From Chloroflexota bacterium (GTDB lineage: Bacteria; Chloroflexota; Anaerolineae; Anaerolineales; UBA11579), in assembly GCA_018662365.1 (NCBI GenBank), contig JABJGH010000065.1:24154-88153 (forward strand): DNA of 64,000 bases. The letters are read 5' to 3'. Of the stretch, positions 1 through 64,000 are shown in pieces (position 1 is the first letter of the stretch; the number at the start of each line of letters is the position of its first letter). The notes below the pieces were generated by a model. The model had not been told where the DNA came from. It saw only the letters and a list, made by a program, of their open reading frames with translations, and ran no database searches. Position numbers and translations under genes: made by a program.

Positions 1-285
1 GTAAATCCTTTATCGATTGCAAACCAAGCATTTAAATGGGCAGACAGTGTGGCGATTGACACCAGACCTACCTCAATTGAGGATATCTTGAAGAAAATTG
101 GAATTTCCCCAGGCGAGAGTTTCCCTTGTCCAACCGAAATATTAATCAACATTCCGATGCCCTGTGCTGGAATAGCAAAATGTGGGGTATGTACCCTCTC
201 CGATGGAAAAAATAAATCCCTGCTCACCTGTGAAGACGGTCCTGTATTTAGCCTGACAAGTCAGGGATTAAAAATATCTAGGTAA
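1..285 (+). CDS. Dihydroorotate dehydrogenase electron-transfer subunit-like (PyrK-like) iron-sulfur protein, C-terminal part (5' truncated by window)
   Basis: Frame is open from base 1 (VNPLSIANQAFKWADSVAIDT...); Cys pattern MPCAGIAKCGVCTL...LLTCEDGPVF resembles the PyrK 2Fe-2S tail. Confidence 0.7.
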   Translation, partial: VNPLSIANQAFKWADSVAIDTRPTSIEDILKKIGISPGESFPCPTEILINIPMPCAGIAKCGVCTLSDGKNKSLLTCEDGPVFSLTSQGLKISR

Positions 286-306
286 TTAGAAATCAAGGCA
301 GATCCA

Positions 307-1065
307 ATGAAACTTCTTTCTTTTTTTGCACATCCTGATGATGAAACCATGCTTGCGGGGGGCATTCTTGCAATTTTATCTAAATTAGGTGTTGAAATCC
401 ATTATTTATCTGCTACCCGTGGTGAAGGCGGAGAGGTGGGAGAGCCGCCCCTTGCATCTCAAGAAAACCTAGGTGAGATTCGGAAAAAGGAATTGGCTTG
501 CGCAGTCCACGCCCTTGGGAAGGTGGGCAGCCTGCAATTTATGGGATACAGAGATCCATTGGTTGGCCCCGATGATGAGCTATTTCCATTTATGGATGAT
601 CCCAAATTATTATCTCAACAAATTACAACAATCATTCAGGATTTGGAAATCGATGTGCTTTTGACACATGGCTCAAATGGAGAATATGGGCACCCCGCAC
701 ATATCCTTTGCCATCAAGCTTCTATTGACGCCTTAAATCTCCTAAAAAAGAAACCTGCTTTATACACAGTTCAAGGAATGTATGAGGCACATCCCAAACC
801 ACGATTGGCAAACCAATCAGACCCCGCGCACATGATCCTAGATGTGAAATCTGTATTAAATAAGAAAATCAATGCCGCCCTTTGCCACAAATCTCAAAAT
901 GCATTATTTGTGCGACGTGCCTCAAAAGATTTAGGTCGTCCGGTGGAGGTTGAAGAGGTTGTGATGGAATTTGAAAGCCTGCATCGGGTTGTTCCAGAGC
1001 TTGAGGAAGGGGAAATATTGAAGGATGATATTTCCAAACTTCTTAGCCCCTTTACTATTAATTAA
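307..1065 (+). CDS. PIG-L/LmbE family deacetylase
   Basis: N-terminal AHPDDETMLAGG motif; later HGSNGEYGHPAH motif. Confidence 0.9.
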   Translation: MKLLSFFAHPDDETMLAGGILAILSKLGVEIHYLSATRGEGGEVGEPPLASQENLGEIRKKELACAVHALGKVGSLQFMGYRDPLVGPDDELFPFMDDPKLLSQQITTIIQDLEIDVLLTHGSNGEYGHPAHILCHQASIDALNLLKKKPALYTVQGMYEAHPKPRLANQSDPAHMILDVKSVLNKKINAALCHKSQNALFVRRASKDLGRPVEVEEVVMEFESLHRVVPELEEGEILKDDISKLLSPFTIN

Positions 1066-1066
1066 A

Positions 1067-1096
1067 AAAGGGCTGGAAAGAACCCAGTCCCTTTCA
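1067..1096. terminator. Probable bidirectional terminator between convergent genes
   Basis: AAAGGGCTGG / CCAGTCCCTTT imperfect stem (one bulge) between convergent CDSs. Confidence 0.5.
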
Positions 1097-1114
1097 TCTC
1101 AAGTAATAATCTGC

Positions 1115-2575
1115 TTAGGAGACGTTTTTAGCAACTACTTCCCCAAAATTTAATAAAGCCTCAACCATTTCTGGACTACGACCTTCTGCATAAACTCGCA
1201 AAACGGGTTCTGTGCCCGAGGGTCTGATCAATAACCAAGAATCATCTTCAAGAATATATTTACATCCATCTATAGTTGCCACTTCGGCCACCTTTTCACC
1301 ACCAATTTCATTAGGGGCATTATCTGCCAATCGTTGAGTCATTCGGCTTTTTTCAACAGGTCTTTTTAATCTCAGATCTGTCCGGGCATAATGTGCTGGA
1401 CCAACCTCTTTGTTCAAGTTCTCTACTAAATCAAAAAGGGACCCGCCTGATGTAGCGACAATCTCTATGAGCAGAAGCCCCATTAGCACCCCGTCCCCCT
1501 CAGGAATATGTCCTTTAAAGGAGATCCCCCCAGATTCTTCACCACCTAATAGAATATCCTCAGTCATCATTAGATCTGCAATATGGTTAAAACCAACTGG
1601 TGTTTCGTATACTTTAAGTCCATATTTATCAGCTAACCTATCAATCATGCGGGTAGTGGAAACCGTTCGCACCACCGAGCCAGACATTCCCCTTTTCTCC
1701 ACCAAATGTTTCAATGCCAGGCACATGATCTTATGGGGATCAATAAAATTCCCTCGTTCATCCATCGCCCCAATTCGATCGGCATCCCCATCAAGGGCCA
1801 GCCCAAGACCACCTTTTCCAGTGCTGATCGCACCCGCGAGGGGGCCAAGATATTTTGCAATTGGCTCGGGATGGGCGCCACCAAAACCCGGGTTCATTTC
1901 TCCCCGAATTTCGTGCACTTCACAACCAGTCCCTTGCAAAATTCCTTTGATCGCTCCTCGGCCTGATCCAAACATTGAATCTACAACAACATGTTGGGGA
2001 TTATCTGCGATTGCATCGAAATCTATCAGCGTTCGTAAATGTTGATAATATTCTGTGATCGGGTTAAATCTTTTAATAAGTCCTAATTCGCGACCTCGAT
2101 CGAAATCCATTTGGTTTGGACCGCGCCCACGACTTTCATTATCATTCAAATAAACTTCCACCCTGCGACATTGCTCCCTAGGTGCAGAAGCTCCGTTAGC
2201 GGACTTAAGTTTAATGCCGTTATATCTTGGGGGGTTATGAGAGGCTGTAATCATTATTCCCGCTTTAGCGCCCATTTTTTGAACAGCATATGAGATAGCA
2301 GGGGTCGGGCAATCCGATTGTGCCAAATAGGCCTTAAACCCATTAGCCGCTAAGACTCGGGCAACATCCCGCGCATAACGATCGGATAAGAAGCGAGTAT
2401 CAAAACCGATCACAACCTTCAATTCAGAGGGGTTATTTGGTTCAGTATTTCCATTGTCTCGTTTTTCTGCCAATATTGCATCGGCGATCGCTTGGGTGAC
2501 CAAGCGTAAATTATAAAAAGTAAAAGTGTCCGAAATGACTGCTCTCCAGCCATCTGTTCCGAAATGTATCGGCAT
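1115..2575 (-). CDS. Phosphoglucomutase/phosphomannomutase family protein
   Basis: TASHNPPRYNGIK active-site loop, DGDADRIGAMDE metal site, RPSGTEPVLRVYAEG. Confidence 0.92.
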   Translation of the reverse strand: MPIHFGTDGWRAVISDTFTFYNLRLVTQAIADAILAEKRDNGNTEPNNPSELKVVIGFDTRFLSDRYARDVARVLAANGFKAYLAQSDCPTPAISYAVQKMGAKAGIMITASHNPPRYNGIKLKSANGASAPREQCRRVEVYLNDNESRGRGPNQMDFDRGRELGLIKRFNPITEYYQHLRTLIDFDAIADNPQHVVVDSMFGSGRGAIKGILQGTGCEVHEIRGEMNPGFGGAHPEPIAKYLGPLAGAISTGKGGLGLALDGDADRIGAMDERGNFIDPHKIMCLALKHLVEKRGMSGSVVRTVSTTRMIDRLADKYGLKVYETPVGFNHIADLMMTEDILLGGEESGGISFKGHIPEGDGVLMGLLLIEIVATSGGSLFDLVENLNKEVGPAHYARTDLRLKRPVEKSRMTQRLADNAPNEIGGEKVAEVATIDGCKYILEDDSWLLIRPSGTEPVLRVYAEGRSPEMVEALLNFGEVVAKNVS

Positions 2576-2666
2576 TTACTCTCTCCCGTTTTACGTAAGT
2601 GACCAACATTTTAACACATCCAGGCCCTGAACTGCTAAAAATTCTGTTCCATGCTAAAATCGCCCT

Positions 2667-4319
2667 ATGACTATTAGTTTTGAAGATAAGATCAATTTTC
2701 TAAGAAATCAAAACATATTTAATGAGATTTCAGAAGAAGATCTTAGTAAAATTGCTCGCCGCTGGACGACCTCATCTTACACGGTAGATGAGGACATTTT
2801 TGCTAAGGGCAGCAATGATAGAAGCTTTTATATCCTATATTCTGGGGAAATTATTGAGTGGGAAGAAGTAGATGAAGAAATTAATATCATATCTACCCTA
2901 GGTGCATATGATGAATTCGGGAGTGAAGCTTTTATTTTCAATCGTTCTCGAATAGCCACTTTCACCTCAACAAAGAATTCAAAAGTTCTCACTATGACCG
3001 CCAGTAATTTTGAATGGCTATTGAGAAACTTCCCACAGATAAAAATAAATATGGATGCTTTGACAAAAGTCCATTCACAAGCGGAAAAACTTAATTTTGA
3101 TTGGTTACATGAAGGGGAGATCATTTACATGATCACCCGGAGACATCCAGCAGAATTATGGATTGACTTACTTAAACCAGTAATAGCTCTGATTTCTTCT
3201 GGATTATTCTTATTAGTAACCAGATTTATCCCAGGCATGATCGGATTATCCACTTTGATCGGTGGCGTATTGGCAATATTTAGTTTGCTTTGGATCATTT
3301 GGATGGGTTTTGACTGGCAAAACGATTATTTCATAATCACAAATGAGCGCATTGTTTGGGTGGAGGAAGTGATCCTGTCTCGTTCGAGTCGCCAAGAGAT
3401 TCCTTTACCTCAAATACAATTTGTTAATGTAAGCCGAAGTTATTGGGGACGAGTTTTTAATTTCGGGGATGTAACAATTAGAACATATACGCATACCGGA
3501 AACCTGCGATTAACATTTGTAAGGGATCCGATGGAATTCCAGGCATTGGTGGATGAACAACTGGTTCGATCAAAAGACAAGGAAGAAGAATCAAAAACTG
3601 AAGCCCTGCGTCATTCTATTCGTCAAAGTTTGGGAATGGAGATCGAAATTGAAGATGAAGAAATCTTAGAAGACCCCGAAAATGAGGAGAATTTCACGTT
3701 ACTAAAAACTCGGACGGTTAGTTATGGTGAGATCACATACCATAAACATTGGATGGTCCTGTTAAAAGCCATTTGGTGGCAATTGGTTGGACTGGGGGCA
3801 ATAGCAGTTGTATTATTCCTAAAAATCATTGGTTCATCGGATTCATTTGTCTCCATTTCCATGCAAACCACCCTTATGGGGTCCTTTATACTAGGAACAA
3901 TTTTAATTTTCTTACTTTGGTACCATTTTGTTGATTATCGAAATGACCTTTATCGATTAACCTCCGAAATGATTATTGATTTGGAAAAAAAACCTTTTGG
4001 TAAAGAAGATTCTAAAACAGCACCCCTCAAGAATATTCAAAGTATTCGAATTGCAAAACATGGACTTATTCAGGTTTTACTTAATTATGGATCGGTTAAA
4101 GTTAATGTGGCAGATGGTGTTTTAGACTTTATCTATGTACACAACCCAGCCCAAGTGCAAAGAGACATATTTTATAAAAAACGCCAGCTAGAAATTTCCC
4201 AAGAGAAAAGTGATACTACCCGAGAACACGAACGTATGACCGACTATTTAAAAATGTATCGCAAGGTTTGGAAGGATGAAGATGACCAACCCAATAATAT
4301 GCCGGAAGAAATCGAATAA
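2667..4319 (+). CDS. Cyclic nucleotide-binding domain protein with two TM/bacterial-PH (bPH2-like) modules
   Basis: N-terminal cNMP-like fold (FAKGSNDRSFYILYSGEI); two repeats of TM pair + 'YFIITNERIVW...' and 'DLYRLTSEMIIDL...' PH-like segments. Confidence 0.75.
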   Translation: MTISFEDKINFLRNQNIFNEISEEDLSKIARRWTTSSYTVDEDIFAKGSNDRSFYILYSGEIIEWEEVDEEINIISTLGAYDEFGSEAFIFNRSRIATFTSTKNSKVLTMTASNFEWLLRNFPQIKINMDALTKVHSQAEKLNFDWLHEGEIIYMITRRHPAELWIDLLKPVIALISSGLFLLVTRFIPGMIGLSTLIGGVLAIFSLLWIIWMGFDWQNDYFIITNERIVWVEEVILSRSSRQEIPLPQIQFVNVSRSYWGRVFNFGDVTIRTYTHTGNLRLTFVRDPMEFQALVDEQLVRSKDKEEESKTEALRHSIRQSLGMEIEIEDEEILEDPENEENFTLLKTRTVSYGEITYHKHWMVLLKAIWWQLVGLGAIAVVLFLKIIGSSDSFVSISMQTTLMGSFILGTILIFLLWYHFVDYRNDLYRLTSEMIIDLEKKPFGKEDSKTAPLKNIQSIRIAKHGLIQVLLNYGSVKVNVADGVLDFIYVHNPAQVQRDIFYKKRQLEISQEKSDTTREHERMTDYLKMYRKVWKDEDDQPNNMPEEIE

Positions 4320-4353
4320 ATATCCATAATCCTATTTGTTATAATTGATACTT

Positions 4354-4884
4354 ATGTCCTTACGAGAAATAATTACAATACCGAATGAGGTTCTAAAAAA
4401 GAAAGCCAAAAAAGTAACAGATTTTGGGAAGGATTTTCAAACCTTGATCGACGATATGATCGAAACAATGAGGGATGCACCGGGCGTGGGATTAGCCGCT
4501 CCCCAGGTGAATATTCTCCAAAGATTAATTGTCGTGGAATATGGGGATGAAGAAGATGAAACCGTTGATCCCAAACTTTTTGTAATGATCAATCCAGAAA
4601 TAACTAGGGAATCTGAAGACAATTTGATCGGCATGGAAGGTTGTCTATCCATCCCTAATTATTTTGGGGACGTCGAACGGGCATATGCAGTAACAGTGAA
4701 AGCAAAAAATCGTCATGGGAAAAACATGAAGGTAAAGGCCAAGGGTTGGCTAGCCAGAATCATCCAACATGAAATCGATCATTTGAATGGCGTTCTCTTT
4801 ATAGATAAAGCGCTAAAAATCTATAGCAAAGAAGAGATTGAAGCTATGGCCGAAAACGATGAAGTAGAAATTGAGGAAGAATAA
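4354..4884 (+). CDS. def: Peptide deformylase
   Basis: GVGLAAPQV, EGCLSIP, QHEIDHLNG motifs; ATG at 4354 preferred over the TTG at 4345 used in the ORF track. Confidence 0.95.
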   Translation: MSLREIITIPNEVLKKKAKKVTDFGKDFQTLIDDMIETMRDAPGVGLAAPQVNILQRLIVVEYGDEEDETVDPKLFVMINPEITRESEDNLIGMEGCLSIPNYFGDVERAYAVTVKAKNRHGKNMKVKAKGWLARIIQHEIDHLNGVLFIDKALKIYSKEEIEAMAENDEVEIEEE

Positions 4885-4907
4885 AAACCTATTTGAACAA
4901 TGTAGAT

Positions 4908-4937
4908 TGCCACGGAAAAAATCTGTGGCATTTTTAT
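4908..4937 (+). terminator. Intrinsic terminator after def
   Basis: TGCCACGGA-aaaaa-TCTGTGGCA stem followed by TTTTTAT. Confidence 0.8.
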
Positions 4938-4951
4938 AAAAAATTATAATT

Positions 4952-6160
4952 ATGCAACTCAAACACCTATCCTTAACTAATTTTAGAAATTTTGCCCGGC
5001 TTGATGCAGCAATTCCAGATGAAACAACTCTGATCCTAGGTAGAAATGCGCAGGGAAAAACAAGCATTCTAGAGGCAATTTATTACCTTGCAACCCTCTC
5101 TTCCTTTCACGCAGAAAGGGACCGGGAATTAATCAATTTTATTGAGGGTAGAAAGCCATTGGCTGTAGGAAGAATTGTTGCGGAATATAAAAAAGGTGGG
5201 CAAGATCACCAAATAGAAATTCGTCTGATCAAAGAGAAAACTCGAAATGGAATAGACCGGGGAAGAAAAGAAGTACTGATTGATGGTGTGAAAAAACGAA
5301 ACCGAGAAGCCATCGGAAATTTTAACGCTGTGCTATTTTTGCCTCAGATGATGCAAATTATTGAAGGTTCACCCGGAGAACGGCGTCGGTTTTTAGATCT
5401 CCTTATAAGCCAAACCTCTCTCTCGTATACTGAAAATCTTAGCGAATATAATAAAGTCATCAGCCAGAGAAATGCTTTATTACGCCAACTTAATGAGAAG
5501 GGGGGAGACTCAGCCCAACTGGCATTTTGGGACGAACGCTTATCTAAACGCGGTGCAGAGATCATATTAAAGCGGATTCAGGTAATCCAAGAATTAGAAC
5601 AGATCGCCGCTCGAATTCATCATGAATTAACTCGAAGTAATGAGGTTCTGCGGTTTGCATACGATCCAGCGTACGACCCGGTGTCTACACCTGAAAATCA
5701 AATGTCTCTAATGGATGCCCCTACCGACCGAAGCATGTTTGCATTGGCTCAGATCGAAACTGGTTTCCGAGAGAGATTAGAATCAAATCGCCAAGAAGAG
5801 ATCTTTCGCGGACAAACTTCAACAGGCCCCCACCGGGATGATATGCGTTTTTTGGCGAATGGGATTAGTTTAGGTACATTTGGCTCTCGAGGTCAAGTAC
5901 GAACAGTAATGATGACGATGAAATTAGCTGAAGTGGTTTGGATGAAGGAAAAAACTGGGGAATACCCGGTACTTCTTTTGGACGAAGTACTCGCTGAATT
6001 AGACGAGATCAGACGTTCTGACCTCCTAAAATATGTCACTAATGGTCAACAAGCTCTTTTGACGACAACTGACCTCAATTTATTTGATCCAAAATTTACT
6101 GAAGGGAAAAAGGTTTGGAGAATTGAAGATGGTGTATTAGGGGATAATACTGAAACCTAA
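4952..6160 (+). CDS. recF: DNA replication/repair protein RecF
   Basis: GRNAQGKTSILEAIYYL Walker A; STGPHRDDMRF; LLLDEVLAELD. Confidence 0.95.
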   Translation: MQLKHLSLTNFRNFARLDAAIPDETTLILGRNAQGKTSILEAIYYLATLSSFHAERDRELINFIEGRKPLAVGRIVAEYKKGGQDHQIEIRLIKEKTRNGIDRGRKEVLIDGVKKRNREAIGNFNAVLFLPQMMQIIEGSPGERRRFLDLLISQTSLSYTENLSEYNKVISQRNALLRQLNEKGGDSAQLAFWDERLSKRGAEIILKRIQVIQELEQIAARIHHELTRSNEVLRFAYDPAYDPVSTPENQMSLMDAPTDRSMFALAQIETGFRERLESNRQEEIFRGQTSTGPHRDDMRFLANGISLGTFGSRGQVRTVMMTMKLAEVVWMKEKTGEYPVLLLDEVLAELDEIRRSDLLKYVTNGQQALLTTTDLNLFDPKFTEGKKVWRIEDGVLGDNTET

Positions 6161-6174
6161 AGTTTAGTTAGTGA

Positions 6175-6888
6175 TCACAGGGGTCTTTTTTTGGGGACGC
6201 CGGTATGACGGGGATACTTTTTAGGTGTTTCGGAGACTTTTTTTACAATTACCAAGGAACGCTCCTTCAAGCCGGGTATTTCAACCGGAATAATTTCCTT
6301 GATCTCCCCCCCCAACTCTTCCAACGCATTTTCTGCAATCTTAAGTTCATCTTCTGCGCCCTCCCCCTTTTGAGCGAGGACATATCCCCCAATTTTAACT
6401 AGCGGAAGCAAATATTCCAATAAAACCGGGAAATTTGCCAATGCTCTAGCCACTGCCCAATCATATTGCTCGCGGTGTCCGGGGTCTTGACCCAATTCTT
6501 CTGCACGTGTATTAAGGACGGACACATTTTCTAGGCCTAAAACTTGCACCATATGGGTTAGAAATTGAGTCTTTTTTTGGACAGAATCCACTAGGCTAAG
6601 CTCGATATTTGGCATGAGGATTTTGAGGACTAATCCAGGGAATCCAGCGCCACTCCCTACATCAATCACCCTCCCATTTGGCTTCGCTTTTAGGCAACTA
6701 ATGGAGTCTAAAAAATGTTTGACCCGGATTTCTGAATGATCTCGTATTGCTGTGAGACTGGCGCGGTCATTCCAACTGACCATTTCTTGAGCATAGGTCA
6801 AAAACAAATCCATTTCTCGGTCACTTAGTTCACGAGAAACTAAATCAGCAGTTTCTTTTTTTAGTAAATTAAAATCATCAAAATCCAT
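6175..6888 (-). CDS. rsmG: 16S rRNA (guanine527-N7)-methyltransferase RsmG
   Basis: VIDVGSGAGFPGLVLKI and VARALANFPVLLEYLLPLVK motifs. Confidence 0.93.
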   Translation of the reverse strand: MDFDDFNLLKKETADLVSRELSDREMDLFLTYAQEMVSWNDRASLTAIRDHSEIRVKHFLDSISCLKAKPNGRVIDVGSGAGFPGLVLKILMPNIELSLVDSVQKKTQFLTHMVQVLGLENVSVLNTRAEELGQDPGHREQYDWAVARALANFPVLLEYLLPLVKIGGYVLAQKGEGAEDELKIAENALEELGGEIKEIIPVEIPGLKERSLVIVKKVSETPKKYPRHTGVPKKRPL

Positions 6889-6897
6889 AGATTAAGG

Positions 6898-6936
6898 ATT
6901 ATACCGCTTGCAAGTGCTCATGCAAGACACTACTAT
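6898..6936. promoter_or_regulatory. Divergent overlapping promoters (rsmG and C39/LysM gene)
   Basis: + strand TTGCAA(6908-6913)-17 nt-TACTAT(6931-6936); - strand TATAAT (6903-6898) with TTGCAT at 6925-6920. Confidence 0.6.
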
Positions 6937-6942
6937 GTAAAT

Positions 6943-8241
6943 ATGAAGAAAACTAAAATTTCTTTTCTCCTCTTGTATTTATTACTTAACAGTTTGTCCG
7001 TCTCGGCCACAACTGCAAATTCAAATTACATAATTCCTGAAAGTGCCTATATTTCAGGGGTTTATGGTTATGCTCAATCCTATGTGCTCTCCTGTGAATC
7101 TCGTTCGGCTGCGGATTTGTTGAAGTATTGGGGAATAAATGTTTCTGAAACTACATTTTTCAATAGTCTCCCCTCCTCTGATAATCCTAACAAAGGGTTC
7201 GTAGGAAATGTAAATGGCGCTTGGGGAAATATTCCCCCGAATTCGTATGGTGTACATGCCTCGCCCGTGGCTCAAAACCTGCGCTATTACGGTTTAGACG
7301 CGGGGGCACAATATGGATATTCATATGACGAGCTTAAACATCAAATTGCGGCAGGCAACCCGGTGATTGTTTGGGTGATCGGTGATGTTTGGTCTGGCAC
7401 GCCGGTGAGCTACACTTCATCAGATGGTGAAATTAGTACTGTAGCTAGATATGAACATAGCATGATCCTCATTGGTTATGATGCAAATTATGTATATTTA
7501 GTAAATGCTAGTAATGGTGCCAATGAAACTCATTCAATTTCTAATTTCCTAAATTCATGGGCCGTGCTAGGGTTTCAAGCAGTCATCGCGGATTTAGACG
7601 AATCCTCCCAGCCCCATACACCTTCTAATGAATCCGAAACGGATATCGATTCAGGTACCTATATCGTAAGACCAGGAGATTATTTAACTAAACTCGCTCA
7701 GATTTGGGGAGTACGGTGGCAAGATATCGCAGTGTTAAATAATATTAGCTACCCCTATATTTTGCATACGGGACAAATTCTAAAAACTCGAATAATTGAT
7801 GGACCACCACCTGCTATCCCGACGAACACCCCAATCCCAGCCCCCACCCAAGTCCCTGATGAAGAACCAAAATCTTCCCAAGGGACCTATACTGTTCAAA
7901 AAGGGGACTATCTTTCCCTAATCGCACGAAAGCTAAATATTAACTGGGTGGATATCGCAAAATTAAATAATATGCAATGGCCTTATACTTTGTATTCAGG
8001 AAATATATTGAAATTGCCTGGAAATACAAATTCCCCATTACCCGAAGAACCGATTCCCACCAATACCCCTGATTCAGGGAGTCCTCCACCCACATCCGGG
8101 ATAAGCTATACCATCCAAAAGGGCGATTATTTGGTTCAATTGGGACGTGATTTTGGATTTTCATGGATTGAGGTCGCTACAATAAACAATATTTTTTATC
8201 CTTATATTGTTTATCCCGGCCAAGTTATTAAACTCCCCTAA
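6943..8241 (+). CDS. Secreted C39-like cysteine peptidase with three C-terminal LysM domains
   Basis: Signal peptide; SYVLSCESRSAADLL (Cys) and YEHSMILIGYD (His); three Y(I/T)V-x-GDYL...LNN...G(Q/N)ILK LysM repeats separated by Pro-rich linkers. Confidence 0.85.
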   Translation: MKKTKISFLLLYLLLNSLSVSATTANSNYIIPESAYISGVYGYAQSYVLSCESRSAADLLKYWGINVSETTFFNSLPSSDNPNKGFVGNVNGAWGNIPPNSYGVHASPVAQNLRYYGLDAGAQYGYSYDELKHQIAAGNPVIVWVIGDVWSGTPVSYTSSDGEISTVARYEHSMILIGYDANYVYLVNASNGANETHSISNFLNSWAVLGFQAVIADLDESSQPHTPSNESETDIDSGTYIVRPGDYLTKLAQIWGVRWQDIAVLNNISYPYILHTGQILKTRIIDGPPPAIPTNTPIPAPTQVPDEEPKSSQGTYTVQKGDYLSLIARKLNINWVDIAKLNNMQWPYTLYSGNILKLPGNTNSPLPEEPIPTNTPDSGSPPPTSGISYTIQKGDYLVQLGRDFGFSWIEVATINNIFYPYIVYPGQVIKLP

Positions 8242-8265
8242 TTGTCCAATCTTTTTAACTAAAAC

Positions 8266-8290
8266 ACCCCCGTTATTCTTTAACGGGGGT
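8266..8290. terminator. Bidirectional terminator hairpin
   Basis: ACCCCCGTTA-TTCTT-TAACGGGGGT 10-bp perfect stem between convergent genes. Confidence 0.8.
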
Positions 8291-8350
8291 AAGTTTAATC
8301 ATTTATACCAAATTTATCCAGCTCCACTCTTAATTTCGAATAATCGAATT

Positions 8351-8608
8351 CTAGACGAGTGTTTCTGGGTTTGGGCGTGGTCGACTTTTATTGTAGCGGT
8401 AGGTTATTCGGCCTCGATTCAGGTCATAAGGGGACATTTCTAATGAAACGCGGTCGCCCAATAAAATGCGGATATAATATCTTCGCATTTTTCCTGATAA
8501 ATAGGCTAATACCTCATGATCATTATCAAGTTTTACTCGGAACTGTGTGCCGGGTAACGCCTCAATAACTGTACCTTCTACTTTAATCTTGTCTTGTTCT
8601 TTTGCCAT
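8351..8608 (-). CDS. infA: Translation initiation factor IF-1
   Basis: [72 protein letters not shown]; track ORF (to 8689) has an implausible 27-aa N-extension. Confidence 0.95.
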
Positions 8609-8629
8609 ACAAAAACTTTTCTCCTGTTT

Positions 8630-8668
8630 AAAAAAAGAAACCTCGGAAACAGCACAAGTAGCCGAGAT
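8630..8668 (-). promoter_or_regulatory. Terminator-like hairpin (candidate attenuator) in infA 5' leader
   Basis: Minus strand ATCTCGG...CCGAGGT stem followed by TTTCTTTTTTT immediately upstream of the AGGAG Shine-Dalgarno. Confidence 0.55.
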
Positions 8669-8765
8669 CGATATTTTTCGAGAGGTCATTCCTATAAAAT
8701 AGGTTTCTAATATATTTTCATAGTTTTAACCAATACTTCTTTGCAAGGCTTCTTGCGACCGTATG

Positions 8766-8795
8766 ATTATACTCGTTGGTTTAATCTATTGTCAA
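8766..8795 (-). promoter_or_regulatory. Consensus sigma70-type promoter for infA
   Basis: Minus strand TTGACA (8795-8790) - 18 nt - TATAAT (8771-8766). Confidence 0.75.
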
Positions 8796-8989
8796 ACAAG
8801 AATAATGAATAAATAGCGAAAACTACCTATAAAACAATCATTTCAGACTGTTTTCCAATATTTACCCCAAAATAGTAGGATAAAACTAAGAATAACTCCA
8901 AAAATGGCACTCCCGACCAAAATCTCTAAGTCATTTTCAGCCTTAGAATTAAGGTATACTTTGAGAACATTAGTGCAATTGGAGAAAAA

Positions 8990-10642
8990 ATGAGTATTGA
9001 AAGTGAAAAAAAGCGTTGGGAAAAGGAAACGCTTAAACCTTCAATTGACCGCTTTCCAGAAAGAAAAAAGGAATTTAAAAATACATCTGGGATAGAAATC
9101 CCCCCAATCCATACCCCTAAAGAAAATGTTAATTATCCTGAATCTATTGGATTCCCTGGTGAATATCCATTTACTCGAGGAATCCATCCAGGTATGTACC
9201 GGGGTCGCTTTTGGACCATGCGTCAATACGCAGGGTATGCCTCTGCGGAAGAATCTAATGAGCGCTACCGTTACCTCCTAGATCAGGGGCAAACCGGTTT
9301 ATCCGTTGCTTTCGATCTCCCCACTCAAATTGGCTACGATGCAGATGCCCCGATCGCTTTAGGGGAAGTAGGCAAAGTCGGTGTTTCGATTTCCTCCCTT
9401 GAAGATATGGAAACCTTATTTAAGGGGATACCGCTAAATTCTGTCTCAACAAGTATGACGATCAATGCTCCGGCCGCGATTTTATTAGCTATGTATATTG
9501 CCGTCGGAAAACGACAAGGGGTTGATCCAACTCAATTGCGGGGCACGGTTCAGAACGATATATTAAAAGAATATATTGCTCGGGGTACTTATATCTTTCC
9601 TCCCCAACCTTCTATGCGGTTGATCACCGACCTTTTTCAATATTGTGAAGATAATATTCCTAAATGGAATACGATCAGCATTTCTGGCTATCATATTCGA
9701 GAAGCAGGATCAACGGCTGCCCAAGAGATCGCGTTCACTATAGCAAATGGAATTGCCTATGTGCAAGCAGCAATCGATTCGGGTTTAGATGTGGATAAAT
9801 TTGCTGAGCAGATCTCCTTCTTTTTTAATGCCCATAATAATTTTCTTGAAGAAGTGGCTAAATTTAGAGCTGCTAGACGGATTTGGGCAACTTTTATGAA
9901 AGACCGATTCAAGGCCAGCAACCCTCGGGCTTGGATGCTTCGATTTCATACGCAAACTGCCGGTTCCACATTAACTGCGCAACAACCTGAAAATAATACG
10001 GTGCGGGTTGCATTGCAGGCCTTATCAGCTGTGATGGGCGGCACCCAATCTTTGCACACCAACAGCAAAGATGAAGCCCTATGGCTGCCCACGGAAAAAT
10101 CCGTAAAGCTAGCTCTTCGGACGCAGCAAATATTAGCCCATGAATCAGGGGTGGCAGACAGCGTGGACCCTCTAGCGGGTTCCTATTTAGTGGAGCAACT
10201 TACTGATGAGATCGAACGCATTGCACTAGAATATATAGAAAAAATAGATCAGATGGGTGGTGCATTGGCCGCCATTAAAAATAATTATATGCAGAACGAG
10301 ATCCATAATTCTGCCTATACACATCAGCAAGCCCTAGAAAAAGGTGAAGAAATTGTTGTGGGTGTCAATGCCTTCCAAGTTGAGGAAGAAATTGACCTTG
10401 AACGATTAGAGGTAGATCCATCAATCGAGGTCAATGCCCATAAGAGATTGCAGAAATTACGAGAAAACCGAGACAGCCAAAAAACGAGTGAACTCCTAAC
10501 TCAATTGGAAAAAGCGGCCCAGCAAACAGACAATCTTCTCCCACTTTTCATTGAGATGGTTGAGAATGATATTACACTTGGAGAGATCAATAACATTCTC
10601 CGAGAAGTATGGGGAGAGTTTATCCCTGGCACTGCTCTTTAA
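8990..10642 (+). CDS. Methylmalonyl-CoA mutase, catalytic (large/alpha) subunit without B12-binding domain
   Basis: [89 protein letters not shown]. Confidence 0.93.
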
Positions 10643-10661
10643 AAACTATTAGGAGATAATT

Positions 10662-11078
10662 ATGCTTAGTCCCACAAAAATCAATCATATCGCCTTAGGT
10701 GTCACGGACATGGAGGAAGCACTCCATTTTTGGCAGGAAGCGTTGGGTCTTCAGCTTGATCGCGTAGAGGATGTGCCGGTTGAAAAAGCCAGAGTCGCCT
10801 TTTTCCATGTTGGAGAAAGTGAAATAGAATTAGTTCAACCTACATCAAATGATACTGGATTGGCTAATTATCTAGAAAAAAAAGGGCCGGGAATTCACCA
10901 CCTATGTTTGGAAGTAGATGATATCAAAGCGATGATCGATCAACTCATTTCAAAAGGGGTGGAAATGATTAATGACAGTGCTCGGACTCGAGATGATGGT
11001 AAGAAATATGCATTTATTCACCCAAAAAGCACCCATGGTGTATTGGTAGAGTTGTACGAATTACCTAATATAGAATAA
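10662..11078 (+). CDS. mce: Methylmalonyl-CoA epimerase
   Basis: VOC-fold sequence KINHIALGVTDMEEALHFW...GPGIHHLCLEVDDI; adjacent to mutase. Confidence 0.9.
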   Translation: MLSPTKINHIALGVTDMEEALHFWQEALGLQLDRVEDVPVEKARVAFFHVGESEIELVQPTSNDTGLANYLEKKGPGIHHLCLEVDDIKAMIDQLISKGVEMINDSARTRDDGKKYAFIHPKSTHGVLVELYELPNIE

Positions 11079-11087
11079 AAATAATTC

Positions 11088-11579
11088 CTAATCCCCCATT
11101 ATCCCATCAGACATCATTTCCCCGGACATCATACCGTCTGGCCCCATAAATGTTCGCACATAATTGATCACATCCCAACGTTGCTTTTCTGATAAGCGTC
11201 CTTTAAAAGCGACCATGGCAGTTCGAAATTCCTCCCCACCCTCAGAAATTCTCCAAAATAAGTAATCATCTGCCATCATATGGCTTGTATGGGCGATCTG
11301 TGGGGGCCGTGGATAAAAGTCCTTTGCGTTTTCTCCATCCCCCATTCCAAACTCACCATGGCAAAAAATGCAATACTCTAAAAAGGTGCTTTCCCCACTC
11401 ATCAATGAATATTGGTCTGGTTCGATAGGATTTTTCAACCCGGTATACTCCCCAGGCACAGGCGCATTTTGGCGTAATTCTTTCCCGGTGGTTATTTCAT
11501 AATAATAGCTTACGGGGTTTACCCCACAAGCGGTTAAAAATATCGAGAAGATGAATAATCGAATAGTATTTTTCATCAT
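11088..11579 (-). CDS. Lipoprotein monoheme cytochrome c with Met-rich tail
   Basis: Lipobox FLTAC; heme motif CIFCH; C-terminus MGPDGMMSGEMMSDGIMGD. Confidence 0.85.
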   Translation of the reverse strand: MMKNTIRLFIFSIFLTACGVNPVSYYYEITTGKELRQNAPVPGEYTGLKNPIEPDQYSLMSGESTFLEYCIFCHGEFGMGDGENAKDFYPRPPQIAHTSHMMADDYLFWRISEGGEEFRTAMVAFKGRLSEKQRWDVINYVRTFMGPDGMMSGEMMSDGIMGD

Positions 11580-11611
11580 TTCCTTATTATTCTTCAGAGA
11601 ATACGCTAATT

Positions 11612-12517
11612 TTACTCCATAGAAGTTCGTTTTGTGGGTTTTCTATTGACGATCATAATACTGGCAATTACAAGAAAACAGCCCAAAGCCAAGTTCCAAT
11701 GTAAAGGCTCACCCAAAAAACTTACCCCAAGAATTACCCCAATCACGGGAAAGGTAAAGGTCACCATTGTTGCCCTGGAAGGCCCAACGCTGTGTATCAG
11801 GTAATAATACAACAAATAGGCCACACATGATCCCACTAACCCCAACCAAAGTACTGCCACCCAAGTCATAGGTAAAGTAGGCATTTCGAAATTTCCGCCA
11901 ATCAGGGGGGCAGATATTACCAGGAACAAATCCGCAGCCATTAAGGGCAATATTGCCTGGACGATTGTATCAATCCCTTTCGTGTTTTTTCTAATGTAAA
12001 CTGAGCTAATTGCATAAAATATCGCCGCTAATAACACCGCCCCCTGTCCGAGTAAATTATTCTGTATTCCCGATTGAATATCCTTGTAAACCAAAACCAC
12101 AACACCCGAGAAACCAACCAATACCCCAATCATCTTCATCCAATTCAGGCGGTCATCGGTCAGGTAAAAATGGGCTAATATCACTGAAAATAAAGGAACA
12201 CTGCCGTTTAATACCGAAGCTAAACCAGAATCGATATATTGTTCCCCCCAAGTGATCAACATGAATGGCACCGCGACATTGATCACACCAATGACAGCTA
12301 AAGCCAACCACTGCTTATTCTGCTTGGGCCATTTTGGTTTTCGAACGGCAATGACCACCAACAAACCAATGATTCCAAATAGTATTCTTAAAACCACTAA
12401 AGAAAATGGTGAAATTTCCTCCACGGCAATCTTGATCCACAAAAAAGATGTGCCCCAGGCCAAACTGAGGCCGATAAATGCTAACCAGTCCTTACCCTTC
12501 ATTATTACCTTCTTCAT
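11612..12517 (-). CDS. EamA/DMT family transporter
   Basis: Ten hydrophobic segments, two EamA repeats (WGTSFLWIKIAVEE; VAYLLYYYLI); start trimmed from track ORF. Confidence 0.9.
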   Translation of the reverse strand: MKKVIMKGKDWLAFIGLSLAWGTSFLWIKIAVEEISPFSLVVLRILFGIIGLLVVIAVRKPKWPKQNKQWLALAVIGVINVAVPFMLITWGEQYIDSGLASVLNGSVPLFSVILAHFYLTDDRLNWMKMIGVLVGFSGVVVLVYKDIQSGIQNNLLGQGAVLLAAIFYAISSVYIRKNTKGIDTIVQAILPLMAADLFLVISAPLIGGNFEMPTLPMTWVAVLWLGLVGSCVAYLLYYYLIHSVGPSRATMVTFTFPVIGVILGVSFLGEPLHWNLALGCFLVIASIMIVNRKPTKRTSME

Positions 12518-12638
12518 TATTCTAAATTCTAAGTATATTAATTTAAACAATAGATTGATTTTACCTCTCAAACAATAACTATAACAACTAAAGGAGGGAT
12601 ATTGTGAAACCCCAAAATAACAATTGATACAATACCCC

Positions 12639-13187
12639 ATGTCTGATAAACGACTTGACCCAAGATTATTCGAAACTAAAAAAGCGGAACGGTGTAATTT
12701 TCCCGAATGCAAGGCCGCCTGCTGTGTTTATGGCACATGGGTTGACAAAGTTCATGTAGAAGATATCTTGGAAAATGCAGAAATAATATTGCCCTATATG
12801 CCTGTAGATAATCGTCAGGCAGAACTTTGGTTTAACCATAAAGAAGAGAATGACCCCCATGCCTTAAGCGGGAAGGTGATACCTACAACAGTGGTCCCAG
12901 ACCCGGACCATTATGGTGGTTCTGCATGTATTTTCTTAAGGGGAGATTATAAATGTGCTTTGCAGGTGGCTGGTGAGGAAAATAATCTTCACCCTTGGCG
13001 ATTTAAACCCTTTTATTGTATATTGCACCCTTTGGAAATGGACGATCAAAATCGGATCACTCTTGATAAAATACATTTATTGGTCGCAGAAGAAGCCAGC
13101 TGTCTTCGAATGGCGGAAAAAGACATTCCCCTGCAAGATACATTTGCAGAGGAATTGGAATACTTCTTGAAAAAGAAAGAGAAATAA
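12639..13187 (+). CDS. DUF3109 family Cys-rich protein
   Basis: CNFPECKAACCVYGTWVD...ACIFL...CALQ...KPFYCILHPLEM Cys pattern; ATG at 12639. Confidence 0.75.
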   Translation: MSDKRLDPRLFETKKAERCNFPECKAACCVYGTWVDKVHVEDILENAEIILPYMPVDNRQAELWFNHKEENDPHALSGKVIPTTVVPDPDHYGGSACIFLRGDYKCALQVAGEENNLHPWRFKPFYCILHPLEMDDQNRITLDKIHLLVAEEASCLRMAEKDIPLQDTFAEELEYFLKKKEK

Positions 13188-13210
13188 ATCTTCTTTTTAT
13201 TAAAAATAAT

Positions 13211-14443
13211 TTATTCGTATCTCAAAGCCTCAACTGGTTCTAAGCTTGCTGCTCTGTTTGCCGGGTAAAGACCAAAAAAGAGTCCTACCGCCGCCGAGAA
13301 AAGGGTTGCCAGGAGAACAGCATCCAAACCGATCTGAGGGTTGAGTGCGGTGTCACTTGCTTCAGCAATTAAGCGCACAACTTCACCGATTCCCCACCCT
13401 AAAGCGATGCCGATTAATCCACCTACTAAACTAAGCAAGGAGGATTCAGTAAGGAATTGAATCAAGATATCCCTTTTTCGAGCACCCATCGCTTTTCTAA
13501 GACCAATTTCTCGGGTTCGTTCGATCACCGATACCAACATGATGTTCATGATCCCAATTCCACCAACCAATAAAGAGATTCCTGCGATGCCACCCAGGAA
13601 AATAGTTAATACTCCAGTGATTGCAGATGCGGTTTCCAAAAAATCTTGTTGGTTCATTACTGTGAAATCATCGGCCGCAATTTCAGTGCGATGGCGACTG
13701 CGAAGAATTTGCGAAATTTCTTCTTGGGCAGATAAAACACTTTCTGCGCTGGTCGCCGAGACCATGATCATATCCACTCTGTCACTTGAGGCCCTTTTTA
13801 ACAACCTGGATTGAGCTGTTGTCATGGGAACAATTGCGACATTATCTTCACTACCAAAGGAACCCCCACCTTTTTCTTCCATTACACCAATCACCCGGAA
13901 CGGCTGTCCTTCGATCCGGATCGTTTCGCCGATTACTCCTGCTTTTCGCCCAAAAAGTGTTTCAGCTACTTCAACGCCAAGCACCACCACCGAAGACCGT
14001 CCGAGCATATGGCCTTGGTTGATGAACTCCCCTTCTGTTACTGTCCAATTTCGGACAATGGAATAATCTGGAGTTACACCGGTAAGTTGCGTATTCGCTG
14101 TTACACCGCTTAAGGACACTTCCCCATTTCCTTGAATGACCGGGGCGACGCTAAAAACAGAGGGCGCAGAAAATGGATCATCTATTGCCTCCGCGTCCGC
14201 CAAGGTCAAAGGTTGAGGGTTAGATATTTCTACATTATCATCCCCACCAGTAAATACAAATAGCAAATTTGTACCAATCCCTTCGATTGAACCGGTGATC
14301 TCAGCTTCAGCACCTGCACCAATTGCCAACATCGCAATTACAGCAGCGACGCCGATTACAATTCCTAAAATTGTTAAACTTGAACGCAATTTGTTTGCTG
14401 CCAAACTTTCCATCGCTTCAAGTATTGGTTGCCAAAATTTCAT
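13211..14443 (-). CDS. ABC transporter permease (MacB/FtsX family)
   Basis: LRSSLTILGIVIGVAAVIAMLAIG; MNIMLVSVIERTREIGLRKAMGARKRDIL; YPANRAASLEPVEALRYE. Confidence 0.93.
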   Translation of the reverse strand: MKFWQPILEAMESLAANKLRSSLTILGIVIGVAAVIAMLAIGAGAEAEITGSIEGIGTNLLFVFTGGDDNVEISNPQPLTLADAEAIDDPFSAPSVFSVAPVIQGNGEVSLSGVTANTQLTGVTPDYSIVRNWTVTEGEFINQGHMLGRSSVVVLGVEVAETLFGRKAGVIGETIRIEGQPFRVIGVMEEKGGGSFGSEDNVAIVPMTTAQSRLLKRASSDRVDMIMVSATSAESVLSAQEEISQILRSRHRTEIAADDFTVMNQQDFLETASAITGVLTIFLGGIAGISLLVGGIGIMNIMLVSVIERTREIGLRKAMGARKRDILIQFLTESSLLSLVGGLIGIALGWGIGEVVRLIAEASDTALNPQIGLDAVLLATLFSAAVGLFFGLYPANRAASLEPVEALRYE

Positions 14444-15129
14444 TTTTTATCCTCCACAACCACACCATCTCGAATCATCACAATTCGATCAGTATGCGCA
14501 GCCACTTCTGGATCGTGGGTAACAATGATCAAGGTTGTACCTTTGTCCTGATTCAATTTAAGTAAAACCTCCATGATCTCATCCCCTGATTTTGTATCCA
14601 GGTTTCCAGTTGGTTCATCAGCCATGATAATTGATGGGTCATTGATCAACGACCGAGCAATTGCGACTCTCTGCTGTTGTCCACCAGAAAGCTCATTTGG
14701 GCGATGTTTGATCCGATCACCTAGACCAACCGATTCGAGAGCATTTTCAGCCATTTCCCGGCGTTGTTTAGGAGTAATCCCCCCCTTGTATCGGAGGGGG
14801 AGTTCCACATTTGCAAGTGCTGTAGCGCGGGGAAGCAAGTTGAAACTTTGAAAAACAAAACCCACTTTCCTGTTTCGAATATCCGCAAGTTGATCGTCAG
14901 TGAGGTTTGCAACCTCTTCTCCATCTAAATAATATTCTCCGGAGGTTGGACGATCCAAACAACCCAGAGTATTCATCAATGTAGATTTTCCGGACCCAGA
15001 AGGTCCCATAATTGAGATCACTTCGCCACGGGCTATCTCGATATTTAGTCCACGCAAAGCGTGCACTTCCATATCACCCATAACGTAGATCTTCCTTAGA
15101 TCTTTCGCTTCTACAACAAGATCAGTCAT
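14440..15129 (-). CDS. ABC transporter ATP-binding protein (LolD/MacB type)
   Basis: GPSGSGKST Walker [28 protein letters not shown]. Confidence 0.95.
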
Positions 15130-15132
15130 GAT

Positions 15133-16566
15133 TTAAAATCCCCCGCCTGGACCGCCAAAGGGCCCACCGTTTGAGGCACCATCAAAGAAATTAGTAGGAG
15201 GATTTAAGACTACCGTATCACCTTCACTTAACTCGCCATCCAGTACTTGGCTGTACATATCAGAAGAAACACCTAATTCAACCTTTACTGTTTTGATCCC
15301 ACCCTGTTCATCTTCGTCCAAAATGTAAACCACTCGACTTCCATCTTCAACTCTTACAGCCCGATTTAGGACCAACAATACATTTTCTAATTGACTTACA
15401 ACGATATTCACGCCTGATGTCATACCTGGTTTAACCTGGTCATCTTTATCAATTAATTCGATTGTCACCTTGAAGGTCACTAAGCCCTGATTGGAATTGC
15501 CCACCTTGGATACTTCTAATACATTCCCTTTATACTCTGTTGCTAAAATTGCATCAAAGGTCAAAACAACATCTTGATCTTCCTGAATTCGATTGATGTC
15601 AACCTCAGAAATTTCCACGTCTACTAATAGGTGGCTAAGATCGTCAATTCTAAAAGCTGGAGTTCCGGCGCTAACCAGATCTCCAGATTTAATTTCAGAG
15701 CTAGTGATAGTACCTGTAAATGGTGCCTCAATAAAAGCCATATCAAGTGTGGATTGAGCCGCGTCTACTCTTGCTTGCGCACCAACACGATCACCTTCTG
15801 TTGGCCCAGCGAGCAAAACATCATAATCTAATTTTGCATCTTCTAGTTGGGCTTCATATAATGCGACATCAGCCTTTGCTTTATCCACATCGACTCGCAT
15901 AGACCCCCCAATCAGGCTGTTATAACGATATAAGGCATTATTGTATGAAGTCTTTGCCTCCGCAAGATTTCCTTGCATAGTTGCTACTAATACAACATTT
16001 CCAGCATCTTCCCATTTGTCCCAGTCGGACTGTGCTCGATCAAGTCTATCTTCGGCAAGAACCAATGTAGATTCTGCCTGGTCAATATCCTTTTGGGTAG
16101 GTGGGGCTTGAACATTATATAAGTGTTGGGTTGCATCCAATACAGATTTTTCCAAGCCTGCAACCGTTTCTATGGCTTGAGCTAATGCCAAGGCATCAAA
16201 CCCCTCACCCAAATTTTCCAAAGCCTTTTCCGCATTGATTAGATCAGATTGGGCCAATATGACATTTTGGGGGAGAGATGTTTTCAGTAATTCTGCCAAT
16301 AGATCTCCCTGATTGGCAGTTTGACCAATGGAGCTAAAAATCTCTCCGACAATCCCCGAAGTCTTCCAGGTCAGTACAGCTGATTGGTTTGAACGAACTG
16401 TACCTGTAGCTCCAACAGTTGCTACTAAAGAACCCTTTTCAGCTTCTACAGTCTGCAGTTCATCTAATAATGCCTGTGAACTCTGGTTACTTTGGTAATT
16501 TAGGAATCCCCATATACTAGCTACCACGACCAACACAACAACAATGATAATTATCGTTTTTTTCAT
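15133..16566 (-). CDS. Efflux RND/ABC periplasmic adaptor (membrane fusion protein)
   Basis: N-terminal TM, long coiled coil, APFTGTITSSEIKSGDLVSAGTPAFRIDDLS; operonic with ABC genes. Confidence 0.9.
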   Translation of the reverse strand: MKKTIIIIVVVLVVVASIWGFLNYQSNQSSQALLDELQTVEAEKGSLVATVGATGTVRSNQSAVLTWKTSGIVGEIFSSIGQTANQGDLLAELLKTSLPQNVILAQSDLINAEKALENLGEGFDALALAQAIETVAGLEKSVLDATQHLYNVQAPPTQKDIDQAESTLVLAEDRLDRAQSDWDKWEDAGNVVLVATMQGNLAEAKTSYNNALYRYNSLIGGSMRVDVDKAKADVALYEAQLEDAKLDYDVLLAGPTEGDRVGAQARVDAAQSTLDMAFIEAPFTGTITSSEIKSGDLVSAGTPAFRIDDLSHLLVDVEISEVDINRIQEDQDVVLTFDAILATEYKGNVLEVSKVGNSNQGLVTFKVTIELIDKDDQVKPGMTSGVNIVVSQLENVLLVLNRAVRVEDGSRVVYILDEDEQGGIKTVKVELGVSSDMYSQVLDGELSEGDTVVLNPPTNFFDGASNGGPFGGPGGGF

Positions 16567-16900
16567 AATCCTTTCAATCTCCTATACCTCTGGCATTGAG
16601 CCAATTAATTTCATGTAAATCTATTTCATATCAATCCATTTATTAAACGTTTTTAGAGTTGATTTTATTCGGTTTAATTTCCTATATTTGCCAATTTCCT
16701 CCCACTATTATTTACAAATTTAAGGAGAATAGCAATAATTCCTGAGAGTTTATTTTTAAATAATCACCAAGAAATTATAGTCCACAACTATATTGGATTC
16801 ATTAGAACCATGTTAATAACGATATTTCAAATGAATATTAATAAATGATTTTTGGGCTAATAATAGCTATTTCCCCCCTAAAAAAGGTAATCAATAATTA

Positions 16901-18505
16901 CTATTTTTGCAATATTCCTTTTATTTTACCTCTCGCGAATATCATGAGAGAATTAATTTCGGGAACTTTCAGGAATGTTAAACTTACCCCATAAACGAGT
17001 CCCCCCACTAAAATCCCCGCTAAACCGATTACCCATACAGAAAGTTTGATGGAAAAATTCATCCATAATAAAATTGCAGCAGACATAGCCAAGGTAGCCA
17101 AGACCGATTTTGAAGTACCTTTTAATATGTGCTTTCCATTTATTCCTTTTAGTCGATTTCGCATGAGGTATAAAAGAATAAGCATTTCAAGGGTGGTCGA
17201 GAAAGAATTTGCCAGAGCTAAACCACCTAATGGCATCCAACCCATATTATTAAAAACTCCAGGCAAAATTAGGCTTAAGATCACATTTAAACTCATTGCA
17301 CCCACCCCAATTGCAACGGGGGTTTTGGTGTCATGTAAGGCATAAAATGCCCGAGACAATATTTCTACAAGGGAATGGCCAATTAAACCCACCGTAAACC
17401 ACAGAAGTGCCCAGGCCACCAATTGTGTATCCTCTGGGGTGAATTCTTTCCGCTCGTAAAACATAGCTACAATCGGTACTCTTAGGAGGATCAGCCCCAT
17501 CATTGCAGGGATTGAAAGAAATAAAATACTACGTAAAGTGGCCGCCAGAGAAGAACGCATCTCTTCTGGTTTCCCTCGCGCAATTTGGGCCGCAAAAGTG
17601 GGTAAGGCTGCTATTGATATCCCTTGGGCAATGACCACTTGGGGCATGGTCATTATTCGCCAAGCGAAATCAATCCCAGAAATGCTCCCCTGGGGCAACC
17701 GAGACCCCACCATCACATTGACTAAAAAATTTATCTGAATAACTGCCACGCCCAACAGTCGGGGTGCCATTAAACGACCCACTTCTCGAACCGCGGGCAA
17801 ATTAAGACCTAAGGAAAAACTAAATTTTCGTTTTGGTAGACGTAGAACTCCCGGCAACTGAACGAGTAGATGCAGCAAAGCACCAAATACATATCCCCAT
17901 GCCAAACCATGGATACCCATTGAAGGAGTAAGCACCAGCAATCCAAAGATCATGCCCAACCAAAGCAGTGTGGGGGCCAAGGCTGGCAAAAGGAAACTTT
18001 GATAGGTATTGAGCACTCCCATGATCAATCCGCTCACCCCAAAAATGATTGGTGCAAGCAGCATGATCCTTAATAATTCAACGGTTAAGATTTGCTGCTC
18101 AGGAGTAAATCCTTCCACATAGAGATTTACAATTGGTTCCGCAAATATCCAAGCCAGCCCACATACGACGGTTAAGACCAAGATCACTAAGTTGATAATC
18201 GCAGAGGTTAATTGCCACCCCCCCTCCCGGTCATCATTTTCCATGAACTCAGTTAAAGTGGGGATGAAGGCAGATGCCAGGGCACCCCCAGCTACCAGGG
18301 TAAATAATATATCCGGAAGCTTGTTTGCAGAAGTGAAAGCATCTAAGATCTCCCCCGCCCCAAAAACCTGCCCGGTAAGGATTGTACGCACCAGACTGGT
18401 TATATTGCTCAATATAAAACCAAACATCACCACCCCGGCCGCCTTGGCAATCTGCCGGTTAGCGCTTGGTTTTTCTACGAGAGTTTCTTCCGTATTCATC
18501 TCCAT
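16901..18505 (-). CDS. murJ: Lipid II flippase MurJ (MviN family)
   Basis: Multi-TM; GEILDAFTSANKLPDILFTLVAGGALASAFIPTL; AFYALHDTKTPV. Confidence 0.93.
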   Translation of the reverse strand: MEMNTEETLVEKPSANRQIAKAAGVVMFGFILSNITSLVRTILTGQVFGAGEILDAFTSANKLPDILFTLVAGGALASAFIPTLTEFMENDDREGGWQLTSAIINLVILVLTVVCGLAWIFAEPIVNLYVEGFTPEQQILTVELLRIMLLAPIIFGVSGLIMGVLNTYQSFLLPALAPTLLWLGMIFGLLVLTPSMGIHGLAWGYVFGALLHLLVQLPGVLRLPKRKFSFSLGLNLPAVREVGRLMAPRLLGVAVIQINFLVNVMVGSRLPQGSISGIDFAWRIMTMPQVVIAQGISIAALPTFAAQIARGKPEEMRSSLAATLRSILFLSIPAMMGLILLRVPIVAMFYERKEFTPEDTQLVAWALLWFTVGLIGHSLVEILSRAFYALHDTKTPVAIGVGAMSLNVILSLILPGVFNNMGWMPLGGLALANSFSTTLEMLILLYLMRNRLKGINGKHILKGTSKSVLATLAMSAAILLWMNFSIKLSVWVIGLAGILVGGLVYGVSLTFLKVPEINSLMIFARGKIKGILQK

Positions 18506-18581
18506 ATGGTTAGATTATAAAGGAAAATAACTACCCAAAAGCCTGATATACTGAAAAATAAATTTCCATAGGAGAAACCAA

Positions 18582-19145
18582 ATGAAAAAACGATGTGATT
18601 GGGGAACAGGTGATCCTTTGTATGAAACCTATCATGACCAGGAGTGGGGAGTACCCGAACATGATGACCGAAAACTATTTGAAATGTTGATCTTGGAAGG
18701 AGCCCAAGCTGGACTCAGTTGGATCACGATTTTGAAAAAACGAGAAAACTATAAAAAAGCATTTGATAATTTTGATCCTGCAAAAGTGTCAAAATATGAT
18801 GAAGAAAAAATTCAGGAATTATTAGGAAATCCTGGAATCATTCGCAATAAACTAAAAATTCGAGCTACAATTTCAAATGCCAAGGTTTATTTCGAAATTG
18901 TAGAAGAATTTGGCAGTCTCGATAAGTACCTTTGGTCCTTTGTGGATCATAAACCGATCATCAATCATTTTAAAACGATGGCTGATATTCCTGCGCAAAC
19001 ACCATTGTCAGAAGAATTGAGCAAGGATCTCAAAAAACGTGGGTTCAAATTTGTGGGACCAACCATCTGCTATGCCTTTATGCAGGCAGTTGGCATGGTC
19101 AATGATCATCTGACGGATTGTTTTCGTTATGATAAAGTGACCTAG
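18582..19145 (+). CDS. tag: DNA-3-methyladenine glycosylase I
   Basis: RCDWGTGDPLYETYHDQEWGVPEHDDRKLFEMLILEGAQAGLSWITIL; AFMQAVGMVNDHLTDCF. Confidence 0.95.
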   Translation: MKKRCDWGTGDPLYETYHDQEWGVPEHDDRKLFEMLILEGAQAGLSWITILKKRENYKKAFDNFDPAKVSKYDEEKIQELLGNPGIIRNKLKIRATISNAKVYFEIVEEFGSLDKYLWSFVDHKPIINHFKTMADIPAQTPLSEELSKDLKKRGFKFVGPTICYAFMQAVGMVNDHLTDCFRYDKVT

Positions 19146-19166
19146 CTCCCCCCGAAAATCCGTAAC

Positions 19167-19217
19167 CCTCCTTAAATATTAGATAGCCGGCACGCCATCC
19201 GGCTCTCTGCAAGGAGG
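19167..19217. repeat. Nested inverted repeat / hairpin between convergent genes
   Basis: CCTCCTT...AAGGAGG outer arms and AGCCGG...CCGGCT inner arms. Confidence 0.55.
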
Positions 19218-19395
19218 AGAAGAAGAGTTCTAATTACTTTCTACATCATAATTTTACTATTAAGCTCTTTCTGTTGCTTGACGCTTACCCTACGATTAAC
19301 CTACGCTCCCCCTCCAATTCCTTTACAATATTGAAAGAATCAGTATTTAGACTGCTTTTCAACTATATATATTTATTTGGGAATCTCCCAATATA

Positions 19396-20178
19396 TTAAT
19401 GATGCTTTGATAAGAAATCTGATAGCACCGAATTAAACTCCTCTGGCCTTTCCACTGGAGTGGCATGGCGGGAATCCTTAATTATCTCTAAGCGGGCATT
19501 AGGCAATCGCCTCACGTACGCCTCTTTAGTTTCAATGGAGGAATAATCCTCATCCGCTGCGATCACCAATACAGGGCACTGGATCTCATGCAATTGATCG
19601 ACCACAGACCATCCGATTGCCCCTCGCATTGAAGCCATATAAGCATCTTTATCATTTTCTGCCCACTGCTCCACAAAAATTTTCCGAATTTCTTCTTGTT
19701 CTGGTTTGATAAACAGTCCCTTGCTCAAAATTTCCCCAATTTTCCGCATGCTAAAGAATTTAAAGATCACCAAACGTCTGAAAACAGATATTCGCTCCCC
19801 CAAAGATTTAGGGATCATGTCTGCCCAAGTATTTACAACTGTGAGTGTAGCTACCATTTCAGGAAAATCTACTGCGAATTGGAAAGCGATCCATCCTCCC
19901 ATCGAAATTCCCACGATATGTGCTTGCTTGATCCCCAATTCATTTAACAATCCTGCTAAATCCTTTGCAAACATTGGCACGGAATAAGGACCGGGGGGTT
20001 TCTCAGTTTTTCCATGGCCACGCACATCATAGGTCAACATCCGATAATTTGAGGAAAATTCCGACTGGAATTGCCACCCTTCTGCGCTCGATCCCAGTCC
20101 ATGAATGAACACGAGATCAGGTCCTTCGCCCTTTTGCTGATAATGAATTTCTAGTCCTCCAACTTGTACTTTCGCCAT
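19396..20178 (-). CDS. Alpha/beta hydrolase
   Basis: HGLGSSAEGWQ, GISMGGWIAF nucleophile elbow, C-terminal DSRHATPVERP. Confidence 0.92.
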   Translation of the reverse strand: MAKVQVGGLEIHYQQKGEGPDLVFIHGLGSSAEGWQFQSEFSSNYRMLTYDVRGHGKTEKPPGPYSVPMFAKDLAGLLNELGIKQAHIVGISMGGWIAFQFAVDFPEMVATLTVVNTWADMIPKSLGERISVFRRLVIFKFFSMRKIGEILSKGLFIKPEQEEIRKIFVEQWAENDKDAYMASMRGAIGWSVVDQLHEIQCPVLVIAADEDYSSIETKEAYVRRLPNARLEIIKDSRHATPVERPEEFNSVLSDFLSKHH

Positions 20179-20293
20179 CCATCCCTCCCTCCACTAATTT
20201 CGTCATCCTTCGTACCCAGTTACCCTTTTAGCTTATCATTTTCAAGATAAAATATAAAGTGGTATTATTCATCGAGCTTTTTTTGGAGTGTAA

Positions 20294-21235
20294 ATGTCAA
20301 AATATAAAATAATGATAAGTGATAGTTTGGATCAGAGTGCTAGAGCAATTCTCGATCATAAAGCTGACGTTGTAGATCGTGCCGGTATTTCAGCGGAGGA
20401 TATTCTAAAAGAAATCGGTGAATATAATGCGCTGATCGTTCGAGGACGAACTAAAGTTACCAAAGAACTACTTTCTGCTGCCTCAGAATTAAAAGTTGTG
20501 GGACGCGCAGGGGTTGGTGTTGATAATATTGATCTGGCTGCCGCAAAAGAAAATGGCATAAAAGTGGTCAATTCACCCACTGCTACCTCCAATGCCGTTG
20601 CAGAACATACTATCGCATTGATGTTGGCTCTTATTCGTAATGTCACCCTTGGAGACTCTGGCATCAAAGCAGGAAATTGGGAGAAGAAAGCGCTGCAAGG
20701 TATTGAGCTTTCGGGCAAAACATTAGGGATTATCGGCATGGGGAGAATTGGTGCTCGGGTTGCAGAAATTGCAAAAATATTCAATATGCAGATCATTGGT
20801 TACGACCCATTCTTATCAGATGAAATAATTTCAGAGAGAAATGCAAAACCAACGGAAATGGATCAACTTTTTGAGCAATCCGATTTAATCAGTCTTCATC
20901 TCCCTCTCACAAAGGATACTGAGAATCTCCTCAATGACACCACTTTTGAAAAAATGAAGAAGGGCGTTCGTCTTATTTGCGCCGCCCGGGGTGGCATTAT
21001 TAACGAGAACGCTCTGGTCAACGCACTAAATTCAGGAAAAGTTGCTGGTGCAGCATTAGATGTATTTGAAAATGAACCTCCGGGGCTAACCGATCTAGTA
21101 ACCCATAAGAATGTGGTTGCCACTCCTCATATAGGTGCTCAGACGGCTGAAGCTCAGGTAAGGGCAGCTAAAGATATTGCAGAAGAAATTCTTAATGCCC
21201 TCGAAGATAAGCCTCTTCGTTGGCAAATTGTGTAA
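20294..21235 (+). CDS. D-3-phosphoglycerate dehydrogenase-like (short form without ACT/ASB domain)
   Basis: VVGRAGVGVDNIDLAAAKENGIKVVNSP; GIIGMGRIGARVAEIAK; RGGIINENALVNAL. Confidence 0.88.
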   Translation: MSKYKIMISDSLDQSARAILDHKADVVDRAGISAEDILKEIGEYNALIVRGRTKVTKELLSAASELKVVGRAGVGVDNIDLAAAKENGIKVVNSPTATSNAVAEHTIALMLALIRNVTLGDSGIKAGNWEKKALQGIELSGKTLGIIGMGRIGARVAEIAKIFNMQIIGYDPFLSDEIISERNAKPTEMDQLFEQSDLISLHLPLTKDTENLLNDTTFEKMKKGVRLICAARGGIINENALVNALNSGKVAGAALDVFENEPPGLTDLVTHKNVVATPHIGAQTAEAQVRAAKDIAEEILNALEDKPLRWQIV

Positions 21236-21283
21236 TACAGAAACAATTAAAATCAATAATTGCTCAAAAGGAAGGAAAAAGAA

Positions 21284-22786
21284 ATGAAAGAGAAATTAGA
21301 AAAACTCAAATCCATATTAGCTGAAACACAAGATCTGGGTTTTGCAGGGGCTGTTTTAAGTTGGGATCAAGAAACATATATGCCCAATGGCGGTGCAGAA
21401 GCTCGAGGTCATATTTTAGGCACATTAGGAAAAATTGCTCATCAAAAATTCACGTCTGATGAAGTTGGAAAGCTATTAGAAGATTTGGAATCGGAAACTG
21501 CCGACCTTGACCCAGATTCAGATGACGCAAGATTAATCAAAGTAACAAAACGAGAATTTGAAAAAAATACAAAAGTCCCAGGGGATATGATCGTTGAAAA
21601 AGCTAATCTGACTACGGCTAGCAACATGGCCTGGAGAGAAGCACGAGAGAATAATGATTTCTCACTATTTGCCCCCCATCTAGAAAAACTATTGGACTGG
21701 AATAAAAGGTATGTAGAACTCTTTGGCCCATACGATCATATTTATGATCCCCTCCTCGATGATTATGAACCAAACATGAAAACTGCTGAAGTGAAGGCTA
21801 TTTTTGATATTGTGAGGCCAAAACAGGTTGAAATCATTGAAGCGATCGCTGCAAAACCAGAAATTGACGATTCAGTACTTCATCAAAAATACCCCATCGA
21901 TGCGCAAACTGCAATGGGCAATGAAATTATTACTGCAATTGGCTATGATTTTAACCGTGGCCGAATGGATACAACGCATCATCCATTTTCCACAACCTTC
22001 GGTTATGGCGACAATCGAATTACTGTCAGATATGAAGAGGATTTCTTCAACCCATTTCTCTTTGCTGCCATGCATGAGGCCGGACACGCCATGTACGAAC
22101 AAGGAGTATCCAAAGATCTCGAACGAACTCCTTTATTTGGGGGCACCTCATTAGCGATACATGAGTCCCAATCTCGGTTATGGGAAAACATGGTTGGGCG
22201 ATCCAAACCATTCTGGGATTGGTATTATCCCAAACTTCAGGAACGGTTTCCAAACCAATTAGAAAATTCTGATGTGAATAGTTTTTATAAAGCGATTAAC
22301 AAAGTTGAGCCATCCTATATTCGCGTAGAAGCAGATGAAGCAACCTATAACCTTCACATCATGTTGAGGATGGAACTTGAGATCGATATGATGGAAGGGA
22401 AAATTGACATCAAAGATTTGCCCGATGCGTGGAATAGCAGATTCGAAGAATATTTAGGTATCGTGCCTGATAATGATGCTAACGGTGTACTCCAAGACGT
22501 CCACTGGTCCTTTGGTCTTTATGGTTATTTCTCTACATATGCACTAGGAAATCTAGTTTCAGCTCAATTATGGAATAGGATGCTAAAAGATCACCCCAAT
22601 GTTGAAGAAGAAATTCGGGCGGGAAATTTCACAAGTATCTTTAATTGGATGAGTGAAAAGGTATATCGTCATGGGGCCAAATTTGATCCCCAAGAATTAG
22701 TCAAGTCCATCACTGGAAGCAATATCGACGGTGATGCCTATATTCAATATCTCCACAAAAAATTTGGAGATATATACGAACTCTAA
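21284..22786 (+). CDS. M32 family carboxypeptidase (Taq type)
   Basis: HEAGHAMYEQG zinc motif; GGTSLAIHESQSRLWENMVGRS; ATG at 21284 preferred. Confidence 0.95.
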   Translation: MKEKLEKLKSILAETQDLGFAGAVLSWDQETYMPNGGAEARGHILGTLGKIAHQKFTSDEVGKLLEDLESETADLDPDSDDARLIKVTKREFEKNTKVPGDMIVEKANLTTASNMAWREARENNDFSLFAPHLEKLLDWNKRYVELFGPYDHIYDPLLDDYEPNMKTAEVKAIFDIVRPKQVEIIEAIAAKPEIDDSVLHQKYPIDAQTAMGNEIITAIGYDFNRGRMDTTHHPFSTTFGYGDNRITVRYEEDFFNPFLFAAMHEAGHAMYEQGVSKDLERTPLFGGTSLAIHESQSRLWENMVGRSKPFWDWYYPKLQERFPNQLENSDVNSFYKAINKVEPSYIRVEADEATYNLHIMLRMELEIDMMEGKIDIKDLPDAWNSRFEEYLGIVPDNDANGVLQDVHWSFGLYGYFSTYALGNLVSAQLWNRMLKDHPNVEEEIRAGNFTSIFNWMSEKVYRHGAKFDPQELVKSITGSNIDGDAYIQYLHKKFGDIYEL

Positions 22787-22800
22787 TTATCAAGATTTTA

Positions 22801-22838
22801 AAAGACCTGGTTAAAAAAAAGACAGGTCTTTTTTTATT
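22801..22838 (+). terminator. Intrinsic terminator after M32 peptidase gene
   Basis: AAAGACCTG / CAGGTCTTT stem followed by TTTTTT. Confidence 0.85.
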
Positions 22839-23009
22839 TAATATATTTACCGTTGTGACATTTGCCACTTGCTTTTTTTATCAAAATTGTTCAAAATAGA
22901 GATACAAGACAAACATACAGCACCAACTCCATCATTATTTTTCATCGTTGCCTACAATATCTTCCACCATCGCCGGGGGTCCAAATCAGCAGATATTCTG
23001 AGGTGGCAT

Positions 23010-25385
23010 ATGAAAAAGAATTCCCTTTTTATTTTTATATTCATTTTTTTGATGATCTCCAGCTGCAACTTGGTTCCAAGTAGCTACCAGATCGAAACAA
23101 CCTCCGAATTAGGCCAGGAGACATTGTCCCGTGTAGATGATTTAAACGCGATGCTAGACCGCGGTGTAGAGATTGGTCCTGAAACTCGAGCAACAATTGA
23201 TGCGTTAAACACCACGATCAGCGAGGGACTCAAACTAGGATTCACCGATTCTACTCTCTCGAGAGTAGATCAGTTATTAACAATGATTGAAGATGGCGTT
23301 GGCATCAAAGTGGGCTTAGATCCTGAAACAAATGCCACAGTAAATGGTTTAATCGAAACCTTAAACGATGCCCCTTCTCAATGGGAAGGTACAGCCAACC
23401 AGATCATCCACACCTTAGAAGAATCAACCTCCAATGTCGCTAAGACCATGGCCAATGAAATTGAGGATCTTATGGATCAAGCACGAATTGATACTCAACA
23501 AATCACGGCTACGGTTGGGGTCGAATTTCGTTGTAATGTGGATTTTTTGAGCACAAGAGCTGGGGATACGGTTGATGCCTTTATTGGTCGTTCGATTGTG
23601 GGAAAACTCTACAGTATCGTTTCAGGAGAAGAACCCGAATTAAATCCAATTCCAGATCCATGGGTATGTCAGATCATCCCAGATCAAATTGATTTGGCAC
23701 AAAATGGAGCCCAGGTCATTTTTGAATTAGCGGTGATTAAACTCAGCGGGTACGATTATGTCGATGAGAATTTACCGACTGCCAAGATCGTTGATGAAGC
23801 TGGCATAGCTGTCCCAACGGTTCCCTTATACCCCTTCCTAAGCAGTCCCTACCAAATTCAACTAAACCTTCAGGGATTGGATTTTAGCGCGATACCGCCC
23901 CGCTCAAGGATTCTATTTGATTGGCCTTCCTCGGGGGCAAGTTTTGCACTTTCGATTGTTTTCCCAGACGAAGAGATTCTCCCCACCGAGACTCCCACCG
24001 CAACAATCACAATCACTTCTCCCAGTGTAGATATTTTAAAAGGACCGGGTATATTTTATAAAGTGCTCGGTCGAGCAGAATCTGGAGCGATCTATGAAGT
24101 TTTAGGCCAAAATGGCTCAGGAGATTGGTGGCAAATTGATTACGATGGCAGTGAAGCATGGGTCCAAAATTCTGCAGGAGTTCGAAACGAGCTTAGTGCC
24201 CCAGTAGTTTCTATCCCCCTTCCTCCACCTACAGCAGATTTTGTGATGACCCCCTCTGCTGGTGAAGCTCCTTTAACTGTAGAGTTCACAAATTCTTCCT
24301 CCGACGGATACCAATGGGCATGGGATTTTGGAGATGGTATTGTTGCTTATGAGCCCAATCCAACACATACTTTTACTGGAGAAGGCACATATAACGTTTC
24401 TTTAAGAGTAGATAGCCAATTGGGATATGGCATTGTGAATAAAACGATTGAAGTGGAACCAGCACCAATCGTTCTAATTCCCTTTCAACCGATCATTGTA
24501 TATCCCTTCTTTCCAAACACCCCCACACCATCCTTCGGCTCAAAAACTTTCTTGTTTAGAAATTTCACCCAATTACCAAATAATGCGCATCACGACACCG
24601 GAATTTTAACGAGTGGCTATGATTGCGGAATTGTAGGACTCTCTGCAACGAGTGGCGATATCCACGAAAGTGGCGCGGATGACATCTTGGTTACAAGACT
24701 GACCCAGGAATTTGGTACTTGGTGGATCCACGCAAATTTCCATACGCATAATAATCATGAAAGGTGGGATATCGCGGTTATGTGCGTATCAAAATTGCAA
24801 AGTTCTACTTACAATTTATATTCGGGAATTCGTGTCAATCCTTCCGCTAGAGAAACGATCGACCTTGAAGATCTAAATATCCCTGAAAACAGTTATTGCG
24901 GAATTGCGGGAATGGGAGCATACAATGGCGATATTCGTGAAGGAGGTACCGCCCCCTATATTTTGAAGGCCTATTTAGAAAAGAGTCTTTCTACAGGAAA
25001 TTGGGAATTAACTGCGAACTTTTATACTCATAACACCGAGGAAGTTTGGGATATTGATATTTTATGTATTTATGACAACCCAAACGTGCTCAACCATTTT
25101 TCCCTTACCCATTTAAGCAATAACGGACATCGTGATACCGGGGTAAGTAGCTCTGAATATGCCTGCGGCGTGATGGGCATGTATGCTTATAACGGAGATA
25201 TCCAAGAAAATGATGCTGGGACTATTCTCCAAGCTTACACCTATGTGGGAGCCAATGGCAATTGGTTTGTGAAAACCGACTTTAGAACACATGGCACTCA
25301 TGAAGAGTGGAATGTAAACATGCTCTGTGTAAAAAATTATTCAACCACAATTGTTGGTAATTGGGGACAGGGGTGGGCCCCTTAA
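23010..25385 (+). CDS. Multidomain lipoprotein: coiled coil, SH3-like, PKD, three C-terminal Cys/Trp repeats
   Basis: Lipobox FLMISSC; SH3b-like VDILKGPGIFYKVLGRAESGAIYEVLGQ; PKD WDFGDGIVAYEPNPTHTFTGEGTYNVSL; three copies of a repeat ending THxxxExW(D/N)(I/V)xxxC(V/I). Confidence 0.8.
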   Translation: MKKNSLFIFIFIFLMISSCNLVPSSYQIETTSELGQETLSRVDDLNAMLDRGVEIGPETRATIDALNTTISEGLKLGFTDSTLSRVDQLLTMIEDGVGIKVGLDPETNATVNGLIETLNDAPSQWEGTANQIIHTLEESTSNVAKTMANEIEDLMDQARIDTQQITATVGVEFRCNVDFLSTRAGDTVDAFIGRSIVGKLYSIVSGEEPELNPIPDPWVCQIIPDQIDLAQNGAQVIFELAVIKLSGYDYVDENLPTAKIVDEAGIAVPTVPLYPFLSSPYQIQLNLQGLDFSAIPPRSRILFDWPSSGASFALSIVFPDEEILPTETPTATITITSPSVDILKGPGIFYKVLGRAESGAIYEVLGQNGSGDWWQIDYDGSEAWVQNSAGVRNELSAPVVSIPLPPPTADFVMTPSAGEAPLTVEFTNSSSDGYQWAWDFGDGIVAYEPNPTHTFTGEGTYNVSLRVDSQLGYGIVNKTIEVEPAPIVLIPFQPIIVYPFFPNTPTPSFGSKTFLFRNFTQLPNNAHHDTGILTSGYDCGIVGLSATSGDIHESGADDILVTRLTQEFGTWWIHANFHTHNNHERWDIAVMCVSKLQSSTYNLYSGIRVNPSARETIDLEDLNIPENSYCGIAGMGAYNGDIREGGTAPYILKAYLEKSLSTGNWELTANFYTHNTEEVWDIDILCIYDNPNVLNHFSLTHLSNNGHRDTGVSSSEYACGVMGMYAYNGDIQENDAGTILQAYTYVGANGNWFVKTDFRTHGTHEEWNVNMLCVKNYSTTIVGNWGQGWAP

Positions 25386-25399
25386 AAAAGGAGAAGAGA

Positions 25400-25561
25400 A
25401 TGAAGAATATTAAACCTAATTCGATTTGGTTATTGATTGCGATTGCCTTTCTATCGTCATTATTGGCTGGCTGTGGTGCATCTGATGTCAATCCATTATG
25501 CTCCACTTGTCCGATTGCCCCCCTACTTGCAATTGGCTTATTTATTATTTCAAAAAGATAA
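25400..25561 (+). CDS. Small (53-aa) lipoprotein, Cys-rich
   Basis: AAAAAAGGAGAAGAG SD then MKNIKPNSIWLLIAIAFLSSLLAGCGASDVNPLCSTCPIAPLLAIGLFIISKR; lipobox LLAGC. Confidence 0.65.
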   Translation: MKNIKPNSIWLLIAIAFLSSLLAGCGASDVNPLCSTCPIAPLLAIGLFIISKR

Positions 25562-25764
25562 TTAATTATAGATAATACATAACAGTATTTCAAAAAATAG
25601 TCTATTTCTATTTAAGTATAAATAATAAAATTGACAGCTGCTTATCTATGAAAGAAAATAATCTCTCTCCTTTCGTATTTTGCACTATGGTAAAATGCGC
25701 TGATTCGGGAGAATAAATAATTAGCCCGAATAATTCTCTAAAGTAGATAGGCAAGTCACACTGA

Positions 25765-26739
25765 ATGAATACCAAAATTCAACAATTTCCAATATTACTA
25801 TTTTTTCTTATTTTTCCAATTTTTTGCCTATCTTCATGCAATTCATCAATTACGGAAAATTTTAAAACTCCTGCCCCATCCATAAGTAAAACCAATCCCC
25901 CTTCTAATACCCTAAATACAAATAATAATTCTGAGTCAATTGATATCAAGGAAACGGAGGGTGCTTTATCCAACAATCAGGCTTCTAATTCCCAAGAACC
26001 TCCTCCAAATTTTGAGGAAACCCAAGAATCAATCGAAAACAATCCATTTCTCACAATTCCAGAAAATTTTAATTTTCCTCTCTCGACAATCACAATATTT
26101 AATCCGGGAGATTTATCCCGGGTCACCTCCCCCTTCAAAGTTGTTGCAGAAATTCCCAAATCTCTTGAAAATAGGGCTTTTGTAGAACTTTTTGGAGAAG
26201 ACGGTCGATTGCTGGATAGAGAAATTATATATAATTTTGGATTGAGCGGTTTTTATGATTTAACAATATCCGCTGAAATGGAATTTGAAACAATAACTCT
26301 TGCCGAAACAGGATTATTAAAAATTACCCTACTGGATGATTTTGGAAATCCACTTTCTATTAGTTCAGTGCATTTGATTTTACTTAGGGAAGGAAATTCG
26401 GAAATTGCGGGATATGGAGATTTAAGAGAAAACTTGATCATTGAACGACCTCAGGAGGATTTTGAGGCAGAAAACGGGAATATTTTTGTGTCGGGGTATG
26501 TGCGGGCACAAGACCTGGGAAGTCTAAAGATCAAGATCGTGAATGAAAATGGAGAAACTTTGCGGGAAACTGAGGGGGTTCTTTTGGAAACGAAAAATAG
26601 TGCCTATTCTCTATTCTTAGGGTCATTAGAATATTTTGTGGCTTCTCCTCTGGATGTGCAATTGGTCGTTGAAGCAATGGGTGAAAAAATCCCGGAAATA
26701 ACTTCCCTTAGCTCTCGCCGTATCACTTTGGAACCCTGA
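25765..26739 (+). CDS. Lipoprotein with Gmad2-like immunoglobulin-type domains
   Basis: Lipobox CLSSC; IFNPGDLSRVTSPFKVVAEIPKSLENRAFVELFGEDGRLLDREII. Confidence 0.65.
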   Translation: MNTKIQQFPILLFFLIFPIFCLSSCNSSITENFKTPAPSISKTNPPSNTLNTNNNSESIDIKETEGALSNNQASNSQEPPPNFEETQESIENNPFLTIPENFNFPLSTITIFNPGDLSRVTSPFKVVAEIPKSLENRAFVELFGEDGRLLDREIIYNFGLSGFYDLTISAEMEFETITLAETGLLKITLLDDFGNPLSISSVHLILLREGNSEIAGYGDLRENLIIERPQEDFEAENGNIFVSGYVRAQDLGSLKIKIVNENGETLRETEGVLLETKNSAYSLFLGSLEYFVASPLDVQLVVEAMGEKIPEITSLSSRRITLEP

Positions 26740-26754
26740 TAGCGCAAAATTCTA

Positions 26755-27735
26755 TTACTTTTTAGATTTCCTTCCAAACATATTCCCAGCCCAATTTCTC
26801 CGCGAATCCCCTAAATCAATGTGGGGAGAATTTTCTCCCGTCCAATTTGCCGATATCCTTTCCCCCATCCATTTCATTCGTCCCTTCCTAGCTTTTTCCA
26901 GGTTTTCCTTTACGGTTTCAATTGATCCTTGAGAAATTTCATCCCGTAATTTTTGCATTTCCATGATGAACTCATCCATCACCCGAACCATATTTTCTTT
27001 ATTCAGAACCGCAGCTTTTGCCAGAGACCCAGGAGAATCTTGATTTTCTATCAAGCTACTAGCTACCGCAAATGGTCTTCCCGCAAATTTTCTCCCTTCC
27101 TTCCAACTTCCTCTGGAGGTATTTGCAAGTATTAGTTCCGCGGAAATCAATTGAGGCATAATGTGGACTGCAGCCATTATTCCATCAATTTCGACACCAT
27201 CAGCAAATAATATGTGCGCATTTAACATTTCAGCTAATTCTGCAGATGTTTTAATTGCGTCAGACGAAGCCCGTTGGCTTGGATTAATTGCAAATGTCCC
27301 CCCCTGAAATAGGTTTTCAGAAGCAGCATCAAATCCGCTTTCTAATTTTTCGATATGTGAAGGAGAGATCATGGGAGTAAATCCTACATAATTTACTTTT
27401 TCTGAAAAATAATTTTCAGCCCACTTTAAACTTGCTTCTCTCACAGGAGATGTATCTAAAACGACTGCATTTTCCTTTACCTTATCTCCAATCGTGCTCA
27501 TAATTCCTTCCACTTCTTCAAGCGTTAAGGACAAAACAATGATATCGGCTCCCTCCACTGCCTTGAATATATTATTTTCTGCTTCATCAATTGCAGAAAT
27601 CTTCTTGGCAAATTTTGGTAAACGTCCATCAGGATCAAACCCTACTCGTTGAAATTGAGCAGAATGTCCTGCAAGCCCCAGCCCGATAGATGTCCCAATC
27701 TGTCCTAAACCAAGAATAGCGATTTTTGTCTTCAT
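26755..27735 (-). CDS. Prephenate/arogenate dehydrogenase family protein
   Basis: GLGQIGTSIGLGLAG Rossmann motif; DTSPVREASLKWAENYF; VGFTPMISP. Confidence 0.8.
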   Translation of the reverse strand: MKTKIAILGLGQIGTSIGLGLAGHSAQFQRVGFDPDGRLPKFAKKISAIDEAENNIFKAVEGADIIVLSLTLEEVEGIMSTIGDKVKENAVVLDTSPVREASLKWAENYFSEKVNYVGFTPMISPSHIEKLESGFDAASENLFQGGTFAINPSQRASSDAIKTSAELAEMLNAHILFADGVEIDGIMAAVHIMPQLISAELILANTSRGSWKEGRKFAGRPFAVASSLIENQDSPGSLAKAAVLNKENMVRVMDEFIMEMQKLRDEISQGSIETVKENLEKARKGRMKWMGERISANWTGENSPHIDLGDSRRNWAGNMFGRKSKK

Positions 27736-27742
27736 GAATTCC

Positions 27743-28270
27743 TCAATTGTTATTATCGCAGTATTGTAAGACCTTTAAAAATTGGTCTTCTTCTGAATTT
27801 TCAAATTTTATTATATTGTCCTGATGACGTAGTATTAGTGAAAGAACCATTGGAGATGCATTCGTTTTCTTGACCATTTCAGCCCCCCACTTTGGATGCA
27901 TTTCTGATACTACAAACGCCTTGAAAAATCCCTTTGGCTCATTTTTCCCCCATATTTTTATCTGATTTGGGAAAAGCTTATTTCCCAACACAATCATTAT
28001 TCGATCAAATATGTTTAGAGGATATCGGATTTTTCCAATGTCATGGAGTAATGCCGCAGTTAAGAGGTCTTCGTCATTGTCCACCTGTTCTAGAATTTGC
28101 CTACATACTGCTATTGCATGAAATTGTTCGGAAGCTTGAAATTTTTTAAATAGTCCGAATTGTTCTGAGTTTAGAATCGACGATACAAAAACAAGATCCT
28201 TTTTGCCAGGTTTTGCCAATAATGCTAGTAGAAACTGATTGATTCGATAAGATATCTTTGAACGCGACAT
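27743..28270 (-). CDS. HD domain-containing protein
   Basis: LLTAALLHDIGKIRYPLNIFDRIM; start at 28270 overlaps upstream stop (TAATG). Confidence 0.8.
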   Translation of the reverse strand: MSRSKISYRINQFLLALLAKPGKKDLVFVSSILNSEQFGLFKKFQASEQFHAIAVCRQILEQVDNDEDLLTAALLHDIGKIRYPLNIFDRIMIVLGNKLFPNQIKIWGKNEPKGFFKAFVVSEMHPKWGAEMVKKTNASPMVLSLILRHQDNIIKFENSEEDQFLKVLQYCDNNN

Positions 28271-28908
28271 TAAGATAATAATCCAGCTAGAAATTGAGCG
28301 GGGGCAAATACAAACCAATCCGTGATGCGGAACCCAAAAAATGGCAATACCCAAAGGAGAACAAATAAGGGGGCATAACTATATCCCCGAATCCTGTCCA
28401 TGAATGCTTTCCCAGAATCAGGTAAAAAATAAATCAATACTTTTTCGCCATCCAGTGGGAATATTGGAAGGAGATTGAAAAAGGCCAGTACAAAATTAAA
28501 GAATATAAAATAAGTTAAAAATTCATAAAGTGAAGGGAATAACTGGCTTTCAGATTCGACCATATTGATCAGCCCGATCTTGATAGGAAAGGCCGCCAAA
28601 AGGGCTAAAATTACATTTGAAATGGGTCCAGCCAGGCTCACCCACATACGAGCAGATTTTGAACGACGTTCTAAAGTATAAGGATTAACCTCAACGGGTT
28701 TAGCCCATCCAAAACCGAAATTCAATAAAAATAATGAGCCAATAATGTCTAAATGCGCCAATGGATTAAGGGTTAATCGCCCTTGTTTTGCGGGTGTATC
28801 ATCCCCAAAAATATCTGCCACCAAGGCATGTGCATATTCATGTACACTGAAACTTATTAACAAAACAAAAAGCAAAGAAAAAATCATTGGGAAGGGCATA
28901 TTGGACAT
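28270..28908 (-). CDS. Site-2 protease (M50) family membrane metalloprotease
   Basis: FSVHEYAHALVADIFGD (HExxH); FFNLLPIFPLDGEKVL. Confidence 0.92.
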   Translation of the reverse strand: MSNMPFPMIFSLLFVLLISFSVHEYAHALVADIFGDDTPAKQGRLTLNPLAHLDIIGSLFLLNFGFGWAKPVEVNPYTLERRSKSARMWVSLAGPISNVILALLAAFPIKIGLINMVESESQLFPSLYEFLTYFIFFNFVLAFFNLLPIFPLDGEKVLIYFLPDSGKAFMDRIRGYSYAPLFVLLWVLPFFGFRITDWFVFAPAQFLAGLLS

Positions 28909-28922
28909 TAAGTCACCTCGCG

Positions 28923-28951
28923 GGCATTATACCACCGCGTGTTATAATGCC
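28923..28951. promoter_or_regulatory. Palindromic bidirectional promoter
   Basis: GGCATTATA-11 nt-TATAATGCC: both strands read TATAATGCC; faces M50 gene (-) and DUF951 gene (+). Confidence 0.7.
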
Positions 28952-28996
28952 GAACGTAATTTTTTAGAGAGTAAATTTGATTATATTTGAGAAAAA

Positions 28997-29218
28997 ATGA
29001 TGCAAATTCCTGAACTTCACTTGGAAGATATTCTCAGATTGAGAAAACAACACCCCTGCGGCAGTTTCGATTGGAAAGTCGTCCGACTCGGAGCAGATAT
29101 TGGCCTCGAGTGTTTGGGTTGCGAGAGACGGGTTTTACTTGAAAGAAGAAAATTAGCCCGTAGATTAAAAATAGTTATAAGTTCAAATAACGAAACGGGG
29201 GATGATAAAATCGAATGA
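28997..29218 (+). CDS. DUF951 family protein
   Basis: LRLRKQHPCGSFDWKVVRLGADIGLECLGCERRVLLERRKLARRLK. Confidence 0.85.
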   Translation: MMQIPELHLEDILRLRKQHPCGSFDWKVVRLGADIGLECLGCERRVLLERRKLARRLKIVISSNNETGDDKIE

Positions 29219-30039
29219 GCACACTTTATTTAGTTGCTACACCCATTGGAAATCTCGAAGATATTAGTGCTCGGGCCTTACGGATTTTAACTGAAGTAAA
29301 GGTAATTGCATGTGAAGACACTCGCCATAGTGGAAAGCTATTGCATCATTTTGGAATAAAAACTCCAATGACTAGCTACTATGAACATAATAAAGTCCAT
29401 AAACTTAACAAAATTCTAAAGTCATTAGGGGATGGTGACGTAGCGTTGATCTCTGATGCGGGGACCCCCAACCTCAACGATCCAGGGTACCTATTAGTAA
29501 ATGCTGCACTCGAAGGTGGGCATAAAGTGAGTCCAATTCCTGGACCCTCTGCCCCCATATCCGCCTTAATTGTATCTGGGCTTTCTACAGATCGGTTTAC
29601 ATATCTGGGTTACTTACCAAGAAAACAAAACGATAGACTAAGCGCATTATTAGAAGTAAAAAATTTCCCCTATACGCTAATATTTTTTGAGACTCCTCAC
29701 CGCATGGAAGATTCATTAGCGGATATCGAAACCATTTTCGGAAATCGTAAAATTGCGGTAGCAGGGGAGCTCACCAAAATGTACGAGGAAATTTTTCGAG
29801 GGTCTGTAGGGGATGCAAAAAATTATTTCCTAGATCACCCAGCAAGAGGTGAATATACATTAGTAATCGAAGGCCAATTGGATCAGGAAGAACATTGGGA
29901 TGAGGCAAAAATAAAAAAAGCCATTATGACCGAAATATCCAGTGGGAATTCCCCATCCAAAATCGCCAAATTTATCGCAGATCAATCCGGTTGGCCACGC
30001 AGAAAAATTTACAATATGATTATGGACATGCAAAATTGA
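29215..30039 (+). CDS. rsmI: 16S rRNA (cytidine1402-2'-O)-methyltransferase RsmI
   Basis: LYLVATPIGNLEDISARALRIL; CEDTRHSGKLL; ISDAGTPNLNDPG; PIPGPSAPISALIVSG. Confidence 0.95.
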   Translation: MSTLYLVATPIGNLEDISARALRILTEVKVIACEDTRHSGKLLHHFGIKTPMTSYYEHNKVHKLNKILKSLGDGDVALISDAGTPNLNDPGYLLVNAALEGGHKVSPIPGPSAPISALIVSGLSTDRFTYLGYLPRKQNDRLSALLEVKNFPYTLIFFETPHRMEDSLADIETIFGNRKIAVAGELTKMYEEIFRGSVGDAKNYFLDHPARGEYTLVIEGQLDQEEHWDEAKIKKAIMTEISSGNSPSKIAKFIADQSGWPRRKIYNMIMDMQN

Positions 30040-30166
30040 TCAATAAGTGTTTTTATCAATCTTCCTCTCAAATTTCTTTTGAGTTAGAATGCAAAATAAT
30101 AAAGAAATGATTTGAGCTATATCGATACACACCAAATAATAAAATATTAGTAACGAGGTTTTATAA

Positions 30167-31228
30167 ATGGATCTAAACAATGTGGAGCGAATGAAAGAAC
30201 TTGACCCTGAAAATATGATCGATCATATTAATCGATTACCCGAGCAATTATTTTCAGCATGGCAACTCGGGCAAACTCTTGATTTACCCGACTGGGAAGG
30301 GATAGACAATATTTTGATCTCCGGCATGGGCGGTTCTGCAATTGGCGCTGATTTACTTGCAACCTATGTCCGGCCATTTTGCTCAGTCCCTATCACCGTT
30401 CATCGAGATTACCAGCTCCCAGCTTGGGCCAATAACGACCGCACATTGGTGATTTGTTCATCCCATTCCGGCAATACTGAAGAAGTGCTCACTGTCCTAG
30501 AAGATGTGCTCAAAACCGATCGTAAAGTGATGGGCATTTCTACCGGGGGAAAATTGTCAGAAAAAGCAAAAACTGCTAGTTTCCCCCTTTGGCTCTTTGA
30601 ACATAATTTTCAACCTCGGACAGCTGTTGGTTTTTCTTTTGGATTATTACTGGCAATTTTCTTTAGATTAGGGTTAATTCCTGATCCAAGCAGTGACCTA
30701 AAAGAAACAATTGAAGAAATGAAAAAACAACAAACAGACTTGCTCCCAGATGTTCCAGATACCTCAAATCCCTCTAAAAGATTAGCGGGGCAGCTGATGG
30801 GAAGGTGGATCACTTTCTGGGGGGCAGAATCAATGGCACCGATTGCCCGGCGATGGAAGGGGCAAATAAATGAAAATGCTAAGGTACAGGCCTCATTCGA
30901 AATTTTGCCCGAAGCAGACCATAATGCTCTTCAAGGTATTATGCAGCCCGAAGCTCAATTTGGGGCAACAATGAACATCTTTTTATTATCTAAAGACAAT
31001 CACCCACGCAATAAAATTCGCTCTGAATTCACCCGCATGACATTTATGCTCGAGGGACAAAACACTGATTTCTATAAAGCAAAAGGAAAGTCTCGGCTCG
31101 CTCAAATGTGGACAACCATTCATTTTGGCGATTATGTCTCTTATTATCTTGCAATCGGATATGGCGTAGACCCCTCCCCCGTACCCATGTTGGTGGAACT
31201 AAAAGAGAAAATGAAAGACGCTAAATAA
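30167..31228 (+). CDS. Bifunctional phosphoglucose/phosphomannose isomerase
   Basis: GMGGSAIGADLLATYV; SSHSGNTEEVL; AEDHNAL-like EADHNALQG. Confidence 0.92.
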   Translation: MDLNNVERMKELDPENMIDHINRLPEQLFSAWQLGQTLDLPDWEGIDNILISGMGGSAIGADLLATYVRPFCSVPITVHRDYQLPAWANNDRTLVICSSHSGNTEEVLTVLEDVLKTDRKVMGISTGGKLSEKAKTASFPLWLFEHNFQPRTAVGFSFGLLLAIFFRLGLIPDPSSDLKETIEEMKKQQTDLLPDVPDTSNPSKRLAGQLMGRWITFWGAESMAPIARRWKGQINENAKVQASFEILPEADHNALQGIMQPEAQFGATMNIFLLSKDNHPRNKIRSEFTRMTFMLEGQNTDFYKAKGKSRLAQMWTTIHFGDYVSYYLAIGYGVDPSPVPMLVELKEKMKDAK

Positions 31229-31237
31229 AATTATTAG

Positions 31238-31914
31238 GAAATTATTTTTTCAGATCAAAATATAGACAATAAACCCCCCCTTCCCGGGACTGTAAAATTC
31301 TATCAACAACACATTATTATTTGCATTGGGCACAGCGATTGGCCCTCAAATATAAATCACGGGGATGATTTCACCTCAACACTTAATCAGGCAATAATAA
31401 ACGACGAGCATATTCCTAACACGCGACTCACAGCTTGTGACTCCCCTTCAATTAGGTCTGGTACAGATATCCTTCTCTTTCCCCATAATATCCGACTCCT
31501 AAGCATATCTATGCTTGATATTCCAAACCTCATTCTATTTCTAAAAAATGAGATCCCGAATCCCTTTAAATTTAAGGAAATTGAAAAAATGATTTTTCTC
31601 GTTTGCGGTCACCAAAAACGAGATGACCGCTGTGGAAAATGTGGGCCGATGGTTTTATCCTCTGTTCAAGAAACAATTTCAAACAAAAGAATGTCGGATC
31701 AGGTTGAGGTTTTCAAGAGCAGTCATTTAGGTGGTCATCGTTTTGCAGGAATACTGGTCTGCTATCCTTCCGGGAATTGGTATGGCAGGGTAAACCCAAG
31801 CAATGTCGAAAAATATTAATTTCTGAACTCGAAAATAACCAGGCATATCAAGAATTATGGCATGGGCAAATGGGTTTAAACACAAACGAGCAGCTCGAAT
31901 ATTTTAAAGGATAA
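31238..31914 (+). pseudogene. Sucrase/ferredoxin-like (thioredoxin-like Suc_Fer) gene, apparently frameshifted and without a canonical start
   Basis: Frame open from 31238: ...GTVKFYQQHIIICIGHSDWPS...VCGHQKRDDRCGKCG...SSHLGGHRFAGILVCYPSGNWYGRVNPSNVEK; -1 shift at A5 run 31809-31813 restores ILISELENNQAYQELWHGQMGL... Confidence 0.75.
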
Positions 31915-31946
31915 AAGTAGGGACAAGAAGTTCATGTCCCTACTTT
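31914..31946. terminator. Bidirectional terminator between Suc/Fer-like gene and malic enzyme
   Basis: AAAGTAGGGACA-9 nt-TGTCCCTACTTT perfect 12-bp stem. Confidence 0.85.
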
Positions 31947-31966
31947 ACAAACAATTTAATTAATTT

Positions 31967-34219
31967 CTATCGACTTCCAGCATCCATTACGGCAACTGCG
32001 GCGATATTGACAATATCTGTCACATCGTCACCCGTTTGCAAAACATGCACTGGAGCCCCCATACCCAGCAAGATCGGACCAATTGCCTGGGCATTACCTA
32101 AGTGGTTCAATAACTTATAGGCAATATTCGCGGATTCCAAAGACGGGAATACTAAAACATTGGCGTCTTTTACTGAACTAAATGGGTAGCGTTTTTCTAT
32201 GATCTCTGCAACAACGGCTGTATCCGCCTGCATTTCCCCTTCAATCGCTAAATCAGGTCGGCGTTCTTTTACAAGTTCAACTGCTTTCTTGACTTTCTGC
32301 TGTTTAGGATGCGGAGTGCTTCCAAAATTAGAGAAGGACAACATTGCAACTCTAGGATCGAGGCCCAACTTTTTCGCAAAATCTGCGGCCAAACAAGCGC
32401 TTTCAGCCAGATCTTCAGAAGTGGGATCAATATTTACAGTCGCATCCGTAAATATATATACTTTGTCATCCACGATCATGATATAAACACCCGCGGCACG
32501 ACGTGCATCGGGGGATGTATGATGAATTTGCAATGCAGGTCGGATTACATCAGGATATTCATAGGTCAATCCTGAAACGAAAGCATCCGCATCACCCATT
32601 TTTACCATCATTGTGCCAAACACATTCCGTTTCCAGAGTCGTTTTCGAGCTTCTCTAATATTAATCCCTTTTCTTTGCCGAAGCTCATAATAAGCTTGTG
32701 CATATTCATCCAGTTTATCAAATTCTCTAGGATTGACAATTGTGGGTTTATAGTCTAACGCAAGCTCTTTAATTTTCTTTTCGATCACTTCTTTTCTACC
32801 AATTAAGATTGGCTGACCGATGCCCTGGTCTTTTACTTGAGAAGCAGCTCGAATTATTTTTGTTTCTTCGCCCTCGGCAAAAACAATGCGATCTTTGTTT
32901 TTTACGGTTAGAGCCTGATTAAGGATGAAATGGCGTACTTGCTGGCCCTTACCTTGTCGGAGAGCTAATTGTTCTCGATATTCTTCGATATCAATAGTCT
33001 TTCGAGCCACACCTGAGTCCATTGCAGCTTGAGCAACGGCGGGGGCTTCCCATAAGAGTACTCGTGGGTCCAAAGGTGTCGGAATAATATAATCACGCCC
33101 AAATTTCATGCTTTCCTTGCCGTAAGCACGCAACACACTATCTGGCACATCTTCTTTAGTCAGGGCAGCCAACGCTTTTGTTGCTGCCAATTTCATTTCT
33201 TCATTGATCGAATGTGCTCTAACATCCAGAGCGCCACGGAAAATAAATGGGAATCCCAATACGTTATTTACCTGATTTGGATAATCAGAACGTCCCGTTG
33301 CAACGATAGAATCGGGACGGACTTCTTTGGCAAGATCATAATTGATCTCTGGATCAGGATTGGCCATTGCAAAAATGATCGGATCCTTCGCCATAGTCTT
33401 TACCATTTCTGGGGTGAGCACATCAGCCACAGACAAACCATAAAATACATCCGCTCCCCGAACTGCGTCCGCAAGATCCCGAGCATCTGTATCCACCGCA
33501 AGGGGTTCTTTATACTCATTCATCCCCTGTTCACGACCTTTATAGATCACGCCGCGGCTATCTACAAGCAAAACGTTTTCTTGTTTTACTCCAAGGAGAA
33601 TCGCCATATTTGCACAAGATATTGCGGATGCCCCTGCACCGGATACAGCAATTTTTATGTCACCCAGATCTTTACCAACAATTTCCAGCGCATTTAATAA
33701 CCCTGCGCTAGAAATGATTGCAGTACCATGTTGATCATCATGAAAAACCGGAATGTCCAACATCTTCTTAAGGGTGCGTTCAATATAGAAACATTCTGGG
33801 GCCTTTATATCTTCTAGGTTTATACCACCAAAAGTGGGGGCAATTGCCGCAACCGTTTTGATGATCTCATCTGGGTCTAATAGATCAACTTCAATGTCAA
33901 ATACATCGATATCAGCAAATTTTTTGAATAATACGCCTTTGCCTTCCATTACTGGCTTTGAAGCCAAAGCTCCCCGATTTCCTAATCCAAGTATCGCTGT
34001 TCCATTCGATATGACAGCTACTAAATTTCCCTTTGCTGTATATTCATATGCTAATTCAGGATCCTTATCAATATCGATCACTGGTTCTGCCACACCCGGA
34101 GAATAGGCTAGGGCTAAATCATGTTGAGTATCCATTGGCTTAGTTGGAATTACTTCGATTTTTCCAGGTTTTCCATCTAACTTATGATACTCAAGTGCCT
34201 CTTTTCGCAAATTACTCAT
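31967..34219 (-). CDS. maeB: NADP-dependent malic enzyme fused to phosphotransacetylase-like domain
   Basis: N-terminal malic enzyme ([41 protein letters not shown]) and C-terminal PTA domain; 750 aa. Confidence 0.93.
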
Positions 34220-34258
34220 TACTTTCTACTCCTTTAGGATAGAAATTCAATATATTGT

Positions 34259-34287
34259 GTCTCCATTTCATATAATGACATGGAGAC
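34259..34287. promoter_or_regulatory. Inverted repeat upstream of maeB, candidate operator
   Basis: GTCTCCAT-13 nt-ATGGAGAC perfect 8-bp arms, 40 nt upstream of the maeB start. Confidence 0.5.
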
Positions 34288-34604
34288 CAAGTCCTTTCAA
34301 GTTGTATCTGACACCCAAAATTAGGGTCATTTATACTAATAAAAAACCATCATTTCCATATATCTTAACCGTTTAAACTGTAAAAAGATACAAGCTTTTC
34401 CATAAATACCCTATAAAAGATTTCGCCTATTTTTGACTTTGTTTTTTTGCTTGGGTGTCTGCCGAAAACTTGCCCAGATTTTTAGAATCATGTAGACTGA
34501 AGTTCATTTTTTCATTATTTGGGAGTTCAAAAAACTAATAATTATTGCGTTCTATGCTACAGTAATAATCGATAAATATATTCCAATAAAAGGAAACTCA
34601 TTCA

Positions 34605-35657
34605 ATGAGCAGTGATAAAAAAGATAAAGCCTTAGAGAATGCGCTTAGTCAAATTACAAAACAATGGGGAGACGGATCCATAATGCGTCTGGGTGAAACC
34701 CAAACTTTAAACATCGATGTAATCCCCACCGGCTCTCTTTCCCTAGATATAGCGTTAGGTATTGGGGGAATCCCTAGAGGGCGTGTCACAGAAATTTATG
34801 GCCCAGAATCCTCTGGAAAGACCACCATTTGTCAACATATTGTTGCTGAAGCACAAAAATTAGGCGGCACAGCCGCATTCATTGACATGGAACATGCACT
34901 AGATCCAACCTATGCCGCCCGTTGTGGTGTTGACATAGAAAATTTACTTATTTCTCAACCAGATACTGGGGAACAAGCATTAGAAATAGCTGAAACCCTG
35001 GTTCGTTCTGGTGCGGTAGATGTTGTTGTGATCGATTCGGTTGCTGCATTGGTTCCCCGATCTGAGCTAGAAGGGGATATGGGGCAAGCCACAATGGGCG
35101 TGCAAGCAAGGTTAATGTCCCAGGCATTAAGAAAACTATCTGGTGCAATCAAACAAACGAATACCGCCGTGATCTTCACCAACCAACTAAGACAAAAGAT
35201 TGGCGTCATGTTCGGGAACCCAGAAACAACCACTGGGGGGAATGCCCTAAAGTTTTATGCTTCTGTACGACTTGATGTGCGCAGCATTCAAAAAATAAAA
35301 ACTGGGCAAGAAATTGTGGGTAGTCGAACCCGAATTCGGGTCGTCAAGAATAAGGTAGCAGCACCGTTTCGTGTCGCAGAATTTGATATAATGTATAATG
35401 AAGGTGTCTCCAAAATGGGAGACCTCCTAGATTTGGCAGTAGAAAAAGAAGTTGTCGAAAAAAGAGGTTCTTTTTACTCATATGGTGAGACCCGTTTAGG
35501 GCAAGGGCGTGAAAAATCTAAGGACTTTTTACGAGAAAACCCCACCCTAGCATCAGAAATAGAAGTCAATGTTCGTGGAGCGCTTGTACCAGAAGAGATT
35601 ATGCCCCTCGAAGATGAAGAAGACCTCTCCGATGCAAATTTTAATGCCGCTGAATAA
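34605..35657 (+). CDS. recA: Recombinase RecA
   Basis: [54 protein letters not shown]. Confidence 0.97.
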
Positions 35658-35881
35658 TTAGTGGCCATCGCTGTAAATTGATAAATATGCCGGTGTCATC
35701 GTAAGACGACACAATAAAAGGCAAAGTGGCTTTTTGAGCAGAACTTGCAAATGTTTTATTTACATTGCAACACCACGCTCGAACATACGGAATAAAAAAG
35801 TTTGCATCATTTTTGCATGAATGCAATTTTTTGATACAGTTATTAGAGTTCTATTAATTGTAATTCAAGTCAATAATTCAC

Positions 35882-35920
35882 AGCCATGACCCCTAACGGT
35901 GGTTCCATGGCTTTTTGTTT
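35882..35920 (+). terminator. Terminator-like hairpin immediately upstream of recX
   Basis: AGCCATG ... CATGGCT stem followed by TTTTGTTT, 4 nt before the recX ATG at 35925. Confidence 0.6.
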
Positions 35921-35924
35921 ACCT

Positions 35925-36560
35925 ATGACCAGAAAAATTACTGCTCTTAAAGTACAAAAAAGGAATAAGAACAGAGTAAACGTATATCTGGACAATGAAT
36001 TTGCATTTGGTCTGTCCCGCATTGTAGCTGGATGGTTAAAAACCGGCCAAGAGCTAAGTGAAGAAAAGATTCTTGAGATTAAATCAAAAGATGAAATTGA
36101 GATCTCATTGCAACGAGCATTAAATTTTCTAAGTTATCGCCCTCGATCCGAGGAAGAAGTAAGAAAAAATCTTAGAAAACACGACACCGATCCTGAAATT
36201 ATCGAAAGGATCATCGAACGTTTACAAGAAGGAAAATTGGTCAACGACGTTGATTTCGCCAACCTATGGGTCGAAAATCGCTCTGATTTTCGACCCCGAG
36301 GCCGCCGTGCATTAAGGGCTGAATTAAGACAAAAAGGTGTCAATGACCAGACTATCGAAGAAACGCTTATCGACATAGATGAAGAAGAACTAGCCTATCG
36401 GGCGGCGGTCAAAAAATCACGCCGCTATAAAGAACTCGAGTGGTTAGATTTTAGAAAAAAAATGAATGGCTTTTTAGCTAGACGAGGGTTCAACTACAGC
36501 GAAATAACAATCGTAGTAGAAAAAGTATGGAATGAAATCCATAGCAACCCTCCAAAATAA
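35925..36560 (+). CDS. recX: Regulatory protein RecX
   Basis: Downstream of recA; LNFLSYRPRSEEEVRKNLRKH; DVDFANLWVENR; RRALRAELRQKGV. Confidence 0.9.
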   Translation: MTRKITALKVQKRNKNRVNVYLDNEFAFGLSRIVAGWLKTGQELSEEKILEIKSKDEIEISLQRALNFLSYRPRSEEEVRKNLRKHDTDPEIIERIIERLQEGKLVNDVDFANLWVENRSDFRPRGRRALRAELRQKGVNDQTIEETLIDIDEEELAYRAAVKKSRRYKELEWLDFRKKMNGFLARRGFNYSEITIVVEKVWNEIHSNPPK

Positions 36561-36581
36561 AAGGAAACCGACGAGGTAAAA

Positions 36582-38102
36582 ATGAATGACACAATAATTT
36601 ATATAATCATTGGCTTGGTGGCAATATCACTTGGTTATTTGTTTAGACAATTACAGCTGAATGCCCTCCATAAAAGAGAAGGGGAGAAAGCTGAACGCAT
36701 TATTGCAGAAGCAAAAGAGACCGCACGAGAAGTTGAGGTAGAAGCAAAAAACACCTCGATTCAAATTCGGGAAACAGCTGAGGATGAAATTAAAAGACGT
36801 CGGCAAGATCTAAGTAACGAAGATGATCGATTACAAAGACGACGTTCAGAGATTGACTCTCAAGTGGATCGATTAGAAAAACGAGAACAAACGCTCAATA
36901 AAAGGCAAAGTACACTTGATCGCAAGTCAAATGAAGTGGATGACAAACAAGGGGAAGTACTAGAAAGGCTTCAACAAATTTCCACCATGACGAATGACGA
37001 AGCTCGAGAAGTTTTGCTCAAAGAAGTTGAAAAAGAAGCTCGCAGTGATATGGCTCGAATTATGCGGCAGATCGAAGCTGAAGCAAGGGAAGATGGCGAA
37101 GAACGTGCCCGCCGCCTAATTTCTTTAGCCATCCAACGAGTGGCCTCTGAACATGTTTCAGAAATCACCACCTCTCGAGTAACCTTACCCTCGGATGAAA
37201 TGAAAGGTCGAATTATTGGTAGAAATGGTCGAAATATTCGGTCGTTTGAGCAAGCCGCTGGCGTCGATGTGATTGTTGACGATACACCCGAAACTGTCAC
37301 AATTTCATGTTTCGATCCGGTTCGACGAGAAATCGCCAAACGTACCCTTCAAAAATTGGTTAATGACGGTCGAATCCATCCTGCTAGCATTGAAAAAACC
37401 TTGAAAAAAGAAGGGCGAGAAGTAGATAAGGTAATGTTGGAAGCAGGAGAACAGGCCGTATTTGATGCCGGTGTCCCCACGCTTCATCGGGAAGTAATAA
37501 AAGTTTTAGGCAGGTTGAAATTCCGAACATCCTATGGTCAAAACCAGCTTGACCATGCCGTGGAGACCTCAAAAATTGCTTCTGTCATCGCCGCAGAATT
37601 AGGAGCCGACGTTGAATTAGCAAAGATGGGTGGTTTATTGCATGATATTGGTAAAGCCATGGATCATGATCTTGAAGGCACCCACGCTGGAATCGGCGGT
37701 GAGTTTGTTGCTCGATATGGTGTACCCAAAAAAGTAGTCAATGCCATAGAATCCCATCACCACGAAGTCGAACAAGAAACCATTGAAGCTGTAATCGTTG
37801 AATCAGCTGATGCCATATCTGGCGCCCGCCCAGGTGCCCGACGAGAAAGTATTGACCAATATATTAAACGAGTAAAATCCCTTGAAGAGATCGCAAATTC
37901 ATTCAAAGGCGTCAATGAAAGCTTTGCACTCCAAGCCGGTCGAGAAGTTCGTATAATCGTCCGCCCAGATGATTTGGATGACCTCGAGACCACTCGCTTG
38001 GCCCGCGACGTTGCCAAGCAAATCGAAGAAACCATGCAATACCCAGGTCAGATTAAGGTCACAGTCGTCCGGGAAACTCGGTCAATAGATTACGCAAAGT
38101 AA
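36582..38102 (+). CDS. rny: Ribonuclease Y
   Basis: N-terminal TM + coiled coil; KH domain GRIIGRNGRNIRSFEQAAGVDVIVDDTPE; HD domain GGLLHDIGKAMDHD. Confidence 0.96.
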   Translation: MNDTIIYIIIGLVAISLGYLFRQLQLNALHKREGEKAERIIAEAKETAREVEVEAKNTSIQIRETAEDEIKRRRQDLSNEDDRLQRRRSEIDSQVDRLEKREQTLNKRQSTLDRKSNEVDDKQGEVLERLQQISTMTNDEAREVLLKEVEKEARSDMARIMRQIEAEAREDGEERARRLISLAIQRVASEHVSEITTSRVTLPSDEMKGRIIGRNGRNIRSFEQAAGVDVIVDDTPETVTISCFDPVRREIAKRTLQKLVNDGRIHPASIEKTLKKEGREVDKVMLEAGEQAVFDAGVPTLHREVIKVLGRLKFRTSYGQNQLDHAVETSKIASVIAAELGADVELAKMGGLLHDIGKAMDHDLEGTHAGIGGEFVARYGVPKKVVNAIESHHHEVEQETIEAVIVESADAISGARPGARRESIDQYIKRVKSLEEIANSFKGVNESFALQAGREVRIIVRPDDLDDLETTRLARDVAKQIEETMQYPGQIKVTVVRETRSIDYAK

Positions 38103-38118
38103 CAGATTCCTTACTAAT

Positions 38119-38156
38119 AAAAACACCCCATTGAATAATCAATGGGGTGTTTTTAT
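38119..38156. terminator. Bidirectional terminator (rny / MBL hydrolase)
   Basis: AAAACACCCCATTGA-ATAA-TCAATGGGGTGTTTT stem + T-rich flank. Confidence 0.9.
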
Positions 38157-38181
38157 TTAATTATTATATTGAATAAATTGT

Positions 38182-38817
38182 TTATGAAAGGAAGGGATTT
38201 TGAATTTTCTCTATTCCCACCAAAGTTTGAGAACCGTGGCCACTAAATATCTTGGTTTCGTCCGGTAATACTAATACCTGATCACGTATGCTATTTAATA
38301 AAGTTTGAGTATCTCCATGGGGCAAATCTGTTCGCCCGATGCTATTTTGAAATATCACATCCCCGCTAAATAATACATTCTCGGTCTCACAATAAAACAT
38401 TACATGCCCGGGTGTATGGCCGGGGGCATATAAGACCTTGAATGAATAATCACCCAAAAATAACTCTTGCCCATCCTCAAGATCGATACTAGGTTCAGGT
38501 CCTGGATCAATATCCATCCCAAACATTCTGGCCCCTCCCTGCTCCCGCCATAACCAATAATCCTCTGGATGCAAGGCAACAGGAGGAGGTGGGTTAGAAC
38601 CATCCGCCACTGCTGCCGCGCCACCTAAATGATCAAAATGGGCATGAGTTAGCCAAATATTACTAATTCTCCATCCTTTTTGATTCGCTGCGTCTAATAT
38701 TTTTTCTCCATCCCAAGCAGGGTCGATAACGATCGCCACATTAGTTTCAGAATCTGCTATTAAATAGGCATTGGTTTCTACCGGTCCAAGGGTTAACGTC
38801 ACAATTTCTAAACTCAT
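38182..38817 (-). CDS. MBL-fold metallo-hydrolase
   Basis: LTHAHFDHLGG; APGHTPGHVMFY; LFSGDVIFQNSIGRTDLPHGD. Confidence 0.93.
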   Translation of the reverse strand: MSLEIVTLTLGPVETNAYLIADSETNVAIVIDPAWDGEKILDAANQKGWRISNIWLTHAHFDHLGGAAAVADGSNPPPPVALHPEDYWLWREQGGARMFGMDIDPGPEPSIDLEDGQELFLGDYSFKVLYAPGHTPGHVMFYCETENVLFSGDVIFQNSIGRTDLPHGDTQTLLNSIRDQVLVLPDETKIFSGHGSQTLVGIEKIQNPFLS

Positions 38818-38925
38818 ATAAATCCTTTATTTATATTGATTTTATTGATGATTTTCTTCACGAACATCTTCTTATACATTATACTGTTGAAAAATATAAC
38901 ATTAAACCAATGAGGAGTCATTGAA

Positions 38926-40302
38926 ATGCCAAAATATGTACCAGAACCCTTCAAAATCAAAATGGTGGAACCCATTCGCTTGATCTCGCCGGAAAAGAGA
39001 GAAGCTGCTATAAAAAAGGCAAACTATAACCTTTTTGCAATGAAAGCAGAGGACATATTTATTGATTTTATGACTGACTCCGGTACTTCGGCGATGAGCA
39101 ATCATCAGTGGTCTGCGATGATGATGGGAGACGAATCTTACGCTGGTGCCCGGTCTTGGTTTAGGCTAAAAGAGGTTGTTGACGAAATATTTGGGTTCAA
39201 GCACTTCGTCCCCACCCATCAAGGTCGTGCCGCAGAAAATATTTTAACAAATCTCCTCGTACAACCTGGTGAATACATCCCCTCGAATATGCATTTTGAT
39301 ACCACCGAAGGAAACATTCGTGCCCGGGGCGGGCGTCCAAAAAATCTAGTTAGAAAAGAAGCCTACAATCCCTCTGAAAGAGTTGATTTTAAGGGCAATA
39401 TGGACATCGAAAAACTTTGCTCTTTTATTGAGAATACCGGGGTTGAGAATATACCCTTTGGCATGCTCACAATTACGAACAATGCTGGTGGTGGTCAACC
39501 TGTATCGATGCAAAATATTAAAGCGGTTTCTGAGCTATATCATGAATTTGGCTTACCTTTCTTCATTGATGCCTGCCGTTTTGCAGAAAATGCCTATTTC
39601 ATTAAACTTCGAGAACCTGGTTACGCCGACAAGTCCCCCTTAGAAATTTCTCAAGAAATGTTCTCCTACGCCGATGGAGCCACCATGAGTGCGAAGAAGG
39701 ATGGCATTGTTAATATTGGCGGCTTCCTAGCTATGAACGATGATACATTATTCCAAAATGTTCGAAATGAATTGATCATTCGAGAAGGTTTCTATACCTA
39801 TGGAGGACTAGCTGGCCGAGACCTCGAAGCAATGGCAGTGGGTTTCAAAGAAGCCTTGGAGGTTAGTTATCTTGATTATCGCCTTGCCCAAACCGCCTAT
39901 TTGGGGGAAAGGTTAATTGAAAAGGGTATCCCGATCATAGAGCCTCCCGGTGCACATGCGATCTATATCGATGCTAAGAGTTTCTTGCCACATATTCCTC
40001 AGGCTGAACTACCCGGTCAATCCCTTTCAATCGCGATGTATAAACAGGGCGGTATTCGGGCTGTTGAACTAGGAACCGTTGCCTTTGGTTATACAGACCC
40101 AGATTCTGGGGAAGAAATTTTCCCTGAATTAGATATGGTTCGCATGGCTATTCCTCGCAGAGTATACACCCAAAGCCATATGGATTATGTCGTAGATGTG
40201 TTGACGGAGATCGCCGAAAATCCTCAGGCTTTAAAAGGATATAAGATCACTTACCAACCCCCCCTAATGCGTCATTTCACTGCACATTTCGAACCACTAT
40301 AA
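38926..40302 (+). CDS. tnaA: Tryptophanase (tryptophanase/tyrosine phenol-lyase family)
   Basis: DFMTDSGTSAMSNHQWSAMMMGDESYAG; FVPTHQGRAAENIL; MSAKKDGIVNIGGFL; GIRAVELG resembles the TnaA RAVEIG segment. Confidence 0.85.
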   Translation: MPKYVPEPFKIKMVEPIRLISPEKREAAIKKANYNLFAMKAEDIFIDFMTDSGTSAMSNHQWSAMMMGDESYAGARSWFRLKEVVDEIFGFKHFVPTHQGRAAENILTNLLVQPGEYIPSNMHFDTTEGNIRARGGRPKNLVRKEAYNPSERVDFKGNMDIEKLCSFIENTGVENIPFGMLTITNNAGGGQPVSMQNIKAVSELYHEFGLPFFIDACRFAENAYFIKLREPGYADKSPLEISQEMFSYADGATMSAKKDGIVNIGGFLAMNDDTLFQNVRNELIIREGFYTYGGLAGRDLEAMAVGFKEALEVSYLDYRLAQTAYLGERLIEKGIPIIEPPGAHAIYIDAKSFLPHIPQAELPGQSLSIAMYKQGGIRAVELGTVAFGYTDPDSGEEIFPELDMVRMAIPRRVYTQSHMDYVVDVLTEIAENPQALKGYKITYQPPLMRHFTAHFEPL

Positions 40303-40313
40303 ATCAAACAACC

Positions 40314-40349
40314 AAAAACGAGTGGTCCGTATGAACCACTCGTTTTTTT
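40314..40349. terminator. Bidirectional terminator
   Basis: ACGAGTGGT / ACCACTCGT stem flanked by A5 and T7. Confidence 0.9.
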
Positions 40350-40362
40350 AATTACCACAAAA

Positions 40363-43170
40363 TTATTTTATTTTATTTAATTCTTCACCAAATACATTTA
40401 GGGCTTCATAATAAGGGAGGATGCTGGGAATATAATGTCTTTCATTTGCCGCATGAGGACCCAATCCGCTTTGACCCCATACAATTCCTTGTCCATTTGG
40501 CGCAAATCGAGCACTTGTCCCAGCCAATTTTCTCCCGATCTTTGGCTCTTTATTGGATATCATTTTTATTCCGGCCAATAAAGCTTCTAAATAGGGGTTA
40601 TCTGGATCGCAGGCAACCCCATTTTCAAAGTTTTGTGCTTCAAAATTCAAGCCCGCGTTTTCACAATACTTCTCCACATCCTGTCTGAAGGCGTACAAAT
40701 CGTCCTGTGGTATCGACCTAATTTCCATACCCATCTTCCCAACTTCCGCAGTAATATTGTAAATACCAGGGGTTCCCACCTCTATAAAAGGGAATCGAAG
40801 TTGAGAATGCCAGCCATCCTCACTTTCAAGTTTTAGATAATTTTCGCTAATTTTTTTAATATCACCTTGCGCTTTAACCAAACACTCCCCAACACCCACC
40901 TGGGCTCCTGCAACTCCGCTATGGCCTTTTTCCCCATGGGCAACGATCTGAGCTCTTGCCAAACCTCTATTTTGAATATCCACCGTTCCCCAAATATTCT
41001 CTCCACTAATTTCCGTTCGCTCCCCAGCAATAAATAATTTTGGTTCGTACCCGCTTTCCGCCTTCAAGATATCAAGCACAAAAGAGGAACCATATTTATC
41101 CATTTCCCCATTTTCTTCGTTTCCAATGAGAAGCAAACACACAGGCGGAGGGGGTCCCCCTACTTTTAGGATATCTTTCATCCAAACCATATAGGTCGCC
41201 ACAACTGTTTTCATATCCCCCGTCCCACGCCCTACAAAATAATCACCTTCAATCCTCGGAATAAATTGAGTATCATCTGGTTCAGGTTCAACGACATCAA
41301 AATGACCAGATAACATTACGGGTGCAACCACCTCGGGTGTAAATCCAGCAAGGATAGCCGGGTATTTTTCATCCTCAAAAACTCGAACATGTACCCCAAC
41401 ACCTTCAAGATATTCCTTGATTAACAAATAAGCCTTTCGTACTTCAGATAATCGCTCTGTTGGGCTGGCGGTCACTGAAGGAATTTCAACCAAACTTTTA
41501 GAAAGTTGGAGGATTTCAATCGTTTTTTGAGGAAGGTTTTCATTTTCTAAAGTAAATGCTGACTTTTCGGCACTTTCTATTTGATTGATCTCAACCATTA
41601 AACCAATTTTCTCAATTTCACTTTCTGCAAGATTGGAAATAGTAGGGATTATTTGATCCATATCATTTTGAATGGATTTTTTCCTATTTTCCACAAGATT
41701 TTTGAGCAGTTCTAATGGAACCTCATCCTCATCCCCCATCGCTGCCTTAAGCTCTGTCCGAATCTGATCAGCAGTATTAGGTGCACCCTTCGCCATTTCG
41801 ACCAAAGGTTGTAAATCCCCCCATAACCCTAATGCTTCGGCCAAAGGTTTCACCTCATTGATCGACCAAGATAGAAATTCTCGCATTTGGATCGGTTTTC
41901 CTGTGATCGGGTTTTCAATTTTAGACCGTAATCCATCTTTTGCTGCAGAAATTTCATTTCGCCTAACTCGCTCAATATCTTCGTTATCATATCTAAATCC
42001 CCTACAAAAGGTCTTGTCAGCATACATTCTCAATAGCAACAAATGCTTCAAGGTCAAATTTGCCAATTCCAACGACATTGAACTCCCACCGTCATCTGTA
42101 CGAATTTCTACTCTGGACATCGGTATTTTTATTCGAGTAAGAATGTTTTCCATCTCAACACGGGCTGCAACCTCATCAATAGGATGCTCTTCACTTCCGA
42201 TTGCATAGAGACCACGGGCATATAATGCTTCCAATTGATCATTCGTAATCTCGATCTGCCGCTCAACAGATTCTGCAAAAGAGCGGGCTCTGACAGGGCT
42301 CCAGTTGTTGTTCCCGAACCGTACGCCTCGTCTCACCAGATCAAATGAAGTATCCACATAATCCTGATGGCTACGATATAAGTTTGGAAGATCCATCGTA
42401 TCGGGGTTTGGAAAGGTCAAATTCCTTATCGAATCATATTCGGTTAATATCACAACCGGTTTTCCATCTCTTTCTTGTGCTTGCATCGGAGTTGAAGCCC
42501 CAGCCGCAATAAACATCGCAGAAAAAGCCCGCATCAATCGGGTCGCAGTGATATAGACCTGATTGAAATACTCATCTCTTCCCCCGTTATTTCTTTGATG
42601 TTGGGGAAGGTGCAAAAAATCCCAGTCGATCAATGGCTCCGGCAAAGATAAATTTACATGGTTCCCCGTGGTTGCCATCGAAACCCCATATAGATCTATA
42701 CATCGTTCAAGATATCTACGTTTGGCAAGCCCCATACTAATTGGGATCGACTCATGATCTACTTCGGTTAGATATAACAAATTACCATGCCAAGCGTGCA
42801 GGGGTTGGTTAAATTCCTCGCTAATCTTATCTAACGATTTTAAGAAAATCGATTCGATAAATCTTGCCTCATAAACTGCCCCTTTTGGGCTGTAATAGGG
42901 CCTCCCCATCATTTCAATCATCCAATGGAATATTTCTAGCGTGCTTAATTCTCGAATACGAGGATCCATATGCTTATCACGCAAATATTCAACAAAAGAT
43001 TTTCGCGTTGAACCTGCCCCTACCGTCAATAAGGGTTTCATCCCCTGATCTAAAAGGTTCCATTCTAGCTCGAAACCGCATATACCCTTTTCAGGCATCT
43101 CAGTTAATGCGGTTTCTAAAGCTAGTTGGTATTTGTCTACAAACTTTGTGAGCTCAAAATCCGATACCAT
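40363..43170 (-). CDS. Fusion: glutamate-cysteine ligase-like (GCS) domain + M20 family metallopeptidase
   Basis: N-half: GFELEWNLL, TGNHVNLSL, AAGASTPMQAQ, SRVEIRTDDGGSSMSLELANL; C-half: MLSGHFDVVEPE, YFVGRGTGDMKTVVA, LLIGNEENGE, GPHAANERHYIPS. Confidence 0.85.
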   Translation of the reverse strand: MVSDFELTKFVDKYQLALETALTEMPEKGICGFELEWNLLDQGMKPLLTVGAGSTRKSFVEYLRDKHMDPRIRELSTLEIFHWMIEMMGRPYYSPKGAVYEARFIESIFLKSLDKISEEFNQPLHAWHGNLLYLTEVDHESIPISMGLAKRRYLERCIDLYGVSMATTGNHVNLSLPEPLIDWDFLHLPQHQRNNGGRDEYFNQVYITATRLMRAFSAMFIAAGASTPMQAQERDGKPVVILTEYDSIRNLTFPNPDTMDLPNLYRSHQDYVDTSFDLVRRGVRFGNNNWSPVRARSFAESVERQIEITNDQLEALYARGLYAIGSEEHPIDEVAARVEMENILTRIKIPMSRVEIRTDDGGSSMSLELANLTLKHLLLLRMYADKTFCRGFRYDNEDIERVRRNEISAAKDGLRSKIENPITGKPIQMREFLSWSINEVKPLAEALGLWGDLQPLVEMAKGAPNTADQIRTELKAAMGDEDEVPLELLKNLVENRKKSIQNDMDQIIPTISNLAESEIEKIGLMVEINQIESAEKSAFTLENENLPQKTIEILQLSKSLVEIPSVTASPTERLSEVRKAYLLIKEYLEGVGVHVRVFEDEKYPAILAGFTPEVVAPVMLSGHFDVVEPEPDDTQFIPRIEGDYFVGRGTGDMKTVVATYMVWMKDILKVGGPPPPVCLLLIGNEENGEMDKYGSSFVLDILKAESGYEPKLFIAGERTEISGENIWGTVDIQNRGLARAQIVAHGEKGHSGVAGAQVGVGECLVKAQGDIKKISENYLKLESEDGWHSQLRFPFIEVGTPGIYNITAEVGKMGMEIRSIPQDDLYAFRQDVEKYCENAGLNFEAQNFENGVACDPDNPYLEALLAGIKMISNKEPKIGRKLAGTSARFAPNGQGIVWGQSGLGPHAANERHYIPSILPYYEALNVFGEELNKIK

Positions 43171-43182
43171 AAAACCATCACC

Positions 43183-44499
43183 TTATTTTTCTAAAGCTTT
43201 TAGCCCTTCAATAAGTCTCTTAGCCGCACCTATAGTCCGTTCGGCTGGGGTCGCATAAGAATATCTGATCCAATCCCCGCCAAAGGAGGAGAAAAAGGAA
43301 CCAGGTACCACTGCAAGCCCATGGGCTTCAGCTAGGTACTGCCCCATTTCTTCGGTGTCTGCCCACCCCTTTGCATTTACCCACTGACCGACGTTAATAA
43401 AGGCATAATAGCCTTTCCCAATGATATACTCAAAACCATTTTCGTCAAGAAAACTTTTCAATACATTCCTGCTCGCATTGGTGGGCTCCACAATATTTCG
43501 ACAAGCCTTTGCATAACCCATTTCATATGCAGCTTGAGCAACCGACAAAGAAAAATAAGGCGGGATCACATTATGCGAGGCTCGGGCAACAATAAATTTG
43601 GTCACTTCTTCAGAAGCGATCAAATGCGCTGAACGAATATTGGAAGCCCCTAAACTTTTGGTCAATCCATCCATCACCATGATGCGTTGTCTTTCTTCTG
43701 GTGCAAACATTCCCAAAAATTTATTTAAATCCATTGGCGCTTCATCAGTCACGTAATGGTAGATCCAATCAAACAGAACAAAGGCAACGCCATTTTCTAA
43801 AGCAAATCGTCCCAATTCTGCCTGTTCTTCCATCGAGATCGTCCGGCCCGTAGGATTATCTGGGCAGGTAATCACCAATCCAGCAATTTTTCGCCCTGAT
43901 TTTGCCGCCATATCGACGCAAGCCTTAATTCCCTCTGTCGTATATTTCCAACCTTCCTCAGGTCTACCGGGGGCCAACATTACATTTGCGCCAATGCCAT
44001 AGGGACCCCAGTTATAGGAGATCCAAGGAACTCTAGAGACGACAATAAAATCTCCCACCTGACCCGTGCCAAGGTTCAACATTGCCTGGTAAGCTTTTAC
44101 TAAAGCATCGCGCCCCCCCACCGTGCCGGTAACATTTGCAGGACCAAACCCCAAGGATGAGTCTATTTGCCAATAATTTTCTACGACAACTTCACGGAAT
44201 TTGGGGGTGCCAAAAGGCATATCATAGCCTGTACCATGCTCGAATTGAAGTTCAGCCGCCCTTTGCAAAATTTCAGGTGCCACGCCAGGCAAACTTGCCC
44301 CACCATCTCCCTGGGAGGCATCAAATATCGCTTCTCCTGGGTAATTGTCTTGGTATACCTTAAGTGACTTTTTGATCAAGAACATTCTTGATGGCGGAAT
44401 AGTAGCCAAAGAATTCAAATGATCACTGACCGGCACTAAATTGCCCTCGGGCACTACATAGGCGGGGGTTTCGGGTGATAAATCTGTTTTGCTACTCAT
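43183..44499 (-). CDS. PLP-dependent class I/II aminotransferase
   Basis: TCPDNPTGRTISMEEQ; FDWIYHYVT; DGLTKSLGASNIRSAHLI (PLP Lys); start trimmed from track 44520. Confidence 0.92.
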   Translation of the reverse strand: MSSKTDLSPETPAYVVPEGNLVPVSDHLNSLATIPPSRMFLIKKSLKVYQDNYPGEAIFDASQGDGGASLPGVAPEILQRAAELQFEHGTGYDMPFGTPKFREVVVENYWQIDSSLGFGPANVTGTVGGRDALVKAYQAMLNLGTGQVGDFIVVSRVPWISYNWGPYGIGANVMLAPGRPEEGWKYTTEGIKACVDMAAKSGRKIAGLVITCPDNPTGRTISMEEQAELGRFALENGVAFVLFDWIYHYVTDEAPMDLNKFLGMFAPEERQRIMVMDGLTKSLGASNIRSAHLIASEEVTKFIVARASHNVIPPYFSLSVAQAAYEMGYAKACRNIVEPTNASRNVLKSFLDENGFEYIIGKGYYAFINVGQWVNAKGWADTEEMGQYLAEAHGLAVVPGSFFSSFGGDWIRYSYATPAERTIGAAKRLIEGLKALEK

Positions 44500-44589
44500 T
44501 TTTCTCCTCTTTAGAATCATTCATAATTTGAGAATCTTTTTGAAAAAGGTACTCTCAATTAATTAGGTGATTCCATCCTAGTATAAAGA

Positions 44590-44612
44590 AAACGCCCCAA
44601 ACGGGGGCGTTT
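44590..44612 (-). terminator. Terminator downstream of mazG
   Basis: AAACGCCCC-caaac-GGGGCGTTT stem; minus strand tail TTTTCTTT. Confidence 0.8.
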
Positions 44613-44733
44613 ATTGAATTTCACATTTAAAGTACGGATAAAAGCATTGACTTCGACTTAACATATTCGGAAAAATATACCACCACCCTAGCCTCTCGTC
44701 AAGGTTGTTCAGTCTTTCACAATAAAAATAATT

Positions 44734-46194
44734 TCATTCCCCTTTCTTACTCTCTTCCCAAATCGCATCCATTTCTTCCAAACTTAGATCGGAAAGTTCT
44801 TTCCCCTGCCCCTTCGCTGTAGCCTCAATTACTGCAAACCTTTTTTTGAATTTCAGATTTGTTTCTCTTAAGGCTGTCTCTGGGTCAACATCTATCCAAC
44901 GTGCAAGATTTGCAACTGCAAATATCAGATCTCCGATCTCCTCGGCTTTTTCTTCAGGGTTTTCTGCATCCTCAAATTCTTTGATCTCTTCCATTATCTT
45001 GTCAAAGACACCATCGATTTCCGGCCAATCAAACCCCACCCTGGCCGCTCTTTTCTGATACTTATCCGCAACTGCCAGCGCAGGCATATCTGTCGGCACA
45101 CCATCTAATATCCCCTTTTCCTCATCCCCATTGTCTGATCGTTCTTCAGCTTTGATCTTCTCCCAGTTCTTTAATACCACGTCGGGTTCCAAAGATTCTA
45201 CATCCTTAAACACATGTGGATGCCGCCTCACTAATTTATTATGAATGCCCTTGATAATACTTGACATATTAAATTCACCATACTCGGAAGCGATTTGGGC
45301 ATGTAAGACAATTTGAAGTAAAAGATCCCCAAATTCCTCTTCCATTTCCTTGGGGGCGTCATGATCTATGGCATTGAGTACCTCATAGGCTTCTTCTAAG
45401 AGGTTTGTACGCAGGCTTTGATGAGTTTGTTCTCTATCCCACGGACAACCCTCTGGAGAGCGCAAATGAGCGATCAGTTCCTGAAAGTCTTCAAAGGAGG
45501 TATTATCTCCCAATGGAGGGATAAATAACGAACTCAATAATCCAATATACTCACTTTGATCAATTTCATATAACTTCAATTCTTCCAATTGGGCATCATT
45601 CGTTCCAGCCCCATGCACAAATCGAACAGGATGTTCATCAGGATATAAAGCCATCAGAGTTATTTTTAATTCTGAAGCAATCTCTTTGGAATGGACCTGG
45701 GCAATTAGGGCTGGCACACTTGGGGGAAAAGAGGGATGATGGGCCATCACCATCTCATGGGCATCCACCATAGTGAGCTGTGGCAGCGGGTCAACCCCCA
45801 AGCTTGCTAAAACAGGTGCCAAAAAACTAATTCCTTCAACAATTCTTGTCTGAATCCCCTGTTCTTTTGCCTGCCGAAAGATCTCAGGGCCGGTGGTCTC
45901 TGCAATAAATGGATGACCTGGAACAGCATAAACAACCCCCTCTGGTCGTTTCCCCAATTCAATAATCTCTTTAATTATTTCCGCATAGACATCTTCAAAT
46001 TTTTCTTTTTCTTCATAGACCAAATCGAAAGAATACACCTTTAGGTCTTTTGGAAAACCTGCTATTGTGGGATGCTGACTTGTCCGTACATAAACCTCAT
46101 CAACAGTCTCGAGGATCTGCCATGCTTCCCTTGTGAGGTGTTTTGGATCTCCAGGGCCTAATCCCAACAATATGATCCCGTTTTTTTCTTCCAT
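44734..46194 (-). CDS. mazG: Tetrapyrrole methylase-domain + MazG nucleoside triphosphate pyrophosphohydrolase fusion
   Basis: N-terminal LLGLGPGDPKHLTREAWQIL; C-terminal LRSPEGCPWDREQTHQSLRTNLLEEAYEVLNAID. Confidence 0.93.
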   Translation of the reverse strand: MEEKNGIILLGLGPGDPKHLTREAWQILETVDEVYVRTSQHPTIAGFPKDLKVYSFDLVYEEKEKFEDVYAEIIKEIIELGKRPEGVVYAVPGHPFIAETTGPEIFRQAKEQGIQTRIVEGISFLAPVLASLGVDPLPQLTMVDAHEMVMAHHPSFPPSVPALIAQVHSKEIASELKITLMALYPDEHPVRFVHGAGTNDAQLEELKLYEIDQSEYIGLLSSLFIPPLGDNTSFEDFQELIAHLRSPEGCPWDREQTHQSLRTNLLEEAYEVLNAIDHDAPKEMEEEFGDLLLQIVLHAQIASEYGEFNMSSIIKGIHNKLVRRHPHVFKDVESLEPDVVLKNWEKIKAEERSDNGDEEKGILDGVPTDMPALAVADKYQKRAARVGFDWPEIDGVFDKIMEEIKEFEDAENPEEKAEEIGDLIFAVANLARWIDVDPETALRETNLKFKKRFAVIEATAKGQGKELSDLSLEEMDAIWEESKKGE

Positions 46195-46196
46195 AC

Positions 46197-46868
46197 TTAC
46201 TCCAATGATCTTTCCAGTCCGGCTACAGCTAAATGCTCGCTTTGATTAATAAATTTCATCGCCCACGGGCCATACATCTCATCTGATTTTTGGTAATTAA
46301 AGCTCGATAGCGCAGTAAATTCAGGAAACACACTGCATCGGCGAAATGGTCCTACGTTAAAGATGATATCAACAAAGGCGTTCTTAACCCAACCATGCCC
46401 AACCACCAAGACAGTTTGATCCTCATGTTTAGCGATCAACTCGGATAAGAATTTCCCCACACGGATAACTAAATGGGCATAGCTTTCCATATCAGGCACT
46501 GCTCTGTCAAACGGAAGATAAGGAGTCTTATGGAAATCATTGTCTTGGTAAACGGTTAACTTTTCATCGGGAATCGGTTGATGATCCCAATAGGCTGTAC
46601 TTCCTTCCCGAATGAGGTCCGATAATTTCAGGGGCAAATTATAAGCTTCCGACACAAAACCAGCCGTCTCTTTTGTTCTCACCATACTACTGGCATAAAT
46701 TGCATCTAAAGATATTTCTTCTTTCTTCATCCAGGTTGCCAATGCATTTGCTTGGTTCCTTCCTCTTTCTGTCAAAGGTCCATTCATTTCGGCCGGATTA
46801 TCATAATCAGGCCATTTTTCATTTGCTATGCTCTCGCCATGTCTCGCAATATATAAACGCATAATCAA
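46197..46868 (-). CDS. Histidine phosphatase family protein
   Basis: YIARHGESIANE; TERGRNQANAL; VLVVGHGWV. Confidence 0.92.
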   Translation of the reverse strand: MIMRLYIARHGESIANEKWPDYDNPAEMNGPLTERGRNQANALATWMKKEEISLDAIYASSMVRTKETAGFVSEAYNLPLKLSDLIREGSTAYWDHQPIPDEKLTVYQDNDFHKTPYLPFDRAVPDMESYAHLVIRVGKFLSELIAKHEDQTVLVVGHGWVKNAFVDIIFNVGPFRRCSVFPEFTALSSFNYQKSDEMYGPWAMKFINQSEHLAVAGLERSLE

Positions 46869-46884
46869 TCCTTTCTAATAAAAA

Positions 46885-46912
46885 ACCGCGGAGAAAACTT
46901 TTTCTCCGCGGT
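46885..46912 (-). terminator. Terminator at end of the ribosomal protein super-cluster
   Basis: ACCGCGGAGAAA-AACTT-like loop-TTTCTCCGCGGT; minus strand continues TTTTTATTAG. Confidence 0.88.
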
Positions 46913-46940
46913 CTGTTGTTGTACAATAAAACTTTGCTAC

Positions 46941-47333
46941 TTAACGTTTTGTATATGTTGGGGCTTTTCGGGCTTTCTTGAGACCAGGTTTTTTACGTTC
47001 CTTCACACGAGGATCTCGCGTAATATGGCCACCTTTTCGCATTGCCCGATCAACATCCGGGGTCATTTTAATTAAAGCACGAGCAATTCCCAAACGAACT
47101 GCACCAACCTGTCCTGTAGTACCGCCGCCTTTTACCAACACGCTGATATCAACAGCATTTTTTGCGCCGCCATCTTCCAGGGGAGAGTTAATAATATCAA
47201 GGTCACCGAAGCGGGGGAAATAATCTGCCACCTCTTTACCATTGACTACAAATGCGCCTTTCCCTTTAGTGAGACGAACGCGAGCTGTAGCTTGTTTTCT
47301 TCTTCCAATACCTTCAAAATATCGTTCAGCCAT
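46941..47333 (-). CDS. rpsI: 30S ribosomal protein S9
   Basis: GRRKQATARVRL ... RDPRVKERKKPGLKKARKAPTYTKR. Confidence 0.97.
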   Translation of the reverse strand: MAERYFEGIGRRKQATARVRLTKGKGAFVVNGKEVADYFPRFGDLDIINSPLEDGGAKNAVDISVLVKGGGTTGQVGAVRLGIARALIKMTPDVDRAMRKGGHITRDPRVKERKKPGLKKARKAPTYTKR

Positions 47334-47345
47334 AATTCAAACTCC

Positions 47346-47774
47346 TTAAGGAAGCGGCTTAGGATTCTGGGCCCCATGAGGATGATCGGGTCCCGCATAA
47401 ATTTTACAATTTTTCAGCAATCCACGACCAAAGCTATTTTTGGGCAACATTCCCCAAATAGCACTTCTAAGAACACGGTCAGGAGCTTTCTTCAAAAGAT
47501 CACGAAGATTGATTTCTTTCAACCCACCAGGATATCCGGTGTGGCGATAGTACATCTTGTCATCCATTTTCTTACCAGTAACTTCAATTCGCTCACAATT
47601 CACGATAACAACATAATCACCATTATCAACACCAGGTGTAAAATCTGGTTTATGTTTACCGATCAATATATGTGCAATTTGTGTAGCAAACCGACCCAAA
47701 TTTTGTCCGTTGGCATCTGCCACGAACCATTCTTTGGAAAGTTCACTAGGTTTTGGATAATATGTTTTTTCCAC
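47346..47774 (-). CDS. rplM: 50S ribosomal protein L13
   Basis: VDADGQNLGR-like VADANGQNLGRFAT; MLPKNSFGRGLLKNCKIYAGPDHPHGAQ. Confidence 0.97.
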   Translation of the reverse strand: MEKTYYPKPSELSKEWFVADANGQNLGRFATQIAHILIGKHKPDFTPGVDNGDYVVIVNCERIEVTGKKMDDKMYYRHTGYPGGLKEINLRDLLKKAPDRVLRSAIWGMLPKNSFGRGLLKNCKIYAGPDHPHGAQNPKPLP

Positions 47775-47815
47775 AACAACCTCTCTAAATTAATTGGATT
47801 TTACCAATCAGTTGT

Positions 47816-48553
47816 TTACTTGTAAGTCACCTTCGTGAGAAAGAGACCATTTGGCGGGGCCAAGCCCTGGATCATCCCAGGAATTTCTCCTCGCAAATAC
47901 TTACCGATTATTCCCTGCTCGTGCTTCCCCAAGCCTATCTCCACCGAAATGCTCACCATTCGGCGAACCATATGATAAAGAAAAGCATTCGCACTCACTT
48001 TGAAACTCAATCCTTTGTCCTGCTCCACCCACTCGGCTGAAATTACATTCCGAATAGTCACACCGTCCTCTTTAGGAGGTGTCCCAAATGGGGCGAAATC
48101 ATGTTCACCAACCATTTGTTCTGCAGCACTCTGCATCAAGTTTACTTCTGGTTTTGGCCAAATTCGCCAGGCAAATCGTTCCTCTATAGGGTTGCGATGT
48201 GCTTGAAAAATAATATCATAACGGTAACTTCGAACCAGAGCATCATAACGGGGGTGGAAATCAGCCCTAACTTCGGTCACCTGCCTCACAGCAAGATCTA
48301 ACGGCAAAACTGCATTTAATGCATTTTGAAGATCATCGGAGCTATGCCCCCAATCGTGATCAAAAACGATCACCTGACCAGATGCATGCACACCCGCATC
48401 AGTTCTTCCTGCAGCGTAGACAGAGCTTCCTTTCCAACCGATCTTTCCAAGGGCTTCTTCGAAACTTCCTTGAACAGTACGGACATCGAGTTGTCTCTGC
48501 AATCCGCTGAATGCAGTGCCATCATAAGCTAGAATAATTTGGTAACGTGCCAT
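47816..48553 (-). CDS. truA: tRNA pseudouridine synthase A
   Basis: YDGTAFSGLQRQ; AGRTDAGVHASGQV; FLYHMVRRMV. Confidence 0.96.
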   Translation of the reverse strand: MARYQIILAYDGTAFSGLQRQLDVRTVQGSFEEALGKIGWKGSSVYAAGRTDAGVHASGQVIVFDHDWGHSSDDLQNALNAVLPLDLAVRQVTEVRADFHPRYDALVRSYRYDIIFQAHRNPIEERFAWRIWPKPEVNLMQSAAEQMVGEHDFAPFGTPPKEDGVTIRNVISAEWVEQDKGLSFKVSANAFLYHMVRRMVSISVEIGLGKHEQGIIGKYLRGEIPGMIQGLAPPNGLFLTKVTYK

Positions 48554-48593
48554 TTCCAGTCCGGATTTCCCGGAAAGGATTTCTCATACTGGT

Positions 48594-48977
48594 TTATTCA
48601 ACCAGTTCGAGAACAACCATCTCCGAGCTATCACCTAAACGTCGACCAAGTTTCATCATACGTGTATATCCACCGGGTCGGTCAGTATAACGAGGAGCAA
48701 TTTCATCAAATAATTTCTGTACAGATTTTGGATCTGCCAGGCGGGCTGCAGCTAATCGACGAGCATGAACCATTTTTGAAGGTTCTTCTGCTTCGGCTGC
48801 ATTTCCACGCTTGGCCAATGTTATCAATTTCTCTGCTTGACCTCTAATTGCCTGTGCTTTGGCTCGTGTGGTCTTAATGCGTTCGTATTCGAACAATTGC
48901 TTTACCAATGTTCGGCGAAGTGCATTTCGAGCACCCATATGTCGGCTTAATCTTTTTCCTGCTATTTTATGTCGCAT
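48594..48977 (-). CDS. rplQ: 50S ribosomal protein L17
   Basis: MRHKIAGKRLSRHMGARNALRRTLVKQLFEYERIKTTRAKAQAIR. Confidence 0.97.
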   Translation of the reverse strand: MRHKIAGKRLSRHMGARNALRRTLVKQLFEYERIKTTRAKAQAIRGQAEKLITLAKRGNAAEAEEPSKMVHARRLAAARLADPKSVQKLFDEIAPRYTDRPGGYTRMMKLGRRLGDSSEMVVLELVE

Positions 48978-48982
48978 TTGCT

Positions 48983-49966
48983 TTACTCCGCTTCCGTTTC
49001 AGCGGTTTCTTCTTCATCGCTTTTCAGGTAGCCCTTATCGGACATTTTATCGACCAATTCATCCATACTTTTGTCACCAAAATTACGAATAGACATGATC
49101 GCGTCTTCACCCTTTTCAAGTAGTTCCAACACTTCACCAACAGTGACAATGCCAGCACGCTTTAGCGAATTGAATACCCGAACGGAAAGATCAAGATTTT
49201 CAATTGGTGTTTCATAAATTTCACTTGTCAAGCGGGCTTCCATATCGACTTCTACAGGAACAGGTGTGAGTGATATTTCCGTAACACCAGCAATATGTCG
49301 TAAATGTTCAATAAGAATTCCAGCCGCTGTACTCATAGATTCTTCCGGGGCAACTGTGCCATCCGTCCAAATTTCCATTTCCAAGCGATCATAGTTAGTG
49401 CTTTGCCCAACACGAGCATATCCTACATCCCAGTTTACTTGTTTCACTGGGGTAAATATCGCATCCACAGGTAACTCACCAATTGGCAATCGACCACTTC
49501 GGTCATTTGCTGGGGAATATCCTCGGCCACGTTCCACACTCATTTCAATCTCGAGCTTGGTTTTACTGCTGTCAGATGTGAACAAATAAAGGTCAGGATT
49601 GACGATCTCTACTTCAGGAGGTGCAATAATATCTGCAGCAGTTACCACACCCTCACCGCGAACTTCCATATGTAAACGAGCGGAGTCCACATCAAAGATC
49701 TTCATACGCAATTGCTTTAGCTGAAGCATGATCTGGATGACATCCTCACGAATACCAGGAATATCACTATATTCATGTTGCACATCGGTAATCCGAATCG
49801 AGGTAATTGCCGTACCTTCCAATGAGGCAAGCAACACTCTGCGCAGGGCATTTCCAAGTGTGTTTCCATATCCACGTTCTAGTGGGCCGATCAAATATTT
49901 TCCGTAATTTCGAGACTCAGCTTCACGCTCAATTCTCGGAGTTACCATATTACTTAGTACTATCAT
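48983..49966 (-). CDS. rpoA: DNA-directed RNA polymerase subunit alpha
   Basis: ESRNYGKYLIGPLERGYGNTLGNALRRVLLASLEGTAI; C-terminal IENLDLSVRVFNSLKRAGI. Confidence 0.97.
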   Translation of the reverse strand: MIVLSNMVTPRIEREAESRNYGKYLIGPLERGYGNTLGNALRRVLLASLEGTAITSIRITDVQHEYSDIPGIREDVIQIMLQLKQLRMKIFDVDSARLHMEVRGEGVVTAADIIAPPEVEIVNPDLYLFTSDSSKTKLEIEMSVERGRGYSPANDRSGRLPIGELPVDAIFTPVKQVNWDVGYARVGQSTNYDRLEMEIWTDGTVAPEESMSTAAGILIEHLRHIAGVTEISLTPVPVEVDMEARLTSEIYETPIENLDLSVRVFNSLKRAGIVTVGEVLELLEKGEDAIMSIRNFGDKSMDELVDKMSDKGYLKSDEEETAETEAE

Positions 49967-50014
49967 TGGCTAATCCTTCCCCTGTTAACCCTCGTAAGGG
50001 TCACAAGAAAATCA

Positions 50015-50653
50015 CTAACGTGAATAAAACTCAACAATTAATTGCTCGTTGAGATTAGCGTCTATCTCAGAACGTTCTGGCAATCTGGTGATTTCACCAT
50101 TAAACTTCTTCACATCACGGCTAATCCATTCTGGAATGGTCCGTTCTTCTGCTACGGCTACCAAATCTTTGAACAATGTCTTTGATTTTGAGCCTTCTCG
50201 AATTTCGATCTTGTCACCCTCTTTGATCTGCATTGAAGGCACATCCGTTCGGTGACCATTTACAACGAAATGTCCATGGGTAACCATTTGTCGTGCTTGA
50301 GCACGGCTGCTGGCAAAACCCATTCGATAAATTACGTTATCCAACCGTGATTCTAGAATTTGAAGCAATGTAAGACCTGTCAAACCTCGGTTCTTTATTG
50401 CTTGTTTGTAATATCGGCGGAATTGGCGTTCTAACACACCATAAACTCGTCGAGCTTTTTGTTTTGCACGCAGCTGAGCGCCAAAATCGGAGGTCTGATT
50501 TCGACCCCATTGGGTACTACGCCCATGTTGACCAGGGGGGTATGCCCTTCTTTCCATTGCACATTTCTGTGTGTAACAGCGCTCACCTTTAAGGAATAAC
50601 TTTTCCCCTTCTCGGCGGCACAGTTTACATACAGGTCCAGTATATCTTGCCAT
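50015..50653 (-). CDS. rpsD: 30S ribosomal protein S4
   Basis: MARYTGPVCKLCRREGEKLFLKGERC; S4 domain RLDNVIYRMGFASSRAQARQMVTHGHFVVNG. Confidence 0.97.
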   Translation of the reverse strand: MARYTGPVCKLCRREGEKLFLKGERCYTQKCAMERRAYPPGQHGRSTQWGRNQTSDFGAQLRAKQKARRVYGVLERQFRRYYKQAIKNRGLTGLTLLQILESRLDNVIYRMGFASSRAQARQMVTHGHFVVNGHRTDVPSMQIKEGDKIEIREGSKSKTLFKDLVAVAEERTIPEWISRDVKKFNGEITRLPERSEIDANLNEQLIVEFYSR

Positions 50654-50698
50654 AAGTTTGGATCCTCACTTCTTCCTGTGTTTAATAAATAACTTTAA

Positions 50699-51094
50699 CT
50701 ATACTCTTCGTTTCTTTGGTGGTCGGCAACCATTATGAGGTACCGGAGTCACATCTTCAATTGACTTCACCTTCAAACCCATTGACTGAACCTTGCGGAT
50801 CGCAGACTCACGACCAGGGCCAGGGCCTTTCACAAAAAGATCTACTTCCTTAATACCCATATCTTGTGCAACTTTTACTGCTTTTTCTGTTGCCAGGGTA
50901 GCTGCAAAGGGAGTACTTTTTCGAGAGCCCTTAAAACCAACACCTCCACCACTTGCCCAGGTCAATGTATTTCCCTGATTATCAGTGATGTTGATGATCG
51001 TATTATTAAATGTTGAATAAATATGAACTTGTCCTGAGGACAAAGTTCGTTTTGCTTTACGTGAACCACTTCGAGAACGACCAGTACGTGCCAT
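50699..51094 (-). CDS. rpsK: 30S ribosomal protein S11
   Basis: [38 protein letters not shown]. Confidence 0.97.
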
Positions 51095-51135
51095 AATTCC
51101 TCTTTTTAAAATCTCAGATTAATAAGTCAGACAGA

Positions 51136-51522
51136 TTATGTCTTTGTAGCGCCACGGCGACGGCCACGACCTGCGACTGTCTTCTTCGGGCCTTTGCGGG
51201 TGCGTGCATTTGTTTTAGTACGCTGTCCACGCAAAGGCAGGTTTCGGCGGTGGCGCATGCCTCGATAACTACCAATTTCCATTAACCGTTTGATGTTCAT
51301 TTGCGTCTCTCGGCGCAAGTCACCCTCAACAGTTAAGTTATTGATTTGTTCACGAAGTGAGGCAACCTCAGTATCGGTGAGGTCTTTCACTCGTGTATCT
51401 GGATTTACCTTCGCGGCGGCCAATATATTATGTGAAGTTTTTAATCCAACTCCAAAAATATAGGTCAAGCCAATTTCTACACGTTTATTTCTCGGTAGGT
51501 CAACGCCTTCAATACGTGCCAT
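51136..51522 (-). CDS. rpsM: 30S ribosomal protein S13
   Basis: [52 protein letters not shown]. Confidence 0.97.
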
Positions 51523-51531
51523 AATTCCTCT

Positions 51532-51645
51532 CTAACCTTGTCTCTGTTTATGTTTTTTATTTTCGCAAATCACAAAAAGTACACCTTTTCGGCGAACAAA
51601 TTTACATTTTGCGCATCTTTTTCTTACTGAAGATGAAACCTTCAT
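51532..51645 (-). CDS. rpmJ: 50S ribosomal protein L36 (37 aa, zinc-binding form), absent from the ORF track
   Basis: Reverse complement translates [37 protein letters not shown]. Confidence 0.96.
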
Positions 51646-51739
51646 CTACTAACTCCTTTAGCTTCAAACCTGCAAGCCAAAACACCTGATTATACTTGCT
51701 GTTTTTCTATTCGTCCAGGTCTAATTGAGCAAGTGCTCA

Positions 51740-52510
51740 TTAAACTTGGGTCAGGATCAATGGTTTTCCCTCGGTAACAGCCACCGAATGTTCATAATGG
51801 GCTGTATGCGAGCCATCAATAGAAACAACTGTCCATTGATCGGACAACACTTTGGTTCTGGGAGTTCCAACCAAAACCATCGGTTCTAGGGCAATCGTGA
51901 GCCCAGGTCGAAGTACCATTCCTCTCCCTGGAAGCCCATAATTTGGAACTTGCGGACCCTCATGCATTGTCCGTCCTACGCCATGTCCAGTGTATTCGCG
52001 AGGGACATGATAACCAAAACTTTCAACATACTCTTGTATGGCTGCAGAAACATCACCAACTCTGTTACCAGCCAACATTTTACTGATTCCAATCTCTAAA
52101 GATTTCTCGGTCACTTCCAGAAGTTGTTTGACTTCCTTAGAAACCTCACCAACACCCACTGAAAATGCGGAGTCAGCAACAAATCCTTGATAGATCGTGC
52201 CACAGTCGATCGAAACCAGATCGCCCTCTTTTACGGTTCTGGCACTTGGTAAACCATGTACCATTTCCTCATTAAGACAGGCATTGATCGTACCCGGATA
52301 AGGAGTCGGGCCAGGATATCCCAGAAATGCTGGAATTGCCTCATGATCTCTGATCACAGTCTCTGCGATCTTATCCAGTACCGCAGTACTCACACCTGGG
52401 CGAATCGCTTCCCGCACAGCTTTGAGTGCTAGGGCATTAATTCGTCCAGCTGCCTGCATGATCTCGATCTCAGGTTGGCTTTTGATAACTACATTTCGTT
52501 CCCAAGCCAT
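51740..52510 (-). CDS. map: Methionine aminopeptidase type I
   Basis: NEEMVHGLPS; SIDCGTIYQGFVADSAFSVGV; GHGVGRTMHEGPQVPNYG. Confidence 0.96.
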   Translation of the reverse strand: MAWERNVVIKSQPEIEIMQAAGRINALALKAVREAIRPGVSTAVLDKIAETVIRDHEAIPAFLGYPGPTPYPGTINACLNEEMVHGLPSARTVKEGDLVSIDCGTIYQGFVADSAFSVGVGEVSKEVKQLLEVTEKSLEIGISKMLAGNRVGDVSAAIQEYVESFGYHVPREYTGHGVGRTMHEGPQVPNYGLPGRGMVLRPGLTIALEPMVLVGTPRTKVLSDQWTVVSIDGSHTAHYEHSVAVTEGKPLILTQV

Positions 52511-52513
52511 ATT

Positions 52514-53176
52514 TTAAAGTTCTTCCATGAATTGCAGCGCTAACACCAACTCTTTTGCTACGTTTTCAATTTTTCTAGCGCCATTGATATCTTTTAGCAC
52601 ACCTGTGGAACGGTAATGCTCGATCAATGGGGATGTCTGTTCTAAATAAACCGCAATCCGGTTCTTTACCGTCTCTGGTTTATCATCATCTCTCTGGTAA
52701 AGTTCAGAACCATCAAAATCACAGATTCCCTCTTCTTTTGGTGGGTTGAATTTATCATTAAAGATATGTCCCTGATCTTTACATGTCCATCTGCTCGATA
52801 GACGCTCGATCAAATACTCATCCTTCACCAAAATAAAAGGTACAAGATCCACCTTGCCATCAAACTCAGCCAACATTTTGTCCAAGGCTTCCGCTTGTCC
52901 GGGTGTCCGGGGGAAACCGTCCAATATCGCACCGTTTTTGCAATCCGGTCTAGAAAGTCTATCCCGGATCAAAGCAATCGTGACATCATCAGGAACCAGC
53001 TCGCCCCTATTCATATAAGAGTCTGCATGCTTCCCAAGTTCCGTTTCATTTTTAATGTTCTCCCGGAAGATGTCTCCCGATGAAACATGAGGTAAATTCA
53101 TGTTTTCACTCAGGATCTCAGCCTGGGTTCCTTTTCCAGCACCAGGGGCGCCCAAAATTACAATGTAGATTGGCAT
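52514..53176 (-). CDS. adk: Adenylate kinase
   Basis: GAPGAGKGTQAEIL; HVSSGDIFREN; DGFPRTPGQAEALD. Confidence 0.96.
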   Translation of the reverse strand: MPIYIVILGAPGAGKGTQAEILSENMNLPHVSSGDIFRENIKNETELGKHADSYMNRGELVPDDVTIALIRDRLSRPDCKNGAILDGFPRTPGQAEALDKMLAEFDGKVDLVPFILVKDEYLIERLSSRWTCKDQGHIFNDKFNPPKEEGICDFDGSELYQRDDDKPETVKNRIAVYLEQTSPLIEHYRSTGVLKDINGARKIENVAKELVLALQFMEEL

Positions 53177-53195
53177 AATCGACCAACCCCTTTCT

Positions 53196-54542
53196 TTATT
53201 TCACTAAAAGTGTATCGTCGTAACCGTGCAATTTTAGCTCGGCATCGATGTTTAGGAAGGTATCTCGGACCACACCCACTACGATCAATAGACCGGAAGA
53301 GTTGATCAAAAATCCTGAATTACCCGGTAACCGCAAGGCTGGGATTGCTAACGTTGCCAAATAAGGTAATACGGCAACGACTCCCAAGAAAAGCGCGCCA
53401 GGTAGTGTGATACGGCTTTGGACTCGACCCAAATATTCTTGGGTGGCATTCCCCGGTCGCACATTACCGATCTTTGCACCTGAACGCTTTAAGTTATCAC
53501 CATAATTCTGCTGTTGAAACAACACATTCGTATAGAAGAATGCAAACGCAATGACCATGATGAAGTAGAACACCCAATATAAATTACTCTGAGCACCAAA
53601 CACATTGGTTACTGTGATCGCAAAATTCTGCACCCATTCAGTCTCAGAATCTTGAAACAAACCAGCCAAGATCGCCGGGAAGGACAAAATTGCCTGGGCA
53701 AAGATCAGTGGGATCATACCGGACATATTGACCATCAAAGGCAAGTTACCCTTCACAGGCATCGCCATTCGATTTCCAACTCGTCGTCCAGGGTACATCA
53801 CAGGTACATTTCTACGTCCCTGCTGTACAAAAACGATCACGAATATCATCGCCAAGGTGATTAGGATCAACGAAATAATACCGACTACGCGGGATTCCGG
53901 GTTGCTCCATAATTGGATATAAGTAGAAGGCAATTGAGAGATAATACCTGCGAAAATGATCAAGGATAAACCTTGTCCACGGATACCATGCTCTGAAATC
54001 AACTCACCCATCCAAATCGCAAACATCGTCCCAGCAGTCATCACCGCTAACACAGTGACAGAACTTAGAATATTTCCTTCGGTAAAACCGAAACCTGGGA
54101 TAATCGGAAGACCACCCAAAGAAGAAAAGATCCTGATCTGACCATATGCCTGTAAGGCTGCCATCACAACTGCTAAATAATAGGTTCTTTTTTCTTGCCA
54201 CTTTCGAGCTTCTCGGGGATCATCTTCCATGCGAGCTTGCCATGCAGGGATGATCGGAGTAAGCAATTGAATAATAATCTGGGCAGTAATATATGGATAT
54301 ACACCCATCGCCAAAACAGAGAAGTTGCTCACTGTTCCACCTGAGATCATATTGATCAGGTTGACCAGATTAGAACCTGCCCCACCACTATTCATCAATT
54401 GATCTAAGGCAGCATTATCGACGCCGGGTACACGGACATGTGAAACAAATCTATATAAGATCAACAAACCAATCGAAAATAATAACTTTCTTCGAAGGTC
54501 AGGGGTTGTCCATAAATAGCGCCAACCTGAACGTTGTTTCAT
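53196..54542 (-). CDS. secY: Preprotein translocase subunit SecY
   Basis: Multi-TM; FSVLAMGVYPYITAQIIIQLL; YPGRRVGNRMAMPVKGN. Confidence 0.97.
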   Translation of the reverse strand: MKQRSGWRYLWTTPDLRRKLLFSIGLLILYRFVSHVRVPGVDNAALDQLMNSGGAGSNLVNLINMISGGTVSNFSVLAMGVYPYITAQIIIQLLTPIIPAWQARMEDDPREARKWQEKRTYYLAVVMAALQAYGQIRIFSSLGGLPIIPGFGFTEGNILSSVTVLAVMTAGTMFAIWMGELISEHGIRGQGLSLIIFAGIISQLPSTYIQLWSNPESRVVGIISLILITLAMIFVIVFVQQGRRNVPVMYPGRRVGNRMAMPVKGNLPLMVNMSGMIPLIFAQAILSFPAILAGLFQDSETEWVQNFAITVTNVFGAQSNLYWVFYFIMVIAFAFFYTNVLFQQQNYGDNLKRSGAKIGNVRPGNATQEYLGRVQSRITLPGALFLGVVAVLPYLATLAIPALRLPGNSGFLINSSGLLIVVGVVRDTFLNIDAELKLHGYDDTLLVK

Positions 54543-54570
54543 TAATATTGCTCCTTAATGCAATTCCAGA

Positions 54571-55017
54571 CTATTCAATGATCTCTACTGTGCCACCAGC
54601 AGCTTCGATCTTGCTGCGAGCACCAGCAGTTACTCGGTGCACTTGGACAGTATACGCTTTCTTTACATCACCCCTTCCCATAATGACTACTGGGCGTTCG
54701 GGTTTTCGAAGTAAGCGGGCTGCGTCCAAAGTTTCAGGATTTACCTTTGCTTTGGCTCGGAAACCTTCTAATTGGTCCAGATTGATTTCATTATAGATTG
54801 TCTGATTCGGGGGCGTGAATCCACGCTTGAATGGCAATCGCCGGAAGAATGGTAAGTTTCCACCTTCCCGATACAACTTACCACCGGATCCAGAGCGTGC
54901 GCCATATCCCTTGGTACCACGGCCGGCAGTTTTACCGCCCTTTCCGCCTGTACCTCGAGCGACACGAATTCTCTTTTGTTTTTTACCTTCGTTAGGTTTC
55001 AGATCGTGTAAATCCAT
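54571..55017 (-). CDS. rplO: 50S ribosomal protein L15
   Basis: LHDLKPNEGKKQKRIRVARGTGGKGGKTAGRGTKG. Confidence 0.96.
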   Translation of the reverse strand: MDLHDLKPNEGKKQKRIRVARGTGGKGGKTAGRGTKGYGARSGSGGKLYREGGNLPFFRRLPFKRGFTPPNQTIYNEINLDQLEGFRAKAKVNPETLDAARLLRKPERPVVIMGRGDVKKAYTVQVHRVTAGARSKIEAAGGTVEIIE

Positions 55018-55029
55018 ATCCTAGTACCT

Positions 55030-55218
55030 CTATTCTTCGACTTTCAACATGTGACTAACTTTGGCGATCATGCCACGAATCACATCAGAGTCTACATGAG
55101 TAACAGTTTGGTTCATTTTACGCAGGCCTAATGCCTTCACTGTCCCTTTTTGGCGTTCGTTATAACCAATCGGACTTTTCACCAAAGTGATTTTGATTTC
55201 TTTTTTCTTCTTAGCCAC
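55030..55218 (-). CDS. rpmD: 50S ribosomal protein L30
   Basis: [32 protein letters not shown]. Confidence 0.95.
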
Positions 55219-55741
55219 GGCTTTTTCGCTCCCAGAAGGGCATCAGATCTTCGGCTTTTTTACCTCTGATCATAGCCTGATCTTCAACGGACTTCAAATT
55301 ATCGAGTGCTTTCATGGTTGCAGAAACAATATTGAGCACATTCGCACTACCCATTGATTTTGTTAAAATATCCTGCACACCAACCGCCTGCATCACCGCA
55401 CGTACACCACCACCAGCAATTACACCGGTTCCAGGAGATGCGGGGCGCAAAATAACCTTTGCACCAGCAACTTTCCCGATGATCTCATGAGGAATGGTTC
55501 CCTTAAAAAGGTTCATTCGGCGCATGTCTTTTTTGGCACGATCAGAGGCTTTTCGAATTGCATCTGGTACAGTTCGGGCTTTGCCCATTCCCATACCCAC
55601 TCGGCCAGCCTTATCTCCTACTACCACTGTGACACGGAAGCCGAATCTTCGACCACCTTTTACAACTTTAGCCACACGAGTAATATCGATTGTCTTTTCT
55701 TCAAATTCTTGTTCGGATTCTTGTCCTCGATATTCTGTCAT
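55211..55741 (-). CDS. rpsE: 30S ribosomal protein S5
   Basis: [64 protein letters not shown]. Confidence 0.97.
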
Positions 55742-55755
55742 TTTTTTCTCCTAAC

Positions 55756-56121
55756 CTAGAATTCTAGGCCGCCTTCTCTGGCGCCTTCGGCCAATGATTT
55801 TACCCGACCAATATACCTGTATCCACCGCGGTCAAATACTACTTGGGTCACACCCTGAGTTTTAGCTCGATCAGCAATTGCTTCACCAACTAATTTTGCT
55901 TGCTCAGTCTTATTTTTCCCTTTCATCTTTCCACGAAGGTCTTTGTCAACTGTAGATGCAGAAGCTAAGGTAACTCCTTCTTCATCATTGATTACTTGAA
56001 CATAAATATCATTCAGGCTGCGGAAAACGTTTAATCGAGGACGTTCCGGCATACCGTGAATTGTTTTGCGCACACGTTTATGTCTGCGTTTTCGAGCTAA
56101 TGCACGAGTTGTTTTAGCCAT
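55756..56121 (-). CDS. rplR: 50S ribosomal protein L18
   Basis: [57 protein letters not shown]. Confidence 0.96.
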
Positions 56122-56130
56122 ATATCACCT

Positions 56131-56676
56131 CTACGCAGCCGCGCCAGATTTACCAGCTTTACGTTTCACGAATTCATCCCGATATCGAATACCTTTCCCT
56201 TTATAAGGTTCAGGCGGTCGGGTTTTTCGAATAACTGCTGAGATCTGACCCACGACTTGTTTGTCAATTCCTGCAACACGAATTAAATTGTTACGCTCTA
56301 GCACTTCAAACGTCGTCCCTTCAGGGGGTTCCATTTCAATTGGATGAGAATAACCAACATTTAATACAATATTTTTTCCTTTCATTTCAGCACGATAACC
56401 AACGCCATGAATTTCAAGAAATTTCTCAAATCCATCAGTTACACCTGTGACCATGTTCTGAATGACAGCACGTGTTGTCCCATACATAGCACGGGAGAAC
56501 TTTTCATCAGATTTAGGAGTAACAACTACTCCCTCTTCTTCTTTCTTTATTTCTACGACCGCTGGAAAAGTATGAGATAACTCACCTTTTGTTCCCTTGA
56601 CCTTAACATGAGTACCCTTAATCTCGATACTCACGCCGTCAGGGATCACCACCGGCATTCGTCCAATTCTAGACAT
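56131..56676 (-). CDS. rplF: 50S ribosomal protein L6
   Basis: MSRIGRMPVVIPDGV; RPPEPYKGKGIRYRDEFVKRKAGK. Confidence 0.97.
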   Translation of the reverse strand: MSRIGRMPVVIPDGVSIEIKGTHVKVKGTKGELSHTFPAVVEIKKEEEGVVVTPKSDEKFSRAMYGTTRAVIQNMVTGVTDGFEKFLEIHGVGYRAEMKGKNIVLNVGYSHPIEMEPPEGTTFEVLERNNLIRVAGIDKQVVGQISAVIRKTRPPEPYKGKGIRYRDEFVKRKAGKSGAAA

Positions 56677-56706
56677 CTTTACTTACCTCCATCAGGTTCT
56701 TGCAGG

Positions 56707-57120
56707 TTACCATACCTTACAGATGACCTCGCCGCCGACACCAACTTGGCGGGCCCTGCGGCCTGTCATCACGCCTTTGGGAGTGGAAATAATTGCCACA
56801 CCCATGCCCGACAACACCCAGGGGATCTGGTTATTTTTTGCATATACTCGGCGTCCAGGTCGGCTAATTCTTTCTAGACCTGTGATCACCGCGCGGCGTG
56901 TGCGTCTTTCACCAACATATTTCAATCGCACACGCAGTACTTTATGTGTCGGGGTCTCCCCATCGACAACTTCAAAGTCCTCAATATAACCTTCTTCCTT
57001 CAATATCCCTGCAACCGATACTTTTAACTTGGAGTTTGGCATGGCAACCTGCGGTTTTCCAGCCATGACTCCATTACGGATGCGGGTCAACAGATCAGCA
57101 ATTGGATCACTATAGCTCAT
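56707..57120 (-). CDS. rpsH: 30S ribosomal protein S8
   Basis: DPIADLLTRIRNGVMA; VISTPKGVMTGRRARQVGVGGEVICKVW-type C-terminus. Confidence 0.97.
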   Translation of the reverse strand: MSYSDPIADLLTRIRNGVMAGKPQVAMPNSKLKVSVAGILKEEGYIEDFEVVDGETPTHKVLRVRLKYVGERRTRRAVITGLERISRPGRRVYAKNNQIPWVLSGMGVAIISTPKGVMTGRRARQVGVGGEVICKVW

Positions 57121-57137
57121 AATATCTCCTTAACCCG

Positions 57138-57320
57138 TTACCAGGAAGACTTCACAACGCCAGGAATCTTTCCGTCAAGAGCGTACTCTCTAAAGCAGAT
57201 TCTACAAAGGCCAAATCGACGCATATAACCTCGAGGACGGCCACATTTTCTACAGCGGTTCCGAACTCGACCTTTATATTTTCGTCTTGTTTCACGGACA
57301 ACCATACTTTTCTTAGCCAT
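57138..57320 (-). CDS. rpsN: 30S ribosomal protein S14 type Z (zinc-binding)
   Basis: [40 protein letters not shown], two CxxC motifs. Confidence 0.97.
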
Positions 57321-57323
57321 AAT

Positions 57324-57872
57324 TTATCCTTCACTCTTGAATGGCATACCGAGTAAACGTAATAATTCTCGGCCATGTTCATCAGTTTCCGCTGTGGTTA
57401 CCACGGTAACCTCAAACCCACGGATTTTGTCGATCTTGTCATACTCGATTTCTGGGAAAACCAACTGCTCACGGAAACCAAGGGTGTAATTCCCTCGACC
57501 ATCGAACGAGTTAGGATTCACACCACGAAAGTCACGTACACGTGGCAATGCGATGCTCATTAATCGGTCTAAGAAAGACCACATGCGTTCGCCGCGCAAG
57601 GTAACTTTAGTACCAATTGAGCGGCCTTCGCGTAATTTGAAATTTGCAATGCTTTTTCGAGCCTTGATTACCAAAGGCTTCTGGCCAGCGATCTTTGTAA
57701 GATCAACTACGGCAGCATCTAATGCCTTCGCGTTTTCAATTGCCTCACCCACGCCAATGTTCAGCACTACCTTCTCTAGTCGAGGTACTTGCATCACACT
57801 GTCCAGGTTCAGTTCTTTTACCAAAGCAGGGACAATTTCTTTTCGATAGCGTTCTTTGAGTCTACTACCCAT
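57324..57872 (-). CDS. rplE: 50S ribosomal protein L5
   Basis: [53 protein letters not shown]. Confidence 0.97.
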
Positions 57873-57889
57873 CTTCTACTCCACCTATC

Positions 57890-58228
57890 CTATTCAATCT
57901 CAGCTTCGCAAGATCGGCACACTCGAAACGGTTCACCATCTTCGTCTCTGGATGTTCCCACCCGTGTGATTTCATTGCAGCTGGGGCAAACCAACATCAC
58001 ATTTGAAAGATCAATTGGAGCTTCAAATTCAATGATGCCAGTCTCAAGTGTACGACCTTCCATTTGTTGCTGGCGTTGGTGCTTTTTACGCATATTTAGA
58101 CCTTGAATAACTACTCGCTTATTCTTAGGAAGCACTTTTATAACTTCACCGCGCTTTCCCTTGTCATCGCGTTTGCCAGTAATGATCTGGACCGTATCGC
58201 CTTTGCGAATTTTCATTTTCGATTTCAT
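57890..58228 (-). CDS. rplX: 50S ribosomal protein L24
   Basis: MKIRKGDTVQIITGKRDDKGKRGEVIKVLPKNKRVVIQGLNMRKKH. Confidence 0.96.
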   Translation of the reverse strand: MKSKMKIRKGDTVQIITGKRDDKGKRGEVIKVLPKNKRVVIQGLNMRKKHQRQQQMEGRTLETGIIEFEAPIDLSNVMLVCPSCNEITRVGTSRDEDGEPFRVCRSCEAEIE

Positions 58229-58243
58229 ACGATTACCTTCTTC

Positions 58244-58615
58244 CTAAAGAACCTCAGGTGCAAGCGAAACAATTCGCATAAACCCAAATTCTCGCAACTC
58301 ACGGGCAACAGGCCCGAAAATGCGTGTTCCTCTCGGATTTTTAGTTTCTGGATCAATGATCACAGCAGCATTGTCATCGAAGCGGATATAAGAGCCGTCT
58401 TCTCGACGCCATTCTTTGGCAGTCCGCACGATCACAGCCTTTACCACTTCACTCTTCTTCACAGTTCCATTAGGCGTAGCAGATTTTACTGTCGCAACGA
58501 CAATATCACCCACATGCCCATATCGCTTCACCGATCCACCCAAAACCTTGATCACCAAGATCTCTCGGGCGCCGGTGTTATCAGCAATTTTCATTCGTGA
58601 TTCAGTTTGGATCAT
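58244..58615 (-). CDS. rplN: 50S ribosomal protein L14
   Basis: [56 protein letters not shown]. Confidence 0.97.
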
Positions 58616-58618
58616 CGC

Positions 58619-58888
58619 TTAATCCTCTGCTAAAACTTCAGCGCGAACATTTCGTTTAAGAATTTCCTGAACGACCCAACGCTTTGTTTTTGAAATCGGT
58701 CTACTTTCCACAATCATGACTTCATCGCCAACTTGGCACTCTAATTCATCATGTGCTTTCACTGATTTCTTGCTTGTAATAACTTTTTGGTAAAGCGGAT
58801 GACGATATTTTCGTGTTAGCTGAACCGTAACAGTATTTTGCATTTTATTACTTAGAATGGTGCCAGTAATTCGTCTGCGAGTGTTCAT
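58619..58888 (-). CDS. rpsQ: 30S ribosomal protein S17
   Basis: RRRITGTILSNKMQNTVTVQLTRKYRHPLYQKVI; GDEVMIVESRPISKTKRWVVQEIL. Confidence 0.96.
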   Translation of the reverse strand: MNTRRRITGTILSNKMQNTVTVQLTRKYRHPLYQKVITSKKSVKAHDELECQVGDEVMIVESRPISKTKRWVVQEILKRNVRAEVLAED

Positions 58889-59097
58889 GCATCACCTTCA
58901 TTTTCTTCTGATTGCTTTAGTTCGCTGAGAATAGTCAGCATACGAGCAATTTTTCTTCTAGCGATCGAAAATCGAGTGTGATCTGATAACTCACCGGTTG
59001 TGAATTGAAAACGTAAACGCATCAATTCTTCTCGGCTTGCATCCAACTCTGCTTCGATCTCTTCAATAGTCATTTCGCGAATTTCAGCGGCTTTCAT
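58885..59097 (-). CDS. rpmC: 50S ribosomal protein L29
   Basis: EELMRLRFQFTTGELSDHTRFSIARRKIARMLTIL. Confidence 0.95.
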   Translation of the reverse strand: MKAAEIREMTIEEIEAELDASREELMRLRFQFTTGELSDHTRFSIARRKIARMLTILSELKQSEENEGDA

Positions 59098-59099
59098 GC

Positions 59100-59519
59100 T
59101 TAACCTCCATGACCTTGTGCAGCTACGATCTTGGTCTTTACGGAAAGTTTGTACATCGCCCGAGTCAATGCTTCTTTTGCAATATCATCTGGCATACCAC
59201 CAACTTCAAACATAATTCGACCCGGCTTGATCACTGCGGCCCAAAATTCTACATCACCCTTACCCTTACCCATGCGAGATTCTGCCGCACGTTTGGTAAT
59301 TGGTTTGTCTGGGAAAACACGAATCCATACACGGCCACGTCGATTTGTGGCACGTACGATCGCTCGACGGGCTGCTTCAAGCTGGCGGGCAGATACCCAT
59401 CCAGGCTCAAGAGCTTTCAAGCCCCATTCACCGAAATGTACGTCAGAACCGCGATAGGCTTTGCCTCTCATTCGGCCACGCATCTGCTTTCGGTATTTCA
59501 CACGTTTTGGCATTAACAT
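59100..59519 (-). CDS. rplP: 50S ribosomal protein L16
   Basis: [61 protein letters not shown]. Confidence 0.97.
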
Positions 59520-59546
59520 TGGTTCTACCTCTTAAAAAGCCCGGGT

Positions 59547-60227
59547 CTACTTAGTAACGTAAACGCCCTTAGTCTCTTCTAGATTATCTTCAACAGTTTC
59601 AGGCAAGATTTCGCCTTTATAAATCCAAACTTTAATTCCAACTGCACTATAAGTAGTCACAGCTCTATAGGTAGCAAAATCAATATCTGCACGTAAGGTA
59701 TGGAGAGGCACTCGACCTTCTCGAACCCAAACGGTGCGGGCCATATCGGCACCGCCCAATCGACCAGACACCTCAATTTTGGCGCCTTCACCACCTGCTC
59801 GCATCACCTGTTGTAAAGCTCTGCGAATTGCTCGGCGGTAACTAATTCGGCGTTCAATTTGGCTAGCGATGTTTACGGCCACCAAATAGGCATCCAAATC
59901 CGGTTCTTTAATTTCTTTGATTTGCAAATCGATCTGCTTACCAGCCAACTCTTCTAAAGCTTTACGTACTTTCTTTACATTCTCACCCTTACGGCCAATA
60001 AGCACGCCAGGTTTTGAAGTATGCACGTATATCTTTACATTTCCAGGAAAGCGCTCAATTTCGATCTTAGAAACGCCAGCTCGAGGCGACATTTCATGAA
60101 TCAGATCTCGAATAGCAAAATCTTGGTGGAGTTGATTTACATAATCTTCGCCTTCAGCATACCAACGACCGTCCCAGGTCTTATTGATCTTTAGACGAAA
60201 ACCAACAGGATGTACTTTACGTCCCAT
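59547..60227 (-). CDS. rpsC: 30S ribosomal protein S3
   Basis: MGRKVHPVGFRLKINKTWDGRWYA; GVLIGRKGENVKKVRKALEEL; SGRLGGADMARTVWVREGRVPLHTLRADIDFA. Confidence 0.97.
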   Translation of the reverse strand: MGRKVHPVGFRLKINKTWDGRWYAEGEDYVNQLHQDFAIRDLIHEMSPRAGVSKIEIERFPGNVKIYVHTSKPGVLIGRKGENVKKVRKALEELAGKQIDLQIKEIKEPDLDAYLVAVNIASQIERRISYRRAIRRALQQVMRAGGEGAKIEVSGRLGGADMARTVWVREGRVPLHTLRADIDFATYRAVTTYSAVGIKVWIYKGEILPETVEDNLEETKGVYVTK

Positions 60228-60244
60228 ATTATCTCCTGACCATC

Positions 60245-60589
60245 TTAGTTTTCACGTTCGCGCAAGATCACTGTGATGTGAGATGAACGGCGAAGCCAGG
60301 GTTTAAATCTACCCCGGGCTCCAAAACGTCGCCATTTGCGCGTTCGGCCTTCATCGGCAAAGATCTTGTAAATATATAAATCTTTTCGGCTGATGCTAAA
60401 GTTTTCTTCTGCATTGATCATCGCAGATCGAACAACTTTATAGACAGGCTTTGAGGCAAGCGGTTCCACAAACTGGAGTTGATCCAGCGCTTCTACCACA
60501 TCTTTCCCTCGAACCAAGTCGATCACCAAGCGTACTTTTTGTGCAGATACTTGTACCTGCTTCACACTTGCTTTAATATCAGTAGCCAT
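60245..60589 (-). CDS. rplV: 50S ribosomal protein L22
   Basis: VQVSAQKVRLVIDLVRGKDVVEALDQL; GARGRFKPWLRRSSHITVILRE. Confidence 0.95.
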   Translation of the reverse strand: MATDIKASVKQVQVSAQKVRLVIDLVRGKDVVEALDQLQFVEPLASKPVYKVVRSAMINAEENFSISRKDLYIYKIFADEGRTRKWRRFGARGRFKPWLRRSSHITVILREREN

Positions 60590-60599
60590 ATCTTAGCCT

Positions 60600-60869
60600 C
60601 TACCGTCTGGACTCGCGGATATGTCCGCGGAATGTTCGTGTGGGAGCAAATTCGCCCAAACGATGTCCAACCATGTTTTCAGTAATGTAGATCGGAACAT
60701 GGCGACGGCCATCATGTACTGCGATCGTATGCCCAACCATCTGGGGGAAGATCGTGCTAGCACGGCTCCAAGTACGAATTACTTTTTTCTCGCCACTTTC
60801 GTTCATGGCCACTATTCTTTTCAACAACTTTTGGGCTATAAATGGCCCTTTTTTTAATGATCGTCCCAT
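60600..60869 (-). CDS. rpsS: 30S ribosomal protein S19
   Basis: [72 protein letters not shown]. Confidence 0.97.
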
Positions 60870-60886
60870 ATTAGTACTCCAGGATC

Positions 60887-61723
60887 CTAGCGACGTTTCT
60901 TGCCACGGCGGCGGACAATGTATTTACCAGTCGTCTTATTTCGACGGGTCTTATAACCCAATGTGGGTTTACCCCACGGGGTCTTAGGCCCGGGCATACC
61001 GATTCCAGAACGTCCTTCACCACCACCATGAGGGTGATCATTAGGGTTCATTGCGGAACCACGAACTGCAGGGCGAATACCCATATGTCGTTTTCGTCCA
61101 GCTTTACCAAGTTTGATATTGCTATGATCAACATTTCCGATCTGACCAATGGTTGCGTAACATTCTTGGCGGATGAGTCTTACTTCACCCGATGGCAAAC
61201 GAATTTGGGCATAATCGCCCTCTTTCGCCATCAACTGAGCTGCAGCACCAGCGGAACGAACGATCTGTCCACCTCGACCAACTTTCATTTCAACATTATG
61301 GATCATTGTGCCGGTAGGAATATTTGAGATCGGCATGGCATTACCTGGTCGAATTTCTACATCTGGACCAGCAACAACCACATCGCCAACACCCACACCT
61401 AATGGAGCCAAAATATATCGTTTTTCACCGTCAGCATAATGTAACAAAGCCAATCTTGCTGTGCGGTTTGGATCATATTCGATCGCTGCAACTTTAGCAG
61501 GCACAGTATGTTTATTTCTTTTGAAATCAACTATTCTGATCTTACGTTTATGCCCACCACCTCGGTGACGAACAGTTACCCGACCATAATTATTTCTTCC
61601 GGCACTTTTGCGAAGGGGCTTGACCAATGCTTTCTCTGGTTTTGATTTTGTAATCTCTTCAAAGGTATAGCTGGTCATGTCCCGTCGGCCGGGAGATGTA
61701 GGTTTATATTTTTTGACTGCCAT
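60887..61723 (-). CDS. rplB: 50S ribosomal protein L2
   Basis: [71 protein letters not shown]. Confidence 0.97.
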
Positions 61724-62025
61724 TATTGAACTCCCTCGAATACATCGATAGATTCACCAGGAGCGAGAGTAATAATCGCTTTTTTGTATGCTTTTCGGCG
61801 AGAAACTGTGCGTCGGCTGTTACCGGCTATTTTTCTTTTCGCTGGCATGTTGATCGTTCGTACTTTCTCAACCTGCACATTGAAAACTTGTTCCACAGCT
61901 TCTTTGATCATCGCTTTTGTCGCTTCTCTAGAAACCTCAAATACGACCTGGTTTAATGCGCCAGAGAGGTAACTTGATTTTTCAGTAACGATAGGACGCC
62001 GTAAAATATCATAAATATTTGTCAT
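61723..62025 (-). CDS. rplW: 50S ribosomal protein L23
   Basis: [59 protein letters not shown]. Confidence 0.96.
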
Positions 62026-62672
62026 TTTACACGCTCCTCTTTGCCCAAGTAACTAACCAAGACATCAAGCGCTTTCAAAGAAACAACAACTTTGTCGTAT
62101 CCGAGCAAGTCACGAATGTTGGCATAATTGGCCAATAAGGTTTTTACACTGGGCAAGTTATTTGCTGATCGAGCAACCATTTCTTCTTGCTCTGATTTTT
62201 CAGACAATAAGATCAGGGCGCTGTTATCGCCAACCAACTTATCCATCGCAGTAACCATTGTTTTGGTTTTTTGATCACTGATCTTCAAATCATCAATGAC
62301 CACAATTTCATTTTCGGCTGCCTTGACAGAAAGTGCGGAGCGTAAAGCGGCTCGTCGCATTTTCTTTGGCATATCTTTTGTGTAATCACGTGGCTTTGGT
62401 GTGTGAACCTTTCCACCACCAACCCATTGTGCAGCTCGGATAGAACCTTGGCGAGCTCGACCAGTACCTTTCTGCTTGAAAGGTTTTCGACCACCACCAC
62501 GCACTTCGCTTCGACCTCTTGTACTGTGAGTACCCAATCTGGCATTTGCCATTTGGCGCACATAAGCCTGGTGCATAAGATCTTTATTTACTGGTGCTTC
62601 AAAAATATCAGCAGGGAGGTCGATTTCTTCGCCAGTCTTTTTACCTTTGAGGGTATAAATGTCTAATTTCAT
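62022..62672 (-). CDS. rplD: 50S ribosomal protein L4
   Basis: [54 protein letters not shown]. Confidence 0.97.
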
Positions 62673-62704
62673 AATCGTTTTCGCGGAATAGGAGATCTAA
62701 CCAC

Positions 62705-63334
62705 CTATTGTTTCCGCACCTCCTTGATCTGAACTACCCCGCCCTTAGCTCCTGGCACCGAACCTTTTATTCCAAGCAAGTTTCGTTCAGTATCAACCAA
62801 GACAATTTTGAGGTTTTGAGCAGTCACTCGATCATTACCCATACGGCCAGGCATCTTCTTTCCCTTCCAAACCTTACCGGGAGTAGAAGTAGCACCGATC
62901 GAACCAACAGAACGTTGGCGATCAGATTGACCATGAGTTTTTGGTCCACCACTAAAATTATGACGTTTCATACCCCCTGCAAAGCCTTTACCTTTTGAAA
63001 TACCGATCACATCTACATGATCGCCCAATTCAAAAGCTTCAACGGTGAGAGTGTCACCAGCTTTGAGTTCATGTTTTTTAGAGCGAAATTCTCTTATTAT
63101 TCTGAGGGGAGGAGCATCTGTAATCTTGAGATGCCCTAATTGACCGCCGGTAAGGCGTTTGGGTTTGGTTTCACCAAATCCCAACTGCACTGCACTGTAG
63201 CCATCTTGCTCTACAGAGCGCACTTGGGTAACATAGCAAGGCCCAGCTTCGATGAGAGTAATCGGCACAGCACTGCCGTTCTCGTCGAAAATCTGGGTCA
63301 TACCGATTTTCTTTCCTATAAGCCCTTTGAACAT
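62705..63334 (-). CDS. rplC: 50S ribosomal protein L3
   Basis: GLIGKKIGMTQIFDENG; GFAGGMKRHNFSGGPKTHGQSDRQRSVGSIGATSTPGKVWKGKKMPGRMG. Confidence 0.97.
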   Translation of the reverse strand: MFKGLIGKKIGMTQIFDENGSAVPITLIEAGPCYVTQVRSVEQDGYSAVQLGFGETKPKRLTGGQLGHLKITDAPPLRIIREFRSKKHELKAGDTLTVEAFELGDHVDVIGISKGKGFAGGMKRHNFSGGPKTHGQSDRQRSVGSIGATSTPGKVWKGKKMPGRMGNDRVTAQNLKIVLVDTERNLLGIKGSVPGAKGGVVQIKEVRKQ

Positions 63335-63399
63335 ATCTGTTGTACTCCTAAAAAATAAATTTACGGGACTGTCAGACTGGGCTAAGCCACATCATCCCT

Positions 63400-63468
63400 G
63401 AGGAGCGCAGTCAACAGCGCTACCGAAAGCATTTTAAGCTTCCGAATAAAGCTGTTCTTACACTCCCC
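63400..63468 (-). ncRNA. Candidate structured leader RNA element between rpsJ and rplC
   Basis: Minus strand three-tier stem GGGGAGUG:CGCUCCUC, AACAGC:GCUGUU, GGAAGC:GCUUUC with UUAAAAU apical loop. Confidence 0.6.
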
Positions 63469-63540
63469 TTTTTTTCAAACAAAACGTTTTATCTTTCTAC
63501 GTTAGTTTTATAAAGAATGTTAAGCAATCACAATCGCCAA

Positions 63541-63852
63541 TTATATCTTAATCTCTATATCTACACCAGCGGGCAAATTCAAACGCATTAGCATATCAAT
63601 GGTCTTTGAATCTGGATCCAACACGTCTATGAGACGGTTATGTGTTCTGATCTCGAAATGTTCGTGCGAATCCTTATCAATAAAGGGAGATCGTCGAACA
63701 GTAAATCTTTCTTTTTTAGTTGGCAATGGAACCGGGCCAACTACTCGAGCACCAGTGCGTTCTGCGGTTTCGACAATCCGTTTCGCAGATTGGTCTAGAA
63801 CACGATGATCAAAAGCTTTCAAACGAATGCGTATTTTTTGCTTACTTGCCAT
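63541..63852 (-). CDS. rpsJ: 30S ribosomal protein S10
   Basis: [73 protein letters not shown]. Confidence 0.97.
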
Positions 63853-63858
63853 AATTTC

Positions 63859-64000
63859 CTAGTCCAGAATTTCTGTGATGACGCCAGCGCCGACGGTTAG
63901 TCCGCCTTCACGAATGGCGAAATTGCCACCTTGCTCTAAGGCTACCGGGGTGATCAAGTCTACTTGCAAGTTGACATTGTCTCCAGGCATAACCATTTCC
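63859..64000 (-). CDS. tuf: Elongation factor Tu, C-terminal part (truncated by window end)
   Basis: Reverse complement: [46 protein letters not shown]. Confidence 0.95.

Follow-up and report, generated by a model that had tools for sequence, protein, structure and literature searches.

The window, a 64,000-nt stretch of contig JABJGH010000065.1 from a Chloroflexota bacterium, carries on its reverse strand an aminotransferase gene followed, after a gap of 12 nt on the same strand, by a gene in which a GCS-fold half is joined to an M20 hydrolase half. The features of the locus are as follows.

44674 to 44702, minus strand, promoter-like site upstream of the aminotransferase, TTGACG-17-TATATT, 10/12, consensus match only
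43183 to 44520, minus strand, class I PLP aminotransferase, 445 aa (ORF list; PF00155)
40363 to 43170, minus strand, fusion protein, 935 aa, predicted GCS-fold ligase half plus M20 hydrolase half, single unbroken frame
41566 to 43170, minus strand, predicted ligase half, residues 1 to about 535 (AlphaFold2 and Foldseek to GshA/YbdK; NCBIfam YbdK family)
43063 to 43077, minus strand, ligase motif G-F-E-L-E, residues 32-36; E34 and E36 100% conserved; aligns with YbdK GIELE
42658 to 42660, minus strand, ligase motif histidine H171, 100% conserved; aligns with the first H of YbdK GQHVHVG
42100 to 42111, minus strand, ligase motif V-E-I-R, residues 354-357; E355 and R357 100% conserved; aligns with YbdK VEVR
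40363 to 41550, minus strand, M20 hydrolase half, residues about 541-935 (PF01546 and PF07687; Foldseek)
41296 to 41304, minus strand, M20 metal motif H623-F-D625; H623 and D625 100% conserved
41215 to 41217, minus strand, M20 bridging aspartate D652, conserved in 100/101, one unresolved
41113 to 41118, minus strand, M20 catalytic E685-E686; E685 in 100/101, E686 in 101/101
40314 to 40347, minus strand, terminator-like hairpin just 3' of the fusion stop, 15-pair stem and T-rich tail, consensus match only

The preliminary description had placed both open reading frames and the gap between them correctly, and every motif that it quoted is present in the translation. It began the aminotransferase at the second ATG (44499), an alternative start, whereas the open reading frame extends to 44520. 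The fusion of a GCS-fold half with an M20 half directly after an aminotransferase is confirmed, and about 100 loci from two phyla repeat the architecture. The fusion proteins share 51-56% identity within Anaerolineales, and the ligase half is 42-46% identical in the deepest Acidobacteriota clade. A chance frame is ruled out, because the whole frame is conserved across the two phyla. An apparent single-chain triple fusion of aminotransferase, ligase and M20 hydrolase at one locus (L171) was rejected as a one-base frameshift artefact, since the other frame gives a normal aminotransferase end. The two genes are probably co-transcribed, as had been proposed; the promoter-like and terminator-like sites that flank the pair support this as consensus matches, and the total number of promoter-like sites is not above that in shuffled sequences. 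An Rfam search of the window and seven related loci gave no riboswitch or other match.

Is the N-terminal half a ligase? Pfam gives no support for this in the window protein, which has no match to PF04107, and only a few relatives just reach the cut-off of that family. The NCBIfam ligase matches of the window protein are weak (gshA_cyano, E = 4.4e-4), with scores of at most 22 bits against cut-offs of at least 249. Among the aligned relatives, the YbdK-family ligase model matches 17 of 17 (best E = 2.2e-6) and gshA_cyano matches 13 of 17 (best 6.8e-9). The AlphaFold2 model of the half (pLDDT 83, pTM 0.89) has the GCS fold, with Foldseek matches to GshA (3nzt, E = 1.5e-10, probability 1.0) and YbdK (1r8g, 8.7e-10). 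Furthermore, the superfamily motif residues E34, E36, H171, E355 and R357 are invariant in about 100 relatives. By fold and motifs, the N-terminal half thus belongs to the GCS/carboxylate-amine ligase superfamily and is a predicted ligase, as the preliminary description had supposed from the sequence. Note that Dop, which is of the same fold superfamily as the GCS ligases, became a hydrolase. The half might likewise have turned into a hydrolase or a binding domain, so that no amide would be made. The model also matches the structures of PafA (E = 1.8e-6) and Dop (about 1e-3 to 1e-2), far more weakly than that of GshA, and the size of the half, about 530 aa, together with its low similarity to Pfam families would suit such a change. 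However, the motif residues are fully conserved, and we consider this reading very improbable.

The assignment of the C-terminal half to the M20 peptidases holds up by profile, residue conservation and structure. Pfam finds M20 (PF01546, E = 2.3e-14) and M20_dimer (PF07687, 1.5e-4), and the best Foldseek matches are 2rb7 (E = 1.1e-20) and DapE (4.5e-20). The metal and catalytic residues of the M20 fold (HxD, D, EE, E and H) are all in place. The half scores 77 bits against a cut-off of 284 with the DapE equivalog model and 45 bits against 298 with that for ArgE. By sequence and model it is nonetheless nearest to DapE and ArgE, enzymes that remove N-acyl protection. Since the motif residues of ligase and hydrolase are kept in about 100 of 101 sequences, both predicted activities are probably retained.

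The aminotransferase matches PF00155 (E = 5e-25) and reaches no equivalog cut-off in NCBIfam. The residues characteristic of class I aminotransferases, K288, N222, D251, Y254 and R419, are invariant where covered, and the PLP lysine K288, R419 and R137 are found in every covering row of the alignment (90-95 rows). R419 is at the α-carboxylate position, and the position of R137 is presumably the distal-carboxylate binding site, as is K109 in Thermus AspAT. The amino donor is probably glutamate. The aminotransferase-type arginines bear on a possible thiol function, in which the ligase half would make γ-glutamylcysteine or a closely related thiol, to be processed by the M20 half and by the PLP enzyme acting as a C-S lyase, in the manner of EgtA, EgtC and EgtE in ergothioneine synthesis. 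Glutamate-cysteine ligases are indeed the nearest folds to the N-terminal half, but the PLP enzyme retains these arginines, the EgtC and EgtE families differ from the hydrolase and PLP enzyme found here, and no gene of a thiol pathway stood out in the surroundings. A thiol function seems quite improbable.

The aminotransferase and the fusion form a real, self-contained module, which is present in Anaerolineales, within the Chloroflexota, and in two Acidobacteriota clades. About 100 fusion loci were examined, and 72 further confirmed fusion loci lie outside these counts. The linkage that had been predicted for relatives is essentially universal: the aminotransferase is upstream of the fusion on the same strand in 98 of the 98 loci with enough upstream DNA. 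The gap has a median of about 100 nt and is 30 nt or less in 21 of 80 loci. A search of 647 genomes found both genes in 41, the fusion without the aminotransferase in none and the aminotransferase without the fusion in three; the aminotransferase is thus present in 41/41 fusion genomes and in 3/606 others (Fisher p about 1e-61, kinship ignored). What is directly established is three enzyme families with intact motif and catalytic residues, an obligate linkage of the fusion to the aminotransferase, and conservation in two phyla. Cultured Geothrix species have the module. No plasmid copies were found, and a search of open-licence papers gave no description of a ligase-M20 fusion and no characterised function.

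Incomplete forms of the module also occur. Two genomes, G028 and G698, have the aminotransferase and the M20 hydrolase without the ligase, so that a ligase in cis is dispensable in some cases, and two others, G129 and G293, have the aminotransferase alone. Both ligase-less genomes contain a separate GCS2 match, strong in G028 and weak in G698 (39.6 bits). Rescue of the missing ligase by this gene is a weak argument, because five fusion genomes and three others also have a GCS2 match. These remnants would make sense as the degradative part of a system for turning over a γ-glutamyl-type dipeptide or a storage or solute amide, which the ligase would make, the M20 hydrolase would break and the aminotransferase would serve by making or consuming the free partner amino acid. 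A single chain that contains both ligase and hydrolase would fit a store that can be filled and emptied, and the module is present in likely auxotrophs such as G033. However, no regulation is visible of the kind that would be needed to prevent futile cycling, nor is any transporter or osmotic-response gene conserved near the module. This is the main alternative to the reading that we favour, and we regard it as possible if somewhat doubtful.

The neighbours of the module in single lineages are genes of the glutamate and aspartate families: proB-proA in Geothrix and its kin (confined to the Geothrix/Holophagae clade), argG-argH in G032 and G045, aspartokinase in G049 and aspartokinase-asd in G028. 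It has no constant companion among kinases, reductases or other genes of a pathway. A tryptophanase-like neighbour was rejected as a member, being unlinked in relatives. With an aminotransferase and a DapE/ArgE-type M20 half in such surroundings, and with DapF missing from nearly all Anaerolineales tested, the module could be a dedicated lysine/diaminopimelate or ornithine/arginine route that replaces DapC-DapE or ArgD-ArgE. However, seven fusion or M20-only Anaerolineales genomes have a separate LysX-LysY-LysZ-LysJ operon with a LysK-like, M20-like hydrolase, on other contigs or far from the module, and relatives without the fusion have these operons too. In the neighbourhoods inspected, LysW-type genes do not adjoin the module; in G032 the contig that carries the module has them about 14 kb further downstream. 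The module is therefore distinct from the LysW route, and a role as the missing LysK was rejected, as those operons possess their own hydrolase. DapF is present in most Acidobacteriota fusion genomes and in 0 of the 17 Anaerolineales fusion genomes tested, nor is it in G028, but its absence in Anaerolineales is independent of the module. A 478-bit match to TIGR03540 in G000, considered as DapL, is the aromatic aminotransferase of an aroF-tyrA-aminotransferase-pheA operon. ArgC and ArgH show no anti-correlation with the module, and ProA is missing from most fusion-bearing Anaerolineales tested, which disposes of a link to proline. Given that its presence is independent of DapF, ArgC/ArgH and ProA, the module does not generally stand in for the synthesis of lysine, arginine or proline, and a dedicated lysine or arginine route is improbable. 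Furthermore, the complete genomes G033 and G168 have the module and lack ArgC, ArgH, DapF and ProA, so no known prototrophy is restored by it.

We favour, as plausible, a sequence of protection, transamination and deprotection on a γ-glutamyl-type amide. The GCS-fold half would use ATP to attach an acyl group, most likely γ-glutamyl, to the amine of an amino-acid-type substrate. At another position of the protected molecule, the class I aminotransferase would then exchange a keto group and an amino group. Finally, the M20 half, of DapE/ArgE type, would strip off the acyl group and the product would be released. We infer that both halves act on one amide, that the group is γ-glutamyl and that the steps occur in this order. 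The pathway had been put forward in the preliminary description; this order of reactions is compatible with the enzymes present, and it is unproven. The aminotransferase linkage, the motif conservation, the DapE/ArgE-like half, R419 and R137, and the glutamate- and aspartate-family neighbours count for it. The ligase-less and aminotransferase-only genomes, the lack of a constant pathway neighbour and the state of G033 and G168 count against it, as does the full-length fusion model, which has a low pTM (0.54) and so does not show a channel between the sites.

An apparent amide maker and amide breaker in one enzyme, tied without exception to one aminotransferase in two phyla, is a good indication of a metabolic step that has yet to be described. 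γ-Glutamyl protection, if true, would make this step a simpler relative of the lysine and arginine pathways that use a carrier protein. It would also give a function to a ligase family barely recognised by Pfam and to a deep branch of M20 enzymes outside every curated model. Going further, the module might be an equivalent of the LysW route that does without a carrier: one bifunctional enzyme would add and remove free γ-glutamyl to protect an amino acid while the dedicated aminotransferase acts, and Anaerolineales and Acidobacteriota would in this way make a new amino acid or the precursor of a cofactor. We think this extension rather unlikely.

How does the module compare with known systems? 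Its N-terminal half shares with the YbdK/GshA GCS superfamily the fold, the G-x-E-x-E motif, the histidine and the E-x-R motif, but it has about 15% identity, falls under nearly every curated cut-off, is fused to an M20 hydrolase and is not known to use cysteine. The C-terminal half has the fold and all the catalytic residues of the DapE/ArgE deacylases, which are among its best sequence and structure matches, whereas it scores far under their equivalog cut-offs and forms part of a ligase fusion. The DapC-DapE succinylase branch likewise has a class I aminotransferase and a DapE-type M20 enzyme acting on an N-protected amino acid; there, protection is by succinyl-CoA transfer (DapD) with no ATP ligase, and most genomes with the module are without DapF. 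The PuuA/PuuD pathway also has γ-glutamylation, there of putrescine, followed by hydrolysis, but PuuA is of glutamine-synthetase type, PuuD is a hydrolase of class I amidotransferase fold and there is no M20 enzyme; with such different folds, membership in that pathway is not borne out. Nor is membership in the LysW/ArgW pathway (LysX, LysZ, LysY, LysJ, LysK), which uses an ATP-grasp ligase and a class III aminotransferase, requires a carrier protein and is complete and separate in genomes that have the module. What the module would share with the LysW/ArgW pathway is its logic of γ-glutamyl-type protection, transamination and hydrolytic deprotection.

ORF calling placed the aminotransferase and the fusion protein on the reverse strand of the window, 12 nt apart, between two putative transcription signals:

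40363-43170, reverse strand: fusion ORF, 935 aa
43183-44520, reverse strand: aminotransferase ORF, 445 aa
44702-44674, reverse strand: promoter-like site upstream of the aminotransferase, consensus match only
40347-40314, reverse strand: strong terminator-like hairpin directly past the fusion stop, consensus match only

The preliminary description had the coordinates and motifs of this pair correct, apart from the aminotransferase start, which it put at the second ATG, 44499, and which ORF calling extends to 44520. The promoter-like site and the hairpin, as consensus matches, would fit a single two-gene transcript. Between the promoter-like site and the aminotransferase start is a GC-rich 9-bp inverted repeat (44590-44612), terminator-like on both strands and possibly an attenuator. 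Farther upstream, 44734-46194 (reverse strand) encodes a tetrapyrrole-methylase domain fused to MazG-type pyrophosphohydrolase domains. Convergent with the fusion is a gene of the tryptophanase/tyrosine phenol-lyase family (38926-40302, forward strand; NCBIfam PRK13238, 679 bits), which scores under the TnaA and TPL equivalog cut-offs and has no linkage to the module in the related loci compared.

Pfam identifies the C-terminal half of the fusion as an M20 hydrolase, with PF01546 at E = 2.3e-14 and the dimerisation domain at 1.5e-4. Its closest NCBIfam models are DapE/ArgE, yet it falls far under their cut-offs; a structure search with the full fusion model gave 2rb7 and DapE entries at E of about 1e-20. 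The N-terminal half of the window protein is not recognised by Pfam and has weak NCBIfam matches to ligases, while all 17 of the aligned relatives match a YbdK-family NCBIfam model. An AlphaFold2 model of this half, built from the 17-sequence alignment (pLDDT 83, pTM 0.89), resembles GshA (3nzt, E = 1.5e-10) and YbdK (1r8g, 8.7e-10) and, less closely, PafA and Dop. The earlier assignment of a GCS-like ligase joined to an M20 peptidase is therefore right.

Besides Anaerolineales (51-56% identity), full-length relatives of the fusion come from Holophagaceae, Geothrix among them, and from a second, more distant clade of Acidobacteriota, where the ligase half shows 42-46% identity. Across about 85 000 species genomes, a scan found 152 fusion loci that were confirmed, and the best 80 of these are all titled Chloroflexota or Acidobacteriota. 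The aminotransferase was found in 98 of the 107 loci examined, always upstream on the same strand, with a single outlier at 5.9 kb; the other nine loci lie so near a contig end that less than 1.9 kb of DNA precedes the fusion. Among 647 sampled genomes, 41 have both genes, none has the fusion alone, and three have the aminotransferase without it (Fisher p about 1e-61, without phylogenetic correction). Only 1 of the 24 sampled members of the window genome's family, the window genome itself, has the module. Although the component families are known, no description of the fusion, of the aminotransferase as its obligate partner or of what the fusion makes appears to exist in the open-licence papers searched.

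Residues E34, E36, E86, H171, R249, N289, W290, E355 and R357 of the ligase half and H623, D625, D652, E685, E686, E717 and H906 of the M20 half are kept in 99-100% of about 100 related sequences, as are K288, N222, D251, Y254, R137 and R419 of the aminotransferase. Since the ligase motifs also align with those of E. coli YbdK, the predicted amide-making and amide-breaking activities are probably both real, although conserved residues are not in themselves proof of activity. Sequence and structure establish which enzyme families the three parts belong to and that these parts are linked. The mechanism we tentatively prefer is the protect-transaminate-deprotect route of the preliminary description: the ligase half would protect the substrate as a gamma-glutamyl-type amide, the aminotransferase would transaminate it, and the M20 half would remove the N-acyl group from the product, which fits its DapE/ArgE type. 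We infer that both halves act on a common amide, as well as the acyl group and the order of steps.

The chief difficulty for this route is that G028 (Chloroflexota) and G698 (Acidobacteriota), two of the sampled genomes (G-numbers), have the aminotransferase followed by an M20 gene without the ligase half. Such partial versions are more easily accounted for by a dipeptide-turnover system, which we consider somewhat less likely overall than the protected route. Both genomes have a separate GCS2-type match, strong in G028 and weak in G698, as do some other genomes. G129 and G293 have the aminotransferase only. Within the aminotransferase tree, the Chloroflexota side has G028 and G293 as early branches, and the Acidobacteriota side has G698. 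G129 is nested within a fusion-bearing clade, so its loss of the fusion is likely secondary. The ligase half may have been gained a single time and then spread, or may have been lost repeatedly. The Holophagaceae copies fall among those of Chloroflexota, which suggests transfer between phyla. An apparent aminotransferase-ligase-M20 ORF at related locus L171 (7346-11503) is an artefact of a one-base frameshift.

No neighbour besides the aminotransferase is conserved across lineages. The module lies beside proB-proA in Geothrix and kin, argG-argH in G045 and G032, aspartokinase in G049 and aspartokinase-asd in G028; these lineage-specific neighbours suggest Glu/Asp-family amino-acid metabolism, without agreeing on one pathway. 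G032 has LysX-, LysY-, LysZ- and LysJ-like genes farther along the same contig. ArgC, ArgH, ProA and DapF are neither consistently present nor consistently absent with the module in the genomes tested, and two single-contig module genomes, G033 and G168, lack all four. DapF is missing from nearly all Anaerolineales tested; a 478-bit TIGR03540 match in G000 was rejected as DapL, since its neighbours show an aromatic aminotransferase. The window's genome, which is 94% complete, has argG-argH (locus L195, C14), with no ArgC above cut-off and no ProA found.

LysW-type operons (LysX, LysY, LysZ, LysJ and a LysK-like hydrolase), mostly adjoining argG-argH, occur at Anaerolineales loci L200-L207, L209 and L210. 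A LysX-LysY-LysZ-LysJ-hydrolase operon is present in six fusion genomes (G103, G137, G278, G049, G030 and G045) and in the M20-only G028, mostly with argG-argH and in several cases with a 56-aa LysW, and non-fusion relatives such as G058 own one too. Because this operon is separate from the module in the same genomes, and is found in relatives that have no fusion, the module is not the LysW-type pathway.
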